The position numbers and the translations under genes are program-made. Below the pieces are notes generated by a model that had not been told where the DNA came from, did no database searches, and saw only the letters and a program-made list of their open reading frames with translations. A stretch of DNA of 64,000 nt, from contig NZ_OY762512.1 of the NCBI RefSeq assembly GCF_963665995.1, forward strand, positions 3,286,001-3,350,000, in the 5' to 3' direction. Below, piece after piece: positions 1 through 64,000 of the stretch; position 1 is the stretch's first letter; every line of letters begins with the position of its first letter. The DNA comes from Pleurocapsa sp. FMAR1 (lineage in GTDB: Bacteria > Cyanobacteriota > Cyanobacteriia > Cyanobacteriales > Xenococcaceae).

Positions 1-182
1 AAGCGAAACTTAGTAAAACCTAAAGGCATAAAAACATCTCGCACTAAAGTCAGAATTTCTTGATTGCTTAATAATTCTTGGTTAAGGACATAATTAAGCT
101 TTGCCTCTTCTGGCATACAGTATTGGCAACGAAAGTTGCATTTATCAATTAGGCTGATGCGTAAATAATCTATTTCAGGCAT
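1..182 (-). CDS. moaA: GTP 3',8-cyclase MoaA, N-terminal part (cut by window edge)
   Basis: The first 60 codons of a radical SAM protein run off the left edge of the window. The start of the protein reads [19 protein letters not shown] and continues QYCMPEE, giving the radical SAM Cys-x3-Cys-x2-Cys motif at residues 15, 19 and 22. This LRIS-DKCNFRC-YCMP signature is typical of MoaA, which converts GTP to the cyclic intermediate at the start of molybdenum cofactor synthesis with two 4Fe-4S clusters. The C-terminal cluster region is outside the window. The gene lies about 250 bp from the left end of the transposon and is transcribed away from it; the flank 183-428 shows no gene. Confidence 0.85.
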
Positions 183-428
183 TGAGTGGCTTGGTATAGT
201 TAAAATATATTATTAATTAGGGAATGCGATCGCTATTCGCTACGCTAAAATAGCAGTTAATTTCTTGGTAGCTGTTTATTTTTCTACTTCTATTATTTAG
301 CTTAATTGATGTCACTCTTTAAACCAAGTGAAACTCTTTAAGAGCAGGAATAAAATTTCTATTTTCATGATTAGATCGACTTAGTTTAATCAGGACAAAT
401 CTTTGCATTTGTGTCAGATTTTCCCATT

Positions 429-746
429 TGTACATTAAATGATTATTTGTCAATTTTAAAGAATTAGCGTCACAAATTACAATCGGCTACAAGCCCTTCA
501 TAATAAAGCTTGTAGCTTTTATCATACTCCAATAGACTAAAACTAGATTTAAAGAATTAAATGTCAATTCTTTTCCAAGACATTTTTGACTTTAAAAAAT
601 AAGTGTCAATTTTTTCACTGTTTTATTGCTATCTGAAATACTCAATATATTAAGAAACACAATAAAGCCCATAATCCTTATTTTGAAAGAGCTTTAATAG
701 TTTTTTCAAGCTCAAATAATAAGTTTGTTTAAATAATTAAATGTCA
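429..746 (+). repeat. Array-distal CAST end with TnsB-site-like repeats
   Basis: The terminus TGTACATTAAA starts at 429. Copies of an AT-rich motif ending in GTCA follow in one orientation: 442-452 (ATTATTTGTCA), 461-472 (GAATTAGCGTCA), 554-566 (GAATTAAATGTCA), 598-608 (AATAAGTGTCA form) and 733-746 (ATAATTAAATGTCA). Known V-K CAST ends have the same architecture: TGTACA followed by several degenerate binding sites for the transposase TnsB. A motif in the opposite orientation lies at 1077-1090 (CGACAATTATTTAA); whether it belongs to this end is unclear. No coding sequence is visible in 183-824. Confidence 0.8.
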
Positions 747-824
747 AAATTTGATGTTGATTTGAGAAAATTTCAGCGATCGCCAGGAAGTTACCGACAA
801 CAAATGCTACGTCGATAGTATTTA

Positions 825-1030
825 ACCTGAGTTCGGGATAAGAAAAGGGACAAGTAGTAAGCTTAAAATAATAACAAATTCAGTAAACCTGTCCTATATT
901 TAGTTTAGATGCTTTGTTTTGTAATGTAGATGATTTTTGTCTTCATTTTGAACCTGAATGGCAGAAAAAGTTGCTAAATCATGAAGGAATAAAAAGATGT
1001 AGAGCCAGAAGAATTAGGAAAAATCTCTAA
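825..1030 (+). pseudogene. IS982-family transposase, N-terminal remnant
   Basis: From 896 the frame reads (I)FSLDALFCNVDDFC, then LHFEPEWQKKLLNH, and stops at 1028-1030. This resembles the N-terminus of IS982-type transposases (FSLDALF-VDDFC-FEP-W). The expected ATG is ATA here, and only about 45 codons remain. The sequence ACCTGAGTTCGGG at 825 may be the terminal repeat of the element. It is a dead fragment nested inside the CAST. The family assignment rests on recalled motif similarity. Confidence 0.5.
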
Positions 1031-1117
1031 CCAGGGAGAAACCAAGCATAATAAAAGAGTTGGTTGAATAATTAAACGACAATTATTTAAGACATTTTTC
1101 CATCCAGTTGGAGCATT

Positions 1118-1456
1118 CTATTCAAGATGAGAAGCCCAGTTAAAGTTGCTCTGCTCTATTTCTAAACTAGAGATATTAGATGGGCTCAAAGACAAAAAAG
1201 CTTCAGTATTTAAACTAATCATCAAATAAGCATTCATGATGATTTCCCACCATTTACTAATCTCATCAAATTTGGTAAATCTGTAATTAGTCGGGCCTAG
1301 CTCTTGCTTGCATTGTCGAAAGCCATATTCAACCCATGTTCTCAGTCCATATAAGTTACCAAGAGTTTTTTTCATTTTGTTTCTAGTCTCTTGAAGATTA
1401 GTCATAACAAAAGAAGTTGAATTCTCTGGAATAGTTTCAGGATCGGTAGTTATTTC
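1118..1456 (-). pseudogene. IS701/IS4-type DDE transposase, C-terminal remnant
   Basis: The minus-strand frame is open from 1456 to the stop at 1118-1120. It contains PENSTSFVMTNL, YGLRTWVEYGFRQCKQELG, YRFTKFDEISKWWEI and AYLMISL. These are the C-terminal hallmarks of the cyanobacterial DDE transposases grouped with IS701, including the conserved YGLR-W-E-GF-Q-K-ELG block holding the last acidic residue. The frame is closed by TAG at 1457-1459, exactly where similarity ends, so the N-terminal two thirds are gone. The break abuts the truncated cysteine desulfurase, which suggests one insertion-deletion event removed the starts of both genes. Confidence 0.8.
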
Positions 1457-1459
1457 CTA

Positions 1460-2302
1460 GTAAGTTCTTTCTTTTCTCGTGCCAAAAAAGGGTTAGCCGA
1501 TATTATTAGTCTCCAGGTTGATTCTCTTGGCAGATTAGACTTAGAATATCTCGAACAAGTCTGCAAACAACGACTATCTCTGCTATGTGTCATGGCAGCA
1601 AATAACGAAATTGCTAATATTTACCCCATTCGAGAAATTGGTGAAATAGCTCAAAAATATAATATTCCTTTTCTTGGCGATGCTTCTCCAGCAGTAGGAA
1701 AAATACCAATCGACTTTGAACAATGGGGAATTACTTATCTAGCAATCTCTGGTCATAAATTTTACGCTCCCAAAGGAATAGGAGCATTAATTGTCAGAAA
1801 AGGAGATCATCTAGAACCGATTATCTTTGGTGGTGGTCATCAAAAAGGATTGCGATCGCGAACGTTTAATGTACCTGGTATTGTGGGTTTGAGTGAAGCC
1901 TGTCGATTAAGAATGTTGGAAATGGAAGAAGATGAACAAGCGATTACACGACTACGGGATAAATTACAGAATCTGCTTCAAGAAAAAATCCCCAATCAAG
2001 TTGTCAACGGCGATCTAACTTCTCGACTCGCTGGAAACCTCCATATTTCTATCCCAGGGATTCCCAATAGTGCCGTTCTTGCTAGAATCCGCGCTCACCT
2101 GGCAATTTCTACTGGATCGGCTTGTTCTTCTGGAGTTGCAGCACCATCTCATGTCTTGAGAGCGATGAATCTACCCGAAGAACTAATCGCAGGCTCGCTC
2201 AGAATCGGTTTGGGGAAATTTACTACTGAAGAAGAAATAATACAATCCGCAGAAATTATTTCTGATGCTGTAAAAAAAATTGATCGCTTGATGTCGGTGT
2301 AA
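1460..2302 (+). pseudogene. Cysteine desulfurase (NifS/IscS type), 5'-truncated
   Basis: The frame from about 1523 matches class V PLP-dependent desulfurases: VDSLGRLDLEYLEQ, MAANNEIANIYPI, a DASPAVGK segment, the PLP lysine in SGHKFYAPKG, and the active-site cysteine in STGSACSSG. The best ATG (1592) lies inside the conserved fold, so about 120-150 N-terminal residues of a normal protein of about 390 are missing, including part of the cofactor site. A product could be made from 1592 but should not be a complete enzyme. It fills the place where transposition genes or cargo of the CAST would be, next to the IS701-type remnant. Confidence 0.8.
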
Positions 2303-2305
2303 TTA

Positions 2306-2800
2306 CTAATCTTTGGGTTTCCTTTGACCTCTTTTTAACCTTTCTAACTGTCTCTGTCTAAGTTCTTCAGCTATTCGCATATCAGTTAACTCTTCTCGGT
2401 CGAAAACCAAACCCTCTAATTTAACCAGGTATCCAGCTAATTTCTTAATCTCTTCATCAGTCGGGCGATCGCCTGACAATAATTTTTTCAGCCTACTGAC
2501 AGAAATTTTGGTTTCTTTTGCTAAATGCTTCAAACCCCAGTCTGGATTATCTAAAGTTTTCTCGATTGCAGTGGAGATCGTAGGTAGCGAAGAAAAAGTT
2601 AAATCTTCTTGAAAAGAATTCTGTGATCGCCGTTCCGTAGATTGTTCTTGCTTGCTAATCCAATCCTTAACAGCTTCCTCTAGAGTCTCATTTATATTTT
2701 GTCCTACTTTCTTGGAGGCAGCCTTGAACTCCATGGTCAGTGACTTAGGAATAAATCCCCTCAATTCCTTATATTCAGATGATCTACGTTTATCTACCAC
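2306..2800 (-). CDS. Putative DNA-binding repressor (ribbon-helix-helix plus helix-turn-helix)
   Basis: A 164-residue protein with a GTG start at 2800; an in-frame stop lies just upstream. Residues 8-50 (ELRGFIPKSLTMEFKAASKK, then VGQNINETLEEAV) look like an Arc-type ribbon-helix-helix. Residues 90-125 (LKHLAKETKISVSRLKKLL) look like an XRE-type helix-turn-helix. The tail is basic. The gene is divergent from the ORF72-cas12k group, with palindromes between them. V-K CASTs usually carry a repressor in this position (MerR-type CvkR in some, other HTH proteins in others). Control of cas12k is inferred from position. The reading frame looks intact although the effector is broken. Confidence 0.65.
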   Translation of the reverse strand: MVDKRRSSEYKELRGFIPKSLTMEFKAASKKVGQNINETLEEAVKDWISKQEQSTERRSQNSFQEDLTFSSLPTISTAIEKTLDNPDWGLKHLAKETKISVSRLKKLLSGDRPTDEEIKKLAGYLVKLEGLVFDREELTDMRIAEELRQRQLERLKRGQRKPKD

Positions 2801-2867
2801 TCGCTATTTATCTACCAATATCGCTCATACTCCATTTTCTCACATGATTTCGTAGACAAATTAATAA

Positions 2868-2898
2868 CGCTATTATAGCGATATAAAATATATTGCTA
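2868..2898. promoter_or_regulatory. Overlapping palindromes, candidate CAST operator
   Basis: CGCTATTATAGCG (2868-2880) is a perfect hyphenated palindrome. It overlaps a 23-bp inverted repeat at 2876-2898 whose arms are TAGCGATATA and TATATTGCTA, with one mismatch. Both sit between the repressor-like gene and the rightward gene at 2972, where an autoregulated divergent operator would be expected. They do not fit the AnnACATnATGTnnT site reported for the MerR-type CvkR, in keeping with the different regulator here. Confidence 0.5.
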
Positions 2899-2971
2899 TT
2901 ATTGCTAATTTTTTGTATATTTATCCTATCGATCGCCAGAGTAAGCTATTCGTGAGATCGCAGCTTGAACT

Positions 2972-3445
2972 ATGAATCAATCCATCAAAAATAATTTGCC
3001 TCAGAATACGGCTTTGCCTAATCTTGCTGAAAATTTGGGCATTAAAAAGTTACAAACAAAGATTTCCTATTTGTATAGGCTAGAAAAAACAGAAGAAATT
3101 CATTTATTAACTGCATTGTTCGTAGAGCATCTGGCAGATAATTTGGAATTAATCCAGAAACCTACGCAGATAGAAAATAGCGAACTTTTACCACTGACTT
3201 GCTTTCCCAGTCTTCCGATTAATTTTCCTGACAGCGCAGAAATGCCACTTTTTCTTTATGGAGACAAAGTTGATCATGAATCGATAGAAGATTATGGAAT
3301 TGTAATTGGTCGTTTTTATGCCATCGATCGCTCTATCAATCAGTGGCGGTGGAAATATCTAATTCTTAACAACGCAGATTTTACAATTAATTCTTTTTTC
3401 TCTAGTTGTATTTGTTGGGAAACAGAACTTGAGCCTTTAGATTGA
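2972..3445 (+). CDS. Unknown protein encoded directly upstream of cas12k
   Basis: A 157-residue ORF with an ATG start that ends 9 bp before the cas12k start, so the two were probably co-transcribed. I do not recognise the family. The N-terminal half is rich in Leu, Glu and Lys and probably helical (LEKTEEIHLLTALFVEHLADN). The C-terminal half is aromatic and beta-like (IGRFYAIDRSINQWRWKYLI). There is no signal peptide, membrane helix or metal motif. It does not resemble TniQ, TnsC or Cas12k. It may be a CAST accessory or a chance cargo gene. The frame is undamaged. Confidence 0.6.
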   Translation: MNQSIKNNLPQNTALPNLAENLGIKKLQTKISYLYRLEKTEEIHLLTALFVEHLADNLELIQKPTQIENSELLPLTCFPSLPINFPDSAEMPLFLYGDKVDHESIEDYGIVIGRFYAIDRSINQWRWKYLILNNADFTINSFFSSCICWETELEPLD

Positions 3446-3454
3446 GATAAAACT

Positions 3455-4267
3455 ATGGCTGTTATTAGCATTCAATGTCTTCTACAGGCTACAGAAGAAA
3501 CTCTTCACTATCTGTGGAACTTGATGATAGAACAAAACACTTTATTGGTAAGTGAAATCTTAGAAAAGATTAAAACTCATCCAGAATTAGATGTATGGAT
3601 AGTTCAAGGATATATTCCAGTTGAGAAGATCGATAAAATTGCCAAACAACTCAAGCAACAACCAAAATATGATGGAATGCCTGGTAGATTTAGTACTTCC
3701 GCTAAAACGCTAGTCAAAAATATTTACAAATCTTGGTTTGTCGTTCAGAGAAAGAAAAGAAACCAAAGAAGGAGAAAAAAGTGAAAAAGCACACTCAGTA
3801 CGAACTGTTTCTCAGACGCAGACAGCAGCAACAAGATAATGATGCCAAGAGACAACAGGCAAATAACGAAATTTGCCGATAATCGTTTTGGAGAATCGGA
3901 ATTAGGTCAGTATGTCGATCGCCTGTTAGCGAAAGCAATAGTAGAAATAGCAATCCAATATAGAGTAAACAGTATTGTTCTGCCCGATTTTCAAAATGCC
4001 AGGGAAATTCTAGATAGCGAAATACAGGCTAAAGCAGAGGCGAAGATACCTGGATGTAGAAAGACTCAAAAACAATATGCTAAAGATTTTCGCCAAAGCA
4101 TTCATCGCTGGAGCTATGCTCGTTTGTGTGATGCGATCGCGTCAAAAGCGACTCAAAAAGGTATTGCTATAGAATGCGAGCGCCAATTATTCAATGAAAT
4201 ACCTGAAATACAAGCACGAGATTTAGCTTTAACTGCCTATCGTAATCGTCAAAAAACCACAGGGTAG
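3455..4267 (+). pseudogene. cas12k: cas12k, internally deleted and frameshifted
   Basis: Three pieces align in order with the type V-K effector. Piece 1 (3455-3784) is the N-terminus: MAVISIQCLLQATEE, YLWNLMIEQNTLLVSEIL, PGRFSTSAKTLVKNIYKSW; it ends at TGA 3782-3784 in a lysine-rich stretch. Piece 2 (3781-3882, another frame) reads QYELFLRRRQQQQ, matching the YELLNRQRRQQQ region. Piece 3 (about 3870-4267) reads NRFGESELGQYVDRLLAKAI, SIVLPD, QYAKDFRQSIHRWSYARL, the typical C-terminus. About 270 codons remain of a protein of about 640; roughly 360-370 residues are deleted, including the first RuvC-like segment. Cas12k binds the guide and target without cutting and recruits TnsC/TniQ; this copy cannot. 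It is followed by the tracrRNA locus in the usual order. Confidence 0.88.
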
Positions 4268-4328
4268 ACCGCAGCTTTTAAACATTTCTTATAGTTTTTT
4301 TGTACCTAGATAATTTATTATTGAAGTA

Positions 4329-4808
4329 ATATGCGCCGTATATTCCAATCTGGAATTACGATAAGTGTGGGGTTGTTTGGCTGTTTAGAAAGCAGTCGTA
4401 CTTTCTGACCTTTTGTAGCTACTAGCTCACAGTGCTTGATTCAGTTAAGCAAAGCATTTCACTCTTGATGAACAACTTTGTTGATGAAAAGTACGTTTGC
4501 TGCCAATTCTGCGTTCTAGTTGCGGATTGGGAAAAAACTATTTTAGAAAATACTCGTTGTTCTCTATTATAGTCTAGTTTGCGCCACCAGCAAATGAGTT
4601 GATTGATAGGGGAAGGACACTTTATCAGTCAAGCTTACAAACTATTTTATAAGATACGTCTGTGTAAGTCTAAATGATTTATATGCCCTTATAAAGACCA
4701 AAGGTTTGTAAGTATAGCTCTGACTCAAGAATCATTTAACTATGATGTTCGGGGTACGAATATATCGTCTTGTGGCTACGTTTTCACCCCTTCGTGGGGA
4801 ACTTTTCC
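4329..4808 (+). ncRNA. V-K tracrRNA-like locus, interrupted
   Basis: Two blocks match my recollection of the V-K tracrRNA. The 5' block (about 4329-4430) has ATGCGCCG, GGGGTTGTTTGGCTG, GCAGTCGTACTTTCTGACC and GTAGCTACTAGCTCAC. The 3' block (about 4750-4808) has GGGGTACGAATATA, TTGTGGCTACG and the hairpin CACCCCTTCGTGGGG, then AACTTTTCC. AACTTTTCC (4800-4808) can pair with GGAAGATGTT of the CRISPR repeat, as an anti-repeat should. CTTTC at 4401-4405 can pair with the repeat's terminal GAAAG. The blocks are about 320 nt apart, far more than usual, so the RNA is probably disrupted. The stretch 4809-5016 up to the array shows no gene; GTCGAA at 4818-4823 may be a second anti-repeat. Confidence 0.7.
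4628..4723. repeat. Inverted repeat inserted within the tracrRNA locus
   Basis: CTTACAAAC (4634-4642) and GTTTGTAAG (4704-4712) are exact inverted copies. TTATAAG/CTTATAA lie inside them and AGTCA/TGACT outside. The unit could be a small MITE-like insertion or a long hairpin. It lies within the DNA that separates the two conserved tracrRNA blocks. Confidence 0.45.
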
Positions 4809-5016
4809 TACAAATCTGTCGAACCTAAGCATGGGCGAAACTCCTAGTAGGCTCAACAGAAACTACAAAACCTTTATCTGTTCTTGCTTCTACAAATCAT
4901 AGCCAACAAAAGCAATCTATTTTTAGCTGTTATTTTGATTTATTTAGAAGAACATTTTCTACCTTTGGCAGAAGTAACGGTCAAGGCTCTTGTTAAAAAA
5001 GGTTTAGAAGGGCGGA

Positions 5017-5195
5017 GTTGCTTCGACTCTCCCGATGTGGAAGATGTTGAAAGAGGACAAAACCTTTTATTATGCTTTATTTGTTAATTGTTGCTTCGAC
5101 TCTCCCAATGTGGAAGATGTTGAAAAAGGATGTATTCAAGCATCCCCGATCCTGTTATGTTGCTTCGACTCTGCCGATGCGGGAGATGTTGAGAT
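5017..5195 (+). CRISPR. Short V-K CRISPR array, three repeats
   Basis: Three 37-nt repeats start GTTGCTTCGACTCT and the first ends GTTGAAAG: R1 5017-5053, R2 5090-5126 (C to A inside, last base A) and R3 5159-5195 (several changes, ending GAGAT). Spacer 1 is 5054-5089 (36 nt) and spacer 2 is 5127-5158 (32 nt). The 3' GTTGAAAG ending is shared with V-K repeats. The array lies downstream of cas12k and the tracrRNA on the same strand, the usual V-K order. R3 is the degenerate terminal repeat and leads into the homing guide. No cas1/cas2 is present, as is normal for V-K. Confidence 0.85.
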
Positions 5196-5231
5196 TATTG
5201 GAAAAGTTGAAAGGAGCAGAGGACTGAAAAC
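5196..5231 (+). ncRNA. Homing guide against tRNA-Phe (delocalised short spacer)
   Basis: After the degenerate repeat R3 a second repeat ending, GTTGAAAG, lies at 5206-5213. It is followed by GAGCAGAGGACTGAAAA (5214-5230), identical over 17 nt to residues 22-38 of the tRNA-Phe gene (complement of 5459-5475). The match then stops (CTT against TCC). The protospacer is preceded by GTA, fitting the V-K GTN PAM. V-K CASTs are known to carry such an atypical repeat plus a 17-20-nt spacer that steers insertion next to tRNA genes. It is probably processed with R3 as an extended repeat. Matching length, PAM and spacing together make chance very unlikely. Confidence 0.88.
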
Positions 5232-5253
5232 TTATAAACGCAGTCCTATTTTT

Positions 5254-5411
5254 TGACATTAATTCTTTAAATCTGATTTTTTTAGCAAAAATATTTGCAA
5301 TCTAGTCATAGGAAAACACATTTATAGGCTCAAACACCTATAAAATCGTTCAAGCCATGCAGTTTTTTGACATTAATTATTTAAAACTGACAAATAATTC
5401 TTTAATGTACA
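5254..5411 (-). repeat. Array-proximal CAST end with TnsB-site-like repeats
   Basis: Read inward from 5411 on the minus strand the end is TGTACATTAAAG followed by three motif copies: complement of 5388-5404 (AATTATTTGTCA), of 5368-5383 (TAATTAATGTCA) and of 5254-5269 (GAATTAATGTCA). The first 44 nt match the other end at 38 positions. The terminus is 12 bp beyond the 3' end of tRNA-Phe and 64 bp from the PAM of the homing protospacer. The end begins about 20 bp after the homing guide. Confidence 0.85.
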
Positions 5412-5423
5412 ATATATCTAAAA

Positions 5424-5496
5424 TGCCGGGAGGCAGACTTGAACTGCCGACACGAGGATTTTCAGTCCTCTGCTCTACCACCTGAGCTATCCTGGC
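5424..5496 (-). tRNA. trnF: tRNA-Phe(GAA)
   Basis: A 73-nt cloverleaf: acceptor GCCAGGA/TCCCGGC, D arm GCTC/GAGC, anticodon stem GAGGA/TCCTC with anticodon GAA, T stem GGCAG/CTGCC and discriminator A. CCA is not encoded. Acceptor pair 4-69 is A against C, a mismatch that is unusual for tRNA-Phe. The gene is the target of the CAST homing guide and was left intact because insertion fell just past its 3' end. An inverted repeat GCAAACT/AGTTTGC (5525-5546) lies upstream of it. Confidence 0.93.
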
Positions 5497-5573
5497 TCGC
5501 TGATTATTGCGCTCAACTAATATAGCAAACTGAATGTCTAGTTTGCAAGAAATAAATAATTTCTGTAATTTTA

Positions 5574-5592
5574 ATATCTGAATGTATGTTCA
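5574..5592. promoter_or_regulatory. SmtB/ArsR-type zinc-responsive operator
   Basis: ATATCTGAATGTATGTTCA, about 36 bp upstream of the metallothionein gene, differs at only three central positions from the reverse complement of the S1/S2 SmtB site of Synechococcus smtA as I recall it. It is a 12-2-12-type imperfect palindrome (TGAA/TTCA). Repression by an ArsR-family sensor, relieved by Zn, is inferred; no smtB gene lies in the window. Confidence 0.6.
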
Positions 5593-5628
5593 TATATAAT
5601 ATATTTATTACCTTACTAGAAAAAAATT

Positions 5629-5802
5629 ATGACTACTACCAATTTAGTAAAATGCTCTTGCGATCGCTGTGATTGCGAAATATCTTTAGAAAATGCAATT
5701 GAAAAAGGCGACCAATATTATTGTTGTGCCGCCTGTGCTAATGGTCATGCAAATGATCAAAGTTGTAAAATGTCAGACTGTGGCTGTGGTGAAACCTCAT
5801 AG
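5629..5802 (+). CDS. smtA: Metallothionein SmtA
   Basis: A 57-residue cysteine-rich protein starting MTTTNLVKCSCDRCDC, with YYCCAACANGH in the middle and a CGCGETS end. The spacing of CxCxxCxC, YYC-xxC-GH and the C-terminal CxC follows bacterial metallothioneins of the SmtA/BmtA type, which bind about four zinc ions through Cys and His. It carries ten cysteines, one more than usual (CC in place of CS). The protein buffers Zn and Cd in the cytoplasm. The upstream SmtB-like site supports metal-induced expression. Confidence 0.9.
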   Translation: MTTTNLVKCSCDRCDCEISLENAIEKGDQYYCCAACANGHANDQSCKMSDCGCGETS

Positions 5803-5932
5803 CAACGACTATGTATTCATCGTCCCTCAGTTTGTAAATAGTTTTTTTGACATCATCATCTTCGTTTCTTCAGCATGGAGATGATGAATTAGACTATTAA
5901 TTGGTTAATTAATATAAGCAATCAAAAATGCG

Positions 5933-6841
5933 CTATGCAGATTTAGTTACTGCGTAGTTAGCAGTCAGCTTGTATTCACTACCCGCAGCCACTTCAATTA
6001 CTTCGTCAGCCGCATTAGCAGTTTCTACACAGACAAAGTTTTGATAGTCATGGTCTTCTAAGTCAGCCATATTTGCTGAAATAGTTGCCCAGGGATTCCA
6101 AACAATTGCTGTCTTGCTATTGGTAGCAGTAATCTTAATTTGTCTTTCTAATGCACCGTCATTGATAGTTAATTCTGGCTGCACATTTAGATAAATGCGA
6201 TCGCACTCTCGATCAAAAGCTACTTCGCCAGATTGGGTTTTTTGTTTACCACTATCAACCTTATCAATATAATCATTGCCTGCCAAACCAAGCACCTGCA
6301 CTTGCTTAATATTTCCCACTTTGAAGTAAGTGTGCAAAGCTTGAGTAATAGAAAATGTCTTGTCTCCTGTATTGCGGGTAATTAGTTTGACGGTTAGAGA
6401 CTTACCAACGGTAATGGCGATCGCAAAATCAAATCCATAATCCCAGATTGCTCTAGTCTCGGCTGTATCTGTTAGTCCTAATGTGACTTTAGTAGCACCA
6501 TCTTGAGTGCTGACTACTTCTCGCATCTGGCACAGGCGATTGCGCACAAAACCATGGCTAGAACGTCCTTTATCTTCTGGATCGGGTCCAAACCAGGGCC
6601 AGCATATTGGTGCACCGCCTTTCATTGCTTTACCTTCTTGGTGATAGGCTTTGCTGCTAAAAAACATTATGTCTTCAGCCTGATCTACAGGTTGAAAAGA
6701 TAGTACTTGACCAGCATAGACTGAAATAACAGCCTGAGCATATTCGTTGTTGACTTTGATAATAGGAAAACCACCTTTGCCCTCAACAAACTGAACTTTG
6801 TTAGCGATGCCGTAATCTGCGTTTAATTGTTCGATATTCAT
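5933..6841 (-). CDS. D-hexose-6-phosphate mutarotase (aldose 1-epimerase family)
   Basis: A 302-residue cytosolic enzyme of the YeaD family that interconverts alpha and beta anomers of glucose 6-phosphate. Family blocks visible: GGAPICWPWFGP with the phosphate-site region, SSHGFVRNRLC, the catalytic histidine in TQALHTYFKVG and the catalytic base in FVCVETAN. The length is normal. It lies 40 bp downstream of purQ in the same direction and may be read with it, although the functions differ. Confidence 0.88.
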   Translation of the reverse strand: MNIEQLNADYGIANKVQFVEGKGGFPIIKVNNEYAQAVISVYAGQVLSFQPVDQAEDIMFFSSKAYHQEGKAMKGGAPICWPWFGPDPEDKGRSSHGFVRNRLCQMREVVSTQDGATKVTLGLTDTAETRAIWDYGFDFAIAITVGKSLTVKLITRNTGDKTFSITQALHTYFKVGNIKQVQVLGLAGNDYIDKVDSGKQKTQSGEVAFDRECDRIYLNVQPELTINDGALERQIKITATNSKTAIVWNPWATISANMADLEDHDYQNFVCVETANAADEVIEVAAGSEYKLTANYAVTKSA

Positions 6842-6881
6842 GGTGATTTTCCTGGTAAAATTTAGCTTGAATTACATCTTA

Positions 6882-7574
6882 CTAAGCAACAGCTAAAGAC
6901 TTCAGTAATCCTTCAAACATAGCCAAACCATCAGTGCCGCCGATCGCTTTGTCAGCAGCCCTTTCAGGGTGAGGCATCATACCTAATACATTGCCTTGTT
7001 GGTTAACAATTCCTGCTATATTATTCATTGAACCATTGAGATTATGGTCAGCGTTTATTTCTCCTGCTGCACTACAGTAACGAAATACTACCTGATTATT
7101 ATCTTCTAAAGCTTTTAGAGTATTATCATCGGCAAAATAGCAGCCTTCACCGTGGGCAATAGGTAAGGTAATCACTTGAGCATGGTAATCTTTTGTCCAG
7201 ATTAAGTCGTTACGTTCAACCTTAATAGGAGCGCGATCGCAGATAAAATGTAGACCACGATTGCGAATTAATGCCCCTGGTAACAAGCCAACCTCTGTAA
7301 GTATCTGAAAACCATTGCAGATCCCCAAGACATATTTATCTTGTTTAGCGTGTTCGATGATGCTGTTCATAACGGGAGAAAATTGCGCGATCGCCCCACA
7401 GCGTAAATAATCACCGTAGCTAAAACCTCCAGGTAGAACCACTACATCAATATCTGAAATGTCTGTTTCTTGATGCCAGACCATGCGCGTCGGTGCATCT
7501 AGTAACCCTTTAGTTACCGTAGAAATATCACGATCGCAATTTGAACCAGGAAATACTATAACCCCAAACTTCAT
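6882..7574 (-). CDS. purQ: Phosphoribosylformylglycinamidine synthase subunit PurQ
   Basis: The glutaminase subunit (230 aa) of the three-part FGAM synthase. It is a class I amidotransferase fold: [16 protein letters not shown] start, oxyanion [13 protein letters not shown], nucleophile Cys in [10 protein letters not shown], and His/Glu of the triad in MMPHPERA. It supplies ammonia to PurL for purine synthesis. It follows purS by 22 bp on the same strand, the standard purSQ arrangement; purL is not in the window. Confidence 0.96.
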
Positions 7575-7596
7575 CTTTTTGACTCCTCTGGTAATC

Positions 7597-7863
7597 TTAC
7601 GCTGTAGCTAGTTCAGTTAGTTCAAAGTAATAATTTTCAATTACTGTATTTGCCAAAAGGCGATCGCACATTGCATCTAAATGCTGTTTTGCCTCTTCTT
7701 CATTGGCTGCACTTAACTTCAATTCAATATATTTACCAATTCTGACAGATTCCACTTCGGTATATCCCATTTGCTTTAATCCCGATTCTACCGCCGTACC
7801 TGCTGGATCGAGAACTGAGGAACGAAGAGTAACATAGATACGAGCCTGATATTTGATCGCCAT
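7597..7863 (-). CDS. purS: Phosphoribosylformylglycinamidine synthase subunit PurS
   Basis: A small 88-residue subunit that bridges PurQ and PurL. The protein [20 protein letters not shown], with [13 protein letters not shown], is typical of PurS. A longer frame begins at 7944, but its extra 27 residues have no family match, and 7863 gives the normal PurS length. It is followed directly by purQ. The divergent neighbour is zur. Confidence 0.93.
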
Positions 7864-7956
7864 AGAATTACCGTTAATTATTACGCAAAGCTTGATCGCC
7901 TCCTTGATTTTATAGTGTAGATGGTTCAAGATAATCAAATTCAAAATTCAATTTCT

Positions 7957-8118
7957 ATGTTTGCCCAGTCAGCGATACACCGCCACGTCCGATATAAACG
8001 CCTGGGAAACCACAGGCGACACGGACTCCTAAACGGACGGTGCCTTCTTGCTCAATAGCCTCAACGGGGGAAACCCCCGCAACGGCTTTTCGCGCTGCGC
8101 TGACCGCATTCCGCGGTA
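7957..8118. repeat. GC-rich palindromic intergenic element
   Basis: A block much richer in G+C than its surroundings between purS and zur, made of short palindromes: CGGGGGAAACCCCCG (perfect, about 8065-8080), ACCGCATTCCGCGGT, CGCGCTGCGCTGACC and paired CGTCCG/CGGACGG. It resembles small dispersed hairpin repeats found in cyanobacterial genomes. No gene is visible in it. Confidence 0.5.
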
Positions 8119-8157
8119 AAATATATATCTATATATCTAAATTCGATATAAACAATT

Positions 8158-8535
8158 ATGAAAGCCCAACGCACTCGTTCTCAAGAGCGAATAATGGAAG
8201 TCCTTAAGAGTCTAAAACGTTCTATTTCGGCTCAGGATCTTTATATCGAATTACGCAATCGAGAACAGGATATGGGTTTGGCAACAGTTTATCGCTCCTT
8301 GGAAGCTTTGAAGATTCAGGGGGAAGTCCAGGTAAGGGCTTTAGCTAACGGAGAATCTGTATATAGTCCAATCAAAAGCGATCGCCATCATCTTACCTGC
8401 GTCAACTGCGGTGTGTCTATTGCCATTGATGAATGTCCCGTACATGACTTGGAAAAACAGCTAGAAAAGTCTCATACTTTTAAAGTTTACTATCACACCC
8501 TAGAATTTTTTGGTTTGTGCCAAAAGTGTAATTAA
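8158..8535 (+). CDS. zur: Fur-family regulator, probably Zur
   Basis: A 125-residue metalloregulator. The winged helix carries the ATVYRSLEAL recognition region. The metal-binding part has DRHHLTCVNCG and a C-terminal FGLCQKCN, giving the two CxxC pairs of the structural zinc site. The shortened N-terminus and this cysteine layout match the cyanobacterial Zur (FurB) group better than Fur or PerR. It would repress zinc uptake when zinc is sufficient. smtA, another zinc gene, is nearby but is not in an operon with it. Confidence 0.75.
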   Translation: MKAQRTRSQERIMEVLKSLKRSISAQDLYIELRNREQDMGLATVYRSLEALKIQGEVQVRALANGESVYSPIKSDRHHLTCVNCGVSIAIDECPVHDLEKQLEKSHTFKVYYHTLEFFGLCQKCN

Positions 8536-8545
8536 TGTAATTAAA

Positions 8546-9091
8546 ATGAAAACTCGATACAAGTGGACGGTAGCAGATTATCATCAGTTAATTGAAACAG
8601 GCTTATTAGAGGGTAAACCTGTGGAATTATTAGAAGGAGAACTGATTGAAATGAGTCCAGAGGGCATTCCTCATAGCTATACTAACGATAGTGTCGTAAA
8701 GTACCTGAGAAGAACTTTGAGGGGGTTAGCAGATGTTAAGGAGTCACATCCGATTACTCTAGATAATTCTGAACCCGAACCCGATATAGTTATAGTTCGT
8801 TTGCCCGAAGAGATATATAAGCAACATCATCCTTATCCTGAAGATATTTATTGGTTAATAGAAGTATCAAATCGAACTCTTGAGAAAGATTTAAAAGAAA
8901 AAACTATTACCTATGCTCGCAATGGTATTCCTGAATATTGGGTAATAGACTTACCCAACAAAAAATTATGGGTGTTTGCTCAATCTGAGAAATCTGTTTA
9001 CCGCCAGACTAAAGAATTTACTACAGGTACAGTATCTCTTCAGTCTTTTCCTAATGTTTCTATAGAACTTAAGCATTTATTGCTCTATTAA
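8546..9091 (+). CDS. Uma2-family PD-(D/E)XK nuclease-like protein
   Basis: A 181-residue DUF820/Uma2 protein, a restriction-endonuclease-like fold widely multiplied in cyanobacteria. Visible: YKWTVADYHQLIETGLLE, the ELLEGELIEMSP segment, EPEPDIVIVR and YWLIEVSNRTLEKDLKEK, which supply the catalytic Asp, Glu and Lys. The start at 8546 (MKTRYKW) fits the family; an upstream ATG at 8510 would overlap zur and adds unrelated residues. The cellular role of the family is unknown. Confidence 0.85.
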   Translation: MKTRYKWTVADYHQLIETGLLEGKPVELLEGELIEMSPEGIPHSYTNDSVVKYLRRTLRGLADVKESHPITLDNSEPEPDIVIVRLPEEIYKQHHPYPEDIYWLIEVSNRTLEKDLKEKTITYARNGIPEYWVIDLPNKKLWVFAQSEKSVYRQTKEFTTGTVSLQSFPNVSIELKHLLLY

Positions 9092-9212
9092 CAAAAATCA
9101 TCAACCAGAAAATCTGTTGCTTTTACCTTTATTGCAGTCGCTATAAAGAGTTTGTAAATTACTCAACGCATTACTACCGCCTTTAGAGAAAGGAATTATG
9201 TATAAAAATGTA

Positions 9213-10235
9213 TTAAATAAACGACAAAGTATTATCACCAGAAATCACCTTGCCAATTCTTGAGGCGCTAATATTCTGAGACTCAAACCAATCGAGACTA
9301 GACTGAGCTTGAGTAGGAGGCACAATGATTACAAAACCAATACCCATATTAAAAGTATTAAACATTGCCTCTGGTTCTACTTTTCCAGCCTCGGCTAACC
9401 AGTTAAAAATTGGCGGAATTTTCCAGCTATCAAGCTTAACCTCTATCGATTGATCTTTATTTAAACAACGGGGTAAATTCTCTGGTAAACCGCCACCAGT
9501 AATGTGCGCCATAGCGTGAACTTGTTTGCCTGTAGCGAGAAACTCCAAAATCGGCTTAACGTAAATTTTGGTAGGAGTAATTAATTCTGCGCCCAAACTG
9601 TTTCCACCTAATGCGTCTGGAGTATCTGACCAAGAATAACCGCCAGTATCGACAATCTTGCGAACCAAACTAAAGCCATTACTATGCACTCCTGTACTAG
9701 CTAGCCCAATGGCAACGTCTCCTTCTTGCACTTGTGAGCCATTCAAAAGCTTACTTTTTTCGACTACTCCTACGCAAAAACCCGCCAAGTCATATTCCCC
9801 TAATTGATAGAATCCAGGCATTTCTGCGGTTTCACCTCCCAAAAGAGCGCAACCGCTAAGACGGCATCCCTGGGCAATTCCTTTAACCACATCTGCTAAC
9901 TGTTGTGAGTTTAGTTTGCCTGTAGCTAAATAATCTAAGAAAAATAAAGGTTCTGCACCAGAAGTCAAAATATCATTGACGCACATTGCCACTAAATCAA
10001 TGCCCACAGTATCGTGTCGTTCAAGTTCTTGAGCAATTTTTAGTTTTGTGCCAACTCCATCTGTACCAGATACTAATACAGGCTCTTGATAGCCCGACGG
10101 CATCTGAAAACAACCGCCAAACCCTCCTAGTCCTCCTAAAACTTCGGGTCGATTTGTACTGGCAACATCTTGGCGAATTTGCGAGACAAAAGAGCGTCCT
10201 GCTTCTACATCAACGCCAGCGTCTTTATAATCCAT
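9213..10235 (-). CDS. purM: Phosphoribosylformylglycinamidine cyclo-ligase PurM
   Basis: AIR synthetase, 340 residues, starting [17 protein letters not shown]. Typical blocks: [51 protein letters not shown] and [13 protein letters not shown]. It closes the imidazole ring of AIR with ATP in purine synthesis. It stands alone here on the minus strand. The 275 bp to rlpA hold no recognisable gene. Confidence 0.97.
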
Positions 10236-10510
10236 AGGTATTATTGTCTAGATAAAAGTAGCTTTAGGTTTAGGATGAACAATATGAACTCAATTTGATC
10301 TTAACCGCGATCGCATAATCTGCTGATAGTCTAACGACAACAACTATACCAGTATCTTCTACTCCAGCATAAATTAAGACTACTATTTTACCGAGTCTTT
10401 AACTTATTTGCTTATAGAATACTCAATCTGTCTTGAGTTTAATTGCCAACAAAACATTTTATATTACCGAGTTTTTTAATTGAACATCTAACCTATATAG
10501 CTCAATCACA

Positions 10511-11095
10511 ATGACTTTAAACCGACAAATGTTTTACAAGCTTTCTTCCCTATTAACTTTGGCAACAGCCTCAACAATGATTGTCTTGTTTCCCACAGTA
10601 GCTAAATCCGAACTTCAAGCCCCTAAGGTGCGACGTAAACTACCTACAGTAACAACTGCCAAAAATAAGCAAGTAAAATTTAATTTTGACAATGCTGATA
10701 GCTTTTTAGACCGAAAAACAGCCACAAATATAAAATCTGCTGTTCTTCAAACTTCTGCACCAAAAAAAGATACAGTCGCACCTAAGTCAACTATAGTTGC
10801 TAACGCCTTTAACGGTAACGCTTCCTGGTATGGACCTGGGTTTGATGGTAATATGACTGCAAATGGCGAAACATACGATCAAAATGCTCTGACAGCAGCC
10901 CATCCAACTCTTGCCTTTGGTACTAGAGTTAAAGTGACAAATCTGAACAATGATCGTTCTGTAATCGTTAAAATCAATGATCGAGGTCCTTATGCTGAAG
11001 GTAGAGTGATAGATCTATCGGCAGCAGCAGCGCAATCTCTAGATATGATTCATTCTGGGGTTGCTCCAGTTGAGGTTACAGTCTTGGGACAGTAG
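10511..11095 (+). CDS. rlpA: RlpA-like double-psi beta-barrel protein
   Basis: A 194-residue exported protein. The N-terminus MTLNRQMFYKLSSLLTLA, then ATASTMIV, looks like a signal peptide. A low-complexity linker of about 75 residues follows. The C-terminal RlpA domain (from about 103) has GNASWYGPGFDGNMTANGE, ALTAAHPTLAFGTRVKV and KINDRGPYAEGRVIDLS, with the catalytic Asp in NDRGP. RlpA proteins cleave glycan strands lacking stem peptides; lytic activity here is inferred. The SPOR domain of E. coli RlpA is absent. Confidence 0.85.
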   Translation: MTLNRQMFYKLSSLLTLATASTMIVLFPTVAKSELQAPKVRRKLPTVTTAKNKQVKFNFDNADSFLDRKTATNIKSAVLQTSAPKKDTVAPKSTIVANAFNGNASWYGPGFDGNMTANGETYDQNALTAAHPTLAFGTRVKVTNLNNDRSVIVKINDRGPYAEGRVIDLSAAAAQSLDMIHSGVAPVEVTVLGQ

Positions 11096-11193
11096 AATGT
11101 TTTACAGCTAATATTCAGTCTATAGTTGGCAAGCTCATCTAAAATGAGAAAACAAAGAACTTTAACCTGAATATTTCAAGATACTGACCAATT

Positions 11194-12738
11194 ATGGTGC
11201 TTTTGTGTAAAACAATTAATGAATTACGTTCTCAAATAGCAATTCATCGTTATCAACATCAGCATCAGATTGGTCTAGTCCCGACTATGGGGGCTTTACA
11301 TCAGGGTCATTTGAGCCTGATCGAGCAGGCGATAGCCGATAACGATATAGTTGTTGTTAGCGTCTTTGTTAATCCTTTGCAGTTTGCTCCCCAAGAAGAT
11401 TTAGCTAACTATCCGCGTCAGCTAGAACAAGATCTTCAGATTTGTCAGGAGTTAGGAGTAGATCTGATTTTTGCCCCCAGTCCTCAAGAAATGAATAGTG
11501 GAGGAGATACAGAGGCGTTAAATAGCACTACAGCAGTGATTCCTCCCCAAAATATGACACAAGCGCTATGCGGCAAATACCGTCCTGGTCACTTTACAGG
11601 AGTTGCCACCATAGTCACTAAGCTTTTCAACATTATTCAGCCAGACAAAGCTTATTTTGGACAAAAAGATGCCCAACAGCTAGCTATTATCCGCCGTCTG
11701 ATACAAGATTTGCATATTCCTGTAGAAATCATTGGTTGTCCTATTGTACGAGAGGCATCGGGACTAGCATTAAGCTCCCGTAATCAATATCTCAAGCCTA
11801 TTGAAAGGGAAGAAGCTGCTCGAATTTATAGTAGCCTCCAAAAAGCAAAAGCAGCCTTTTATCGGGGAGAATTAAAAGCCATAGCCTTGATTAATTTAGT
11901 CAAACAAGAATTAAGTTCTGTAGAAAGAGTTAAAATTCAATACGTTGACCTAATTGATCCTGTAAATCTTCAATCTTTAAACCAGATTGAACAGCAAGGA
12001 TTACTGGCGATCGCTGCTTATGTCGGCTCTACTCGTTTAATTGATAATATCGTGTTGCAAAAACGTCAGCCAATTATAGCTATAGATGGTCCTGCGGGAG
12101 CGGGAAAGTCTACCGTTACTCGTCATGTGGCTCATCAACTTGGCTTACTTTATTTGGATACAGGGGCAATGTATCGGGCTGTAACTTGGTTAGTGATGCA
12201 ATCTAAAATTGCCATTAATGACGAACCAGCGATCGCGCTTTTGATTCAAGATATTAGTCTAAAATTAACCTCCCCCAACGCCGTTAATTTACCTACGGTA
12301 GTGCATATAGATGGACAAGAAGTAACTAATGCTATTCGTACTCCAGAAGTTACGGCAAATGTATCGGCGATCGCTGCCCAGAGTAAGGTAAGAACCAAAC
12401 TAGTAGAGATGCAGCAGCAATGGGGTAAAGCAGGCGGTTTGATCGCCGAAGGCAGAGATATCGGCACCAGTGTCTTTCCTGACGCGGAATTAAAAATCTT
12501 TTTGACTGCCACCGTCGCTGAGAGAGCTAAAAGACGCTGGCAAGATCTACAAAATCAAGGACGAGATGATATTAGTATTGAACAACTAGCTTTAAATATC
12601 CAACAGCGAGATGAACAAGATAGCAATAGAGCGATCGCACCTTTGAAAAAAGCCGATGATGCGGTTGAATTGATTACTGACAATCTTACTATCGAAGAAG
12701 TAATTGAAAAAATCATCGAACTCTATAATCAAATTTAA
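11194..12738 (+). CDS. panC/cmk: Bifunctional pantoate-beta-alanine ligase / cytidylate kinase
   Basis: A 514-residue fusion typical of cyanobacteria. Residues 1-285 are PanC, with the nucleotide motif PTMGALHQGHLSLI, a VVVSVFVNPLQF block and LALSSRNQYL; this makes pantothenate for CoA. From about residue 295 the Cmk domain begins with the P-loop IAIDGPAGAGKSTVT, then DTGAMYRAVTW and AEGRDIGTSVFPDA; it phosphorylates CMP/dCMP. The two domains act in unrelated pathways, and the fusion is a lineage marker rather than an oddity. It converges on ruvA with 12 bp between the ends. Confidence 0.96.
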   Translation: MVLLCKTINELRSQIAIHRYQHQHQIGLVPTMGALHQGHLSLIEQAIADNDIVVVSVFVNPLQFAPQEDLANYPRQLEQDLQICQELGVDLIFAPSPQEMNSGGDTEALNSTTAVIPPQNMTQALCGKYRPGHFTGVATIVTKLFNIIQPDKAYFGQKDAQQLAIIRRLIQDLHIPVEIIGCPIVREASGLALSSRNQYLKPIEREEAARIYSSLQKAKAAFYRGELKAIALINLVKQELSSVERVKIQYVDLIDPVNLQSLNQIEQQGLLAIAAYVGSTRLIDNIVLQKRQPIIAIDGPAGAGKSTVTRHVAHQLGLLYLDTGAMYRAVTWLVMQSKIAINDEPAIALLIQDISLKLTSPNAVNLPTVVHIDGQEVTNAIRTPEVTANVSAIAAQSKVRTKLVEMQQQWGKAGGLIAEGRDIGTSVFPDAELKIFLTATVAERAKRRWQDLQNQGRDDISIEQLALNIQQRDEQDSNRAIAPLKKADDAVELITDNLTIEEVIEKIIELYNQI

Positions 12739-12750
12739 TTGATAATTGAT

Positions 12751-13401
12751 TTATTCTCCACTAAGCCAAGCGATCGCACTTCTAATCCACTCTTCTACGT
12801 TATTATTTTTAAGTAATTGATTATCTTGACTAAGAGCAGTCAAAACCTGTTCAATTTCCTCATTTGTATAGCCAAGAGCCAAAAGGGTCATTTCCAAATC
12901 CTCTTTAATTTCGGGCTTGGGAGCAAAAACAGCATCAGGCTGCTGTACTTCCACGCCAGATATATTGGAGATTTTATGCCATTCCGCTAGCTTAGTCTTT
13001 AATTCTAAAGCAATTCTCTCTGCGGTTTTTTTGCCCACACCAGGAGTTTTAGTCAGAGTAGGAATATTGCTGGTAACTATTGCCCCAACCAACTCTGATA
13101 TTCCCAAAGTATCAATTAGTGCGATCGCCAGCTGCATCCCAATGCCGCTAACAGCAGTTAACTGACGAAACAAATCTCTCTCTACTAGCGTTGGAAAACC
13201 ATAAAGAATTTGTTTGTCCTCTTGGATCTGTAAATGAGTAAAAACTTGCAGCAATTCATCTTGCTCTACATCTAACTGACGTGCAAAACGAGAATAGATT
13301 TGCATTTCATAGCCAATATTATTAACCTCCAAAATCAAAAAAAGGCGATTTTGAGTATTTTTGACAATTTCTACTTTTTTACCCTTAAGGTAACTAATCA
13401 T
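12751..13401 (-). CDS. ruvA: Holliday junction branch migration protein RuvA
   Basis: A 216-residue protein starting MISYLKGKKVEIVKNTQ. It has the OB-fold N-terminal domain (YEMQIYSRFARQL, KQILYGF), helix-hairpin-helix motifs AVSGIGMQLAIALID and TPGVGKKTAERIALELK, and the C-terminal RuvB-contacting domain (MTLLALGYTNEEIEQ). As a tetramer it binds the four-way junction and recruits RuvB. ruvB is not in the window, as is common where the genes are scattered. Confidence 0.95.
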   Translation of the reverse strand: MISYLKGKKVEIVKNTQNRLFLILEVNNIGYEMQIYSRFARQLDVEQDELLQVFTHLQIQEDKQILYGFPTLVERDLFRQLTAVSGIGMQLAIALIDTLGISELVGAIVTSNIPTLTKTPGVGKKTAERIALELKTKLAEWHKISNISGVEVQQPDAVFAPKPEIKEDLEMTLLALGYTNEEIEQVLTALSQDNQLLKNNNVEEWIRSAIAWLSGE

Positions 13402-13544
13402 TAATTTCGTAGTCTAAACAGCTATTTATTCCCTTATATTCGTTTATGGTAACTGTTTAAAACCTTTAATACTCAGCTTTTGCAGAGATAAATTAGCTCG
13501 ATGTAAAAATAGCCAACTGGCAATGGCTTGATTTTAAATTAATA

Positions 13545-13748
13545 CTAATGTTGATTGCGATCGAAGCCACAAGCCATTTCTACAGCTGCGCGCCCTTTAA
13601 TATTGGCTTCTTCAGCAGTTAAGAAAATACTATCAAAATTAAATGCTGTTCCTGAAACATCAATAATACTAAAACGATATAAATGATCAACAGAACTGTA
13701 AATTAGCAAAGTGTAGCCATTAATTCCTGTTACATTTTCAATTTTCAT
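13545..13748 (-). CDS. Small hypothetical protein
   Basis: A 67-residue protein starting MKIENVTGINGYTLLIYSS. AAGGAG sits 8 nt before the ATG at 13748, which favours it over a TTG two codons upstream. The sequence is beta-rich at first (LYRFSIIDVSGTAF), with a helical end (ANIKGRAAVEMACGF). It has no signal peptide or membrane segment. I do not recognise the family; it looks like a small conserved cyanobacterial protein. It is a separate unit downstream of no obvious partner. Confidence 0.55.
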   Translation of the reverse strand: MKIENVTGINGYTLLIYSSVDHLYRFSIIDVSGTAFNFDSIFLTAEEANIKGRAAVEMACGFDRNQH

Positions 13749-14723
13749 CGCCAACTCCTTGTTGAAAATAGTTGCTTAACGGTATTGTTTTTAATCTCAG
13801 TTATTGATATATAAATACAGATGATATGCTTTGGATCTGCAATATTTGCGAATCTGCTGTCTGATACAAAATACAAAACAAAGCTACCAGGCTTACTGTC
13901 AGATAGTGATTATTTTGCGATCGGACAATAGTTTTTTGGCAACTTTGCTTTGAATATTATTGTATTTATTATTATTTATTTGAGATATAACTTATATTAG
14001 GCTTTTTTTTTAAGTCTAAATCAACCGTGATCTTACCTAAGTCACCATGTGTTCTTGGCTTTTTCAGTATTTTTGCTGAATATATTTCCCATATAAATAC
14101 GAGGCTTAATCAAAAAATAGTAATAATATTGCAACATTAATTTTGACCTTATTTAATCTCTACTGCAAAATTAACGATTGAGCTTCAAGTACCTCACGGA
14201 TTCCCAGTCTCATATAAAGTAAACAAGCAATACCCCAAGCCATAGTAGGTAATAAATTAGTATTTTTAAGACATAAGATTTATGATTGCTCTATTCAATT
14301 CTCAACTTGCTCTCAAAAACGAATGGAATAACTAAAGAAGCAATCTTACTCATGAACTCAGATGAACTTTAGTCTGCTTCTTAACGTCACTAATTGTCTA
14401 TCACTTGTTATAAATTTATCACCACTTATAGTCATTTCAGATAGAAACCATACGAAAAGGGACAACTTTTATAAGTACCTCAAACTCTTCTGACCTCTGA
14501 ACAGTAAATCATGAGGAAATTAATTGGAATGACTATACAATCAGTTTTGCACACTGCTCGTCAAGCTTTAGATAAATATGTAGATATTGTGACTGAGACA
14601 AGCGGACTTTAAATTGTAGCAATACATTTGGGCAAAAACATACTGATAATACTAAGATCGAGATAGAATAGCTAAATCAAAAATTTAGCTATTAGCTATA
14701 TATTTAGTAGTGGTACTCCCTTG
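13749..14723. other. Long intergenic region without a recognisable gene
   Basis: About 970 bp of AT-rich DNA. Only very short frames are present, the best being 27 codons at 14529-14612 (MTIQSVLHTARQALDKYVD), which I would not call a gene. No rRNA, tRNA or clear terminator is visible. It presumably holds the promoter of the M48 protease gene and perhaps small RNAs. Confidence 0.6.
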
Positions 14724-15587
14724 ATGAATTTATCAAAAAAAGCTTTAATTGGCTTGAAAGCCGATCTCTTTCGCCATCCTCTAGACTTGCAGGCAACTAA
14801 TACCTTGAAGCAAATACCAGGAATAGATATAGCTATTCGGAGTGTTTTAGGTTCAGTGGGGGAGCAGTTTTTTTATCTGAATAATATTGCCTCTAGTGTT
14901 CTAGTTAGCGAAAAACAGCTACCTCATCTCCATAAATTACTGTTAGAAGCCTCTGAAATTCTAGATTTAGAACCACCTCAGCTATACGTCCAGCAAAACC
15001 CTACTCCCAATGCCTATACTTTTGCCATGAGAGGCAAACAACCTTTTGTGATGCTTCATACGTCTTTGATTGAAATGCTTACTCCCGAAGAAATTCAGGC
15101 AGTAATTGCTCACGAATTAGGTCATCTTAAGTGTGAACATGGGGTTTATTTGAGTATGGTAAATATGCTGGTGCTAGCAGCTAACTTACTGCCACCTTGG
15201 GGAACCGTTTTAGCCCAATCGTTACAGGATCAAATGCTGCAATGGGTGCGTTGTGCAGAATTTAGTTGCGATCGCGCTGCTCTTTTAGCCATTCAAGACC
15301 CAAAAGTAGTTATGTCAGTCTTGATGAAGCTAGCGGGAGGTTCTCCTACTATCGCCCCACAGCTAAACTTAGATGCCTTTATTGAACAGGCAAAAGCTTA
15401 TGATTCTATAACCACAGATAGCCTAGGAGAAGTTTTGCAGGCAGCGCAAACTGCTCAATTAACTCACCCTGTTCCCGTAATTCGAGCCAGAGAAATTGGT
15501 CGTTGGGCAAGTTCAGCAGAATATCAGACAATAATTGACAAGCAGCAAATTAATCGAGAGCAAAAGCTCGGCTGGAGTAATTGGTAA
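14724..15587 (+). CDS. M48-family zinc metalloprotease
   Basis: A 287-residue protein (ATG at 14724, preceded by an in-frame TTG) of the HtpX/Ste24-like peptidase group. The zinc motif HELGH lies in QAVIAHELGHLKCEHGV, with the third ligand probably in EFSCDRAALLAI. A hydrophobic stretch just after the motif (MVNMLVLAANLLPPWGTVLA) could dip into the membrane, but the protein lacks the multiple transmembrane helices of HtpX. It resembles the short cyanobacterial M48 proteins. The substrate is unknown. Confidence 0.85.
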   Translation: MNLSKKALIGLKADLFRHPLDLQATNTLKQIPGIDIAIRSVLGSVGEQFFYLNNIASSVLVSEKQLPHLHKLLLEASEILDLEPPQLYVQQNPTPNAYTFAMRGKQPFVMLHTSLIEMLTPEEIQAVIAHELGHLKCEHGVYLSMVNMLVLAANLLPPWGTVLAQSLQDQMLQWVRCAEFSCDRAALLAIQDPKVVMSVLMKLAGGSPTIAPQLNLDAFIEQAKAYDSITTDSLGEVLQAAQTAQLTHPVPVIRAREIGRWASSAEYQTIIDKQQINREQKLGWSNW

Positions 15588-15664
15588 CAGATTTTATTAA
15601 ATATTGATTACTTAATGCCTCGATTCATCAAAGAAGTGAGCGGTAAACCCAATTATTTAAAGTT

Positions 15665-16036
15665 ATGACTAAAGCAGAATCAACATCTACAGAACAAAAC
15701 CAAGATAAAAACTTGGAGTCGATGAGAAAATTTGCCGAAAAATATGCGAGCCGTACTGATACTTATTTTTGTAGCGATTTATCCGTTACTGCTGCGGTAG
15801 TTAAAGGCTTGGCTAAACATAAGCAAGAATTAGGTTCTCCTTTGTGTCCCTGTCGCCACTATCAAGATAAAGAGGCAGAAGTTAAAAAAGCTTATTGGAA
15901 TTGCCCTTGCGTCCCAATGCGTGAGGAGAAGAAATGTCACTGTATGTTATTTCTAACCGCCGACAATGCTTTTGCAGGAAACACTCAAGAAATTACCACA
16001 GAGCAAATTAATCAGCTTTATGGAGATATGGAGTGA
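15665..16036 (+). CDS. ftrC: Ferredoxin-thioredoxin reductase, catalytic chain
   Basis: A 123-residue protein holding the full cysteine signature CPC-x16-CPC-x8-CHC plus the earlier Cys in TYFCSDLSVT. These bind the 4Fe-4S cluster and form the redox disulfide that passes electrons from photosynthetic ferredoxin to thioredoxin. The variable chain (ftrV) is not next to it. The DUF309 gene follows after 6 bp and is probably co-transcribed. Confidence 0.96.
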   Translation: MTKAESTSTEQNQDKNLESMRKFAEKYASRTDTYFCSDLSVTAAVVKGLAKHKQELGSPLCPCRHYQDKEAEVKKAYWNCPCVPMREEKKCHCMLFLTADNAFAGNTQEITTEQINQLYGDME

Positions 16037-16042
16037 GCAAAA

Positions 16043-16459
16043 ATGGGAACAGCAGCAAAATTTGAGCAGGGTATTGCTGAATTCAACCAGCAGCAGTTTT
16101 ATGCTTGTCACGATACCTTAGAAGCAATTTGGGTTGAAGTTCCCGAAGCAGACAAAAGGTTTTATCAGGGAATTTTGCAGGTGGCGGTAGGTTGCTACCA
16201 TTTGAGTAATGGCAACTTACGCGGAGCAACTATTCTCTTGGGAGAGGCGGTTAGACGCTTATATGATTATCAGCCAGACTATGAGGGGGTTAATGTTGAA
16301 CTGCTATTAGAACAGGCTATTAAATTGCTTCAGACATTACAGCAACTTGAACCAGAACAAGCTCAAGAGTTTTTTCAACAGCTAGAGCAAAAGCATTCAG
16401 CCGCTCCTCAAAATAATTTGGTTGATGGTTGTCAGATGCCTTATATAGCTAAAGTCTAA
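16043..16459 (+). CDS. DUF309 protein
   Basis: A 138-residue helical protein with the DUF309 signature: FYACHDTLEAIWVE, DKRFYQGILQVAVGCYHLSNGN and GATILLGEAVRRL. The family is common in cyanobacteria and plastids and has no assigned function; the conserved His, Asp and Glu might bind metal. Its position 6 bp after ftrC suggests joint expression. Confidence 0.85.
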   Translation: MGTAAKFEQGIAEFNQQQFYACHDTLEAIWVEVPEADKRFYQGILQVAVGCYHLSNGNLRGATILLGEAVRRLYDYQPDYEGVNVELLLEQAIKLLQTLQQLEPEQAQEFFQQLEQKHSAAPQNNLVDGCQMPYIAKV

Positions 16460-16629
16460 ATAGTAGAATAGACTTCTTGCACAATTAAGTAACTTTGTAA
16501 TAGATAAGCTGTAATCCAATCTAAGCTAATCTATATCATCAAGTTCTTGAAACAAGCAATCTATCTCTTTTAAAATCACTTGTTTCATATCTAGAGATTG
16601 CGTCGGATCAAAAAAATTCTGGCTCTTAT

Positions 16630-17568
16630 TTATATCCCATATTCTTCGTTGGATATATATGAGGATGTCGGATAGTTTATCTCTTTGGCTTTGATGAGAG
16701 CAATTGACGGATTCAATTCTTCTTTTGATGTAGAAGAAGAATTCTCCTGGATTGTCGAAGGGGTCGGGATAATTTCGGGTCGTGGTTTTTGTAATGTTGT
16801 AAATTTGATGATCGACAGTACTATTACGATCAACAAGAGCGTGGCGATCGCTATGCCTAGGAATATTGTTTTTTTTTGAGCCTGTTGATTTACAGTTTTT
16901 AAAGAAGAATATTCCTCAAACTCATGATCATCAATTCTGTTGGATAAACCACGCCACACAGCAGTTTCTTTTAAGACAGAAGCAGATTTAATACTGGTAA
17001 CTAAGATCAATAAGCCGTTGCGATCGGCAAGAGGATTGGTTTGTAACTCCAAAGCAATTTCTTGTCGTAATGATTCAGAATTACTGCCAATCTTGCAGCT
17101 TGGATCGGTATTTCGATTATTTTCTACATCTAAAACTGAATTAAATAATTCTACTAGACTTTTGTAATCAACTTTAAAACCATATTCACCACAAGCACTA
17201 ACAGTTTTATCTATTTCTTGGTCTAATTTTCCCTTTAAAACTCGAATTAATAACGAACGTACCTTTATATTTTCACTATCTTTTTGGCAAATCCAAAGAA
17301 CAGAATTGCGGATAGAACGCCCTGTAAAGTCAGTTCTATCTTCTCTTGTTTTTAAGCCAGTAACCAATAAATAATAATTATCTCGATCTGCGACTAGAAT
17401 GATAGATTGTTTTTGGCTTTCAATCAAATTAACTGGTTTTAATGGGGAATTACCAATGGACTGCATTAAAAAATCAGGATTTTCTGGATAATATTCAGCC
17501 GATTTTATTCTCAACCAACGATAATCTTGGTCTTGCTTCTTGCCACGACTTTGAATATAAATAGGCAT
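16630..17568 (-). CDS. Membrane-anchored protein of a dynamin/GTPase operon
   Basis: A 312-residue protein of unknown family. Residues 1-225 form a soluble domain (MPIYIQSRGKKQDQDYRWLR, FTGRSIRNSVLWIC) with a cytosolic look. A single transmembrane helix follows at about 235-258 (TIFLGIAIATLLLIVIVLSI), then about 50 residues ending YPTSSYISNEEYGI. It is the last gene of a tight three-gene operon, 13 bp after the P-loop protein. An anchoring or effector role at the membrane is inferred from this layout. Confidence 0.6.
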   Translation of the reverse strand: MPIYIQSRGKKQDQDYRWLRIKSAEYYPENPDFLMQSIGNSPLKPVNLIESQKQSIILVADRDNYYLLVTGLKTREDRTDFTGRSIRNSVLWICQKDSENIKVRSLLIRVLKGKLDQEIDKTVSACGEYGFKVDYKSLVELFNSVLDVENNRNTDPSCKIGSNSESLRQEIALELQTNPLADRNGLLILVTSIKSASVLKETAVWRGLSNRIDDHEFEEYSSLKTVNQQAQKKTIFLGIAIATLLLIVIVLSIIKFTTLQKPRPEIIPTPSTIQENSSSTSKEELNPSIALIKAKEINYPTSSYISNEEYGI

Positions 17569-17581
17569 TTTTTGCTTTCTC

Positions 17582-18568
17582 CTAAATATTTAGCCACTTT
17601 TCACCTTTTACTACTGCAAAACTGCCGTTAGTTTTGCAACCACGTGCAAACTCATTGACTGCCTTTTCTAGATGATTATCTAACTCCAACCAATTACGAA
17701 GAAAGTTGAAGAATTTCCATTGTCGGGAGTCTAGATGTAGTTTCAATAGGAAACGTAGTAGATAACGCAAAGGTTGTTCGCTGTCACTGGGAGAGTATTC
17801 TGCATCATGTCTGGTTTTACGGAAGTAAAAATGAGGATTATTTTCACTATCTACTTCCATGCGGGAAAATATAACGCTACCAACTGTTTGAACAGGGGTG
17901 ATTACATTAGCAACCCAAGGATTTAAACTTGGAGAATTAAAGTGATCTAATAAGGGTGCATAGCCCTGTTTGACTTTTTCTAATAGCTCTTTGGCAGTTT
18001 TGTTATTTTTCAAATATTTCTCGCATTTGACAGGAGCAAATATTACTAAGCGAGGGGAATCTAGATTTTGATATGCTGCGTTAAATAAGGCTTTGATTTG
18101 TTGAGGTCGATTGATCTTCTCATGAAATTTACCGTTTTTCTCCATTAAGGAAGGAGCATCAATGGGAATTAGAACGGCTGTTGATTCTCGCAAGGTCTTT
18201 TTGACAAACTCTTTCTCTTCCTTGGAGGCTTGAGATGCATGATATCCTCCTGGATAATCGTAAAAGCGTAGGTTGAGAGAGGGGGTTTCGCCTTTTCTAC
18301 CTAAGCCAAAAGAAAATGAACGTAGAGACTCAGGACCAGCCATTGCCTCCGTACCTTCAATTCCTACTCTTCCCCTGGCTTCAAATACGTCAACCAAGCT
18401 TTTTAACTCGATTAAACGATCTTGTAGAATTGCAGCACTTTCGTCATCAGGAGTCAGTTGTAAATTAGTATTACCAATATTGCTTTCAAACTGTTCGTAC
18501 ATTGCTGTCAACAGAGTAGTCTTACCTACCCCACTTGCACCCAGCATCGTGATTTTGAGTTCTTGCAT
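17582..18568 (-). CDS. P-loop GTPase-like protein
   Basis: A 328-residue protein starting MQELKITMLGASGVGKTTLL with a Walker A motif at residues 10-18. A switch-II-like RFYDYPGGYHAS and a beta strand LVIFAPVKCEKY follow; the latter could be a degenerate base-specificity loop. This fits a small TRAFAC-class GTPase as found in multi-gene prokaryotic GTPase systems. It lies between the dynamin-like gene (22 bp upstream) and the membrane protein gene. No close family is recognised. Confidence 0.7.
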   Translation of the reverse strand: MQELKITMLGASGVGKTTLLTAMYEQFESNIGNTNLQLTPDDESAAILQDRLIELKSLVDVFEARGRVGIEGTEAMAGPESLRSFSFGLGRKGETPSLNLRFYDYPGGYHASQASKEEKEFVKKTLRESTAVLIPIDAPSLMEKNGKFHEKINRPQQIKALFNAAYQNLDSPRLVIFAPVKCEKYLKNNKTAKELLEKVKQGYAPLLDHFNSPSLNPWVANVITPVQTVGSVIFSRMEVDSENNPHFYFRKTRHDAEYSPSDSEQPLRYLLRFLLKLHLDSRQWKFFNFLRNWLELDNHLEKAVNEFARGCKTNGSFAVVKGEKWLNI

Positions 18569-18590
18569 TGAGATTTCCTAATCTTGAGTT

Positions 18591-20843
18591 TTAAAATTGA
18601 AAGTTGTCTTTTTTATTAGCTACGATCGCGCTCTCAACTTCAACCATCCACTGTTGGCTTATTTTGCTATTATGACCAAACTCTTCAAATTCTTCGCTCC
18701 AAACGCGATCGTAGATTTCCTGTAAGAACTTGAGCCATTCTTGTCTGACTTGTTTGGCTCTTAAAATGCGATCTAAAAACTCTTCGACAATGGCAAATGC
18801 AGCTTGATTGGGTTCGGCTAACAAATCGTCTAAAGCGGATTCACATTTATAAATAGCTTCTGCGTGGAGAGAATTTAAGCAGCTTAACACTTCCGCAGCG
18901 GAGGGAGAAGGAGAAAGCTGCAAAGAGGTTTCATCAGGAGTTAGATCGTCAAGATGTTGGCGAATGCGATGCTGAATCAAACCACGATAGGAAAGATCGA
19001 ACTCAGCTAATGTCTTAAAACCTAATTTAAGACGTTTGAGATTGTCGGGAATAATTTCGGCGATCGCACTAATAAATTCTGCTTCCCTAGTTTCAGTTAG
19101 ATTACCCAATTTACCATGCTCTATAAGTATCTGAGCGACTTGGGTTTTAACTTTGTTTATTTCTTTTTTGAGAACATCATCTAGAAGCAGAAAGTGTTGG
19201 GATAAGTGAGCGCGAACTTCATTAAGATATTCATAATAAGCATTAGGATAGCCACCCTTACTGTGACGCATTTTCTCAATTTCATTCTCTGTAGGAATGC
19301 CGTTATCTTCTCGACAAGCAGTAACCGCAGCTTCTACCTGCTGCTTAAATTCTAAGTTTTCTATGTCTCTCTCTTCTCGTAAGCCTTGCAGTAATTCTTC
19401 TAAGCCACTGGCCAACTCTACCCAAAGCCGATCGAATAATTCGATAAATTTAGGAAAATAATTACCGTTTTGAGCCAAACCTTTTAACATCTGGCTTGCT
19501 TTGTTTAATTCTGCTGCTACTTCTTGCTGTAGTTCCCATAAACTTTCCTGACAGGAAGATACATAAGCAAGATCGAGTTCGGTAATGCGATCGACTAGAT
19601 AATTTAAAACAGGATCGAGTAGTTTTTGATTGACTGCTGAAGAATCGGCACAATTAGCGGTGATACAGTCAGCAAAATATAATCCCTTATTTTCGCGATC
19701 GCTTTTTAAATCTTGACAATAAACTGAATTGTCTCCAATGAGGGAATTAGCCTCAGTCTGATTAAGAATCAGAAAAGACCACTCTTTAAAGGGTAAAGCA
19801 GTTAAAGCTCTGCTAGCTGTATCGTATAACTTTAAGTCTACATCTTTCCAATATTCCCCAGGTGGACTGGGAAGACGTACCATTAATACCAGATCGACAT
19901 CCTGAGACAAAATTTCGATCAACCTTTTTTCGTCTCCTACTCCCGTATCTCCCAATCCTGGCATATCAATTAAAGCAATTTGTCCTATATCGGGATGAGG
20001 AAAAGTACAAAATATTTTGGCTTCTTTAACTGCTAAATAGTTGTGATAAACTCGTTCGCCTTTTAGATTATCTTGCGCCACATATTCTCTAATTTGCTGC
20101 TTAGTAATTTTAATTGAGGTTGATTTTCCTAACAGATGACGGTATTGAGGCAAATAATGATGATATCTTTGTAAATACTCATATTTTCCTTCTGCTACTG
20201 CTGTATTAGATAAATGAATGGGACGAGAAGATAAGGGATTGCGAGCAAACTCATCTAAACTGTAGGGTAATTGACCCAAACCTAAATCTTGGTAGTAGGG
20301 AGCGATAATTTCTTCTAAAAAAGAATGCTCTGAATGAAAAGTAATCTCTCCATAGGTATCTATTCCAGGCTGATGTAGAATCGTGCTGCGAACTCCAGTA
20401 CAGTGTCCGCGATCGCCTGTAGGAATTTCATTACTCGATAATCCCGTTAGACTTTGCAGTAAACGACTTTTTCCCTGTCTAGCTCGTCCAATTACTCCAA
20501 TATTGATGGTGTCCCGATTAAAGCGATTTTTGAGTAAATCTAATTCTACTAGCTGAGATTGAATTTGATTTTGTAATTGGAGAAAATTTAGTTGTTGTAG
20601 ATTGCTTTGTTCTTCTGGTTCGTTAACTTGAGAGATTGGGCGTTCGCGTAGCGTACCCGAAGGGTTATCGCGATTTTGACGGGAGAAAATGAGAGAAGCA
20701 TTCCCTTGTTGGGATAGAGTTTCTAAAGAACGAGATAGCGATCGCAAATTAGCTTCAACAGTAGCAATCTTTTCCCTGAGAGGAAGTCGTCGATTTAGTA
20801 TTGCTTGAATTTGCTTAGTTCTTTCGGTTGTAGCAATTTGCAT
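18591..20843 (-). CDS. Dynamin-like GTPase
   Basis: A 750-residue protein from the ATG at 20843 (MQIATTERTKQIQAIL); an upstream start at 20903 adds 20 residues with no support. The GTPase domain has the P-loop VIGRARQGKSRLLQSL, the switch-I region TGDRGHCTGVRSTI, the G3 motif IALIDMPGLGDTG and a G4-like FLILNQTE. A long helical stalk follows. Bacterial dynamin-like proteins remodel membranes in division, stress or phage defence. A repeat-derived piece (20640-20672) is translated within the N-terminal linker as GTLRERP. It is the first gene of the operon with the two genes above. Confidence 0.78.
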   Translation of the reverse strand: MQIATTERTKQIQAILNRRLPLREKIATVEANLRSLSRSLETLSQQGNASLIFSRQNRDNPSGTLRERPISQVNEPEEQSNLQQLNFLQLQNQIQSQLVELDLLKNRFNRDTINIGVIGRARQGKSRLLQSLTGLSSNEIPTGDRGHCTGVRSTILHQPGIDTYGEITFHSEHSFLEEIIAPYYQDLGLGQLPYSLDEFARNPLSSRPIHLSNTAVAEGKYEYLQRYHHYLPQYRHLLGKSTSIKITKQQIREYVAQDNLKGERVYHNYLAVKEAKIFCTFPHPDIGQIALIDMPGLGDTGVGDEKRLIEILSQDVDLVLMVRLPSPPGEYWKDVDLKLYDTASRALTALPFKEWSFLILNQTEANSLIGDNSVYCQDLKSDRENKGLYFADCITANCADSSAVNQKLLDPVLNYLVDRITELDLAYVSSCQESLWELQQEVAAELNKASQMLKGLAQNGNYFPKFIELFDRLWVELASGLEELLQGLREERDIENLEFKQQVEAAVTACREDNGIPTENEIEKMRHSKGGYPNAYYEYLNEVRAHLSQHFLLLDDVLKKEINKVKTQVAQILIEHGKLGNLTETREAEFISAIAEIIPDNLKRLKLGFKTLAEFDLSYRGLIQHRIRQHLDDLTPDETSLQLSPSPSAAEVLSCLNSLHAEAIYKCESALDDLLAEPNQAAFAIVEEFLDRILRAKQVRQEWLKFLQEIYDRVWSEEFEEFGHNSKISQQWMVEVESAIVANKKDNFQF

Positions 20844-21298
20844 GACTTTTCTATTAGTAAATAGTATTTTTATTGAACTGCTTGTTCTCGCTGATACAAC
20901 CAAAATGCGATGCCTTAGGCTAACTTCGCAATCGCACTAAAAACTACCGTTGCCCAAACAAGCCATAGTTAAGTGTAGAAAATATCTGTTTGTCCTAGTC
21001 TAACCCTGCTACCCAAAGAATTGCCTCGTGATCGTTATTTTTGCTTGATGAGCGAGCTTGATCTGGATGATGAACCTGCTGCTATAGAATCTCTGTAATC
21101 GTTATTGTTTTTAATTTGTGAGTAGTGAGTTGCGATCGCCATAAAATTAGAGCCTTTGAATAAAGCGATCTCACTTCTAAATTAGTTATTTAAGGTTACT
21201 AAAGGTTAATAGAAAAATATACTTTTTTATGAATTGAGCAACGAAATTTGTAACAATAGAGATTAGAGAAAATCTTGATTTGTACCTCGTTGCCACCC
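20844..21298. other. Intergenic region between divergent operons
   Basis: Contains the promoters of the dynamin-like operon (leftward) and cysK (rightward). Two imperfect HIP1 sites are present. No gene or RNA is recognised. Confidence 0.5.
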
Positions 21299-22252
21299 AT
21301 GAAAATTGCGAACGACGTTACTGAGTTGATTGGTAACACTCCTTTAGTAAAACTTAATCGCATTCCTCAAGCAGAAGGATGCATTGCCCAAATAGTAGTC
21401 AAGCTAGAGGGAATGAATCCCGCAGCATCGGTAAAAGACCGTATTGGGGTTAATATGATTAATGCTGCTGAAGCCATGGGTGAAATTACCCCTGGGAAAA
21501 CAATATTAGTTGAACCCACATCTGGGAATACAGGAATCGCCCTAGCGATGGCTGCTGCTGCTAAAGGATACAAGCTAATTTTGACTATGCCCGAAACTAT
21601 GAGCAAGGAAAGACGGGCAATGTTAAAAGCCTATGGCGCACAGCTTGAACTAACCCCTGGTACTGAAGGAATGGGAGGCTGTATTAGAAAAGCTCAGGAA
21701 ATAAGTGATAGTCTTGCCGATGCTTATATGTTGCAACAGTTTAATAACCCTGCCAATCCTGAGATTCATAAAAGTACCACCGCCGAAGAAATTTGGGCAG
21801 ATACAGAGGGTAAAGTTGACATGATTATAGCGGGAGTTGGTACAGGTGGAACAATTACAGGAATAGCAGAAGTCCTGAAAAGATACAAACCAGAGCTAAA
21901 GGCGATCGCCGTAGAACCAACAGGCAGCCCTATACTTTCGGGGGGAAATCCAGGTTCTCATAAAATACAGGGCATTGGTGCAGGGTTTGTCCCAGAAGTG
22001 CTAAAACTAGATTTGATTGATGAAGTTGTCACGGTTACGGACGATGAGGCAATTGATTTTGGTCGTCGTTTGGCTCGTGAAGAAGGCTTGTTGTCTGGCA
22101 TTTCCACTGGTGCAGCCCTAGCAGCAGCAGTTAAAGTAGCGCAAAGACCTGAAAACAAAGATAAACTAATTGTGATGATCCAGCCTAGCTTTGGTGAACG
22201 TTATCTTAGTACTCCTTTGTTTGCTGATTTAGAACAGCCTGTATTTAATTAA
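21299..22252 (+). CDS. cysK: Cysteine synthase A (O-acetylserine sulfhydrylase)
   Basis: A 317-residue PLP enzyme starting [20 protein letters not shown]; upstream residues in the open frame do not fit the family. Visible: the PLP lysine in [13 protein letters not shown], the substrate loop [12 protein letters not shown], the phosphate-binding [10 protein letters not shown] and a serine in [12 protein letters not shown]. It makes cysteine from O-acetylserine and sulfide in the cytosol. It is a single gene. Confidence 0.96.
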
Positions 22253-22267
22253 AAAGTTTTTAGCTCT

Positions 22268-22345
22268 TAGTCATTAGCCCTTCGGGTTCGGGCGCGTTCC
22301 CTTGCGCCTTACGTCGGCGCGGGGTCGCCCTCACTTTTAGCTCGA
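22268..22345. repeat. GC-rich palindromic element downstream of cysK
   Basis: A GC-rich patch containing CCCTTCGGGTTCGGGCGCG, CCTTGCGCC and GGCGCGGGGTCGCCC, able to form several short hairpins. Its style matches the block at 7957-8118 and the piece inside the dynamin-like gene, so they are probably members of one class of dispersed repeats. It may also serve as the cysK terminator. Confidence 0.45.
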
Positions 22346-22446
22346 TTTAGTTAAACAAACTATAATTCCTAAATTTTTTGAACTTCTCATTTCTGAACTC
22401 ACTTACCCTTTAAATTAGGTACATATACATTCACTAATGTCGAGTC

Positions 22447-23136
22447 GTGAATCATTATCAAACACTCCAACTTAACTCAAAAGCCACCCAGCAAGAAATT
22501 AAGCTCGCCTATAGACGTTTAGCCAAGCAGTTTCATCCAGATAGCCAATCAGAAATCCAAGACTGTGACAGAATTATTGCTCTTAATGCTGCTTATGAAA
22601 TATTAGGCGATCGCCGTAGCCGACGCTTGTACGATCAACAGCAACAACTTGGTCAAACCAGCGATTTTTTGGCTGAGCGACAGGCAAGAAATACAGCAGC
22701 ACAACAACAGTATCGCAGACATAAAACCACTAGTCGTCCAGAAATCAGCTATCAGCAATGGTTGAGAGAAGTTTATCTTCCCATTGATTGTTTAGTAGCC
22801 AAGATTCTTCATCCTCTAAAAATAGAAATCGAAAAGCTAGCAGCAGATCCTTTTGATGACCTATTAATGGAAGATTTTGAGACTTATTTAGATACCTGCA
22901 ATGATTATTGGGAACAAGCACAGCAAAAGCTAGCTTCTCAGCCAAATCCACCTCAAGTAGCAGGAGTAGCAGCTAATATTTACTATTGTATTAACCACAT
23001 TGGCGACGGTATTAAAGAATTAAAGTGGTTCACCATGAACTATAACGATCAGTATCTACATACAGGTCAAGAAATATTTAGAATCGCAGGCAAATTACAT
23101 TGTCAGGCTCAAGAAAAAATTGAATTTCTTCTGTGA
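22447..23136 (+). CDS. J-domain protein
   Basis: A 229-residue protein from a GTG start. Residues 1-65 form a J domain: NHYQTLQLNSKATQQEIKLA, YRRLAKQFHPDSQ with the HPD motif, and YEILGDRRSRRLYDQ. The rest has no glycine-rich or zinc-finger region, so this is a type III DnaJ that would recruit DnaK to a special task. The C-terminal helical domain (residues 95-229) is not recognised. It converges on the RND gene. Confidence 0.88.
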   Translation: MNHYQTLQLNSKATQQEIKLAYRRLAKQFHPDSQSEIQDCDRIIALNAAYEILGDRRSRRLYDQQQQLGQTSDFLAERQARNTAAQQQYRRHKTTSRPEISYQQWLREVYLPIDCLVAKILHPLKIEIEKLAADPFDDLLMEDFETYLDTCNDYWEQAQQKLASQPNPPQVAGVAANIYYCINHIGDGIKELKWFTMNYNDQYLHTGQEIFRIAGKLHCQAQEKIEFLL

Positions 23137-23183
23137 GCCAAACAGTGTCCCTTAGTCTGTTTTTTAGCGAAAATTGTCCAATT

Positions 23184-26100
23184 TTACTGATTTGAATCAA
23201 GTCGATAGTTAGGAGCTAGGTCGGTTGGCGATTTTTCCTTGGGTGCGAGGCGACCATTATTAGAATTATTAGTCTTGCCATTATTTCCCGATCCTCCAGA
23301 GTCTTTATCTTTTTTGAAGAAAGATTCTAAACTTTTGATGATGATATATAGAGAAGGAACTAAGAATAAACTTAAGACCGTAGCCAAGAGCAATCCCCCA
23401 AATACGGCTGTCCCCAGTGACCAACGGCTAGATGCACCCGCGCCTGTGGCTACTACCAAAGGATAAAAGCCAACCAAACTAGAGATGGCCGTCATTAAAA
23501 TAGGACGAAAACGCTCTTGTCCTGCTTTAATCGCTGCTTTGACCGTATTTAGTCCCTGGGCTTTTAACTGGTTGGCATATTCCACAATTAGAATTGCGTT
23601 TTTACTAGCTAGCCCAATTAACATTACCAAACCAACCTGGACATACACATCGTTGTTGATGATCGGCCAAATACTGCCAGCTTGGAGAAGATTAGCTCGT
23701 ATCCAGATAGCTGAGATCGCACCTAGAACTGCCATAGGTACAGTTAGTATGATAATAATCGGGTCTACGTAGCTTTCGTATTGAGCAGCAAGAACTAAAA
23801 ACGCCATTAATAAGCCCAAGCCAAAGATCAGCCCCGACTGTCCCCCAGCGGATTTTTCTTGTAAAGCTGTACCAGTCCACTCATAACCTAAACTAGCAGG
23901 TAAAGTTGCTGTTGCCACTTCTTCCATGGCTTTGATTGCTTGTCCTGTACTAAAGCCAGGGGCAGGAGAGCCTTGAATTTTGATAGTGCGGAATAAGTTG
24001 TAGTGGGTAATAATTGAAGGTCCTGTGAACTTCTTGAGACTTACTAAAGTACCTAGAGAGACTGACTGTCCACTTGCGGAATTAACATAAAGCTTATTAA
24101 TATCCTGCGGGTTAGAGCGAAAATTGCCGTCTGCCTGAATATAGACGCGGTATTGTCTTTGTCCTAGGACAAAATCATTAACGTATCTAGAGCCAAGATA
24201 AGACTGGAGAGTATTAAATACGTCGTCTATATCAACGCCGATTGCTTTAGCGCGATCGCGATTTACATTCACCTCAATTTGGGGCGTATTAGCTGCAAAC
24301 TGAGTAAAAGCTGCGCCAATTTCTGGTCTTTTATTGGCAGCAGCAATCATTTTATTGGAATTTTCCACCAGGACTGAGATTGGCAACCCAACACGATCCT
24401 GGAGTTGAAATTCAAACCCCCCAAAACTACTTAAACCCCTAACAGGCGGAGCATTAACCGACAAGGCTCTAGCACCTTTAATCTCCCCGAATGAAGCATT
24501 AAGACGACCAAGAATTGCATAAATTGACTGATCTTGGTTTGGTCTATCATCCCAAGGCTTGAGCTTACTAAAGACAAAACCGCGACTGCTGCCGTTACCT
24601 TCAAAACCAAAACCACTTAAGGCAAAATTGCTTTGAATATCTTCAATTTCGTTCATTTTATTGCCCACCTGTTCCATTATCTCCTGGGTGTAGTTGAGCG
24701 ATACGCCATCAGGTGCTTGAACAATGGTAAAAAAATAACCCTGATCTTCTTCAGGGATAAAGCCTGTGGGAATTAAGTTATAAAGAAAATAGGTAAAGAT
24801 AATCAGGGCAGTAAAACCCGCTATGACAAAAGGACGGACGAATTTTTTTGATAAAAAAGTAATGCCTTGGGTGTACTTAACGTTAATCCAGTCAAAACCC
24901 TGATTAAACTTATTAAAAAACTTGCCTAAAATACCTCTTCTTTCTTTGGGCGGGCGTAATAAAATACCTGCTATGGTGGGGGAAAAGCTAAGGGCATTAA
25001 AGGTCGAAAGAGCGATCGCAAAGACAATTGTCAGGGCAAACTGCTTGAAGATTACTCCTGTTGAACCAGGAAAGAAGGACACGGGAATAAACACTGCCAT
25101 CAAGACCAAAGAGGTGGCAATTACCGCCCCGCTCAACTCGTTCATAGTATCAACTGCTGCAATACGCGGCTTCATGCCTCGTTCTACTTTAGTAGCGATC
25201 GCTTCTACCACCACAATTGCATCATCTACCACCAACCCTGTAGAAAGTACCATGGCAAATAGAGTCAGAGTGTTGATTTGAAAGCCAAAAACATTGAGAA
25301 AGATAAAGGCACCGATTAAAGATACGGGAATGGCGAGTGCTGGAATAATCATGGTGCGCCAGTCTTGCAGGAAGATAAAAATGATTAAAACTACTAGCAA
25401 AATCGCCTGCACCAAAGTTATAATCACCTCTTTCAACGATACCTGGACAAATTCCGTAGTATCTAAGGCAATTTCATATGTCATTCCAGGAGGGAAGGTT
25501 TTAGCTAATTCGGCAACTGTTTCTTTAACTGCGCTACCAACCTGTAAGGCATTACTGCCAGGAAGTTGATACACCCCCATCCCTGCCGTAGGCTTCCCTT
25601 TGAACGTTGCCGAGGTATCATAGTTTTCTGCTCCTAATTCTGCTCTGCCAATATCTCTTAGCCTGATTAAATTACCGTTTTCTCCAGTGGCTACTATTAA
25701 ATCATTAAATTCTTCAGCACTTTTTAATCTACCAGTCGCCCGAAGCGTAAATTCAAACCTTTGATTGTCTTGGGTGGGTTGTTTCCCAATGCTTCCTGCA
25801 CCCACCTGAATATTTTGTTCTTCTAAGGCATCAGCTACATCTTCTGGACTTAAATTGCGCGCAGCCAAAGCATCAGGATCGAGCCAGAGACGCATGGCGT
25901 ATTTTCTTTCGCCAAAAATAACTGTCCGTCCTACCCCTTCAATTCTTTTTACCTGATCGAGTAAATAAAGGTCGATATAGTTACTCAAAAACAGGTCGTC
26001 ATATTCGCCGTTTTCGGCAAAAAAGGCAATCCCCAGCAGCAAGTCTGGAGATGATTTTTGTACCGTTACACCAGTTTGTTGCACAACGCTTGGTAGCCGC

Positions 26101-26459
26101 GGTTCTGATAAAGACTCCCTGTTTTGCACATTTACCTGAGCAATATCGCGGTCTACATCTGGAGGAAAAGAAACTGTTATATTGCTGACACCATTATTAC
26201 TAGTGTTGGAGGAGATATAGCTCATGTTTTCCACCCCATTGATTTCTCGTTCAATAATGGTGGTAACATTGGTTTCAGCGGTTTCTGCATCTGCGCCAAT
26301 ATAAGTCGAACTTACTTCTACTTGAATTGGGGCTATTTGGGGTAATTGGGAAATAGGCAATATAGGAATGCTTATTGCCCCCACTATCACAATAATGGCA
26401 GCGCAAACTGTCGTTAAAATTGGACGTTTGATAAATGGGTCGGAGATACTCAGAAGCAT
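23184..26459 (-). CDS. RND efflux transporter, AcrB/HAE1 family
   Basis: A 1091-residue inner-membrane proton antiporter. It begins MLLSISDPFIKRPILTTVCA with transmembrane helix 1. TM4 carries the proton-relay Asp pair in STGLVVDDAIVVVEAIATK. Two large periplasmic porter loops, a second TM group with GLASKNAILIVEYANQL, and a C-terminal Ser/Asn/Lys-rich tail follow. The adaptor gene sits upstream on the same strand; an outer-membrane TolC-like partner is not here. Drugs or other amphiphiles are typical substrates. Confidence 0.95.
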   Translation of the reverse strand: MLLSISDPFIKRPILTTVCAAIIVIVGAISIPILPISQLPQIAPIQVEVSSTYIGADAETAETNVTTIIEREINGVENMSYISSNTSNNGVSNITVSFPPDVDRDIAQVNVQNRESLSEPRLPSVVQQTGVTVQKSSPDLLLGIAFFAENGEYDDLFLSNYIDLYLLDQVKRIEGVGRTVIFGERKYAMRLWLDPDALAARNLSPEDVADALEEQNIQVGAGSIGKQPTQDNQRFEFTLRATGRLKSAEEFNDLIVATGENGNLIRLRDIGRAELGAENYDTSATFKGKPTAGMGVYQLPGSNALQVGSAVKETVAELAKTFPPGMTYEIALDTTEFVQVSLKEVIITLVQAILLVVLIIFIFLQDWRTMIIPALAIPVSLIGAFIFLNVFGFQINTLTLFAMVLSTGLVVDDAIVVVEAIATKVERGMKPRIAAVDTMNELSGAVIATSLVLMAVFIPVSFFPGSTGVIFKQFALTIVFAIALSTFNALSFSPTIAGILLRPPKERRGILGKFFNKFNQGFDWINVKYTQGITFLSKKFVRPFVIAGFTALIIFTYFLYNLIPTGFIPEEDQGYFFTIVQAPDGVSLNYTQEIMEQVGNKMNEIEDIQSNFALSGFGFEGNGSSRGFVFSKLKPWDDRPNQDQSIYAILGRLNASFGEIKGARALSVNAPPVRGLSSFGGFEFQLQDRVGLPISVLVENSNKMIAAANKRPEIGAAFTQFAANTPQIEVNVNRDRAKAIGVDIDDVFNTLQSYLGSRYVNDFVLGQRQYRVYIQADGNFRSNPQDINKLYVNSASGQSVSLGTLVSLKKFTGPSIITHYNLFRTIKIQGSPAPGFSTGQAIKAMEEVATATLPASLGYEWTGTALQEKSAGGQSGLIFGLGLLMAFLVLAAQYESYVDPIIIILTVPMAVLGAISAIWIRANLLQAGSIWPIINNDVYVQVGLVMLIGLASKNAILIVEYANQLKAQGLNTVKAAIKAGQERFRPILMTAISSLVGFYPLVVATGAGASSRWSLGTAVFGGLLLATVLSLFLVPSLYIIIKSLESFFKKDKDSGGSGNNGKTNNSNNGRLAPKEKSPTDLAPNYRLDSNQ

Positions 26460-26588
26460 TTTAATTACTAATTACTAGTTATTGATTACTAATTGCTGAT
26501 TAACCCCAAGCATCGGGTTTTAATCTTGTGAGGTGGGCAAGGATGTTTTTCCAGTACGTTATTTAACTTCATTTTTGGTTTGCCCGCC

Positions 26589-27950
26589 CTACTTACTACT
26601 TACTGCTTTACTGGTGGCGGTTTCTTCTCCAGGATTAATCGGCATACCATCGGCTAGATTAAGAATGCCAGAGGTAATTAATTTGTCCCCTGACTCTAAC
26701 CCAGAAATTACCTGATAAGATTGACCTTGAATCTCTCCTAGCTCTACAGGCTTTTGTTTGGCAACCATAGCAGTTGAACCGTCTTTTTGTTTTTTCTCTA
26801 CCGCCACAAAAACAAAGTCTCTGCCTGCAATACTAGATACTGCCTCAGTAGGAATTAAAAGCCCTGGCTTTTGTGACCATATTATTCTAGCTCTTGCAAA
26901 GCTATCGTCTCTTAATCTACCGTCATTATTAAATGCTGCCTTGACTAAAATCCCCTGACTACTTCTATCGGTTTTTGGTGAAATAAAGCTAATATCTCCT
27001 TTGGAGATCGCTTTTCCTTGGGGGTCGATAATCTCAACGGGTAAACCAGTCTTTAGGTTAGCAGCCTGTTCTATGGGAACGCTAATGTTTAGCTCAAAAG
27101 CATCATCTTTAGTGATGCTGGTTACTTGATCTCCTGCCTCGACATAATCACCCACTTTGGGCTGAATATTGCCCACTGTCCCATCTATGGGTGCAGTAAG
27201 TCGATTATAGTCAAGAGTGTCATTAGCAATGCCTACTCTTGTTTGTGCTTGTTTGAGAGCAGCCTGTTGTCCTGCGATCGCCGATCTGGAGGCAGTTACT
27301 TTTTCCTGTGCTGCGCCAAGAGCTTTTTGACTAGAATTGACTGCCGCTTTTAAAGCATTACTCTTTGCTTGTGCTGCATCTACGTCCCTAGTGCGATCGT
27401 CTAAAACCTGTTGGGACTGCGCCCCTTCTTTGACTAAAAACTGACTTCTACCTAGGTTAGTTTTGGCTGATTTTAATTGGGCTTGTTGCTCTACCAAGTC
27501 TGCTTTACTTTGCTCAACTGCTGCTTCGGCTTGAGCTACTTCTGCCTGTGCGCCTCTTAAATCTGCCTCAGCACTATTGATGTTAGCTCGCTGAATATTT
27601 ACTTGAGACTCAGCAGCATTAACTTGTCCCTGCTCTTGGTTCAATTGCAGTTCAACAATCAGATCTCCTTTTTTGACTGGATCTCCCTCTGTGGCTGCAA
27701 TATTGAGAATTCTGCCATCAACTCTAGGAGCAAGGGCTACTCTTTGTTTGGCTTCTAGGTTTCCTACATATTCAGAGCTAGTCTGGACAGTAGACTTACT
27801 CAAATCTTTAACCTCTACAGCAGCAGGGGGCGGGGGAGCTTGAGCTTCTGGCTTTTTGCCACATCCTACTAAAGCAAAAAATAGTAAAGATACGCTAATA
27901 GTTTTGCTGGCGATTGCGTAGCTAGTCGAAGACATCGCACTTTTTCTCAT
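26589..27950 (-). CDS. RND efflux periplasmic adaptor (HlyD/AcrA type)
   Basis: A 453-residue lipoprotein: a signal peptide ending in lipobox LVGC followed by KKPEAQAPPPP. A biotinyl-lipoyl half-motif (RVDGRILNIAATEGDPVKKG) comes next, then an extended alpha-hairpin of about residues 105-225 rich in Ala, Gln and Ser with QQVLDDRTRDVDAAQ. The second lipoyl half (LTAPIDGTVGNIQPKVGDYV) and barrel domains follow. It links the pump encoded next to an outer-membrane channel. The gap to the pump gene is 129 bp. The ATG five codons later is an alternative start. Confidence 0.93.
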   Translation of the reverse strand: MRKSAMSSTSYAIASKTISVSLLFFALVGCGKKPEAQAPPPPAAVEVKDLSKSTVQTSSEYVGNLEAKQRVALAPRVDGRILNIAATEGDPVKKGDLIVELQLNQEQGQVNAAESQVNIQRANINSAEADLRGAQAEVAQAEAAVEQSKADLVEQQAQLKSAKTNLGRSQFLVKEGAQSQQVLDDRTRDVDAAQAKSNALKAAVNSSQKALGAAQEKVTASRSAIAGQQAALKQAQTRVGIANDTLDYNRLTAPIDGTVGNIQPKVGDYVEAGDQVTSITKDDAFELNISVPIEQAANLKTGLPVEIIDPQGKAISKGDISFISPKTDRSSQGILVKAAFNNDGRLRDDSFARARIIWSQKPGLLIPTEAVSSIAGRDFVFVAVEKKQKDGSTAMVAKQKPVELGEIQGQSYQVISGLESGDKLITSGILNLADGMPINPGEETATSKAVSSK

Positions 27951-28024
27951 AGCAATATAAATATATAATTAAAATTTTATCCTTGGTCTATAATATGACG
28001 CATATAGACTCTTAATCGCAAGTA

Positions 28025-28040
28025 GGTACTGTTTAGTATC
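28025..28040. promoter_or_regulatory. Candidate HxlR operator between regulator and efflux genes
   Basis: GGTACTGTTTAGTATC is an inverted repeat with arms GGTACT and AGTATC (one mismatch), 12 bp before the HxlR start and in the 101-bp gap shared with the divergent efflux operon. Its role as operator is inferred from position and symmetry. Confidence 0.45.
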
Positions 28041-28051
28041 ATAGTTACTTC

Positions 28052-28426
28052 ATGGTTTCCCAAAAAAAACAAGAACCCCTCCTAGATATAGATTGCCCAG
28101 TACGTCAGCTAATCAATATTGTGGGTGACAAATGGACATTGCCAGTTTTATATGTCTTGAAACAAGATACTAAAAGGTATAGTGAACTACAGCGAGAAAT
28201 TCCTGGAATTTCAAAAAAGATGCTGACCCAAACGTTGAGAAGGCTAGAATCAAACAACATTGTAAAACGAAAGGTTTATCCTGTCATCCCTCCTAAGACA
28301 GAGTACAATTTGACTATTTTTGGTAAAAAGTTAATTGAGCCTATAGAAGTCTTGGCAGATTGGGCTTGGGATCATCAAAAAGAACTAAAGATAATTTGCA
28401 ATCGTCGTTACAAAAACGCTCAGTAG
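28052..28426 (+). CDS. HxlR-family transcriptional regulator
   Basis: A 124-residue winged-helix protein with the HxlR signature: DIDCPVRQLINIVGDKWTLP, SELQREIPGISKKMLTQTLR, RLESNNIVKRKVYP and PPKTEYNLTIFGKKL. The conserved Cys near the N-terminus is often redox sensitive in this family. It is divergent from the RND efflux operon and likely controls it; the inducer is unknown. Confidence 0.88.
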   Translation: MVSQKKQEPLLDIDCPVRQLINIVGDKWTLPVLYVLKQDTKRYSELQREIPGISKKMLTQTLRRLESNNIVKRKVYPVIPPKTEYNLTIFGKKLIEPIEVLADWAWDHQKELKIICNRRYKNAQ

Positions 28427-28499
28427 AAAAACCCAAAGATTACCAATAAATAGCAAAATAAAGATTAGGCTACAGCTAAATTTTTTCCAGTTATAAAAT

Positions 28500-29672
28500 A
28501 TGAAAATCGGTGCAGTTAAGCTATTTGATCGAGCAAGTTTAGGTTTGTCGGTAATGAACCTCTACATCATCAGGGAGTTGATTTTACCGTTTTTGTTTGG
28601 CATGGGAATTTTTACTTCCTTAGGTCTATCTATTGGCGCAGTATTTGAATTGATTCGCAAGGTCACAGACTCAGGCTTGTTTTGGGGAGTAGCTGTTAAA
28701 GTGCTGATTTTGAAAATGCCAGGATTCATCGTGCTGGCGTTTCCCATGTCTATCTTGCTAGCGACATTGATGAGCTATAGTCGTTTATCTAACGATAGCG
28801 AATTAATTGCCCTACGTAGTGTTGGGGTTAATATTTATCGTTTAATTATGCCAGCGATCGCCTTTAGCTTGTGTGTTGTTGCCCTTGCCTTTTTATTTAA
28901 TAATTTTATTGCTCCCGCTGCCAATTATCAGGCTTCAGTCACCCTCGAAAAAGCACTTGGAGAGACTAAACCCAATTTTAAGACTGAGAATATTTTATAT
29001 GACGAATACACAGAAATTCCCATAAAGGGAGATCAAACCCAAACCAAAGAAGTACTAACGCGGTTGTTTTATGCCGAAGAATTTGACGGGGAGCAAATGA
29101 AAAATCTAACGGTATTAGATCGTTCTCGCGGCTCGGTTAGTCAAATCGTCACGGCGCGATCGGCTAAATGGAATGTGTTAGAAAATATTTGGGACTTTTA
29201 CAATGGCACAATTTATTTAATTGGCATAGACGGTAGCTATAACAACATAGTGCGTTTTCAGCATCAACAACTGGCACTTCCCAAAACTGCTTTAGATATT
29301 ACTAAAGAAGGCAAAAACACCGATGAAATGAATATCTTTGAAGCTAGAAAATATTTAGAAATAATTAAACGTAGTGCTGATGAACAAAGAGTTCGTAAAT
29401 GGCAAGTTCGGATTCAAGAAAAAATTGCCATCCCTTTTGCTTGTGTGGTATTTGCCTTAATCGGTGTTGCCCTAGGGATTACCCCTCAAAACTCAGGTAA
29501 AACCACTAGTTTCGGTATCTGTATTGGACTAATTTTTGCTTATTATCTTGTATCTTTTATTTCTCAATCAATAGGAATTTCAGGGGTTATCCCTCCTTGG
29601 CTAGCAGCATGGTCACCAAATTTATTAGGTTTAGGCGCAGCAGGTGGATTGTTAGCTAAGACAACTGAATAA
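28500..29672 (+). CDS. LptF/LptG-family permease
   Basis: A 390-residue membrane protein with three transmembrane helices at each end and a periplasmic beta-jellyroll between. Visible: LYIIRELILPFLFGMGIF, SYSRLSNDSELIALRSVGVN (coupling helix region), and late helices IPFACVVFALIGVALGI and LIFAYYLVSFISQSIG. It forms the membrane part of the LptB2FG-type ABC exporter that moves lipopolysaccharide to the outer membrane. Cyanobacteria often have one such protein serving for both F and G. Confidence 0.9.
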   Translation: MKIGAVKLFDRASLGLSVMNLYIIRELILPFLFGMGIFTSLGLSIGAVFELIRKVTDSGLFWGVAVKVLILKMPGFIVLAFPMSILLATLMSYSRLSNDSELIALRSVGVNIYRLIMPAIAFSLCVVALAFLFNNFIAPAANYQASVTLEKALGETKPNFKTENILYDEYTEIPIKGDQTQTKEVLTRLFYAEEFDGEQMKNLTVLDRSRGSVSQIVTARSAKWNVLENIWDFYNGTIYLIGIDGSYNNIVRFQHQQLALPKTALDITKEGKNTDEMNIFEARKYLEIIKRSADEQRVRKWQVRIQEKIAIPFACVVFALIGVALGITPQNSGKTTSFGICIGLIFAYYLVSFISQSIGISGVIPPWLAAWSPNLLGLGAAGGLLAKTTE

Positions 29673-29682
29673 TACTTTAGTG

Positions 29683-30819
29683 CTAAGTAGATTTATTCGT
29701 TGTTGTTTTGACAGGAATAGTAATCACAAAGCTAGTGCTTACTTTTGGCTCACTAGAGACTGCGATCGCCCCTTGGTGTAACTCGATATATTCTTTAGCG
29801 ATCGCCAGACCTAAACCCGTACCTTGAAATCCTTGAGAGTTACTGGCACGATAAAAGGAATTAAAGAGATTGGGGATATCTGCTGCGGGAATACCAATAC
29901 CGCGATCGCGGATGGCTAATACTATCTCTTCCGTCTGGCAAGAAACTTCAAAATCGATCGCGCTATCTTTGGGAGAATACTTACAGGCGTTAGATAGTAA
30001 ATTGGTCAGCACAGGATGGAGTAGCTTACTATCTAAGTTGAATTCTTGTTCTCCTTGATAGGCAAAGTTAACGGTTTGCTTATGCTCAAAAACTGTTTGT
30101 ACTTCAGCTATTAAATCGCGACAAAAAATTTTCAAATTCAGTGATGCGGGATTAAACTCAAGTTTACCCATGTCTTTGCGACCAAGAACCAGCACATTGT
30201 CCAGCAAATTTGTCATCTTACTAACGTTACGCTGTAGCTGCTGCAAAAGCTCTGCTTTTTTCTCAGGGGGTAAATTATCTCCATATAGCTCGAAAATTTG
30301 CGCCATGCCAGAAATGCTGTTGAGAGGATTGCGAAACTCATGGGACACTATTGACACAAATCGAGATTTTAACTGATTTAAATCTTGCTCTTGAATTAAA
30401 GCCTCTTTTAATTTTAATTGCGCTGCCTGAAGCCCTAAAGAGGAAGAACGCGATCGCAACAACACCCTTAACTTTGTTCGTAGTTCAATTTTTCTAATCG
30501 GCAGATAAATAAGATCGTCAATTAACTGTTCTAAATGATCTGTAGACAGACCAACATCTTTTAAAGTCGTCAAGAAAACAAAAGGCAAAAATATCGGTGA
30601 TTCTGCTTCTCTTCTAGCCTCCATTTTTGCTCGTAGGTAATAGATTGCCCCAAAGTCAATAAAGCACAAATCAAAATCTTCAGATAGCATTTGTTCGCCA
30701 ACCACGACAAAATCTTCTTTCACTTCAGGAGACAAGACCTGATAATCTTGGGCAAGAGATTGAGATAACATTTGCCGATTCTGTTGATGTTCAATGAGTA
30801 TAAGAATCCGTTTTAACAT
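29683..30819 (-). CDS. Sensor histidine kinase with N-terminal receiver-like domain
   Basis: A 378-residue cytosolic kinase. Residues 1-125 resemble a response-regulator fold (RILILIEHQQNRQMLSQSL, DFDLCFIDFG, LPFVFLTTL) but with a poor phospho-acceptor pocket, so it is probably a pseudo-receiver. The HisKA H-box is FVSIVSHEFRNPLNSISGM. The ATPase has NLLSNACKYSPKDS (N), IRDRGIGIPAADI (G1), FNSFYRAS (F) and GTGLGLAIAK (G2). No response-regulator gene is adjacent. The signal is unknown. Confidence 0.9.
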   Translation of the reverse strand: MLKRILILIEHQQNRQMLSQSLAQDYQVLSPEVKEDFVVVGEQMLSEDFDLCFIDFGAIYYLRAKMEARREAESPIFLPFVFLTTLKDVGLSTDHLEQLIDDLIYLPIRKIELRTKLRVLLRSRSSSLGLQAAQLKLKEALIQEQDLNQLKSRFVSIVSHEFRNPLNSISGMAQIFELYGDNLPPEKKAELLQQLQRNVSKMTNLLDNVLVLGRKDMGKLEFNPASLNLKIFCRDLIAEVQTVFEHKQTVNFAYQGEQEFNLDSKLLHPVLTNLLSNACKYSPKDSAIDFEVSCQTEEIVLAIRDRGIGIPAADIPNLFNSFYRASNSQGFQGTGLGLAIAKEYIELHQGAIAVSSEPKVSTSFVITIPVKTTTNKST

Positions 30820-31300
30820 TTAACATTTAACATTGATCAATTGTTGGTATTAATTCTGGTGGTTTTTAAGATTAAAAATATAATTTTAGCTAACTCGTCT
30901 GTATTTTGATAGATACTGTCAAAGGATGTTATGTCTACATATCCAGTATTTTTTAATGAAAAAGACAAAATATTAGCTCTAAAATTTCTTGATGATCTTT
31001 ATTTCGAGATTATCAAGGGCAAGTTAACTTTTTACACAGATATCTGCAAGATCTAGACAGCTTAATAAATCGATTGATTAGAGTAAAAAACAGCAGAAAA
31101 AAGGTTTTAGTGAGCAAATTTTTACCGCTCAAAAAAATTTTAGATAGATCGATAAAGGCAGTTTATGCTTTTTTAGGATCTGTAGTAATGTCGCGATTGC
31201 TAAACAATTATAACTTCTAACTCTTCACAGTGCGTACAAGCTATTTTAGCAGCCTGACGATATAAGTTAGTGTAGAAGAATTCAAATCCTGCAATCAAGA
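30820..31300. other. Intergenic stretch, no gene seen
   Basis: AT-rich, with only short frames on both strands. No RNA gene or clear repeat is recognised. Confidence 0.5.
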
Positions 31301-31309
31301 CAATCTGTT

Positions 31310-31599
31310 TCATGTACCCTGGCTCTTAAAATTTATTTATATTCCTGTTTTAATTGTAAAGAAATTCTCGAACAAAAAAGTATTGAACTAGAAAAAATTG
31401 TTAATTGCGATTGCCATCTGGCAAGTAATCGCATCAGTTATTAGCTAATTTGGAGTCTGGCTTAATCAATTTAGGCTCATTGTCTCAACATAATGCTCAG
31501 GATTATCAACAACTATTATCTGAAGCGATAGAAATTGGCTTAAGCGTACATCAGGAAATTCGTAAAACTCAAACATTACGACAGTCATTTCCTGAATAA
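31310..31599 (+). pseudogene. Possible decayed small gene
   Basis: Two frames look protein-like in series. The first holds LYSCFNCKEILEQKSIELEK and NCDCHLASNRIS and ends at a stop near 31444. The second, open 31429-31599, reads HQLLANLESGLINLGSLS and AIEIGLSVHQEIRKTQ. Joined by one frameshift they would give a protein of about 90 residues with four cysteines. No family is recognised, and the reading is tentative. Confidence 0.3.
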
Positions 31600-31753
31600 A
31601 AATCAAAACATCAATCGAAATCAACTAGAAAACGCTATATTTAGTTTTTTGGTCAGGCGATCGCCTTAATTACCGAAGGCAAGACGATTTTCTTGAATAG
31701 TTGATACGATAAAACAATGCAAAAAAGCATTCATAGTATAAAAATATTAAGAT

Positions 31754-32566
31754 ATGGAAGCGACTAAGGTTCGTACTTCTAATAATTTCAAAAGGCTTCA
31801 GGCGCGATTGCGTGGGCAAGTGGGCAAAGCGATCGCCGATTATCAGATGATCGAGCAAGGCGATCGCGTTATGGTATGTTTATCTGGCGGGAAAGACTCT
31901 TACACCATGTTAGATATGCTGCTTAGTTTACAGCGCAAAGCCCCTGTTGATTTTGAGCTACTGGCAGTCAATTTAGATCAAAAGCAGCCTGGTTTTCCCA
32001 CCCACGTCTTGCCAGATTATTTAGCTGCCTTAAACGTTTCTTATCGCATTGTCGAACAGGATACCTATAGTACTGTCACAAGTATAGTTCCCGAAGGCAA
32101 AACCATGTGCGGTTTGTGTTCTCGTCTGCGTCGGGGGATTCTCTATCGGGTTGCCACAGAAGAAGGAATCAATAAAATTGCCTTAGGACATCATCGTGAT
32201 GATATTGTTGAGACTTTATTTCTCAATATGTTTTATGGTGGAAAACTTAAAGCTATGCCTCCCAAGCTTTTAAGCAATGATAAGAAGAATATTGTGATTC
32301 GTCCTTTGGCTTATTGTGCGGAAGCGGAAATTGAAAAATACGCCAAAGCAAGAGAGTTTCCCATCATTCCCTGTAATTTATGCGGTAGTCAAGAAAATTT
32401 ACAGCGAGTCCAGATCAAGCAAATGCTTCAAAGGTGGGAAAGAGAATCTCCAGGAAGAATTAATAGTCTGTTTCATAGTCTGCAAAATGTTTCTCCTTCT
32501 CATTTGGCAGATCCAGAATTATTTGATTTTGCTAGCCTTGGTAAAGGATCTTCTAGTAGTTGCTAA
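31754..32566 (+). CDS. ttcA: tRNA 2-thiocytidine biosynthesis protein TtcA
   Basis: A 270-residue PP-loop ATPase: [13 protein letters not shown] near residue 45, then [13 protein letters not shown] and the later CNLCG, which give the CxxC pairs holding the Fe-S cluster, and [20 protein letters not shown]. It thiolates cytidine 32 of certain tRNAs. The start [10 protein letters not shown] gives the usual length. It converges on the nucleosidase-like gene. Confidence 0.93.
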
Positions 32567-32614
32567 AAGCTAAAAGCTATTAGCTATAAACCAATGATTA
32601 TGAACAAAGCTCAT

Positions 32615-33283
32615 TTACATCAGGCACAATTTAGTAGTAATTTGTTGCAGCTTTTTCAATCCTATTAAAGAACCCTTGATTAATCTAATTGCAGCAATAG
32701 GCTGACGTAGAAATGCGCTCGCCAGTGGCAGAGATTTTAAATTACCATCCTCATCAATAGCTAGACTTAAATTGGGTATATTACCTGTTAAATCATCGCT
32801 AATTACCCTTAACATAGCTACAGATATTCCCTGACGCTGTAGCTCTTTAATATAGCCATAGCCCTCCATATCCACAGCTTCAGCAGCATATTGTTGAGCA
32901 AGCTTACGTTTATGGGAAGCTAAACAAATTGGGCGATCGCTAGTTAAGCCCGTAACTAAATTGAGCGATAATTTGTTATGGATCATAGTAGTTAATTCAG
33001 GCTCTAAATTAAGATACTGTCGATTTAAATTACAGCAGTCTTGGTAGAGGACTGTATCTCCTACAGAATATTGCTGGGAAAGACTGCCACATAAGCCCAT
33101 AATTAATACCCTCTGGGGAGTAGTAAACTTAAAAGAGCGATTAACTAAGGTTTGTAATACATCTTTTGTACCAATAGGGATGGCAATAACTTGAATCTTA
33201 CTCCCTTTCTGCTGTAAGCCACGACAGACAGCCTGGTATTCTGCCCCTTGAGGAACGACAATAGTATTAATAGATAAATTCAC
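32615..33283 (-). CDS. Nucleoside phosphorylase / nucleosidase-like protein
   Basis: A 222-residue protein of the PNP/MTAN superfamily. The strands VLIMGLCGSLSQQYSVGDTV and the substrate-binding AEAVDMEGYGYI are visible, as is the late VAMLRVISDDL with the expected catalytic Asp. It is somewhat short and its N-terminus is divergent, so the exact substrate (methylthioadenosine, adenosylhomocysteine or, as for HpnG, adenosyl-hopane) cannot be set. Confidence 0.75.
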   Translation of the reverse strand: MNLSINTIVVPQGAEYQAVCRGLQQKGSKIQVIAIPIGTKDVLQTLVNRSFKFTTPQRVLIMGLCGSLSQQYSVGDTVLYQDCCNLNRQYLNLEPELTTMIHNKLSLNLVTGLTSDRPICLASHKRKLAQQYAAEAVDMEGYGYIKELQRQGISVAMLRVISDDLTGNIPNLSLAIDEDGNLKSLPLASAFLRQPIAAIRLIKGSLIGLKKLQQITTKLCLM

Positions 33284-33314
33284 ATCTTAAAGATAATTGG
33301 TCATTTGATAATTT

Positions 33315-33872
33315 ATGCCTTCTACTGAAATAAATAAAAAAGCTAATTTATGGCGCAATGTTAAAGAAAATGGCACTACAGTCGCTATTGCTCTAGTTTT
33401 AGCTTTTTTAATTCGGGTTTTTATTGCTGAACCTCGCTATATCCCTTCAGAGTCCATGTTTCCTACTTTAACAATTGGCGATCGCCTGGTTGTGGAAAAG
33501 GTGGCATACAAGTTCAATCCTCCAGCCAGAGGAGATATTGTCGTTTTTGAACCGCCAACCAAACTTAGGCTTTTAGGTTACGAAAAAAACCAGGCGTTTA
33601 TCAAAAGAGCGATCGCTATAGGAGGAGAGACAGTAGCTGTTAAAGATGGAATAGTTTATGTCAATAATCAGCCTTTAGCAGAAGATTATATTGCTGCACC
33701 GCCTAATTATAATCTGATGCCCGTTACAGTCCCAGAGGGACAAGTATTTGTCATGGGAGACAACCGCAACAACAGCAATGATTCCCACATCTGGGGATTT
33801 TTACCAACAGAAAATATCATTGGTCATGCTGTACTGCGATTTTGGCCCTTTGAGCGTATTGGCATAGTTTAA
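33315..33872 (+). CDS. lepB: Signal peptidase I
   Basis: A 185-residue membrane protease with one N-terminal transmembrane helix (TVAIALVLAFLIRVFIAEP). The catalytic Ser is in YIPSESMFPTL and the catalytic Lys in FIKRAIAIGGE. The conserved VMGDNRNNSNDSHIWGFLP box is present. It removes signal peptides from exported and lumenal proteins. The size is typical for cyanobacteria, which often have two copies. Confidence 0.95.
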   Translation: MPSTEINKKANLWRNVKENGTTVAIALVLAFLIRVFIAEPRYIPSESMFPTLTIGDRLVVEKVAYKFNPPARGDIVVFEPPTKLRLLGYEKNQAFIKRAIAIGGETVAVKDGIVYVNNQPLAEDYIAAPPNYNLMPVTVPEGQVFVMGDNRNNSNDSHIWGFLPTENIIGHAVLRFWPFERIGIV

Positions 33873-33909
33873 GCATTGAGCATGAAGATGTCTATATGGT
33901 TAGATATTA

Positions 33910-33943
33910 GGGTATTTGAGGTAATAGGGTATTTGAGGTAGGT
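33910..33943. repeat. Two-copy 17-bp direct repeat
   Basis: GGGTATTTGAGGTAATA (33910-33926) is followed immediately by a copy sharing its first 14 bases (33927-33940). It lies between the convergent lepB and ferredoxin genes. No function is apparent. Confidence 0.6.
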
Positions 33944-33991
33944 TAATAATTAATCTTCCCTATCTTCATCATCTCCTCTATTCTTGCTCGT

Positions 33992-34309
33992 TTACTGTTT
34001 GCCAAACTGTCTTTGATAGACAATATCTTCTTTGCCAGACTCTAGTTTAATATCTGAACGAGGATATGCTACACATAATAGGGCATATCCTTCAGCTTGT
34101 AATTCTGGAGATACTCCCATGCCCTCACTTTGTTCCACCTCTCCTGAGAGAATTTGAGCAGCACAGGTAGTACATACTCCAGCACTACAGGAAAAGGGCA
34201 AATCAATACCTGCGCTGGTAGCAGCTTCTAAAATACTTTGTGTTTCTTCAACCTGGATAGTTTGAGTTTTACCTTGATGATTTATTTCGACGGCGTAGGT
34301 ATTGGACAT
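33992..34309 (-). CDS. Plant-type 2Fe-2S ferredoxin
   Basis: A 105-residue soluble electron carrier. The cluster ligands are Cys-x4-Cys-x2-Cys in FSCSAGVCTTCAAQ and the distant Cys in YALLCVAYP. The start MSNTYAVEINHQGKTQTI gives the usual ferredoxin fold without a transit peptide. The sequence is somewhat divergent from the main photosynthetic ferredoxin and may serve a special partner. Confidence 0.92.
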   Translation of the reverse strand: MSNTYAVEINHQGKTQTIQVEETQSILEAATSAGIDLPFSCSAGVCTTCAAQILSGEVEQSEGMGVSPELQAEGYALLCVAYPRSDIKLESGKEDIVYQRQFGKQ

Positions 34310-34637
34310 TGCAAATACAAATTTGAGCGGCTAATTCAACTGAGTTTACTATCATCTCATAGTCTAAACCCCGTCCATATTCAAAACAGAAGTTTTGATG
34401 AAAACGAAATAGTGTTAAATCTGAACTTGTTACTTAAAACAATTAACTGGAAAACTACAGATTTCAAACTATTGGATTTCTACTGGCTATCAAATAAGAC
34501 TAAAATTATTATCAAGACATATTATTATATTAAGTCTTCAGACAAGGTGATTTTTGGCTTTAATATTTAGTAATTTAAGCCTGACTATACTGAGCATCAT
34601 CAATTATCAAAATTCAAAAACCCTATTTAGCTAAAAT
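34310..34637. other. Intergenic region upstream of clpB
   Basis: AT-rich, between the divergent ferredoxin and clpB genes. A frame of 110 codons at 34238-34570 overlaps the ferredoxin start and has no protein-like features. No heat-shock CIRCE element is seen. Confidence 0.5.
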
Positions 34638-37370
34638 ATGCAGCCTACCGACCAAAGTAAGTTTACTGAACAAGCCTGGGATGCGATCGTTAAATCCCAA
34701 GAAGTCGCCAAGTTATTTCAGAATCAAAACTTAGAGGTAGAGCATTTAATCTTGGCGGCTTTAGAACAGCAGGGATTAGCCACAACTATTTTAGACAAAG
34801 CAAATATAGACTCACTGCGTCTCAAGCAACAGCTAGAGATGTTTACCAAACGTCAGCCCAGAATAGGCTCGTCTCAACTCTATCTAGGGGCTAGCCTAGA
34901 TCGAATGTTAGACCGTGCCGAGGCTTGTCGCGTCAGTTGGGGAGATGATTTTATTTCCATTGAGCATATTCTGATGGGGTTTGCTGAAGATGCTCGCATT
35001 GGCAAGAAGTCTTTGCGCAGCTTTGATCTCGATGCTCAAGACTTAGAACAGATAATTAAATCAGTTAGAGGTTCGCAAAAAGTAACCAAACAAAACCAAG
35101 AAGAACAGTATCAGGCGTTAGAAAAGTATGGGCGCGATCTAACTGAAGCAGCAAAAGCAGGTAAACTTGACCCCGTGATCGGTCGAGATGAAGAAATACG
35201 TCGGGTAATTCAGGTGCTTTCTCGCAGATCTAAAAATAACCCTGTATTGATTGGTGAGCCTGGAGTTGGCAAAACTGCGATCGCCGAAGGATTGGCGCAA
35301 CGAATTGTTAACGGTGATGTTCCCGAATCTCTTAAAAACCGTCAATTGATTTCTCTAGATATGGGCAGCCTGATTGCAGGGGCGAAATATCGCGGGGAGT
35401 TTGAAGAACGTTTGCGAGCGGTATTAAAGGAAGTCACTGAATCGGGCGGACAAATAGTTTTATTTATCGATGAGGTGCATACCGTTGTGGGTGCGGGGGC
35501 AAGAGAAGGTTCTGGCTCAATGGATGCGGGAAACTTGCTCAAACCTATGTTGGCGCGGGGTGAATTGCGCTGTATTGGGGCAACTACCCTAGATGAATAT
35601 CGCAAGCATATTGAAAAAGACCCAGCCTTGGAAAGACGCTTTCAGCAGGTATACGTCAAACAGCCTTCCGTTGAGGATACGATCTCAATTCTGCGGGGAC
35701 TGAAAGAAAGATATGAGGTGCATCATGGTGTAACTATTACGGATTCTGCCCTAGTTGCAGCAGCTACTTTGTCTCAACGTTACATTACCGAACGCTTTCT
35801 ACCCGATAAGGCGATCGATCTGATTGATGAAGCAGCAGCAAAATTGAAAATGGAGATCACTTCTAAGCCCAGTGAGCTAGAAGATATCGATCGCCGTATC
35901 ATGCAGCTAGAAATGGAAAAAGTCTCTTTAACAGGGGAAAGTCAACGTCCAGGGATGGCGATCGTCGATAAAGCAGCAAAGGAAAGACTAAGCAAAATTA
36001 AAGCAGAAATTGAAACCTTAAAAGGTAAGCAAACTGGACTATCTGCTCAATGGCAATCAGAAAAAAGCTTGTTAGATGAAATTAATGCTCTTAAAGAAGA
36101 GGAGGAAAAAACGCGCCTCCAGTTAGATCAAGCAGAAAGAGCTTTCGACCATGAAAAAGCTGCACTTTTGAAATATGACAAGCTAGAAACTTTGCAAAGA
36201 GATTTAGAAGCTAAGGAAACTAAGCTAATTGACATCCAATCAGCAGGGACTACTCTGCTTCGAGAACAGGTAACAGAATCAGATATTGCCGAGATTGTCG
36301 CTAATTGGACTGGTGTACCGATTAACCGACTGCTCGAAACTGAAAGACAGAAACTGCTTCAGCTAGAAGGACACCTCCATCAGCGAGTTATCGGACAACA
36401 AGAACCTGTAGCAGCAGTATCGGCTGCTATTCGTCGCGCTAGGGCAGGAATGAAAGACCCTGGCAGACCTATAGGTTCATTCCTCTTTATGGGTCCTACA
36501 GGTGTGGGTAAAACCGAATTAGCCAGAGCCTTAGCTGCATTCCTCTTTGATAGTGAAGAGGCGATGGTGCGAATTGATATGTCTGAATATATGGAAAAAC
36601 ACGCCGTATCTCGTCTAGTGGGTGCGCCTCCTGGATACATTGGCTTTGAAGAAGGAGGACAGCTAACCGAAGCTGTGCGCCGTCGTCCTTACTGCGTTGT
36701 GCTACTAGATGAAGTAGAAAAGGCACACAAGGATGTGTTCAACATTTTGCTTCAGGTGCTTGATGATGGCAGAATTACCGACTCTCAAGGACGAGTAGTA
36801 GACTTCCGCAACGCCATTATCGTTATGACTAGCAATATCGGTAGTGAACACATTCTCAATGTTAAAGGAGAAGATGTGGATTATGAAGAAATTTATAAGC
36901 AGGTAAATCAAGCTTTGCGGGGTCATTTTCGACCAGAGTTTCTCAACCGCATCGATGATTTAATTATCTTCCATGGCTTGAAAAAAGAAGAACTCAAACA
37001 GATTGTCTCGATTCAAATTGAAGGTATTCAACGCCTATTGAGTGAACAAAAAATCACTATTGAGCTTTCGACCGCAGCCCAAGATCGCATTGTCGATATT
37101 GGCTACGATCCTGCTTATGGTGCGCGTCCCTTGAAACGAGCAATTCAACGGGAATTACAAAATCCAATTGCGACGATGATTTTGGATAACACTTATACCG
37201 CAGGAGACAAAATTGTAGTAGATTGTGTAGCCCAAAAGCTAATCTTTGATAAAGAAACTACTCCTCAACCCATTGAACCTGAGAAAAATGAGCAGAAAGC
37301 TAATAATAAAAAAAAGCAATTACCGCCAAAATCAGATGAAAAACCTGAAGTTGTCTCATCAGAAAAGTAA
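34638..37370 (+). CDS. clpB: ATP-dependent disaggregase ClpB
   Basis: A 910-residue Hsp100. The N-domain begins [20 protein letters not shown]. The first AAA+ has Walker A GEPGVGKT and Walker [10 protein letters not shown]; the M-domain coiled coil spans about 410-530; the second AAA+ has [21 protein letters not shown] and arginine finger ARPLKRAIQ. The Lys/Pro/Glu-rich C-terminal tail is longer than in E. coli ClpB. It rescues aggregated proteins with DnaK. Confidence 0.96.
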
Positions 37371-37471
37371 ACCTTTGGCTATAAAGTAGCAGCAAAAAAT
37401 ATCTTACTCTAGTTTTTAGATTATGGCGATCGCATCTTTACTCAGGTGTATTTTCCTTGTAATCTAGTTAT

Positions 37472-38764
37472 CTATTCCGTCCTGAACTTTACTGAGTCAG
37501 CATGAGAAGTCAAACCTTCTGCCTGAGCTAAAATTTGAATAGTGCTAGACATTTTTTTAAGAGCCGTAGGTGAATATTGAATTAGGCTCGAATGCTTCAT
37601 AAAGGTTTCTACTCCCAAGGCTGAAGCATAACGGGCAGCCCCCGACGTTGGCAGGGTATGATTAGGCCCTGCTAAATAGTCTCCAGTAGCTTCTGGAGTA
37701 GAGTTGCCGAGAAAAATCGCCCCTGCATGGCGGATTTTATCAATTAAGTCCCAAGGCTCTGCTATTTCTAGCTCTAAATGTTCGGGAGCAAACAAGTTTG
37801 AAAGCTCTGCTGCTTCGGCTAAGGAATTGACAATAACTATTAGACCATAATGAGCGATCGCCTTTTCGGTTAAGATCTTACGGGGATGATTGGCTAGCTG
37901 CTTGGTGACTTCCTGCTGCACTTGCTTTGCCAGGACAGGATCGGTAGTTATTAATATGGCAGCAGCCATCGGATCGTGTTCTGCCTGAGCCAACATATCG
38001 GCAGCAACGTAAATGGGGTTTGCCAGAGAGTCGGCAATAACTAATACTTCAGATGGTCCGGCTAGCGAGTCAATGCCCACAGTACCGTAAACCATTTTTT
38101 TAGCTAAGGTAACGTAGATATTTCCTGGTCCTGTTATTATATCAACCTGGGGAATAGTTTTTGTACCATAAGCCAATGCAGCTATAGCTTGCGCCCCCCC
38201 AATACGATAGATTTCTTCTACTCCTGCTTCTTGTGCAGCCACCAGCACCGCAGGGTTAATTTTGCCATCTTGACCAGGAGGAGTAACCATAACGATCTGA
38301 GGAACTTGTGCCACTTTAGCAGGAATAGCATTCATCAAGACTGTGCTAGGATAGGATGCTCTACCTCCAGGAACATACAGCCCTGCTCTATCTATGGGTG
38401 TATAGCGTTTGCCCAAAACTACGTTATCTTCTTCAAACTGTACCCAGGATTTGGGAACTCGCTGACGATGAAATGCTTCTATTTTCTGGCTGGCTAATTG
38501 AATAGCCCGCAGCAGATCTTTAGATATTTGCTGATAAGCAGCATCTAATTCTGAACCACTGACTCGCAATTGGTTGGCGGTGTATACTTGATGGTCAAAT
38601 TTTTCCGTATACTCAAGTAAAGCGCGATCGCCATTTTTTTTGACATTGGTGATAACTTCTCTAACCACAGCTTCCTTTGGCTGAATATCATCACCATTGT
38701 TGCGATCGCCAATACGCTTTAATTCCGCTTGTGCCTCACTTTGCCGATCAATTATTCGCAGCAT
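37472..38764 (-). CDS. hisD: Histidinol dehydrogenase
   Basis: A 430-residue enzyme from the ATG at 38764 (MLRIIDRQSEAQ); an ATG six codons upstream is possible. Visible: YTPIDRAGLYVPGGRASYPS, GPGNIYVTLAKK, AGPSEVLVIAD, AQAEHDPMAAAIL and GPNHTLPTSGAAR, which hold zinc and catalytic histidines. It performs the last two oxidation steps of histidine synthesis. It converges on clpB and is divergent from rpsT. Confidence 0.96.
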   Translation of the reverse strand: MLRIIDRQSEAQAELKRIGDRNNGDDIQPKEAVVREVITNVKKNGDRALLEYTEKFDHQVYTANQLRVSGSELDAAYQQISKDLLRAIQLASQKIEAFHRQRVPKSWVQFEEDNVVLGKRYTPIDRAGLYVPGGRASYPSTVLMNAIPAKVAQVPQIVMVTPPGQDGKINPAVLVAAQEAGVEEIYRIGGAQAIAALAYGTKTIPQVDIITGPGNIYVTLAKKMVYGTVGIDSLAGPSEVLVIADSLANPIYVAADMLAQAEHDPMAAAILITTDPVLAKQVQQEVTKQLANHPRKILTEKAIAHYGLIVIVNSLAEAAELSNLFAPEHLELEIAEPWDLIDKIRHAGAIFLGNSTPEATGDYLAGPNHTLPTSGAARYASALGVETFMKHSSLIQYSPTALKKMSSTIQILAQAEGLTSHADSVKFRTE

Positions 38765-38911
38765 CGAGATCCCCATGTCCATTTGAGCTAATATACAAGA
38801 GTAAGCTTTTGCTTCTAAAATTGCTACTATAAAAAATATAAATAAAAACGAAAACTTTTATAGCAATATACTCTTCTCTTAGCTTAACGTGAATCTATAT
38901 TTACTCGCCTG

Positions 38912-38952
38912 TTTCTCAACAAATTGCCAGCTTTAAGCAATTTGCTGAGAAA
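38912..38952. repeat. Strong hairpin between hisD and rpsT
   Basis: TTTCTCAACAAATTGC (38912-38927) and GCAATTTGCTGAGAAA (38937-38952) pair over 16 bases with one mismatch around a 9-nt loop. It is in the 318-bp gap between divergent genes and has no clean T-run on either side. It may be a leader structure for rpsT or a dispersed hairpin; no other feature was found in the gap. Confidence 0.5.
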
Positions 38953-39082
38953 CCCCAAATTATTTTTAATTTTGATTTTATCTTGACGGTATTTTTCAAT
39001 AATTGATATGATATACTGTAAAATCCGTCTTCTATATATACTTTCAAAATTACTTACAAAGTAAATCTCTGTTTTTAAAACT

Positions 39083-39373
39083 GTGGCTAATTCTAAATCG
39101 GCAATCAAACGTATCAGAACATCAGAGCGCAATCGCCTGCGTAATAAAACGTACAAGTCGGCGTTAAGAACTCTAACCAAAAAGTATTTTGGTGCGGTAG
39201 AAACCTACACAGCCGAACCAACTCCAGAAAATATGGAGGTCGTCAATCAAGCAATGTCCGCAGCCTACAGCAAAATCGACAAAGCCGTTAAGCGTAACGT
39301 GTTGCATCGAAATAATGGAGCTAGAAAAAAGGCTCGCATTGCTAGAGTTTTGAAAAAGGCAACGGTAGCTTAA
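39083..39373 (+). CDS. rpsT: 30S ribosomal protein S20
   Basis: A 96-residue basic protein from a GTG start: [20 protein letters not shown], then [16 protein letters not shown], and the conserved end [18 protein letters not shown]. It binds 16S rRNA early in small-subunit assembly. It heads the run rpsT-tatD-rpoB-rpoC1-rpoC2 found in many cyanobacteria. Confidence 0.97.
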
Positions 39374-39492
39374 TAGCTAGTAGTCTTAGTTGTTAAACAA
39401 AAATTTCTTTTTTGAGAGTTTATCTCAAGTTCGGGGTTGCTGACTCAGGTTAGTGGGCATAAAATTATCAAGCAAACAATACACCAATTTAA

Positions 39493-40284
39493 ATGCAGTT
39501 AATAGATACCCATGTACACATCAATTTCGATGTTTTTCAAGGGAATTTAGACTCGTTGAAGCAACGTTGGCAAGAAGCAGGTGTAGTTCATTTAGTACAC
39601 TCTTGTGTGAAACCAAACGAATTTCAGGGAATACAGTCCTTAGCGAATCGTTTTCCTGAATTGTCATTTGCAGTTGGCCTCCATCCTTTGGATGTAGATG
39701 AATGGCAAGCTGACACTGCTGGGCAAATTAAGAATTTGGCAGCGTCAGACCAGCGAGTGGTAGCTATTGGGGAAACGGGGTTAGACTTTTATAAAGCTGA
39801 TAACCAGTCAAAGCAAGTTTTGGCCTTACAAGCGCAACTAAGAGTAGCTAAAGAATTAAATAAACCCGTAATTATTCACTGTCGGGAGGCAGCGTCAAAG
39901 CTAAAAGATGTATTAACCGACTTTTGGGCAACAGAAGGTTCGGTAAATGGCGTAATGCACTGTTGGGGAGGAAACGAAATAGAAACAAGGTGGTTTTTAG
40001 ATCTAGGTTTTTATATCAGCTATAGCGGTATTGTCACTTTTAAAAACGCCAAGCAGGTTCAGGCAGCAGCCAAAATAGTCCCTAGCGATCGCTTATTGGT
40101 CGAAACAGACTGTCCTTTTCTAGCACCCGTACCCTGCCGAGGTAAAACCAACGAACCCTCTTATGTGCTGCACGTAGCTCAACAGGTGGCAAACCTGCGT
40201 CAGGCTTCAATTGAAACCATAGCCAAACAAACAACTGCCAATGCTTGTCGCTTATTTAATTTAAAGCTAGAAAACAAACCATAA
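39493..40284 (+). CDS. tatD: TatD-family metal-dependent DNase
   Basis: A 263-residue TIM-barrel hydrolase: [12 protein letters not shown] at the start, [33 protein letters not shown] and [17 protein letters not shown]. These provide the two-metal site. Family members are 3'-5' exonucleases and may act in DNA repair or tRNA quality control. It lies between rpsT and rpoB on the same strand. Confidence 0.93.
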
Positions 40285-40366
40285 AACCAAAATTTAAGTT
40301 TAATTTATCATTGACCAGTTTTTTGACGAGCCGAAAAACTCAAACACATTACCAAGCATAATCTTC

Positions 40367-43300
40367 ATGAACAATCTGACTTATAATTTGCTACCAGACT
40401 TAATTGAAATTCAACGCTCTAGTTTTCGTTGGTTTCTAGAAGAAGGATTAATTGAAGAACTAAATAGTTTTTCTCCTATCACCGACTATACGGGTAAATT
40501 TGAGCTACATTTCATGGGTGAAAACTATCGGCTCAAAGAACCAAAATATTCGATGGAGGAAGCAAAACGCCGTGATAGTACCTACAACGTGCAGGTGTAT
40601 GTTCCTACTCGCCTGATCGATAAAGAAAGCGGTGAAATCAAAGAAATGGAGGTATTTATCGGTGATTTACCTCTAATGACCGATCGCGGCACGTTTATTA
40701 TTAACGGTGCAGAGAGGGTAATCGTCAACCAGATAGTGCGATCGCCTGGAGTATACTATAAAGCAGAGACTGATAAAAACGGTCGTCGCACCTATTCTGC
40801 TTCTTTGATTCCTAACCGTGGAGCTTGGTTAAAATTTGAAACCGATAAAAATGGTTTAGTTTGGGTCAGAATTGACAAGACTCGTAAACTTTCGGCTCAG
40901 GTATTGTTAAAGGCGATCGGCTTAAGTGATAATGAGATTCTCGATGGCATTCGTCATCCAGACTTTTATCAGAAGACTTTAGATAAAGAAGGCAATCCTA
41001 CAGAAGAAGAGGCATTGCTAGAGCTTTATCGTAAATTGCGTCCTGGTGAGCCTCCTACCGTCAGTGGTGGACAGCAGCTACTAGAATCCCGTTTCTTTGA
41101 TTCCAAACGCTATGACTTAGGGCGGGTTGGTCGCTATAAAATCAACAAAAAGCTCCGCCTGACTGTTCCTGATACTACTAGAGTTTTAACCACTACCGAT
41201 ATTTTGGCAGCAGTAGCCTATCTAATTAACTTAGAATTTGACGGTGGCAGCACTGATGATATTGACCACCTGGGAAACCGTCGGGTGCGTTCGGTAGGCG
41301 AACTGTTGCAGAATCAGGTCAGGGTCGGTTTAAACCGTTTAGAAAGAATAATTCGCGAACGGATGACGGTAAGTGAAGCAAATACCCTTACCCCCGCAGC
41401 TTTAGTTAACCCTAAACCATTAGTAGCAGCGATTAAAGAATTCTTTGGTTCTTCTCAGCTATCTCAGTTTATGGATCAAACCAATCCTTTGGCAGAGTTA
41501 ACTCACAAGCGTCGTTTATCAGCTTTAGGACCAGGGGGTTTAACTAGAGAGAGAGCAGGTTTTGCAGTACGAGATATTCACCCTACTCAGTATGGTCGTA
41601 TTTGCCCTGTCGAGACTCCTGAAGGACCAAATGCTGGTTTGATTGGTTCTTTGGCTACTTATGCTCGCGTTAATCCCTATGGTTTTATTGCCACTCCCTA
41701 TTATCGAGTCGAAAACGGTCGTGTATTGCGGGAAAATGAGCCTGTATATCTGACCGCCGATGAAGAAGACGATATGAGAGTTGCACCTGGGGACATAGCC
41801 ACCGATGACGATGGTTATATCTTGGGCGAGACAATTGCCATTCGTTATCGTCAAGAATTTTCAACTTGCGACTCTGAAGAAGTAGATTATGTCGCTATTT
41901 CTCCTGTACAGATAGTTTCTGTAGCCACTAGCTTGATTCCTTTTTTAGAACATGATGATGCTAACCGCGCCTTAATGGGTTCTAATATGCAGCGTCAGGC
42001 TGTGCCTTTGTTACGTCCAGAACGACCTCTTGTAGGAACTGGATTAGAAGCTCAAGCTGCTCGTGACTCAGGAATGGTAGTTGTATCTCGCACCCATGGG
42101 ATTGTTACCTATGTCGATGCTGAAGTAGTTAGAGTTAGGGTAGAAGAAGGTAACAATGGACTTTATGCCCCACAACCAGGACAAGAAATTACTTACAAAC
42201 TACAAAAATATCAGCGTTCTAACCAAGATACCTGTTTAAATCAGCGACCCTTAGTTTATGCAGGGGAAGACGTTGTGCCAGGGCAGGTGTTAGCAGATGG
42301 TTCTTCTACCGAAGGTGGAGAATTAGCTCTAGGACAAAATGTTCTGATCGCTTATATGCCCTGGGAAGGATATAACTATGAAGATGCGATTTTAATTAGC
42401 GAACGACTAGTTTATGACGATGTTTACACTAGTATTCACGTCGAAAAATTTGAAATTGAAGCTAGGCAAACCAAATTAGGACCAGAAGAAATCACTAGAG
42501 AGATTCCTAATGTTGGTGAAGATGCCCTACGCAACCTTGATGAGCGTGGCATTATTCACGTTGGTGCCTGGGTAGAAGCAGGAGAAATATTGGTAGGCAA
42601 GGTAACTCCCAAAGGAGAATCCGATCAACCCCCTGAAGAAAAACTACTTAGAGCAATTTTTGGAGAAAAAGCCAGAGACGTGCGGGATAATTCTCTAAGA
42701 GTTCCTAACGGTGAAAAAGGCAGAGTTGTAGACGTGCGCGTCTTTACTAGAGAACAAGGTGATGAACTACCTCCTGGTGCCAACATGGTTGTCAGAATCT
42801 ACGTAGCGCAAAAACGCAAGATTCAGGTAGGAGATAAAATGGCTGGTCGTCATGGTAATAAGGGAATTATTTCCCGCATTTTACCTATTGAAGATATGCC
42901 CTATTTACCTGATGGTACTCCCATTGATATTGCTCTTAATCCTTTGGGTGTTCCCTCACGGATGAATGTCGGACAGGTATTTGAGTGTCTCTTGGGTTGG
43001 GCTGGTGAAAACCTAGCTATGCGCTTTAAAATGATGCCTTTTGATGAAATGTATGGCAAAGAAGCATCAAGAGAAACAGTACATGGCAAAATCCAGGATG
43101 CTGCCAAGAAACCAGGTAAATCTTGGGTCTATGACGAGCAAAATCCTGGCAAAATTCAGGTATTTGATGGACGCACGGGCGAAGCATTTGATCGACCTGT
43201 AACGATAGGTCAAGCATATATGCTCAAGTTAGTTCACCTTGTAGATGATAAGATTCATGCTCGTTCAACTGGTCCTTATTCTCTAGTTACTCAACAGCCT

Positions 43301-43678
43301 CTTGGCGGTAAAGCGCAACAAGGTGGACAAAGATTTGGAGAAATGGAGGTATGGGCGTTAGAAGCTTATGGTGCAGCCTATACTCTGCAAGAACTGTTAA
43401 CGGTTAAATCCGATGATATGCAGGGACGAAACGAAGCCCTAAATTCGATTGTCAAAGGAAAACCAATTCCTCGTCCTGGTACACCAGAATCCTTCAAAGT
43501 GTTGATGCGAGAACTACAGTCCTTGGGCTTAGATATTGCGGTACATAAACTTGAAGCTTTAGACGATGGTAGCAGCCGTGATGTGGAAGTAGATTTAATG
43601 GCAGATACTCCTCGTCGCACTCCTAACCGACCTACTTACGAATCTCTGCAACGAGATGAAAGCATTGAAGAAGTCTAG
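40367..43678 (+). CDS. rpoB: RNA polymerase subunit beta
   Basis: A 1103-residue subunit starting [20 protein letters not shown]. Typical blocks: [33 protein letters not shown]-like stretch at [36 protein letters not shown] and [20 protein letters not shown]. It forms half of the catalytic cleft and the rifampicin pocket. The length is typical for cyanobacteria. rpoC1 follows after 100 bp. Confidence 0.99.
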
Positions 43679-43778
43679 TAAAGGATAAGAGATGGAGGAC
43701 GAGGAAAATGATTTTTCTGCCTCCATTTGCGATCGAATAGCTTTTTTCATTCCCAGAACCTTTAATTCCTAGCCAATA

Positions 43779-45662
43779 ATGAGAAACCAGATAGAACAAA
43801 GATTCGATTACGTTAAAATTGGTATTGCCTCTCCTGAGAGAATTCGCCAGTGGGGAGAAAGAACTCTACCTAACGGTCAATTAGTTGGGGAAGTGACTAA
43901 GCCCGAAACGATTAATTATCGTACCCTAAAGCCAGAGATGGATGGGTTATTTTGCGAACGCATTTTTGGACCCGCCAAAGATTGGGAATGTCACTGTGGT
44001 AAGTATAAGCGAGTGCGCCATCGTGGAATTGTCTGCGAACGCTGCGGAGTTGAGGTAACTGAATCACGAGTACGCCGTCATCGCATGGGCTATATTAAGC
44101 TGGCTGCGCCTGTTACTCACGTTTGGTATCTCAAGGGTATTCCTAGCTACTTGAGTATTTTGCTGGATATGCCTTTACGAGATGTAGAGCAGGTGGTTTA
44201 CTTTAATGCTTATGTAGTCCTCGATCCTGGTAATGCGGGTAACTTATCTGCCAAGCAACTTTTAACCGAAGATCAGTGGATTGAAATTGAGGATCAGCTT
44301 TATAGTGAGGACTCGGAATTAGTTGGGGTCGAGGTTGGTATCGGTGCAGAAGCAGTACAAAGACTTTTAGAAGAAGTTGCTTTAGAAGAAGAAGCAGAAA
44401 AGCTAAGAGAACAAATCGCCGAAGCCAAAGGACAAAAAAGAGCCAAGCTAATTAAGCGTCTACGGGTAATTGATAACTTCGTGGCTACTGGTTCTCGTCC
44501 AGAATGGATGGTATTAAATGCTATTCCCGTAATTCCTCCAGATTTGCGTCCGATGGTGCAGTTAGATGGTGGTCGCTTTGCCACTTCTGACCTGAATGAT
44601 CTTTATCGTCGAGTAATAAACCGTAATAACCGTTTAGCCAGACTGCAAGAAATTCTCGCTCCAGAAATTATTGTCCGTAATGAGAAACGGATGCTGCAAG
44701 AGGCAGTAGATGCCTTAATTGATAACGGTCGTCGTGGTCGTACTGTAGTTGGGGCAAATAACCGCCCTCTTAAATCTCTATCGGACATTATTGAAGGAAA
44801 ACAAGGGCGTTTTCGTCAGAACTTGTTAGGTAAGCGGGTTGACTATTCAGGACGTTCGGTAATTGTGGTTGGACCGAAACTAAAGATTTATCAGTGTGGT
44901 TTGCCAAGAGAAATGGCGATCGAATTATTCCAACCTTTTGTAATCCACCGTCTGATTAATAGTGGCATGGTGAACAACATCAAAGCTGCTAAAAAACTAA
45001 TTCAGCGTAACGATTCTAGCGTTTATGAAGTATTGAAAGAGGTGATTACTGGGCATCCAGTGATGTTAAACCGCGCACCAACGCTTCACCGCTTGGGAAT
45101 TCAGGCATTTGAGCCAATTTTAGTAGAGGGTAGAGCCATTCAACTCCATCCTCTTGTATGTCCTGCCTTTAACGCTGACTTTGACGGTGACCAAATGGCG
45201 GTTCACGTACCTTTGTCTTTAGAGGCACAGGCAGAAGCTCGATTACTAATGTTGGCTTGTCATAATATTCTGTCTCCCGCTACAGGAAGACCAATTGTGG
45301 CACCATCTCAGGACATGGTTTTGGGCTGCTACTATCTAACGGCGGAAAATCCTAATGCTTTAAAAGGTAAAGGTCGTCGTTTTGGCAACTTAGAGGATGC
45401 TGTCAAAGCCTATGAACAAGGACAGGTAGATATTCATGCCCGTGTTTGGCTCAGGTATGACGGAGAAGTAGAAACAGAAGAACCAGATACTGAAATTATA
45501 GAAACAGAAGATTTAGCTGATGGCAGCAAGATTGAATATTATCGTCAAAGATTTGTCAGGAAGTCGGCTCAAGGAGAAGAAATTGCTCAGTATATAGACA
45601 CTACTATCGGTCGAATTATTTATAACCAGACGGTACAAGAGGCTTTGACTGCTATGGTATAG
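43779..45662 (+). CDS. rpoC1: RNA polymerase subunit gamma (N-terminal part of beta')
   Basis: A 627-residue subunit, the N-terminal third of bacterial beta', separate in cyanobacteria and plastids. It has a zinc site in [19 protein letters not shown], the clamp/lid region, and the catalytic magnesium motif [12 protein letters not shown] with three aspartates. rpoC2 follows after 61 bp. Confidence 0.99.
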
Positions 45663-45723
45663 GCGTAACTTTTACCCCCTAAAAACTCAAAAATTTTAAT
45701 AGCTAAGAACAGAAAAATCAGAC

Positions 45724-48700
45724 ATGAAATTTTATAACCACATCGTTGATAAAGGTCGTCTAAAAAAACTGATGGCTTCGGCTTTTACAGAGTATGGTTC
45801 GGCTCATAGCGCAACCGTTGCAGATTCTCTCAAAGAACTTGGCTTTCGTTATGCGACGGTGGCTGGAGTGTCTATTAGCGTAGACGACCTGAAAGTACCG
45901 CCTATTAAAGCTGAAATGCTCGAAGCAGCAGAGGTGGAAATTAGAGAGACAGAGGAACGTTATGCTCGCGGAGAAATCACAGAAGTTGAGCGTTTTCAAA
46001 AGGTAATTGATACCTGGACGAGTACCTCAGAAAACCTCAAAAATGAGGTGGTAACCAATTTCCGGGCTACGGATCCTCTTAATTCCGTCTACATGATGGC
46101 TTTTAGCGGAGCGCGAGGTAACTTATCTCAGGTGCGCCAGCTTGTAGGAATGCGGGGTTTGATGGCCGATCCTCAAGGGGAAATTATTGACTTACCAATT
46201 AAAACTAATTTCCGTGAAGGATTAACCGTAACTGAATATATTATTTCTTCCTATGGAGCAAGAAAAGGGCTGGTAGATACAGCACTGCGTACTGCTGACT
46301 CTGGCTATTTAACCCGACGTTTAGTAGATGTCTCTCAAGACGTAATTGTTAGAGAAATCGATTGTGGTACTGAGCGAGGCATTAGTTTAAAGGCGATGAT
46401 GGATGGCGATCGCACTTTAATTCAGCTATCAGATCGTCTTTTAGGTAGAGTTCTGGCTGAAGACGCAGTAGAAAAGAAAACTAAACAAGTAATTGCTACT
46501 CGTAATCAAGATATTGACCACGATTTGGCGCAAGAAATAGGCGATCGCGTTGAGGAGGTGATGGTACGTTCTCCTCTTACCTGTCAGGCTGCTCGTTCTG
46601 TATGTCAAAAATGCTACGGCTGGAGTTTAGCACACGGACATATGGTAGATATGGGAGAAGCAGTGGGTATTATTGCTGCCCAATCTATTGGTGAACCTGG
46701 AACTCAGTTAACCATGCGTACTTTCCATACAGGAGGAGTATTTACGGGAGAAGTAGCCCGTCAAATCCGTGCTAAATCTGACGGTACGGTCAAGTTTGGT
46801 AAAGGATTAAGTACCCGTGCAATTCGCACCCGTCACGGTGATGAAAGAAATCAGGTAGAAACCATCGGTGACATTTTGCTAGTTCCTCATAAAGGTAAAA
46901 CGGTAAATACTGCCTTAACCGCTGCTTCTTTGATTTATGTAGAAGACGGAGAAGAAGTCAAGAAAGGTCAGCTATTAGTCGAAGTAGCAAAAGTACAGGT
47001 ACAAAAATCTACAGAAAAAGCAGCCAAAGACGTAACTTCCGATTTAGCGGGAGAAGTTTTGTTTGCTGACCTTGTACCTGAAGACAAAAAAGATCGTCAA
47101 GGAAATACGACCCGTATAGCTCAAAGAGGAGGACTGCTTTGGGTATTATCAGGAGAAGTATATAACCTACTCCCTGGTGCCGAAGCCTTGGTGAAAAACG
47201 GCGATAAAGTTAAGCCAGGAGATTTACTAGCTCAAACTCGACTTACTGCTGCTAATGGTGGTGTGGTCAGAATGATTACCGATAGCCGTGAAATAGAAAT
47301 TGTGACTGCATCTGTGTCTTTGGATCAAGCCAAAGTCAAGGTTGAAAGCGATGGTGGTCGCGAGCAGTATATTATCTACACTGCCGACGAGCGCAAATTC
47401 TTACTCAAAGCCACTCCTGGCACAAAAGTACAGAATGGTCAGATCGTTGCTGAATTGATTGACGATCGCTATCGTACAGAAACAGGGGGAATTATCAAAT
47501 ATGGTGGTATCACCATTGGTAAAGGTAATCGTAAACAGGGTTACGAAATTGAAAAAGGTGGGACTTTACTATGGATTCCTGAAGAAAGCCACGAAGTAAA
47601 CAAAGATATTTCGCTGCTAATTGTTGAAGACGGCGAATATGTTGAAGCTGGCGCAGAAGTAGTCAAAGATGTCTTTTGTCAATCTTCGGGTATTGTCGAA
47701 GTGGTGCAGAAAAACGACATCCTTAGAGAAATAATTATTAAGCCAGGGGAAATTCATCAATTAGAGGACACTAAAAGCGAATGGCATGAGCAGCTAATTC
47801 AGCCAGGTACAGAGGTTTTGCCTGGAGTAATAGTTTCAGAACAAAGATATGGAGAAGTTGTCGAAAGTACTGAAGGACCAGCTTTAATTCTCCGTCCTGT
47901 CCGAGAATTTGAAGTAGCAGATGAACCTTCTATTCCTTCTCAAGCATCTATTAATCAAGATGATGGTCGTCAAATAGAATTACGCTCAGTCCAAAGAATC
48001 TTTTATAAAGATGGCGAAAGAGTAAAATCTGTCAATAGCCTGTCTTTAATTAGTACCCTGTTAATCCTAGAGATCGAAACCAGCCAACAAAGCGATATCA
48101 TCGCCAATCTAAGCGCAGATATCGAGTTGCAGCCAGAGGAAGACGATCCAGATACTAAACGATTACAGATGGTTATCTTAGAATCTTTAGTACTCAGAAG
48201 AGATACTGATGTAGATCCTCATAGTGGTGATGTAGAAACTAAAGTTTTGGTCACGGACGGCGAAGAAATTGTCAAAGGTGCAACTATCGCTCGAACTGAA
48301 ATTCAGTGTAGATCTACTGGAGAAGTACAGGGGATACGTGAAGGAGCAGAAGCTATTCGCCGTATTTTAATTGTCCGAGAAAGCGATGTGGTTACACATG
48401 AATTAAACATAGCCAAAAGCGCCTGTGACTTTAAAGAAAGAGATCTATTAGTATCTGGTACTCAACTGGCTGAGGGAGTCAAATTAGAACAATCAGGACA
48501 GGTAATTGGATTAACAGAGACAGCGGGCAAAACCACTGCGGTTCTTCGTCATACTCGTCCTTATCGTGTATCTCAAGGAGCAGTATTACATATCGATCAT
48601 GGTGATTTAGTACAGCGTGGCGATAACTTAGTGCTGCTGGTGTTTGAACGTTCTAAAACAGGGGATATTATTCAAGGTTTACCCCGTATTGAAGAACTTC

Positions 48701-49650
48701 TAGAAGCGCGTAAACCAAAAGAAGGCTGTATCCTCAGCCGTAGCTCTGGAGTATGCCAGGTAGTCTACGAAGAAAATGAAACCGTAGATGTCAAAATCAT
48801 GGAAGATGATGGGGTAGTCAGTGATTATCCGATTAAACCTGGACAAAACGCCATTGTCAGCGATGGACAAGTTGTTGAAGCTGGTGAACCATTAACTGAT
48901 GGTCCTGCCAATCCGCACGAAATCTTGGAGACTCACTTCAATTTTCATCTACCCGAAAAAGGTTGTTATGGAGCGTCTTTAATTGGTTTACAAAAAGCCC
49001 AGCTATTCTTAGTTCGTCAGGTACAGTCTGTATACCAAAGCCAAGGAATTGATATCTCTGATAAACATATTGAGGTCATCGTCAGACAAATGACTGCCAA
49101 GGTCAGAATCGATGATGGAGGAGATACAATTATTCTGCCTGGAGAGCTTTTGGAATTGAGCCAGATTGAACAAGTTAACGAGGCAATGTCTATTACTGGT
49201 GGTGCGCCAGCGCAATATACTCCTGTACTGCTAGGTATCACCAAAGCTTCTTTGAATACCGATAGCTTCATCTCCGCAGCCTCTTTCCAAGAAACAACTA
49301 GGGTCTTGACTGAGGCAGCTATTGAAGGTAAGTCTGATTGGCTTAGAGGCTTGAAAGAAAACGTAATTATTGGTCGTCTGATTCCTGCTGGGACTGGTTT
49401 TAATATTCACGATGATCCTATGGGTGGTCGTAGTGATGCAGATTCTGGGATGCAGAATAGTGCAGTGTATGGCTATGGTGAGGATTTTGAATCTTATCGC
49501 TTGGCCGAAGAGCTAAATGGAGGTTCAGATAATACTCCCCGTCGCTCTTACAAAAACTTGAGTGATGATGAAAATGTCATCTTAGATGATAAATCAGCCA
49601 GAGCATATACAGGCTTTGATGCTTCAGAGAGAGCAGCAGAAGAGGAATAA
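45724..49650 (+). CDS. rpoC2: RNA polymerase subunit beta' (C-terminal part)
   Basis: A 1308-residue subunit. It begins [20 protein letters not shown], with the bridge helix and trigger loop region ([36 protein letters not shown]), a zinc-ligand run [14 protein letters not shown], and [17 protein letters not shown] large cyanobacteria-specific insertion of sandwich-barrel hybrid motif repeats sits within the trigger loop (about residues 340-980). It completes the core enzyme with RpoC1. Confidence 0.99.
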
Positions 49651-49800
49651 ATATTGATTGGGCTTGTTTACCATAAATTTGTCCAATATCATCAACTTTT
49701 AGCAGCGATGTAGTGATAATAAGAGAAATCTTAAAAACATCACGGCATCGCTTTTTTGCTGCTGGTCTATTTACAATAAAAGAATATTTGCTCAGGACTC

Positions 49801-49880
49801 AATACTTCTCGTCTAATAATTATAATTACCTACTATTTATTACTCGACCGATCAATAATAAAATTGAAACGAGAAGTATT
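49801..49880. repeat. 12-bp inverted repeat downstream of rpoC2
   Basis: AATACTTCTCGT (49801-49812) and ACGAGAAGTATT (49869-49880) are exact inverted copies 56 bp apart in the 273-bp gap between rpoC2 and the metal sensor gene. It may be a small mobile-element relic or a long-loop hairpin. The 72-codon frame over it is not credible as a gene. Confidence 0.5.
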
Positions 49881-49923
49881 AATTTGGGACGATTATATTT
49901 TCCCAAGAAATTGCTGAAATTTT

Positions 49924-50262
49924 ATGATTAAAAGAGCGTATCATTCCCCATCTTCACCAACAGCTAATAGTAAGTCAGAAATTCATCCCCATGTTCACAG
50001 TGATGAATCTTTAAAGAAAATTATTAATCGTTTATCTCGTATCGAAGGTCATGTTCGGGGAATTAAAACGATGGTTCGGGAACATCGTCCTTGTCCAGAA
50101 GTCCTAGATCAAATAGCAGCGGTAAAAGGAGCAATATCTAGTGTGGCTAAGATTGTTTTAGAAGAGCATTTAGATGAGTGCTTGACCAACGCTGTTGACA
50201 AAGGAAACTTAGAGGTGGAAATTAGAGAATTGAAAAACTCCCTCAATCGATTTTTATCATAG
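49924..50262 (+). CDS. CsoR/RcnR-family metal-sensing repressor (InrS-like)
   Basis: A 112-residue helical repressor with LKKIINRLSRIEGHVRGIKT and MVREHRPCPEVLDQIAAVKG. The ligand pattern is Cys in RPCPEV, then His and Cys in EEHLDECL, plus a His-rich N-terminus (HPHVHSDES). This resembles the nickel sensor InrS of Synechocystis, but copper (CsoR) or formaldehyde (FrmR) sensing cannot be excluded. No metal exporter gene is next to it. Confidence 0.85.
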   Translation: MIKRAYHSPSSPTANSKSEIHPHVHSDESLKKIINRLSRIEGHVRGIKTMVREHRPCPEVLDQIAAVKGAISSVAKIVLEEHLDECLTNAVDKGNLEVEIRELKNSLNRFLS

Positions 50263-50312
50263 TCTGATGATGGTCGAGGATGGGCTTTGATTCAATCCCC
50301 CGATAGAGGTTG

Positions 50313-50318
50313 TATAAT
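50313..50318 (+). promoter_or_regulatory. Likely -10 element of the CAP/PPC gene
   Basis: A consensus TATAAT lies 13 bp before the ATG at 50332. It falls inside the longer open frame from 50287, which argues for the downstream start and a very short leader. Confidence 0.4.
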
Positions 50319-50331
50319 ATACAAAACTAAG

Positions 50332-51726
50332 ATGGTAAAAGTTTTTCTGGGCAGTATTCCGTTCTACATCTTTGGTCTGATTATTAATCTTCTAGCTTTA
50401 GAGATTTATCCCTCCGCTGCATTGACGAAGCCTAACAAAGTTATTGCTCAATCAACATCCGCGCCTAAAACCCAACAAGCAGCAAACCCAACGCTAACTG
50501 CTTTAGAGCCAGAGATATTATCAGAAATAAATCGGGTTAGAACCAATCCTCAAGGCTACGCTCAATGGCTAGAACAGCAGCGACAATATTATGATGGCAT
50601 TTGGCTTAGGCTACCTGGAGAAAAGCCAATTAGAACTAATAGAGGATTAAAAGCTTTAGAAGAAGCGATCGCCGTTCTCAAAAAACAACCGCCCTTACCT
50701 CCTTTGGATATCTCTGAGCAAACTAAGGCTAAAGCAACAACTAAGCTTGATAATTTTGCTACGGCTAACAATATCCAAAATATCAGCTACGGTAGAGTTA
50801 CCCCTCAAGGCATTGTCATGAGTATGGTGGTGGATGAGCTATTTCCCGATCGCCGTCGCCGTGAAAGTCTTTTAAGCTCAAATGCTGAAGATACAGGAGT
50901 AGTCTGTAAACCCGATCCTCGGTATGCTAAGGTGTGTGCGATCGCCTATTCTAATACAGCTTCTGATCCAGAAGTCGCCGAGGCTAACCTACAGACTAAA
51001 CCCCAACCCAAAAAAGAGACTATTGCTAGTCAGCCAAAAGTTGCTAGAGCAAAACCAGAAACTGCTGTTACGCCAGAAGTAAAGACTCCCCCTAGCCCAG
51101 CAGAAAGCACGGAAACTGCTGTTACGCCAGAAGCACCTACTGTCACCCAAGCACCTGCTTCTAACGAAGATACAGTTGCTGAATTACCTCAGCCACCTCA
51201 ACCTCCTCTTGTTCCTGAAGTAACGACCCCAACTCCAGAAGCGGAAAACAATCAAGATGTAGAAGTTGCTCAAGCTGAAAAAGAACCACAAGCTGAAGCA
51301 GAAGACAAAGAAAAACCAATTGAAGAATCTGCAAGCAATCAAGAAAATGCCAAAATAGAAGCCGAAGACTCACAGAAAGTTGCCGCTAATTCTGATAGCG
51401 ATCGCACACTAAACAATATAGAACGGGGTGCATTAGAAGATGGCGATCGCACCATACCCGAAGACGGTAGTTTCTATGATTCTTATCCCCTTGAAGGCAA
51501 AAGGGACGATTCCCTTACTATTCATCTTGAAAGCGATGAATTCGATCCTTTTGTGGCTTTAATTGACGATAAAGGTAATATTATTGAGCAGAATGATGAT
51601 ATTAGCGAAGAAGATAGCAACTCTGAAATTAAGGTAAGCATTCCTGAAGATGGTGCTTATAATATTATTGTCAATGCCTATGACGAGGGTGGAAAAGGGG
51701 AGTATATACTTACTATCAATCCGTAG
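50332..51726 (+). CDS. Secreted protein with degenerate CAP domain and C-terminal PPC domain
   Basis: A 464-residue protein from MVKVFLGSIPFYIFGLIINL, a signal peptide. Residues about 50-210 resemble a CAP/SCP domain (EPEILSEINRVRTNPQGYAQ, and a late GVVCKPDPRYAKVCAIAY). A long linker of Pro, Glu and Ala follows with repeated ETAVTPE units. The C-terminus is a bacterial pre-peptidase (PPC) domain: DGSFYDSYPLEGKRDDSL, FDPFVALIDDKGNII and DGAYNIIVNAYDEGGKG. It is probably periplasmic or external, with unknown binding partners. Confidence 0.75.
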   Translation: MVKVFLGSIPFYIFGLIINLLALEIYPSAALTKPNKVIAQSTSAPKTQQAANPTLTALEPEILSEINRVRTNPQGYAQWLEQQRQYYDGIWLRLPGEKPIRTNRGLKALEEAIAVLKKQPPLPPLDISEQTKAKATTKLDNFATANNIQNISYGRVTPQGIVMSMVVDELFPDRRRRESLLSSNAEDTGVVCKPDPRYAKVCAIAYSNTASDPEVAEANLQTKPQPKKETIASQPKVARAKPETAVTPEVKTPPSPAESTETAVTPEAPTVTQAPASNEDTVAELPQPPQPPLVPEVTTPTPEAENNQDVEVAQAEKEPQAEAEDKEKPIEESASNQENAKIEAEDSQKVAANSDSDRTLNNIERGALEDGDRTIPEDGSFYDSYPLEGKRDDSLTIHLESDEFDPFVALIDDKGNIIEQNDDISEEDSNSEIKVSIPEDGAYNIIVNAYDEGGKGEYILTINP

Positions 51727-51901
51727 ATTAATTGATTGCAGGAAAAACATTTAGCTAGAAAAACTAGTCTTGCTGTGTAGAGGTCGTCTACAGTGAACAA
51801 TTGAGATTAATTTTGAGGTTTCAACTCTTTTTTAGCTCTTAACGAGAACTTAGTCCAAGAGATGGATTATAGAAGAAAGTAGCTTTTGAAATCAAAAAAT
51901 C

Positions 51902-52294
51902 ATGCCTTTTACCCTAATTCAAGGAACTTTCCAACCCGATACAGGTAGACCTGATGGAGATACGGTACGTTTTGCGCCAGATGATTCAATGTTGGTATTT
52001 ATCTTAAATCGTCGAGGTAGACCACCAAAAATAAATGAGAATAACGGCACGATTTCATTGCGTTATGAAGGCATAGATGCAATGGAAACAAAGGCAAGAA
52101 TGCCTGAATCCTCAGATGCTACAGCAAAAAACTTAATTTTACTCGGTATTACCGAGACTGTTAGAGAAACGCGCGGTTATGTCTTATCCAATCAGCTCGA
52201 TCCTAATGGTAGACCAATTTGCTTTATTTTTACTGGAGATCCTGAGTCTGGGGAAAACGATGGAGATAGTATTTTTCTTACTCCTGAACGGTGA
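51902..52294 (+). CDS. Nuclease-like (SNase-type) protein, N-terminal half
   Basis: 130 residues: MPFTLIQGTFQPDTGRPDGD, SLRYEGIDAMETKA and GRPICFIFTGDPESGENDG. This corresponds to the first half of a thermonuclease-like bacterial protein of about 270 residues. The frame ends TGA in ERTGA context and overlaps the next frame by 4 bp. Reading one base back would continue as ERVKTSLNYQL, so a single-base loss probably split an originally continuous gene. Translational coupling of two products is the alternative. Confidence 0.6.
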   Translation: MPFTLIQGTFQPDTGRPDGDTVRFAPDDSMLVFILNRRGRPPKINENNGTISLRYEGIDAMETKARMPESSDATAKNLILLGITETVRETRGYVLSNQLDPNGRPICFIFTGDPESGENDGDSIFLTPER

Positions 52295-52722
52295 AAACAA
52301 GCTTAAATTATCAACTTATAGAGAATGGCAATGTTTATCCACTGTATTATGACACATTGTTTTTCGATCTGCGCCAAGAATTTACCGATGCAGTACTAGC
52401 TGCAAGAGAAGCTAGAAAAGGTATCTGGAAAAATGACGTAACTACCGAAGGTGCAACTTGGGATGGTGCTAATTCTCTTGGTGCTATTCCTCCGTTATTT
52501 CCTAAACTGTGGAGAAGGCTACAGGGGTATACTCAAGATCGCGATTATCGTGAAGATTCTGAGACATTGGATCGCTTTATTGAATATTTACAAACTAAAC
52601 GCTCAGAAAGAGTATTGGTGAGCGATCGAGGACGTTTTACAGGATTCGATAACGTAGTTGAAGTTGACGGCGACACAATAAAACTTCTATATCGACCAGA
52701 AGAATTAATATTTATGTCATAG
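52291..52722 (+). CDS. Nuclease-like (SNase-type) protein, C-terminal half
   Basis: 143 residues from a GTG overlapping the preceding stop: KTSLNYQLIENGNVYPLYYD, then LAAREARKGIWKNDVTTEG, the part typical of SNase-fold C-terminal helices. A further segment (RGRFTGFDNVVEVDGDTIK) follows. With the gene before it, it completes one family-length protein, so this is either a frameshifted gene or a two-piece protein. Some catalytic Arg/Glu residues of staphylococcal nuclease are not obvious. Confidence 0.6.
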   Translation: MKTSLNYQLIENGNVYPLYYDTLFFDLRQEFTDAVLAAREARKGIWKNDVTTEGATWDGANSLGAIPPLFPKLWRRLQGYTQDRDYREDSETLDRFIEYLQTKRSERVLVSDRGRFTGFDNVVEVDGDTIKLLYRPEELIFMS

Positions 52723-52935
52723 CATTATTTTTACTGTCTGATAACCCTTACCTCTTAATCTTTGACCTTTTCCCTAAATCAACTTTTGTATTCTTATATA
52801 CAATTAATTTTAAAGTCGTCATCTATCTCAAGATACAAATAAATAGGTATTTTCCAGTGTGCATATTAAAAATATATATCTTATAGTAGATTTGAAAATT
52901 TATTAACTATATGAACACCTAATGGTTATTGACTC

Positions 52936-53217
52936 ATGGAAAAAAAGCTAAAGGAACTTATTGGTCAAGCGGATATTTGGCTTTTTATTAAAAGTAGTAA
53001 TGGCTGGGTTAAGAACGTAGAGATTCTAGATGTAGAATCACATACAGTATCTTTCCGATATCAGCACGAATCTTCAGCAGAGGTAAAAATTTGGGAAAAA
53101 ACAACTAGATTGGATAATATTTTAGAAATTGATATTCGTGTCACGGCTATTCCTAGATGTGAACTAAAGCTAAAGGATATGCGCCATAAACTTAGTCGAC
53201 TATTAGAACAAGAATAA
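52936..53217 (+). CDS. Small hypothetical protein
   Basis: A 93-residue protein: MEKKLKELIGQADIWLFIKS, VKNVEILDVESHTVSFRYQ and a charged helical tail KLKDMRHKLSRLLEQE. It is compact, without signal or membrane segment, and has protein-like composition. It looks like a small conserved cyanobacterial protein with an SH3-like beta core, but the family is not certain. A strong terminator follows 44 bp later. Confidence 0.65.
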   Translation: MEKKLKELIGQADIWLFIKSSNGWVKNVEILDVESHTVSFRYQHESSAEVKIWEKTTRLDNILEIDIRVTAIPRCELKLKDMRHKLSRLLEQE

Positions 53218-53260
53218 ATGTAGGGGAAAGGAAAAAGGGGAAGTTAAATGTGTAATTAAT

Positions 53261-53316
53261 AAGGACGCGATTTCTAAGGTTTATTTCCTCAGAAATTAAG
53301 GCCGTCCTTTTTGTTT
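53261..53316 (+). terminator. Rho-independent terminator
   Basis: AAGGACG and CGTCCTTTTTG form the base of a hairpin, extended inside by GATTTCT and AGAAAT, and end in a T-run. It lies downstream of the 93-residue protein gene. Confidence 0.75.
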
Positions 53317-53377
53317 AGACACCTAAATGCTTATTTGCTCAACCTAAATTTAATCATCAAAAAACTGAAAAATAGAA

Positions 53378-53557
53378 ATGAAGATTCAGAATACTATCCG
53401 CCATATTTATGATCTAGTTCGCCAATCATCGAAGATGAGAGTATTATCTATTCGCCTTGATCGTTTCTTTAAAGTATCTTTATTAAACAAAGAAAACAAG
53501 CTGTTTCGTTACCCGTTTTTTAATTATCAGCAAATAGTTAAAAAATATCCGTCTTAA
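53378..53557 (+). CDS. Possible small basic protein
   Basis: A 59-codon frame with an ATG start: MKIQNTIRHIYDLVRQSSKM, then RVLSIRLDRFFKVSLL. It is rich in Lys, Arg and Phe and ends just before the DUF2267 gene. No family is recognised, and a chance frame in AT-rich DNA is possible. Confidence 0.3.
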   Translation: MKIQNTIRHIYDLVRQSSKMRVLSIRLDRFFKVSLLNKENKLFRYPFFNYQQIVKKYPS

Positions 53558-53682
53558 GGAATAGATATCGTCAATATTCGTTGACTACACTTACGAAAAA
53601 TATATACTCAGTAGGAGGTTTGATAAGCTTTAATTCTGTCAAAATATCTAAGAAAACAAAAAACAAAACTTTACAATTACTT

Positions 53683-54138
53683 ATGTCTGCCAATGGATTA
53701 GCGGTATTTGACCGCACCACAGAAAAAACACATCAATTTATTAACGATGTTGCTCAACAAATTGATATAGAAGATAAACACCTTGTGTTTATTGGTATTA
53801 AAGCAGTTTTACATGGTTTACGCGATCGCATTCCTCTTGAAGAAGCTGCTCAACTAGCCGCACAGCTTCCTGTACTGTTGGCAGGTTTTTATTATCAGGG
53901 TTGGAAACCAGCAGCCACACCTACTAAAGAGAGATCTGTAGATGCTTTTGTAGATAAAGTTAAAGGTAATTTACCTAAGGGAGATTATCCTGTAGAAATA
54001 GAAGCTTTAATTCGAGGGGTTTTTGCCGTGCTATCTGAGTGGGTAACTCAAGGAGAAATCCAAGACGTAGCTAATATGTTGCCTAAAGATGTGCAAGAAT
54101 TTTGGCCAGAAGCTATTGTTGCTCAATTAAATCAATAA
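53683..54138 (+). CDS. DUF2267 protein
   Basis: A 151-residue all-helical protein. The start MSANGLAVFDRTTEKTHQFI is the usual beginning of the family; a TTG at 53581 would add 34 residues without similarity. Two half-repeats (KAVLHGLRDRIPLEEAAQLA and RGVFAVLSEWVTQGEIQDVA), each with LP-ffpe-like segments, form the DUF2267 fold. Function is unknown; members are often stress related. Confidence 0.8.
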   Translation: MSANGLAVFDRTTEKTHQFINDVAQQIDIEDKHLVFIGIKAVLHGLRDRIPLEEAAQLAAQLPVLLAGFYYQGWKPAATPTKERSVDAFVDKVKGNLPKGDYPVEIEALIRGVFAVLSEWVTQGEIQDVANMLPKDVQEFWPEAIVAQLNQ

Positions 54139-54235
54139 GAACAACAGATATGACTGTAGGTAAAGATGTTTTTTAAAAACGTCCATCCCGCACTATGTTT
54201 GGATGTTGTTAAGGCGATCGCTTATATTAAAAAAT

Positions 54236-54275
54236 TTGGCGATCTTACCCACAGAATATTGGGTAAGATCGCCAA
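54236..54275. terminator. Perfect 16-bp hairpin, probable terminator
   Basis: TTGGCGATCTTACCCA (54236-54251) and TGGGTAAGATCGCCAA (54260-54275) are perfect inverted copies with an 8-nt loop. It lies between the DUF2267 and DUF72 genes. There is no long T-run, so termination is likely but not certain. Confidence 0.55.
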
Positions 54276-54327
54276 CCCTATATTTATTAGATCTTTAGAT
54301 AGTAGACTGTAAGAAAAAATAATTAAA

Positions 54328-55188
54328 TTGAAGGCAAACTTTTATCTTGGCTGTGCAGTTTGGTCATATAAGGATTGGGTAGGCAACCTGTATCCTCCCA
54401 AAAGCCAACCGCGAGATTTTTTAAAGCTATATAGCCAGCGTTTTACTACGGTAGAAGGAAATACGACTTTTTATGCTATTCCTTCAGAAGCAACAGTAAA
54501 AAATTGGGTGGCGCAAACTCCCGTTGGCTTTAGGCTATGTCCCAAGGTAAATCGAAATATTACCCATCAAGGTTTGTTATCTCCCTCAATTTCTGATGCC
54601 TTGAGTTTTTTAGAGCGAATTTCAGGCTTGAATGATCGTCTAGGAACAACATTTATCCAGTTACCACCTAGCTATAGTCCAGAGAATTTTGCTGATTTAA
54701 GCGAGTTTTTGACTGCCTGTAGCCAGTCCAATTTACCTTTGGCTTTGGAAGTACGACACTTAGATTGGTTTAAACAACAGTATCGCGATCGCCTTAATTA
54801 TTTGCTAGCAGACTTAAACATAGCTATAACTCTACTTGACACTCGCCCCATTTACAATTGTCCAGACGATCCCCAAATTCATTCCCCCAGAAAAAAACCT
54901 GATGTTCCTCTTCAGCAGGTAGTTACTGGAAACACTGCTTTTGTACGTTTTATTAGCCATCCCGATTTGCAATACAATCAGGCTTATCTAAAACAGTGGG
55001 CGTATGATTTAAATAACTGGTTATGTCAAGGGAAAACAGTATACTTTTTCGTTCATTGTCCCCAAGAAGTGCGATCGCCTGATACTGCTAAGTATTTTTA
55101 CTCTTTATTAAAGGCTCAGAACTATGATATTCCTGCTTTACCATGGAATAAGCTCGATCCCCACCCCACGCAATTAAGTTTGTTTTGA
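54328..55188 (+). CDS. DUF72 protein
   Basis: A 286-residue TIM-barrel-like protein from a TTG start: KANFYLGCAVWSYKDWVGNL, FTTVEGNTTFYAIPS, FIQLPPSYSPENF and ALEVRHLDWF. These are the conserved blocks of DUF72 (YecE-like). The catalytic function is unknown. No ATG is available before the conserved GCAVWS motif, supporting the TTG. Confidence 0.85.
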   Translation: MKANFYLGCAVWSYKDWVGNLYPPKSQPRDFLKLYSQRFTTVEGNTTFYAIPSEATVKNWVAQTPVGFRLCPKVNRNITHQGLLSPSISDALSFLERISGLNDRLGTTFIQLPPSYSPENFADLSEFLTACSQSNLPLALEVRHLDWFKQQYRDRLNYLLADLNIAITLLDTRPIYNCPDDPQIHSPRKKPDVPLQQVVTGNTAFVRFISHPDLQYNQAYLKQWAYDLNNWLCQGKTVYFFVHCPQEVRSPDTAKYFYSLLKAQNYDIPALPWNKLDPHPTQLSLF

Positions 55189-55317
55189 TTTTTTTAATTG
55201 TAAAATAAATATAAATTTATGGCAGATCAGAGAAATATCAAGTTTTTATTAAACTTATAATTGTTTTGAATAGAGAATAAGGTTTACTTTGAATTACTTC
55301 GAGCTAGCTGATTCTTA

Positions 55318-55407
55318 ATTTACGACTCGATCAAGATATTGCTTAACAGTTCTATAAGAATAATGTTAGGGCCGTTGTTTGGCTGACGACACCCCTAAAT
55401 TTTTTTT
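55318..55407 (+). ncRNA. Putative small RNA unit 1 (paralogue of unit 2)
   Basis: A 90-nt segment starting ATTTACGACTCG, with ATTGCTTAACAGTTCTATA in the middle, ends in a hairpin (TTAGGG...GTTGT / ACGAC...CCTAA, loop TTGGCTG) followed by eight T. A homologous segment lies at 55611-55700. The conserved body plus a paired terminator suggests a transcribed RNA; no protein frame is conserved. The family is not recognised. Confidence 0.5.
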
Positions 55408-55610
55408 ATAGCTTCGTGGAAAATCTTGAGGCAAAAGTTTAAAAAACTTAACATTAGCCAAACCTTCGTGGCTGTCTATAGTTCAAACCCCTAAATGTCT
55501 TTATGACTTTTCAGGAGAATGAAAAAGTTTGGAGAGCGGCGTAAAATAGATAATGTTATAGACCCATTTAACAGCAAGAGTTCTAGCTGACACTAGTAAC
55601 TCTTATAGCG

Positions 55611-55700
55611 ATTTACGACTCGGCTCAAATATTGCTTAACGGTTCTATATGGTTGGTATTAGGGGTGTTGTTTGGCTGACAACGCTCCTAATTTTTTTTT
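55611..55700 (+). ncRNA. Putative small RNA unit 2 (paralogue of unit 1)
   Basis: Begins ATTTACGACTCG like unit 1, with ATTGCTTAACGGTTCTATA and the terminator hairpin TTAGGGGTGTTG / CAACGCTCCTAA, loop TTGGCTGA, then a T-run. Differences from unit 1 in the stem are partly compensatory (GTTGT with ACGAC in unit 1, GTTGT with ACAAC in unit 2). The 200 bp between the units hold no gene. Confidence 0.5.
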
Positions 55701-55843
55701 AACAAGCAATTTAAGCCTTTGTATCTAAAATATAGGTTAATTGCAAACTCAACTTCTTGTCTTCTGTAAATATACTAGTTTTTTCAACTAATTTGGCTTA
55801 TTTATTTTAAAGTTTTGATAATCTTTTCCCTAATTCAGCGTAC

Positions 55844-56365
55844 TTACTTTATCTTAACTTTATTGAACTGAGCAGCAAGACTAATAATGTTGGTTTGTTC
55901 GTACTTTTCAAAAGGTTGATGAATCCAAGGATTATCAGGAAGATAGTCAACATAATAATCGGGTATTTTTATCGACGTACTTTTGTACCAAATTACAGCA
56001 GTGCGAATTTCTGCTATGTTGGCACCGTAATTTGTCTGAAGCCAGTTTAAAGATTCGGCTAAACTGACCCCAGAGTCAACCAAATCATCTACCAGTAAAA
56101 TGCGATTATCTAAAGGTTGAATCGTCGCCAGATGTTCAGAAAACTTAATTTGACCACGCTGTTGATTATTTTCTCCCCCATAAGAAGCAGTAGAGAGAAT
56201 AGCTAATGGTTGGTCATATAGCCGACAAAGAATATCTCCCACTCTTAAACCACCTTTTGCCAAACACACAATTTGATTAAACTGCCAATCTGACTGATGG
56301 ATCTTGACAGCTAGAGTTTCGATTTTATGATGATATTCTGACCATGTAATGTGTAAATCTGTCAT
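55844..56365 (-). CDS. Phosphoribosyltransferase
   Basis: A 173-residue type I PRTase. The PRPP loop is RILLVDDLVDSGVSLAESL, and VCLAKGGLRVGDILCRLY supplies the pyrophosphate-binding region. It resembles xanthine/guanine-type (Gpt-like) enzymes of purine salvage, but the base-specific residues are not clear. It is divergent from the symporter gene with 21 bp between starts. Confidence 0.85.
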   Translation of the reverse strand: MTDLHITWSEYHHKIETLAVKIHQSDWQFNQIVCLAKGGLRVGDILCRLYDQPLAILSTASYGGENNQQRGQIKFSEHLATIQPLDNRILLVDDLVDSGVSLAESLNWLQTNYGANIAEIRTAVIWYKSTSIKIPDYYVDYLPDNPWIHQPFEKYEQTNIISLAAQFNKVKIK

Positions 56366-56386
56366 AAAAATAGGAATTTAAAATAA

Positions 56387-58024
56387 TTGGACATCAGCGA
56401 GAAGTCAATAGATCGAGAAAAGCTTAACTTCACTACCAAGCTGGCATATGGTTCTGGAGATATGGGACCAGCCATCACGGCTAATATTTTAGTATTTTTT
56501 CTGTTATATTTTTTTACTAATGTGGCGGGATTACCTGCGGGTTTAGCAGGAAGCATTTTAGCCATCGGTAAGGTTGGAGATGCGATTAATGATCCCATTG
56601 CTGGAATTTTGAGCGATCGCACTCGTACCAGATGGGGAAGGCGTATACCCTGGATGCTATTTGGGGCAATTCCCTTTGGAATTTTCTTTTTTCTTCAATG
56701 GATTGTACCTACATTTAGCGAAGATCCTAACGTCAATAATTGGGGACTGTTTGTCTATTATGTAGTCGTAGCAACGCTGTTTAATATAGCTTATACGGCA
56801 GTTAATTTACCCTATACGGCACTAACTCCCGAACTAACTCAAGACTATGATGAACGAACCAATTTAAATAGTTTCCGCTTTGCTTTTTCCATTGGTGGGA
56901 GTATTTTATCTTTAATTTTAGCGACGGTTATTTTTAAAGTTTATTCTAACGATCCCAAGCAACAATATCTAATTTTGGGAGGAGTTTCTAGTTTAATCTC
57001 GATAGTTGCCTTATTTTGGTGTACCTTTCGGATTCAAGAACGAGGCGCAGCACCGCTTTTGCAACAGCAAGGAAAAAAAATACTCGGCTTTATTTTAACT
57101 GCGGTTGGGGCATTAGGAATAGCTTATGGTGTCAGCCAAATAGCTAATAGTACGACAGGAATTAGCGTTCTAGGCATTGCCAGTATTTTATTTGGTTTAC
57201 AGTTTATTGGTTTTGGCATAACCCTAATTTTAGCTAAGACTGAATCTCATTTAAATAGTCGTGAAGCAGTTGAAGCAAGAAACTTGGCTAATAGTGTTCC
57301 CAGTGTTCCGATTCGAGAACAATTAAAGGTGGCATTTGCCAATAAAGCATTTTTATATGTAATTGGCATCTACTTATGTTCTTGGTTGGGAGTGCAGCTA
57401 ACGGCTTCAATTCTGATTTACTATGTTGTCAGTTGGATGGGAATGGATGAGGCTGCTTTTCCTGCATTTGCGATCGCCGTACAGGGAACAGCCTTAGTCA
57501 TGTTGTTTTTCTGGAAGTTTGTGAGCGAAAAACTAGGTAAAAAAGCTGTTTATTATCTAGGGATGGTTGTTTGGATTGTTGCTCAAGCAGGCTTATTCTT
57601 GATTCAGCCTGGTCAAACTGGAGAGCTTTATATATTAGCTATCATGGCTGGTTTTGGTGTCTCTGTGGCTTATCTTATTCCTTGGTCAATGATTCCCGAT
57701 GTGGTGGATTTAGATGAACTAAATACGGGACAAAGAAGGGAAGGAGTTTTTTACAGTTTCATGGTACTGCTGCAAAAGCTTGGTTTAGCCTTAGCATTAT
57801 TTTTAGTCGGACAAGCTTTAGAATTCTCTGGTTTTGTTGCCCGAATACCAGGAGAAGCTATTCCTGTGCAGCCAGATAGTGCTTTGTTGGCTATTCGGAT
57901 TGCGATCGCGCCTTTGCCTACAGTGTTTCTAATTATTGGTTTAGTTTTGACCTATTTCTATCCGATTACCAAAGAAGTTCACGCCGATATTCGGATGCAG
58001 TTAAAAGCCAAAAAAAATAGTTAA
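56387..58024 (+). CDS. GPH-family sugar/cation symporter (MFS)
   Basis: A 545-residue membrane protein with about 12 transmembrane helices. The start region KLAYGSGDMGPAITANIL, the loop VGDAINDPIAGILSDRTRTR followed by WGRRIPWML, and NLPYTALTPELTQDYDERT are hallmarks of the glycoside-pentoside-hexuronide symporters (MelB-like). A central insertion of about 60 hydrophobic residues (LGFILTAVGALGIAYGVSQ) is longer than usual. The TTG start is chosen because the conserved N-terminus begins right after it. The substrate is unknown. Confidence 0.85.
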   Translation: MDISEKSIDREKLNFTTKLAYGSGDMGPAITANILVFFLLYFFTNVAGLPAGLAGSILAIGKVGDAINDPIAGILSDRTRTRWGRRIPWMLFGAIPFGIFFFLQWIVPTFSEDPNVNNWGLFVYYVVVATLFNIAYTAVNLPYTALTPELTQDYDERTNLNSFRFAFSIGGSILSLILATVIFKVYSNDPKQQYLILGGVSSLISIVALFWCTFRIQERGAAPLLQQQGKKILGFILTAVGALGIAYGVSQIANSTTGISVLGIASILFGLQFIGFGITLILAKTESHLNSREAVEARNLANSVPSVPIREQLKVAFANKAFLYVIGIYLCSWLGVQLTASILIYYVVSWMGMDEAAFPAFAIAVQGTALVMLFFWKFVSEKLGKKAVYYLGMVVWIVAQAGLFLIQPGQTGELYILAIMAGFGVSVAYLIPWSMIPDVVDLDELNTGQRREGVFYSFMVLLQKLGLALALFLVGQALEFSGFVARIPGEAIPVQPDSALLAIRIAIAPLPTVFLIIGLVLTYFYPITKEVHADIRMQLKAKKNS

Positions 58025-58074
58025 AAACAATTTTACTAAATCCTATTTAGATACATCACTTAAAAATATTGTAG

Positions 58075-58248
58075 GGTCAGAGGTCAGAGGTCAGAGGTTA
58101 GAGGTCAGAGGTCAGAGGTTAGAGGTCAGAGGTCAGAGGTCAGAGGTCAGAGGTTAGAGGTCAGAGGTCAGAGGTCAGAGGTCAGAGGTCAGAGGTCAGA
58201 GGTCAGAGGTCAGAGGTCAGAGGTCAGAGGTCAGAGGTCAGAGGTCAG
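58075..58248. repeat. Heptamer tandem repeat (GGTCAGA)n
   Basis: About 25 head-to-tail copies of GGTCAGA; three copies in the first half are GGTTAGA. The array is 174 bp, in the gap between the symporter and the radical SAM gene. The unit length of 7 rules out a coding role. Such heptamer arrays are known from cyanobacteria and vary in copy number. The rest of 58025-58437 shows no gene. Confidence 0.95.
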
Positions 58249-58437
58249 GAGAATGATAGCGATTTCAAGGAAAGAGTACCTTATCAATCAGATTTAGTAT
58301 GAGATGGTTAAATAGCTATAAGAGGAGATTGTAATTTTTAAAAATACTGAGAATTTCTGCAACCTGACCCTAAAGGGATAGATAATTAAAATAGGTGCAT
58401 ATTTCAGCTACAACTAAAGCCAACTAATTAATAATCT

Positions 58438-60075
58438 GTGACTGTATTTCAACAAGAACGTCTGTTATTTACTCCTGCAACTCCAGAAACCAACGCCATT
58501 CCCGCTATTTTTGCTTTTCCTAATGAATATACCATTGGTATTACTAGTTTGGGTTTTCAAATCGTTTGGGCGACTCTGGCAATGCGTTCTGATGTTGATG
58601 TCAGCCGCTTGTTTACCGACCTGAGTGAAACCCTACCCAGAAATCCTGAATTACTTGGTTTTTCAGTATCCTGGGAACTAGACTATGTTAATATTTTTAA
58701 TCTATTAGAGTCTTTAGATATTCCCCTTGAGAGCATTGATAGACAAGACGAGCATCCTTTAGTATTCGGAGGGGGAACTGTTTTAACCGCTAATCCTGAA
58801 CCCTTTGCCGATTTCTTTGATGTAATTTTGCTAGGAGATGGAGAGAATTTACTCGATAGCTTTATTGATGCTTATCAACAGGTAAGAAACGCAGACCGCT
58901 TGACTAAGCTTAAGCATTTAGCCCAAGTTCCTGGAGTTTATATTCCCAGCTTATATGAAGTAACTTATCATAGTCCTGAAGGCGAAATAAGCGCGATCGC
59001 ACCTATCGATCCTGACATTCCCGCAGCAGTTGAAAAACAAACCTATCGTGGCAATACTCTCTCAGCTTCTACCGTAGTTACGGAAAAGGCAGCCTGGGAG
59101 AATATTTACATGGTGGAAGTTGTCCGCAGTTGTCCTGAAATGTGTCGCTTCTGTTTGGCTAGCTATTTAACTTTGCCATTTCGCACGGCATCTTTAAATG
59201 ACTCTTTAATTCCTGCTATTGAAAAAGGTTTGAAAGTTACTAAGCGTTTGGGTTTACTAGGCGCATCTGTAACCCAGCATCCAGAATTTGCCGCCATCTT
59301 AGATTATTTGTCTCAGCCTCAATATGAAGATGTGCGTCTTAGTATTGCTTCAGTGCGTACCAACACCGTTACAGAAAAGCTGGCTGCTACCTTAGCAAAC
59401 CGTGATACTCGTTCAATTACCATTGCTGTAGAAAGTGGTTCAGAAAAAGTTAGACAGATCGTCAATAAAAAACTTACTAATGACGAAATCATTCAAGCAG
59501 CTATTAACGCCAAAGCAGGAGGCTTAAAAGCCCTTAAGCTTTACGGAATGGTTGGTATTCCAGGAGAAAATATGGCTGATGTAGAAGCAACTGTGTCTAT
59601 GATGTCGGCAATTAAAAAAGCTGTTCCTGGTTTACGCTTAACTTTAGGATGCAGCACCTTTGTACCAAAATCTCACACTCCCTTTCAATGGTTTGGAGTC
59701 AATCCCCAAGCCAAGAAAAGACTTAAATATCTAGAGAAAAATCTGCGCCAGCAGGGTATTGATTTTCGTCCTGAAAGCTATAATTGGTCAGTAATTCAGG
59801 CTTTAATTTCTCGTGGAGATCGCCGTTTAGGAAAGCTGCTGCAATTAACCAGAGAATATGGTGACTCCGTAGGCAGCTACAAACGAGCCTTTAAACAACT
59901 GCGAGGGCAAATACCTACCTTGGATTACTATGTTCACGATCGTTGGGATTCAGATAAGCAAATTCTTCCCTGGCAGCATATCCAAGGCGCATTACCTCAG
60001 AAAACACTAGTTAAACATTTGGATGAGGCAATGGCGATCGCGAGTAAATCTACTTTATCAGAACAATTTAACTAA
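58438..60075 (+). CDS. Radical SAM protein with N-terminal B12-binding-like region
   Basis: A 545-residue protein from a GTG start. Residues 1-160 resemble the B12-binding-like domain seen in this group (GGGTVLTANPEPFADFFD, VILLGDGENLLDSFI). The radical SAM core begins with the cluster motif Cys-x3-Cys-x2-Cys in RSCPEMCRFC, followed by TIAVESGSEKVRQIVN and LKLYGMVGIPGE. The family is conserved in cyanobacteria; the reaction is not known. A terminator follows at 60102. Confidence 0.85.
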   Translation: MTVFQQERLLFTPATPETNAIPAIFAFPNEYTIGITSLGFQIVWATLAMRSDVDVSRLFTDLSETLPRNPELLGFSVSWELDYVNIFNLLESLDIPLESIDRQDEHPLVFGGGTVLTANPEPFADFFDVILLGDGENLLDSFIDAYQQVRNADRLTKLKHLAQVPGVYIPSLYEVTYHSPEGEISAIAPIDPDIPAAVEKQTYRGNTLSASTVVTEKAAWENIYMVEVVRSCPEMCRFCLASYLTLPFRTASLNDSLIPAIEKGLKVTKRLGLLGASVTQHPEFAAILDYLSQPQYEDVRLSIASVRTNTVTEKLAATLANRDTRSITIAVESGSEKVRQIVNKKLTNDEIIQAAINAKAGGLKALKLYGMVGIPGENMADVEATVSMMSAIKKAVPGLRLTLGCSTFVPKSHTPFQWFGVNPQAKKRLKYLEKNLRQQGIDFRPESYNWSVIQALISRGDRRLGKLLQLTREYGDSVGSYKRAFKQLRGQIPTLDYYVHDRWDSDKQILPWQHIQGALPQKTLVKHLDEAMAIASKSTLSEQFN

Positions 60076-60101
60076 AGAAAATTTTGGAAGAAGTAAAACT
60101 T

Positions 60102-60157
60102 TACCTCATCAAGTTTATTTGTACTTGAAAATAAACTCAATGAGGTAGTATTTTTTA
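60102..60157 (+). terminator. Rho-independent terminator of the radical SAM gene
   Basis: TACCTCAT (60102-60109) and ATGAGGTA (60140-60147) form the base; TTTATTT and AAATAAA continue the stem; TATTTTTTA follows. Confidence 0.75.
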
Positions 60158-60235
60158 GCCTTTAACAAGCGTCACCTATAAATAAAAGAAAAGCGAAAAA
60201 AGTGCATTTCTCTAAGTGACTTCAAGCCTTAAAAT

Positions 60236-60382
60236 TTAATAGCAGTTGCTAATATCACTAGATAATCCTCTTTCAAGCTCTTTAGCCAAAATATTATCTA
60301 GCTCAATTTCAATGCCAAATTGGTTCAAAACTTCTAGAGTATTTTCAACGTGTTTGATTTGAGTAGCTGTTGCAGTCTTCAT
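60236..60382 (-). CDS. 48-residue peptide, tandem copy A
   Basis: Reads MKTATATQIKHVENTLEVLN, then QFGIEIELDNILAKELERGL and SSDISNCY. GGAG lies 8 nt before the ATG. It is identical in protein sequence to copy B. The shape (charged helical leader, small C-terminal part ending Asn-Cys-Tyr) suits a modified-peptide precursor, but no known leader family is recognised. It is too short for routine gene finders. It is the last of three copies downstream of a haem-oxygenase-like gene. Confidence 0.75.
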   Translation of the reverse strand: MKTATATQIKHVENTLEVLNQFGIEIELDNILAKELERGLSSDISNCY

Positions 60383-60460
60383 AATTATTCTCCGTGAATT
60401 GTTAGTTAATGAAAAGCGAAATAAAGTGTATCTTTGCGAGTGATATGCAGGTCTTAAAAT

Positions 60461-60607
60461 TTAATAGCAGTTGCTAATATCACTAGATAATCCTCTTTCA
60501 AGCTCTTTAGCCAAAATATTATCTAGCTCAATTTCAATGCCAAATTGGTTCAAAACTTCTAGAGTATTTTCAACGTGTTTGATTTGAGTAGCTGTTGCAG
60601 TCTTCAT
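60461..60607 (-). CDS. 48-residue peptide, tandem copy B
   Basis: The protein is identical to copy A, and the DNA is nearly identical over a unit of exactly 225 bp that includes the ribosome-binding site and spacer. This indicates a recent duplication. GGAG precedes the ATG by 8 nt. Confidence 0.75.
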   Translation of the reverse strand: MKTATATQIKHVENTLEVLNQFGIEIELDNILAKELERGLSSDISNCY

Positions 60608-60685
60608 AATTATTCTCCGTGAATTGTTAGTTAATGAAAAGCGAAATAAAGTGTATCTTTGCGAGTGATATGCAGGTCTTAAAAT

Positions 60686-60832
60686 TTAATAGCAGTTGCT
60701 AATATCACTAGATAATCCTGCTTCAAACTCTTGAGCCAAGATATTGTCTAGCTCAATTTCGATGCCAAATTGATTCAAAACTTCTAGAGTATTTTCAACG
60801 TGTTTGATTTGAGTAGCTGTTGCAGTCTTCAT
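60686..60832 (-). CDS. 48-residue peptide, tandem copy C
   Basis: The first of the three copies in transcription order, 107 bp after the haem-oxygenase-like gene. It differs from A and B at three residues (LAQEFEAGL in place of LAKELERGL); the first 33 residues and the final SSDISNCY are unchanged. Substitutions in DNA include silent ones, so the protein seems to be under selection. Confidence 0.75.
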   Translation of the reverse strand: MKTATATQIKHVENTLEVLNQFGIEIELDNILAQEFEAGLSSDISNCY

Positions 60833-60939
60833 ATTTATTTTCCGTAAATTTTTAGCTGTGGATATGTACCAAAAACTGTTTGTTCTTGGTTGATGAATTA
60901 TTTTGTGGGTAGGCTTAAATCAACTTTCAGCTAATAGAA

Positions 60940-61818
60940 TTAATTAAGCTTTAATAATTCTAGGGTTTGCTGAAGCTCAACATCAGAAATATAGCCTCCA
61001 GGTGGTGGACTAAAAGACATAAGTGCAGTTTCATAACAAGCTCTTGCCACACGAGTTCTTTCAGAGGCAGTAAGCCCTGCTACTAGTGAGACATTTTCTA
61101 CTGCGTGTCCAGCATCAGCACCAACAGAACTATGTACGCGCAGACAGCGAGTAGCATTGGTCTGAGTTGGAAACAAAGCTTCAACCTTTTGGATATAATC
61201 CTCTTCAATGCCCAAAGATAAACGTTCCATTGTGTAGGTGTAGCCCACACAATCGATTGGATTGCTATCTTTGGCACTACGAGTAAAATAATCCATCAAA
61301 GCAACAGCAGCAGGGGGAACAAGAGTCTTAACCACAGCCTCAGCATCGTAACCCAAGGACTGAATATCGAGCAAAGCTAGGCGATCGTGACCTGTTTCCT
61401 CTTCAGCTTTTTCTAAAGCCCACTCTTCTAATGCAAAATGCCTATTAGCAGCAAAGTTTTTAGCAGCATCTCTCATTAGATCTGGGACAGAAGAAGTCAG
61501 GTGATAAGCACCAGCCAATCGCCAAATCCAGCGAACAGTAGTTAACGCAGGTGGTCTAAGTTCAGATTTGACTGCATACTTAGCAACAGCGATCGCCGTA
61601 TCTAATAACTTCCGAGTGGTAGCAAAACTACCAGCACCTTTCATTGATTGAGCAAAGCGATCGTCAGCAGAACGAGGTTTATATAACCAAGCACGTTCAG
61701 CAGTAGCTACTACTACTTTATCTGGGGCAATTTGCACCCATTCTGCATTGGCAAGATCTGATCGATCCTGGCTACCTCTTGCTCGATCGGCAGCATCTGT
61801 GTTATGATTATTAGCCAT
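60940..61818 (-). CDS. Haem-oxygenase-like iron-containing enzyme (HDO-type)
   Basis: A 292-residue helical protein. Candidate metal ligands in the order of haem-oxygenase-like diiron enzymes: Glu in FALEEWALEKAEEE, His in ETGHDRLALL, Glu in YTYTMERLSLGIEED, and His in LRVHSSVGADAGHAVENV. The N-terminal 90 residues (NAEWVQIAPDKVVVATAERA) are not recognised. It is upstream of, and co-directional with, three copies of a peptide gene; modification of the peptide or use of it as a partner is inferred only from context. Confidence 0.65.
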   Translation of the reverse strand: MANNHNTDAADRARGSQDRSDLANAEWVQIAPDKVVVATAERAWLYKPRSADDRFAQSMKGAGSFATTRKLLDTAIAVAKYAVKSELRPPALTTVRWIWRLAGAYHLTSSVPDLMRDAAKNFAANRHFALEEWALEKAEEETGHDRLALLDIQSLGYDAEAVVKTLVPPAAVALMDYFTRSAKDSNPIDCVGYTYTMERLSLGIEEDYIQKVEALFPTQTNATRCLRVHSSVGADAGHAVENVSLVAGLTASERTRVARACYETALMSFSPPPGGYISDVELQQTLELLKLN

Positions 61819-62232
61819 ATAGAGTCACAAAACAATTCGTTAAACATTTGCGGTGAAATCTACTAGTTTGCAGACTGAATATATTTGACCGCATTTTCTT
61901 TTTTAATTACAAAATAAACTAAGCCATAGCTAATTACGAAATTGTTCAGAGAAAAAACTTTGAGCAATTTATAGCTTTTGGTTTATTTAAAGTCAATCAA
62001 GAAATAATATTTCGTATGTTTGATTAACTTTTTACTTTGTAACTTTATGCTCTAAATATTAGGTGCTTGTCAGCTAATTGGCATCCGAAAGTCTACCTAA
62101 TTTTAAACAAGAAATAAACTAACATTTAAAGTTAATCTCAGTATTTTTACATCTACAGCTAAGTATTTTTCCTTATTTTGAAAACATAGTTGTCAACTTA
62201 ATAAAAATTACTTAAATAAAATTACTTAAAGC
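61819..62232. other. Intergenic region upstream of the peptide locus
   Basis: About 410 bp, very AT-rich, between two minus-strand genes. It presumably contains the promoter of the HDO-peptide operon. No RNA gene is recognised. Confidence 0.5.
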
Positions 62233-62421
62233 TTATTCTTCATAATCGCTGTTAATTTGAACATCTAGAGTATCTTCATCAACATAAATATATAAAACGT
62301 TGGGACGACAGCACACCTGGCAATCTTCGGTATAAGATTGCTGCATTCCCGCACTTAGATCGATGAAAGTACTATTAGACTCGCCACAAAAAGCGCAGAT
62401 ATATTCAGAAGTAGTTTGCAT
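62233..62421 (-). CDS. CPXCG-motif cysteine-rich small protein
   Basis: A 62-residue protein with two cysteine pairs, YICAFCGESN and EDCQVCCRPN, about 30 residues apart, enough for one zinc ribbon, and an acidic end (INSDYEE). This fits the CPXCG small-protein family, although the first pair is CAFC rather than CPxC. The role is unknown. It lies 25 bp after rsgA on the same strand. Confidence 0.8.
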   Translation of the reverse strand: MQTTSEYICAFCGESNSTFIDLSAGMQQSYTEDCQVCCRPNVLYIYVDEDTLDVQINSDYEE

Positions 62422-62446
62422 ATTGACCTAATTAATAATCACCTAG

Positions 62447-63577
62447 TTAATTCTCATCTTCTATTTCTTCTTGTAACTGTCGATCGTAAACATCCTGTAG
62501 ATTTTGATGTTTCTTCTTGCGCGAGGTACGACGGTATTTCTTAGTTTGTAATTTTGGTTCGTAATAGCTTTTTCCTGCTCTTTTGACCTTTAGTTTTAGG
62601 CTAGACTCTCGATCTGGCTGTTGATCTAAGATATCTTGACGAGCGATCGCCTTGTCTAAAAAATCAAGATAATATTCATAACGTTCCCAATCTCCTCTAA
62701 CTGCACAGTTAGGTTCATCTCGGTGCAGACAATCACTAAACTGACAGCTTTTTGTATGTAGTCTAGCTCTGGCTTCGGGGAAATATTGAGCTAAATCTTG
62801 GGGAAGGCAGTCTAAATCTGGCTGGTTGAAGCCTGGGCTATCTGCCAACAAACCACCCCCAGGAAGCTCAAATAACTCTACATGGCGGGTAGTATGACGA
62901 CCTCGCTGTAGCTTGCCTGAGACTTCGCCAATCCTGAGATTAACAGAGGGGATTAAAGCATCAATTAAGCTTGATTTTCCGACACCACTTGGTCCTGCTA
63001 CCACGGTAATGATACCCTTTAAATGTTCTAATAACTCATTGATGCCAGACTGCTGCTGAACGCTAATATAGTTTGCTTGGTAACCCCATTGCTCAAGACG
63101 TTCCTGCCATTGTTGCTGCTGCAACTGGGTAATCAAATCGCATTTATTGAGACATAAGCATAAATTTAAAGCAGTAGATTCCGCTTTAACCAAAAAGCGA
63201 CTTAGCTGCCAGGGATCTAAAGTAGGTTCTTCAACCGCAAATACTAGTAAAATGCTATGGGCATTGGCAACAGGAGGACGCTGTAGTTCGGTGGTGCGAG
63301 GAATAACTTGAGAGATCGCTCCTCTAGCATCTTGCCAATCTGGTTCCTCGACGATAATGCGATCGCCAACCATCACTTTTTGCCCAATTTTTTTGAGCCG
63401 AGTCCGACGGGTACACAGCAAAAACCGAGCCATGTCATTATTTTCTAGCTTGACATGGTAAAAGTTAGCCTGAACAGCAACTACAGTGCCAATGATTTGA
63501 CGCTCGGTATCTATATACTGGCTTGAGCGATCGAGCTTAAGCTCAACTGCGCCGTTCAAATCTCCATCCTTCACCAT
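62447..63577 (-). CDS. rsgA: Ribosome small-subunit-dependent GTPase RsgA
   Basis: A 376-residue circularly permuted GTPase: OB domain, then G4 (LCLNKCDLI), G1 (VVAGPSGVGKSSLIDALIP) and G3 (LADSPGFNQPDL), followed by a zinc knuckle with KSCQFSDCLHRDEPNCAV. A basic tail is rich in Lys and Arg. It acts late in 30S maturation. The start overlaps the tusA stop by 7 bp, implying translational coupling. Confidence 0.95.
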   Translation of the reverse strand: MVKDGDLNGAVELKLDRSSQYIDTERQIIGTVVAVQANFYHVKLENNDMARFLLCTRRTRLKKIGQKVMVGDRIIVEEPDWQDARGAISQVIPRTTELQRPPVANAHSILLVFAVEEPTLDPWQLSRFLVKAESTALNLCLCLNKCDLITQLQQQQWQERLEQWGYQANYISVQQQSGINELLEHLKGIITVVAGPSGVGKSSLIDALIPSVNLRIGEVSGKLQRGRHTTRHVELFELPGGGLLADSPGFNQPDLDCLPQDLAQYFPEARARLHTKSCQFSDCLHRDEPNCAVRGDWERYEYYLDFLDKAIARQDILDQQPDRESSLKLKVKRAGKSYYEPKLQTKKYRRTSRKKKHQNLQDVYDRQLQEEIEDEN

Positions 63578-63852
63578 TTTGTCGGACGACGAACTAGTAA
63601 CGAAAAAAAGCCCTGACGCTCATCAATAGCTTCTAAATGATAGCCTTCCATCTTTAGGCTGTCTGGAACTTGTTCAATCGGCTCACCAGAATCGAGCCAA
63701 ACTTCTAATAAAGAACCAGGGGACATTTGTTCTAAACGAAGCTTAGTTCGCACAAAATTAATCGGACAGGGAGTACCGCGCAAATCTAGATGAGCATCAG
63801 CCTCTTTGGAGGTAGCATTATCCGCACCTTTTGAAGAGTCAACAGGGTTCAT
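63571..63852 (-). CDS. TusA-family sulfur carrier
   Basis: A 93-residue protein with the TusA core [20 protein letters not shown] (catalytic Cys in the CP motif) and [18 protein letters not shown]. The N-terminal 20 residues are an extension. It overlaps dnaJ by 4 bp (ATGA) and rsgA by 7 bp, so the three are one operon. It likely carries sulfur for tRNA or cofactor modification. Confidence 0.9.
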
Positions 63853-64000
63853 TTTTGAAATAAACCTCCCAAAAAGCCCTCTTTGTTACCTTTACCTGTA
63901 GCTTCACCTCTAACGGTGGCTAGCTTTTCTAATAGTTCCCTTTCTTCAGAGTTGAGCTTAGTTGGAATATCTATCTTGACTGTAATCAAGTGATTCCCTC
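63849..64000 (-). CDS. dnaJ: Chaperone DnaJ, C-terminal end (cut by window edge)
   Basis: The last 50 codons read [20 protein letters not shown], then [12 protein letters not shown] and end FLGGLFQK. This matches the end of the C-terminal substrate-binding domain of type I DnaJ ([24 protein letters not shown]). The rest is beyond the window. It overlaps tusA by 4 bp. Confidence 0.85.

Follow-up and report, generated by a model that had tools for sequence, protein, structure and literature searches.

We asked how an element that ends beside a tRNA-Phe gene in the window (the whole 64,000-nucleotide stretch of Pleurocapsa sp. FMAR1 DNA analysed here) came to lie there, and whether an RNA guide that it still carries brought it to this site. 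An earlier note on this DNA had claimed a 17-nt identity between guide and tRNA gene, and the match is exact: the homing guide, or anchor spacer, GAGCAGAGGACTGAAAA (5214-5230, plus strand) is the complement of the protospacer at 5459-5475 (minus strand). Recomputation likewise gave GTA as the PAM (5476-5478, minus strand), fitting GTN, and returned the claimed 64 bp between this PAM and the transposon terminus at 5411. Protospacer and PAM both lie inside the target, a complete and intact tRNA-Phe (GAA) gene identified by a tRNA call (5424-5496, minus strand). In the 5.43-Mb genome (5,429,540 bases) GAGCAGAGGACTGAAAA is present at two places only, the guide and its target, and the expectation for an exact 17-mer within 300 nt is about 2e-8; we therefore ruled out a chance match. 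The placing of the guide behind the third array repeat had to be corrected, since that repeat occupies 5159-5195, and the GTTGAAAG before the guide instead ends a separate truncated homing repeat, R* (GGAAAAGTTGAAAG, 5200-5213, plus strand), which begins 4 nt past the last array repeat, fits the R* of the literature and is identical in two further loci, L012 (Xenococcaceae cyanobacterium MO_188.B29) and L013. The 60-66 bp spacing given in that note for V-K insertion agrees with E. coli assays. Natural type V-K elements show PAM-to-end distances of 46-82 nt, and their anchor spacers combine a 17-nt guide, a truncated repeat R*, a GTN PAM and tRNA targets (PMC9938897, available text); the window has the truncated repeat, the 17-nt guide, the GTN PAM, the tRNA target and a distance within 46-82 nt. 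The element is, in our assessment, very probably a decayed type V-K CAST remnant that homed to tRNA-Phe.

The remnant measures 4,983 bp from end to end (429-5411) and carries TGTACA at both tips (5406-5411 and, in inverted orientation, 429-434), within inverted arms of 49 nt (428-476 and 5364-5412) that are 86% complementary. Its left, tRNA-proximal end (5249-5411, plus strand) carries repeated TTTTTTGACATTAATTNTTTAAA motifs before the final TGTACA, so that inverted TGTACA ends and internal repeats, as expected of V-K ends, are both present. The right, distal end (429-614, plus strand) forms the inverted repeat with the left end and is homologous to the far end of the element in a related genome, G244 (78% identity over 189 nt). 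Between the ends, cas12k is present but broken: an N-terminal piece (3455-3784, plus strand; V_Cas12k profile positions 2-107 of 629) and a C-terminal piece (3839-4267, plus strand; positions 503-629) stand in order with the middle, about 390 profile positions, gone. Three 37-nt repeats follow cas12k as a CRISPR array (5017-5195, plus strand; repeats at 5017-5053, 5090-5126 and 5159-5195, the last diverged). A short match of spacer 1 to 1039-1064 was taken as chance. The putative tracrRNA region (4300-5016, plus strand) lies between cas12k and the array, is like the L012 sequence by eye and folds with a z-score of -2.25 (1 of 20 shuffles as stable or more); it has no Rfam match and is assigned by position and pairing alone. 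From the regulator described below onward, L012 has the same order as the window, with an open cas12k of 664 aa and with array, R*, guide and left end all of this kind.

Directly upstream of cas12k lies a 157-aa protein (2972-3445, plus strand) that was matched in 5 of 27 family genomes (its own and the query genome counted), with homologues at L012 973-1455, G175:C229:41732-42004 and G259:C199:18339-18803; it abuts cas12k in four of these genomes, the fifth being G149. The window copy has no Pfam match and neither it nor the L012 copy has an NCBIfam match, and the protein belongs to one V-K lineage, conserved before cas12k. Next to it, in reverse orientation, stands a small regulator-like protein of 164 aa (2306-2800, minus strand) with a weak HTH_3 match just under the cut-off; the L012 protein at the same place is 71% identical, the L075 counterpart is alike by eye, and neither counterpart has a Pfam match. 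A cysteine desulfurase (NifS/DndA-like; 1421-2302, plus strand), truncated at its N-terminus, is probable cargo; its matches to Pfam PF00266, TIGR03402 and PADLOC DndA cover 1592-2302, and a longer copy adjoins a like regulator in G175 (L075 4289-5464). In G268 (L048, before 1000), what appears by eye to be a C-terminal piece of a like desulfurase abuts a tRNA-Phe fragment. An IS701-family transposase fragment (1118-1405, minus strand), probably a later insertion, matches NCBIfam NF033540 with E 2.5e-10, which is under the curated cut-off and spans profile positions 309-361 of 363 only. Also inside the element, at about 812-913, is a dispersed repeat with five further partial copies in the genome (80-96% identical).

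We then turned to the relatives for the same guide and site. The family set comprised 27 genomes, the window's own (G000) included, all of which matched the tRNA-Phe query. The 17-mer was present in 20 of the 27 and absent from 7; 13 genomes carry it just once, as part of the tRNA gene, and 7 (G000 among them) have one or two further copies each, eight in total, all of which adjoin a V-K left end. The search of related genomes proposed by the earlier note thus recovered the guide beside V-K ends, and the case that it had named as damaging, a 17-mer shared by ancestry outside the tRNA gene and without transposon ends, was seen in none of the 27 family genomes. Across 291 genomes of the order, the guide directly after GTTGAAAG was found in five, and a V-K left end adjoins each of these copies. 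V-K ends lie at tRNA-Phe in nine family genomes, 56-75 bp from the PAM: with the guide present, the distance is 64 bp in G000, 62 in G162, 56 in G086, 75 in G175 and 57 in G244; the ends are doubled in G268 (63 or 57 bp) and G207 (73 or 67 bp); and G217 (57 bp) and G263 (63 bp) have a V-K left end at tRNA-Phe with no guide found within 1,500 nt, up to 4 mismatches allowed. The 17-mer of G175 is preceded by CCCCAAGAAAT, with no recognisable R*. Two end types, TTTAATGTACA and GTCACTGTACA, occur at tRNA-Phe, and because PAM-to-end distances and end types differ at the same tRNA, the sequences point to several insertions, the site having probably been hit repeatedly by elements of both types.

Other features of these sites were noted in passing. 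Doubled termini, for example TGTACATGTACA or TGTACAGTACA, stand by tRNA-Phe at the left-end junctions of L030, L025, L021 and L033 and resemble what a previous insertion there would have left behind. The neighbouring tRNA-Phe in L013 is a 3' half only, so that 12 of the 17 protospacer bases are left and the PAM is gone. Variant tRNA-Phe protospacers occur in G120, G233, G249 and G254 (3 changes) and in G135 (1 change) (L029, L032, L031, L043 and L023), and TGTACA does not occur within 200 nt of tRNA-Phe in any of the five (0/5 with a V-K end); we do not claim that such variants escape the guide, 0/5 being too small a sample.

Tn7-like insertion produces a 5-bp target-site duplication. At the window element, the five bases before 429 are CCATT and those after 5411 are ATATA, so that no duplication is present, and the left flank is moaA (named by eye), which lies away from tRNA-Phe in relatives (about 230 kb away in G103). 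For both reasons the far junction is probably rearranged, and the tRNA-side junction is the only one preserved. The statement that guide, target and product survive together accordingly holds for the tRNA-side (left) end; it fails for the right-end flank, which shows no duplication and is not beside tRNA-Phe in relatives. A search for an empty tRNA-Phe site was similarly divided: no relative with both flanks was found, and G103 was rejected as an empty site since a Phage_integrase gene adjoins the same tRNA-Phe, but the displaced tRNA fragment of that genome (L047) has a similar 3' flank, which agrees with a junction at 5411/5412 and is no proof of it.

RNA-guided insertion at tRNA-Phe, which had been called almost certain, is supported, by the same guide and site in family genomes, as the best explanation of the tRNA-side junction. 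In its strongest competitor the element came by another route (TnsB and TnsC inserting it off target, recombination involving a different CAST copy, or joint transfer of element and tRNA), and the guide match is merely inherited. The absent target-site duplication and the non-syntenic distal flank fit such an origin, as do the cointegrates and many off-site insertions that V-K elements form in E. coli (PMC11406308, available text). We nevertheless consider it quite unlikely, as the tRNA-side distance and PAM match guided insertion, and the differing distances and end types of the relatives suggest separate insertions at the same site.

A second possibility, that the relic is a non-autonomous element still movable in trans by V-K machinery, draws on the joint presence of both ends, the tracrRNA region, R* and guide. 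The machinery itself, however, is broken or missing in this copy. TnsB, TnsC and TniQ were absent from the window in tblastn searches with the Gloeothece verrucosa plasmid CAST proteins (none at E <0.1; best E values 0.17, 4.7 and 0.25, respectively), which did match two control loci. We rejected the idea of an intact V-K system at another place in the genome, where searches gave no further cas12k match and a single TnsB-like match, 27% identical. Mobility in trans is therefore very unlikely in our view. Searches with the Pfam models for TniQ and Mu-transpos_C gave no hits and are uninformative because no control gave a hit either. When 15 chosen genomes were surveyed with the Gloeothece verrucosa TnsB as query, 14 matched; the best identity was 41-48% in G263, G207, G268, G162, G175 and G244, 36% in G217 and 25% in G086, and G259 had no match. 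Together with the 27% of the window's own genome, the low values and the missing match in this survey indicate that TnsB loss is not special to the window. As tnsB, tnsC and tniQ were not found inside it, we class the element as a remnant and not as a working member, and judge it from its gene content to be an immobile relic.

tRNA-Phe 3'-half fragments ending within the anticodon stem occur at L047 (near 1547), L079 (12225-13379), L082 (2163-2204), L013 (669), L044 (434), L048 (1024) and, in the window's own genome, G000:C1:3704162. In G103, where the Phage_integrase gene adjoins the full tRNA-Phe, a tRNA-Phe fragment lies 27 kb away, and integrative islands seem, by these sequences, to share tRNA-Phe with V-K elements. 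A protein by the L082 fragment was dropped as a candidate integrase for want of a Pfam match. That the 17-nt guide match is itself a stray fragment of this kind, such as are found in several family genomes, has a negligible probability: the fragments span the anticodon stem to the tRNA 3' end (about 42-59 nt) without the PAM-side bases, whereas the guide starts exactly past the PAM and runs for 17 nt after R*, as at other tRNA genes, and its fixed length and start in other loci contradict a stray origin.

Under homing to tRNA-Phe, R* and the 17-nt guide, once transcribed, would join the tracrRNA through R*-AR2 pairing (AR2 being the tracrRNA site described below) and assemble with Cas12k; the complex would bind the anticodon region of tRNA-Phe beside the GTA PAM, and TniQ, TnsC and TnsB would place the element 64 bp away from this PAM, immediately beyond the tRNA 3' end, so that the tRNA stays whole. 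This copy would afterwards have lost the middle of cas12k along with tnsB, tnsC and tniQ, gained the IS701 fragment and been rearranged on its far side. The homing principle is the same as in the delocalised crRNA homing of V-K CASTs reportedly described by Saito et al. 2021 (Cell), the window being a natural relic and not a working system. Like the V-K CASTs in the available text of PMC9938897, the window has a 17-nt guide after a truncated repeat (~12 nt there) near the left end, a GTN PAM, a tRNA target, an array pointing to the left end and a reverse-oriented small protein by cas12k. Unlike them, it has a cas12k deleted in the middle and no tnsB, tnsC or tniQ found, and its R* lies only 4 nt past the last array repeat, not clearly apart; its reverse-oriented protein has 164 aa and a weak HTH_3 match, compared with 53-72 aa for the Arc types there. 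Degenerated cas12k genes are also reported in that work. Since anchor spacer, R*, GTN PAM and tRNA homing are already published, the homing mode of the window relic is not new. The element, whose repeats (GTTGCTTCGACTCT...) and tracrRNA region are unlike those of the common V-K type, possibly belongs to the lineage of V-K_V2, the subgroup of Ziemann et al. 2025 that has alternative tracrRNAs and is known here from the editorial description in PMC13383573.

Next, we compared how R* and the array repeat pair with the tracrRNA. In the window, the first nine bases of R* (GGAAAAGTT, 5200-5208) are fully complementary to AR2, AACTTTTCC (4800-4808, plus strand; 9/9 Watson-Crick pairs), directly 3' of a GC hairpin, CCCC-TTCGT-GGGG (4787-4799, plus strand), and a like hairpin precedes AR2 in most other V-K loci examined. 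Array repeat 1 is predicted to form its whole-repeat duplex at a site separate from AR2, just before the array (4951-4980; -26.5 kcal/mol), where AACATTTTCTAC (4951-4962, plus strand) is predicted to pair with the 3' portion of the repeat. Cas12k was matched in 104 of 388 genomes of the order, and we oriented 88 V-K loci, 80 picked among the matches listed and mostly near full length, plus 8 family tRNA-Phe elements; some, at least L150 and L198, are short or end at contig ends. A guide with a GTN PAM was found in 55 of the 88 and in none of the remaining 33; the commonest match length was 17 nt (33/55), and the PAM is no independent evidence in these 55 loci because the search script required GTN. 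Fifty-three of the 55 guides have at least 14 matching nt, 45 of the 53 also come with a recognisable array, and AR2 could be placed in 43 of these from the 16 nt before the site (context score >=0.70; L200 and G086 dropped). Reference contexts were sites first found by R* pairing in other loci, used leave-one-out, so that the R* of the locus itself had no influence on placement, though the R* of other loci did; the site was allowed to shift by one base so that its start became AA/AG and C/T.

Across the 43 loci, R* was the better partner of AR2 in 32, the array repeat was in 4, and the two were equal in 7 (one-sided sign test, 1e-6), compared with 31/5/7 before the one-base adjustment and 26/4/7 among 37 unique triples (3e-5). 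All nine Watson-Crick pairs were formed by R* in 18/43 loci and by the array repeat in 0/43; with wobble allowed, the mismatch-free counts were 25/43 and 7/43, respectively. With each repeat free to pair wherever it fitted best within the 700 nt preceding the array, R* came out ahead in 35 of 45 loci, behind in 4 and level in 6. At position 4 the array repeat has a mismatch in 29 of 43 loci (T-T in 18, C-A in 8, others in 3), where R* forms an A-T or T-A pair in 40; in the window the array-repeat mismatches fall at positions 2 and 6, not 4. Position 1 counts against the advantage of R*, with mismatches in 11 loci for R* and 5 for the array repeat. In 20,000 trials that shuffled AR2 between loci, the observed pairing was never reached for R* or for array repeats, which shows that both covary with AR2 and that relatedness contributes. 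A Cas12k tree of 40 loci (of the 43, three with <400 aa were left out, the window among them) implied about 5 changes of the AR2 base facing position 4 and 3 changes of R*; position 4 was not Watson-Crick at 3 tips for R* and at 31 tips, with 7 changes, for the array repeat. So few changes mean few independent events.

Together, these comparisons suggest that the homing guide, through its R*, suits the V-K tracrRNA better than ordinary array guides do. The Cas12k RNA duplex is described as a long, bulged repeat/anti-repeat stem (PMC11246509, available text), and its bulge may be the array-repeat mismatch seen here. More tentatively, and with somewhat more doubt than confidence, we propose that the V-K tracrRNA is tuned to the homing guide: AR2 and R* would covary as a clean helix, and array repeats would keep a mismatch (at position 4 of the nine in most loci, U-U or C-A, and at position 6 in the window lineage, U-U) that separates two classes of guide, homing guides being favoured and array guides weakened. 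A separate repeat form for a guide class is also known from type I-F3b CASTs, whose atypical repeats categorise guides, but those systems are Cascade-based and have no tracrRNA (PMC11406308, available text). We found no report of the difference between R* and array repeat in a literature search that included PMC12719977 and the available text of PMC11246509; as the works that bear on it most directly (Saito 2021, Hsieh and Peters 2021 and Ziemann 2025) lay outside the scope of this search, we do not claim the difference as new.

The comparison of R* and AR2 offers a cheap, concrete test of how V-K systems choose between homing and array guides, and it bears on the choice of repeat in building CAST tools. 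V-K elements are reported to categorise crRNAs, with the att-site crRNA explaining nearly all natural insertions (PMC11406308, available text), and CAST V-K to depend on CRISPR for homing and jumping alike (PMC10293859, available text). If true, guide sorting would help explain why the att-site guide accounts for nearly all natural V-K insertions. The window itself holds a clean record, left by nature, of homing guided by RNA: guide, PAM, target and the end on the tRNA side have outlasted the dead machinery, so that the homing history of V-K elements can be read from their relics.
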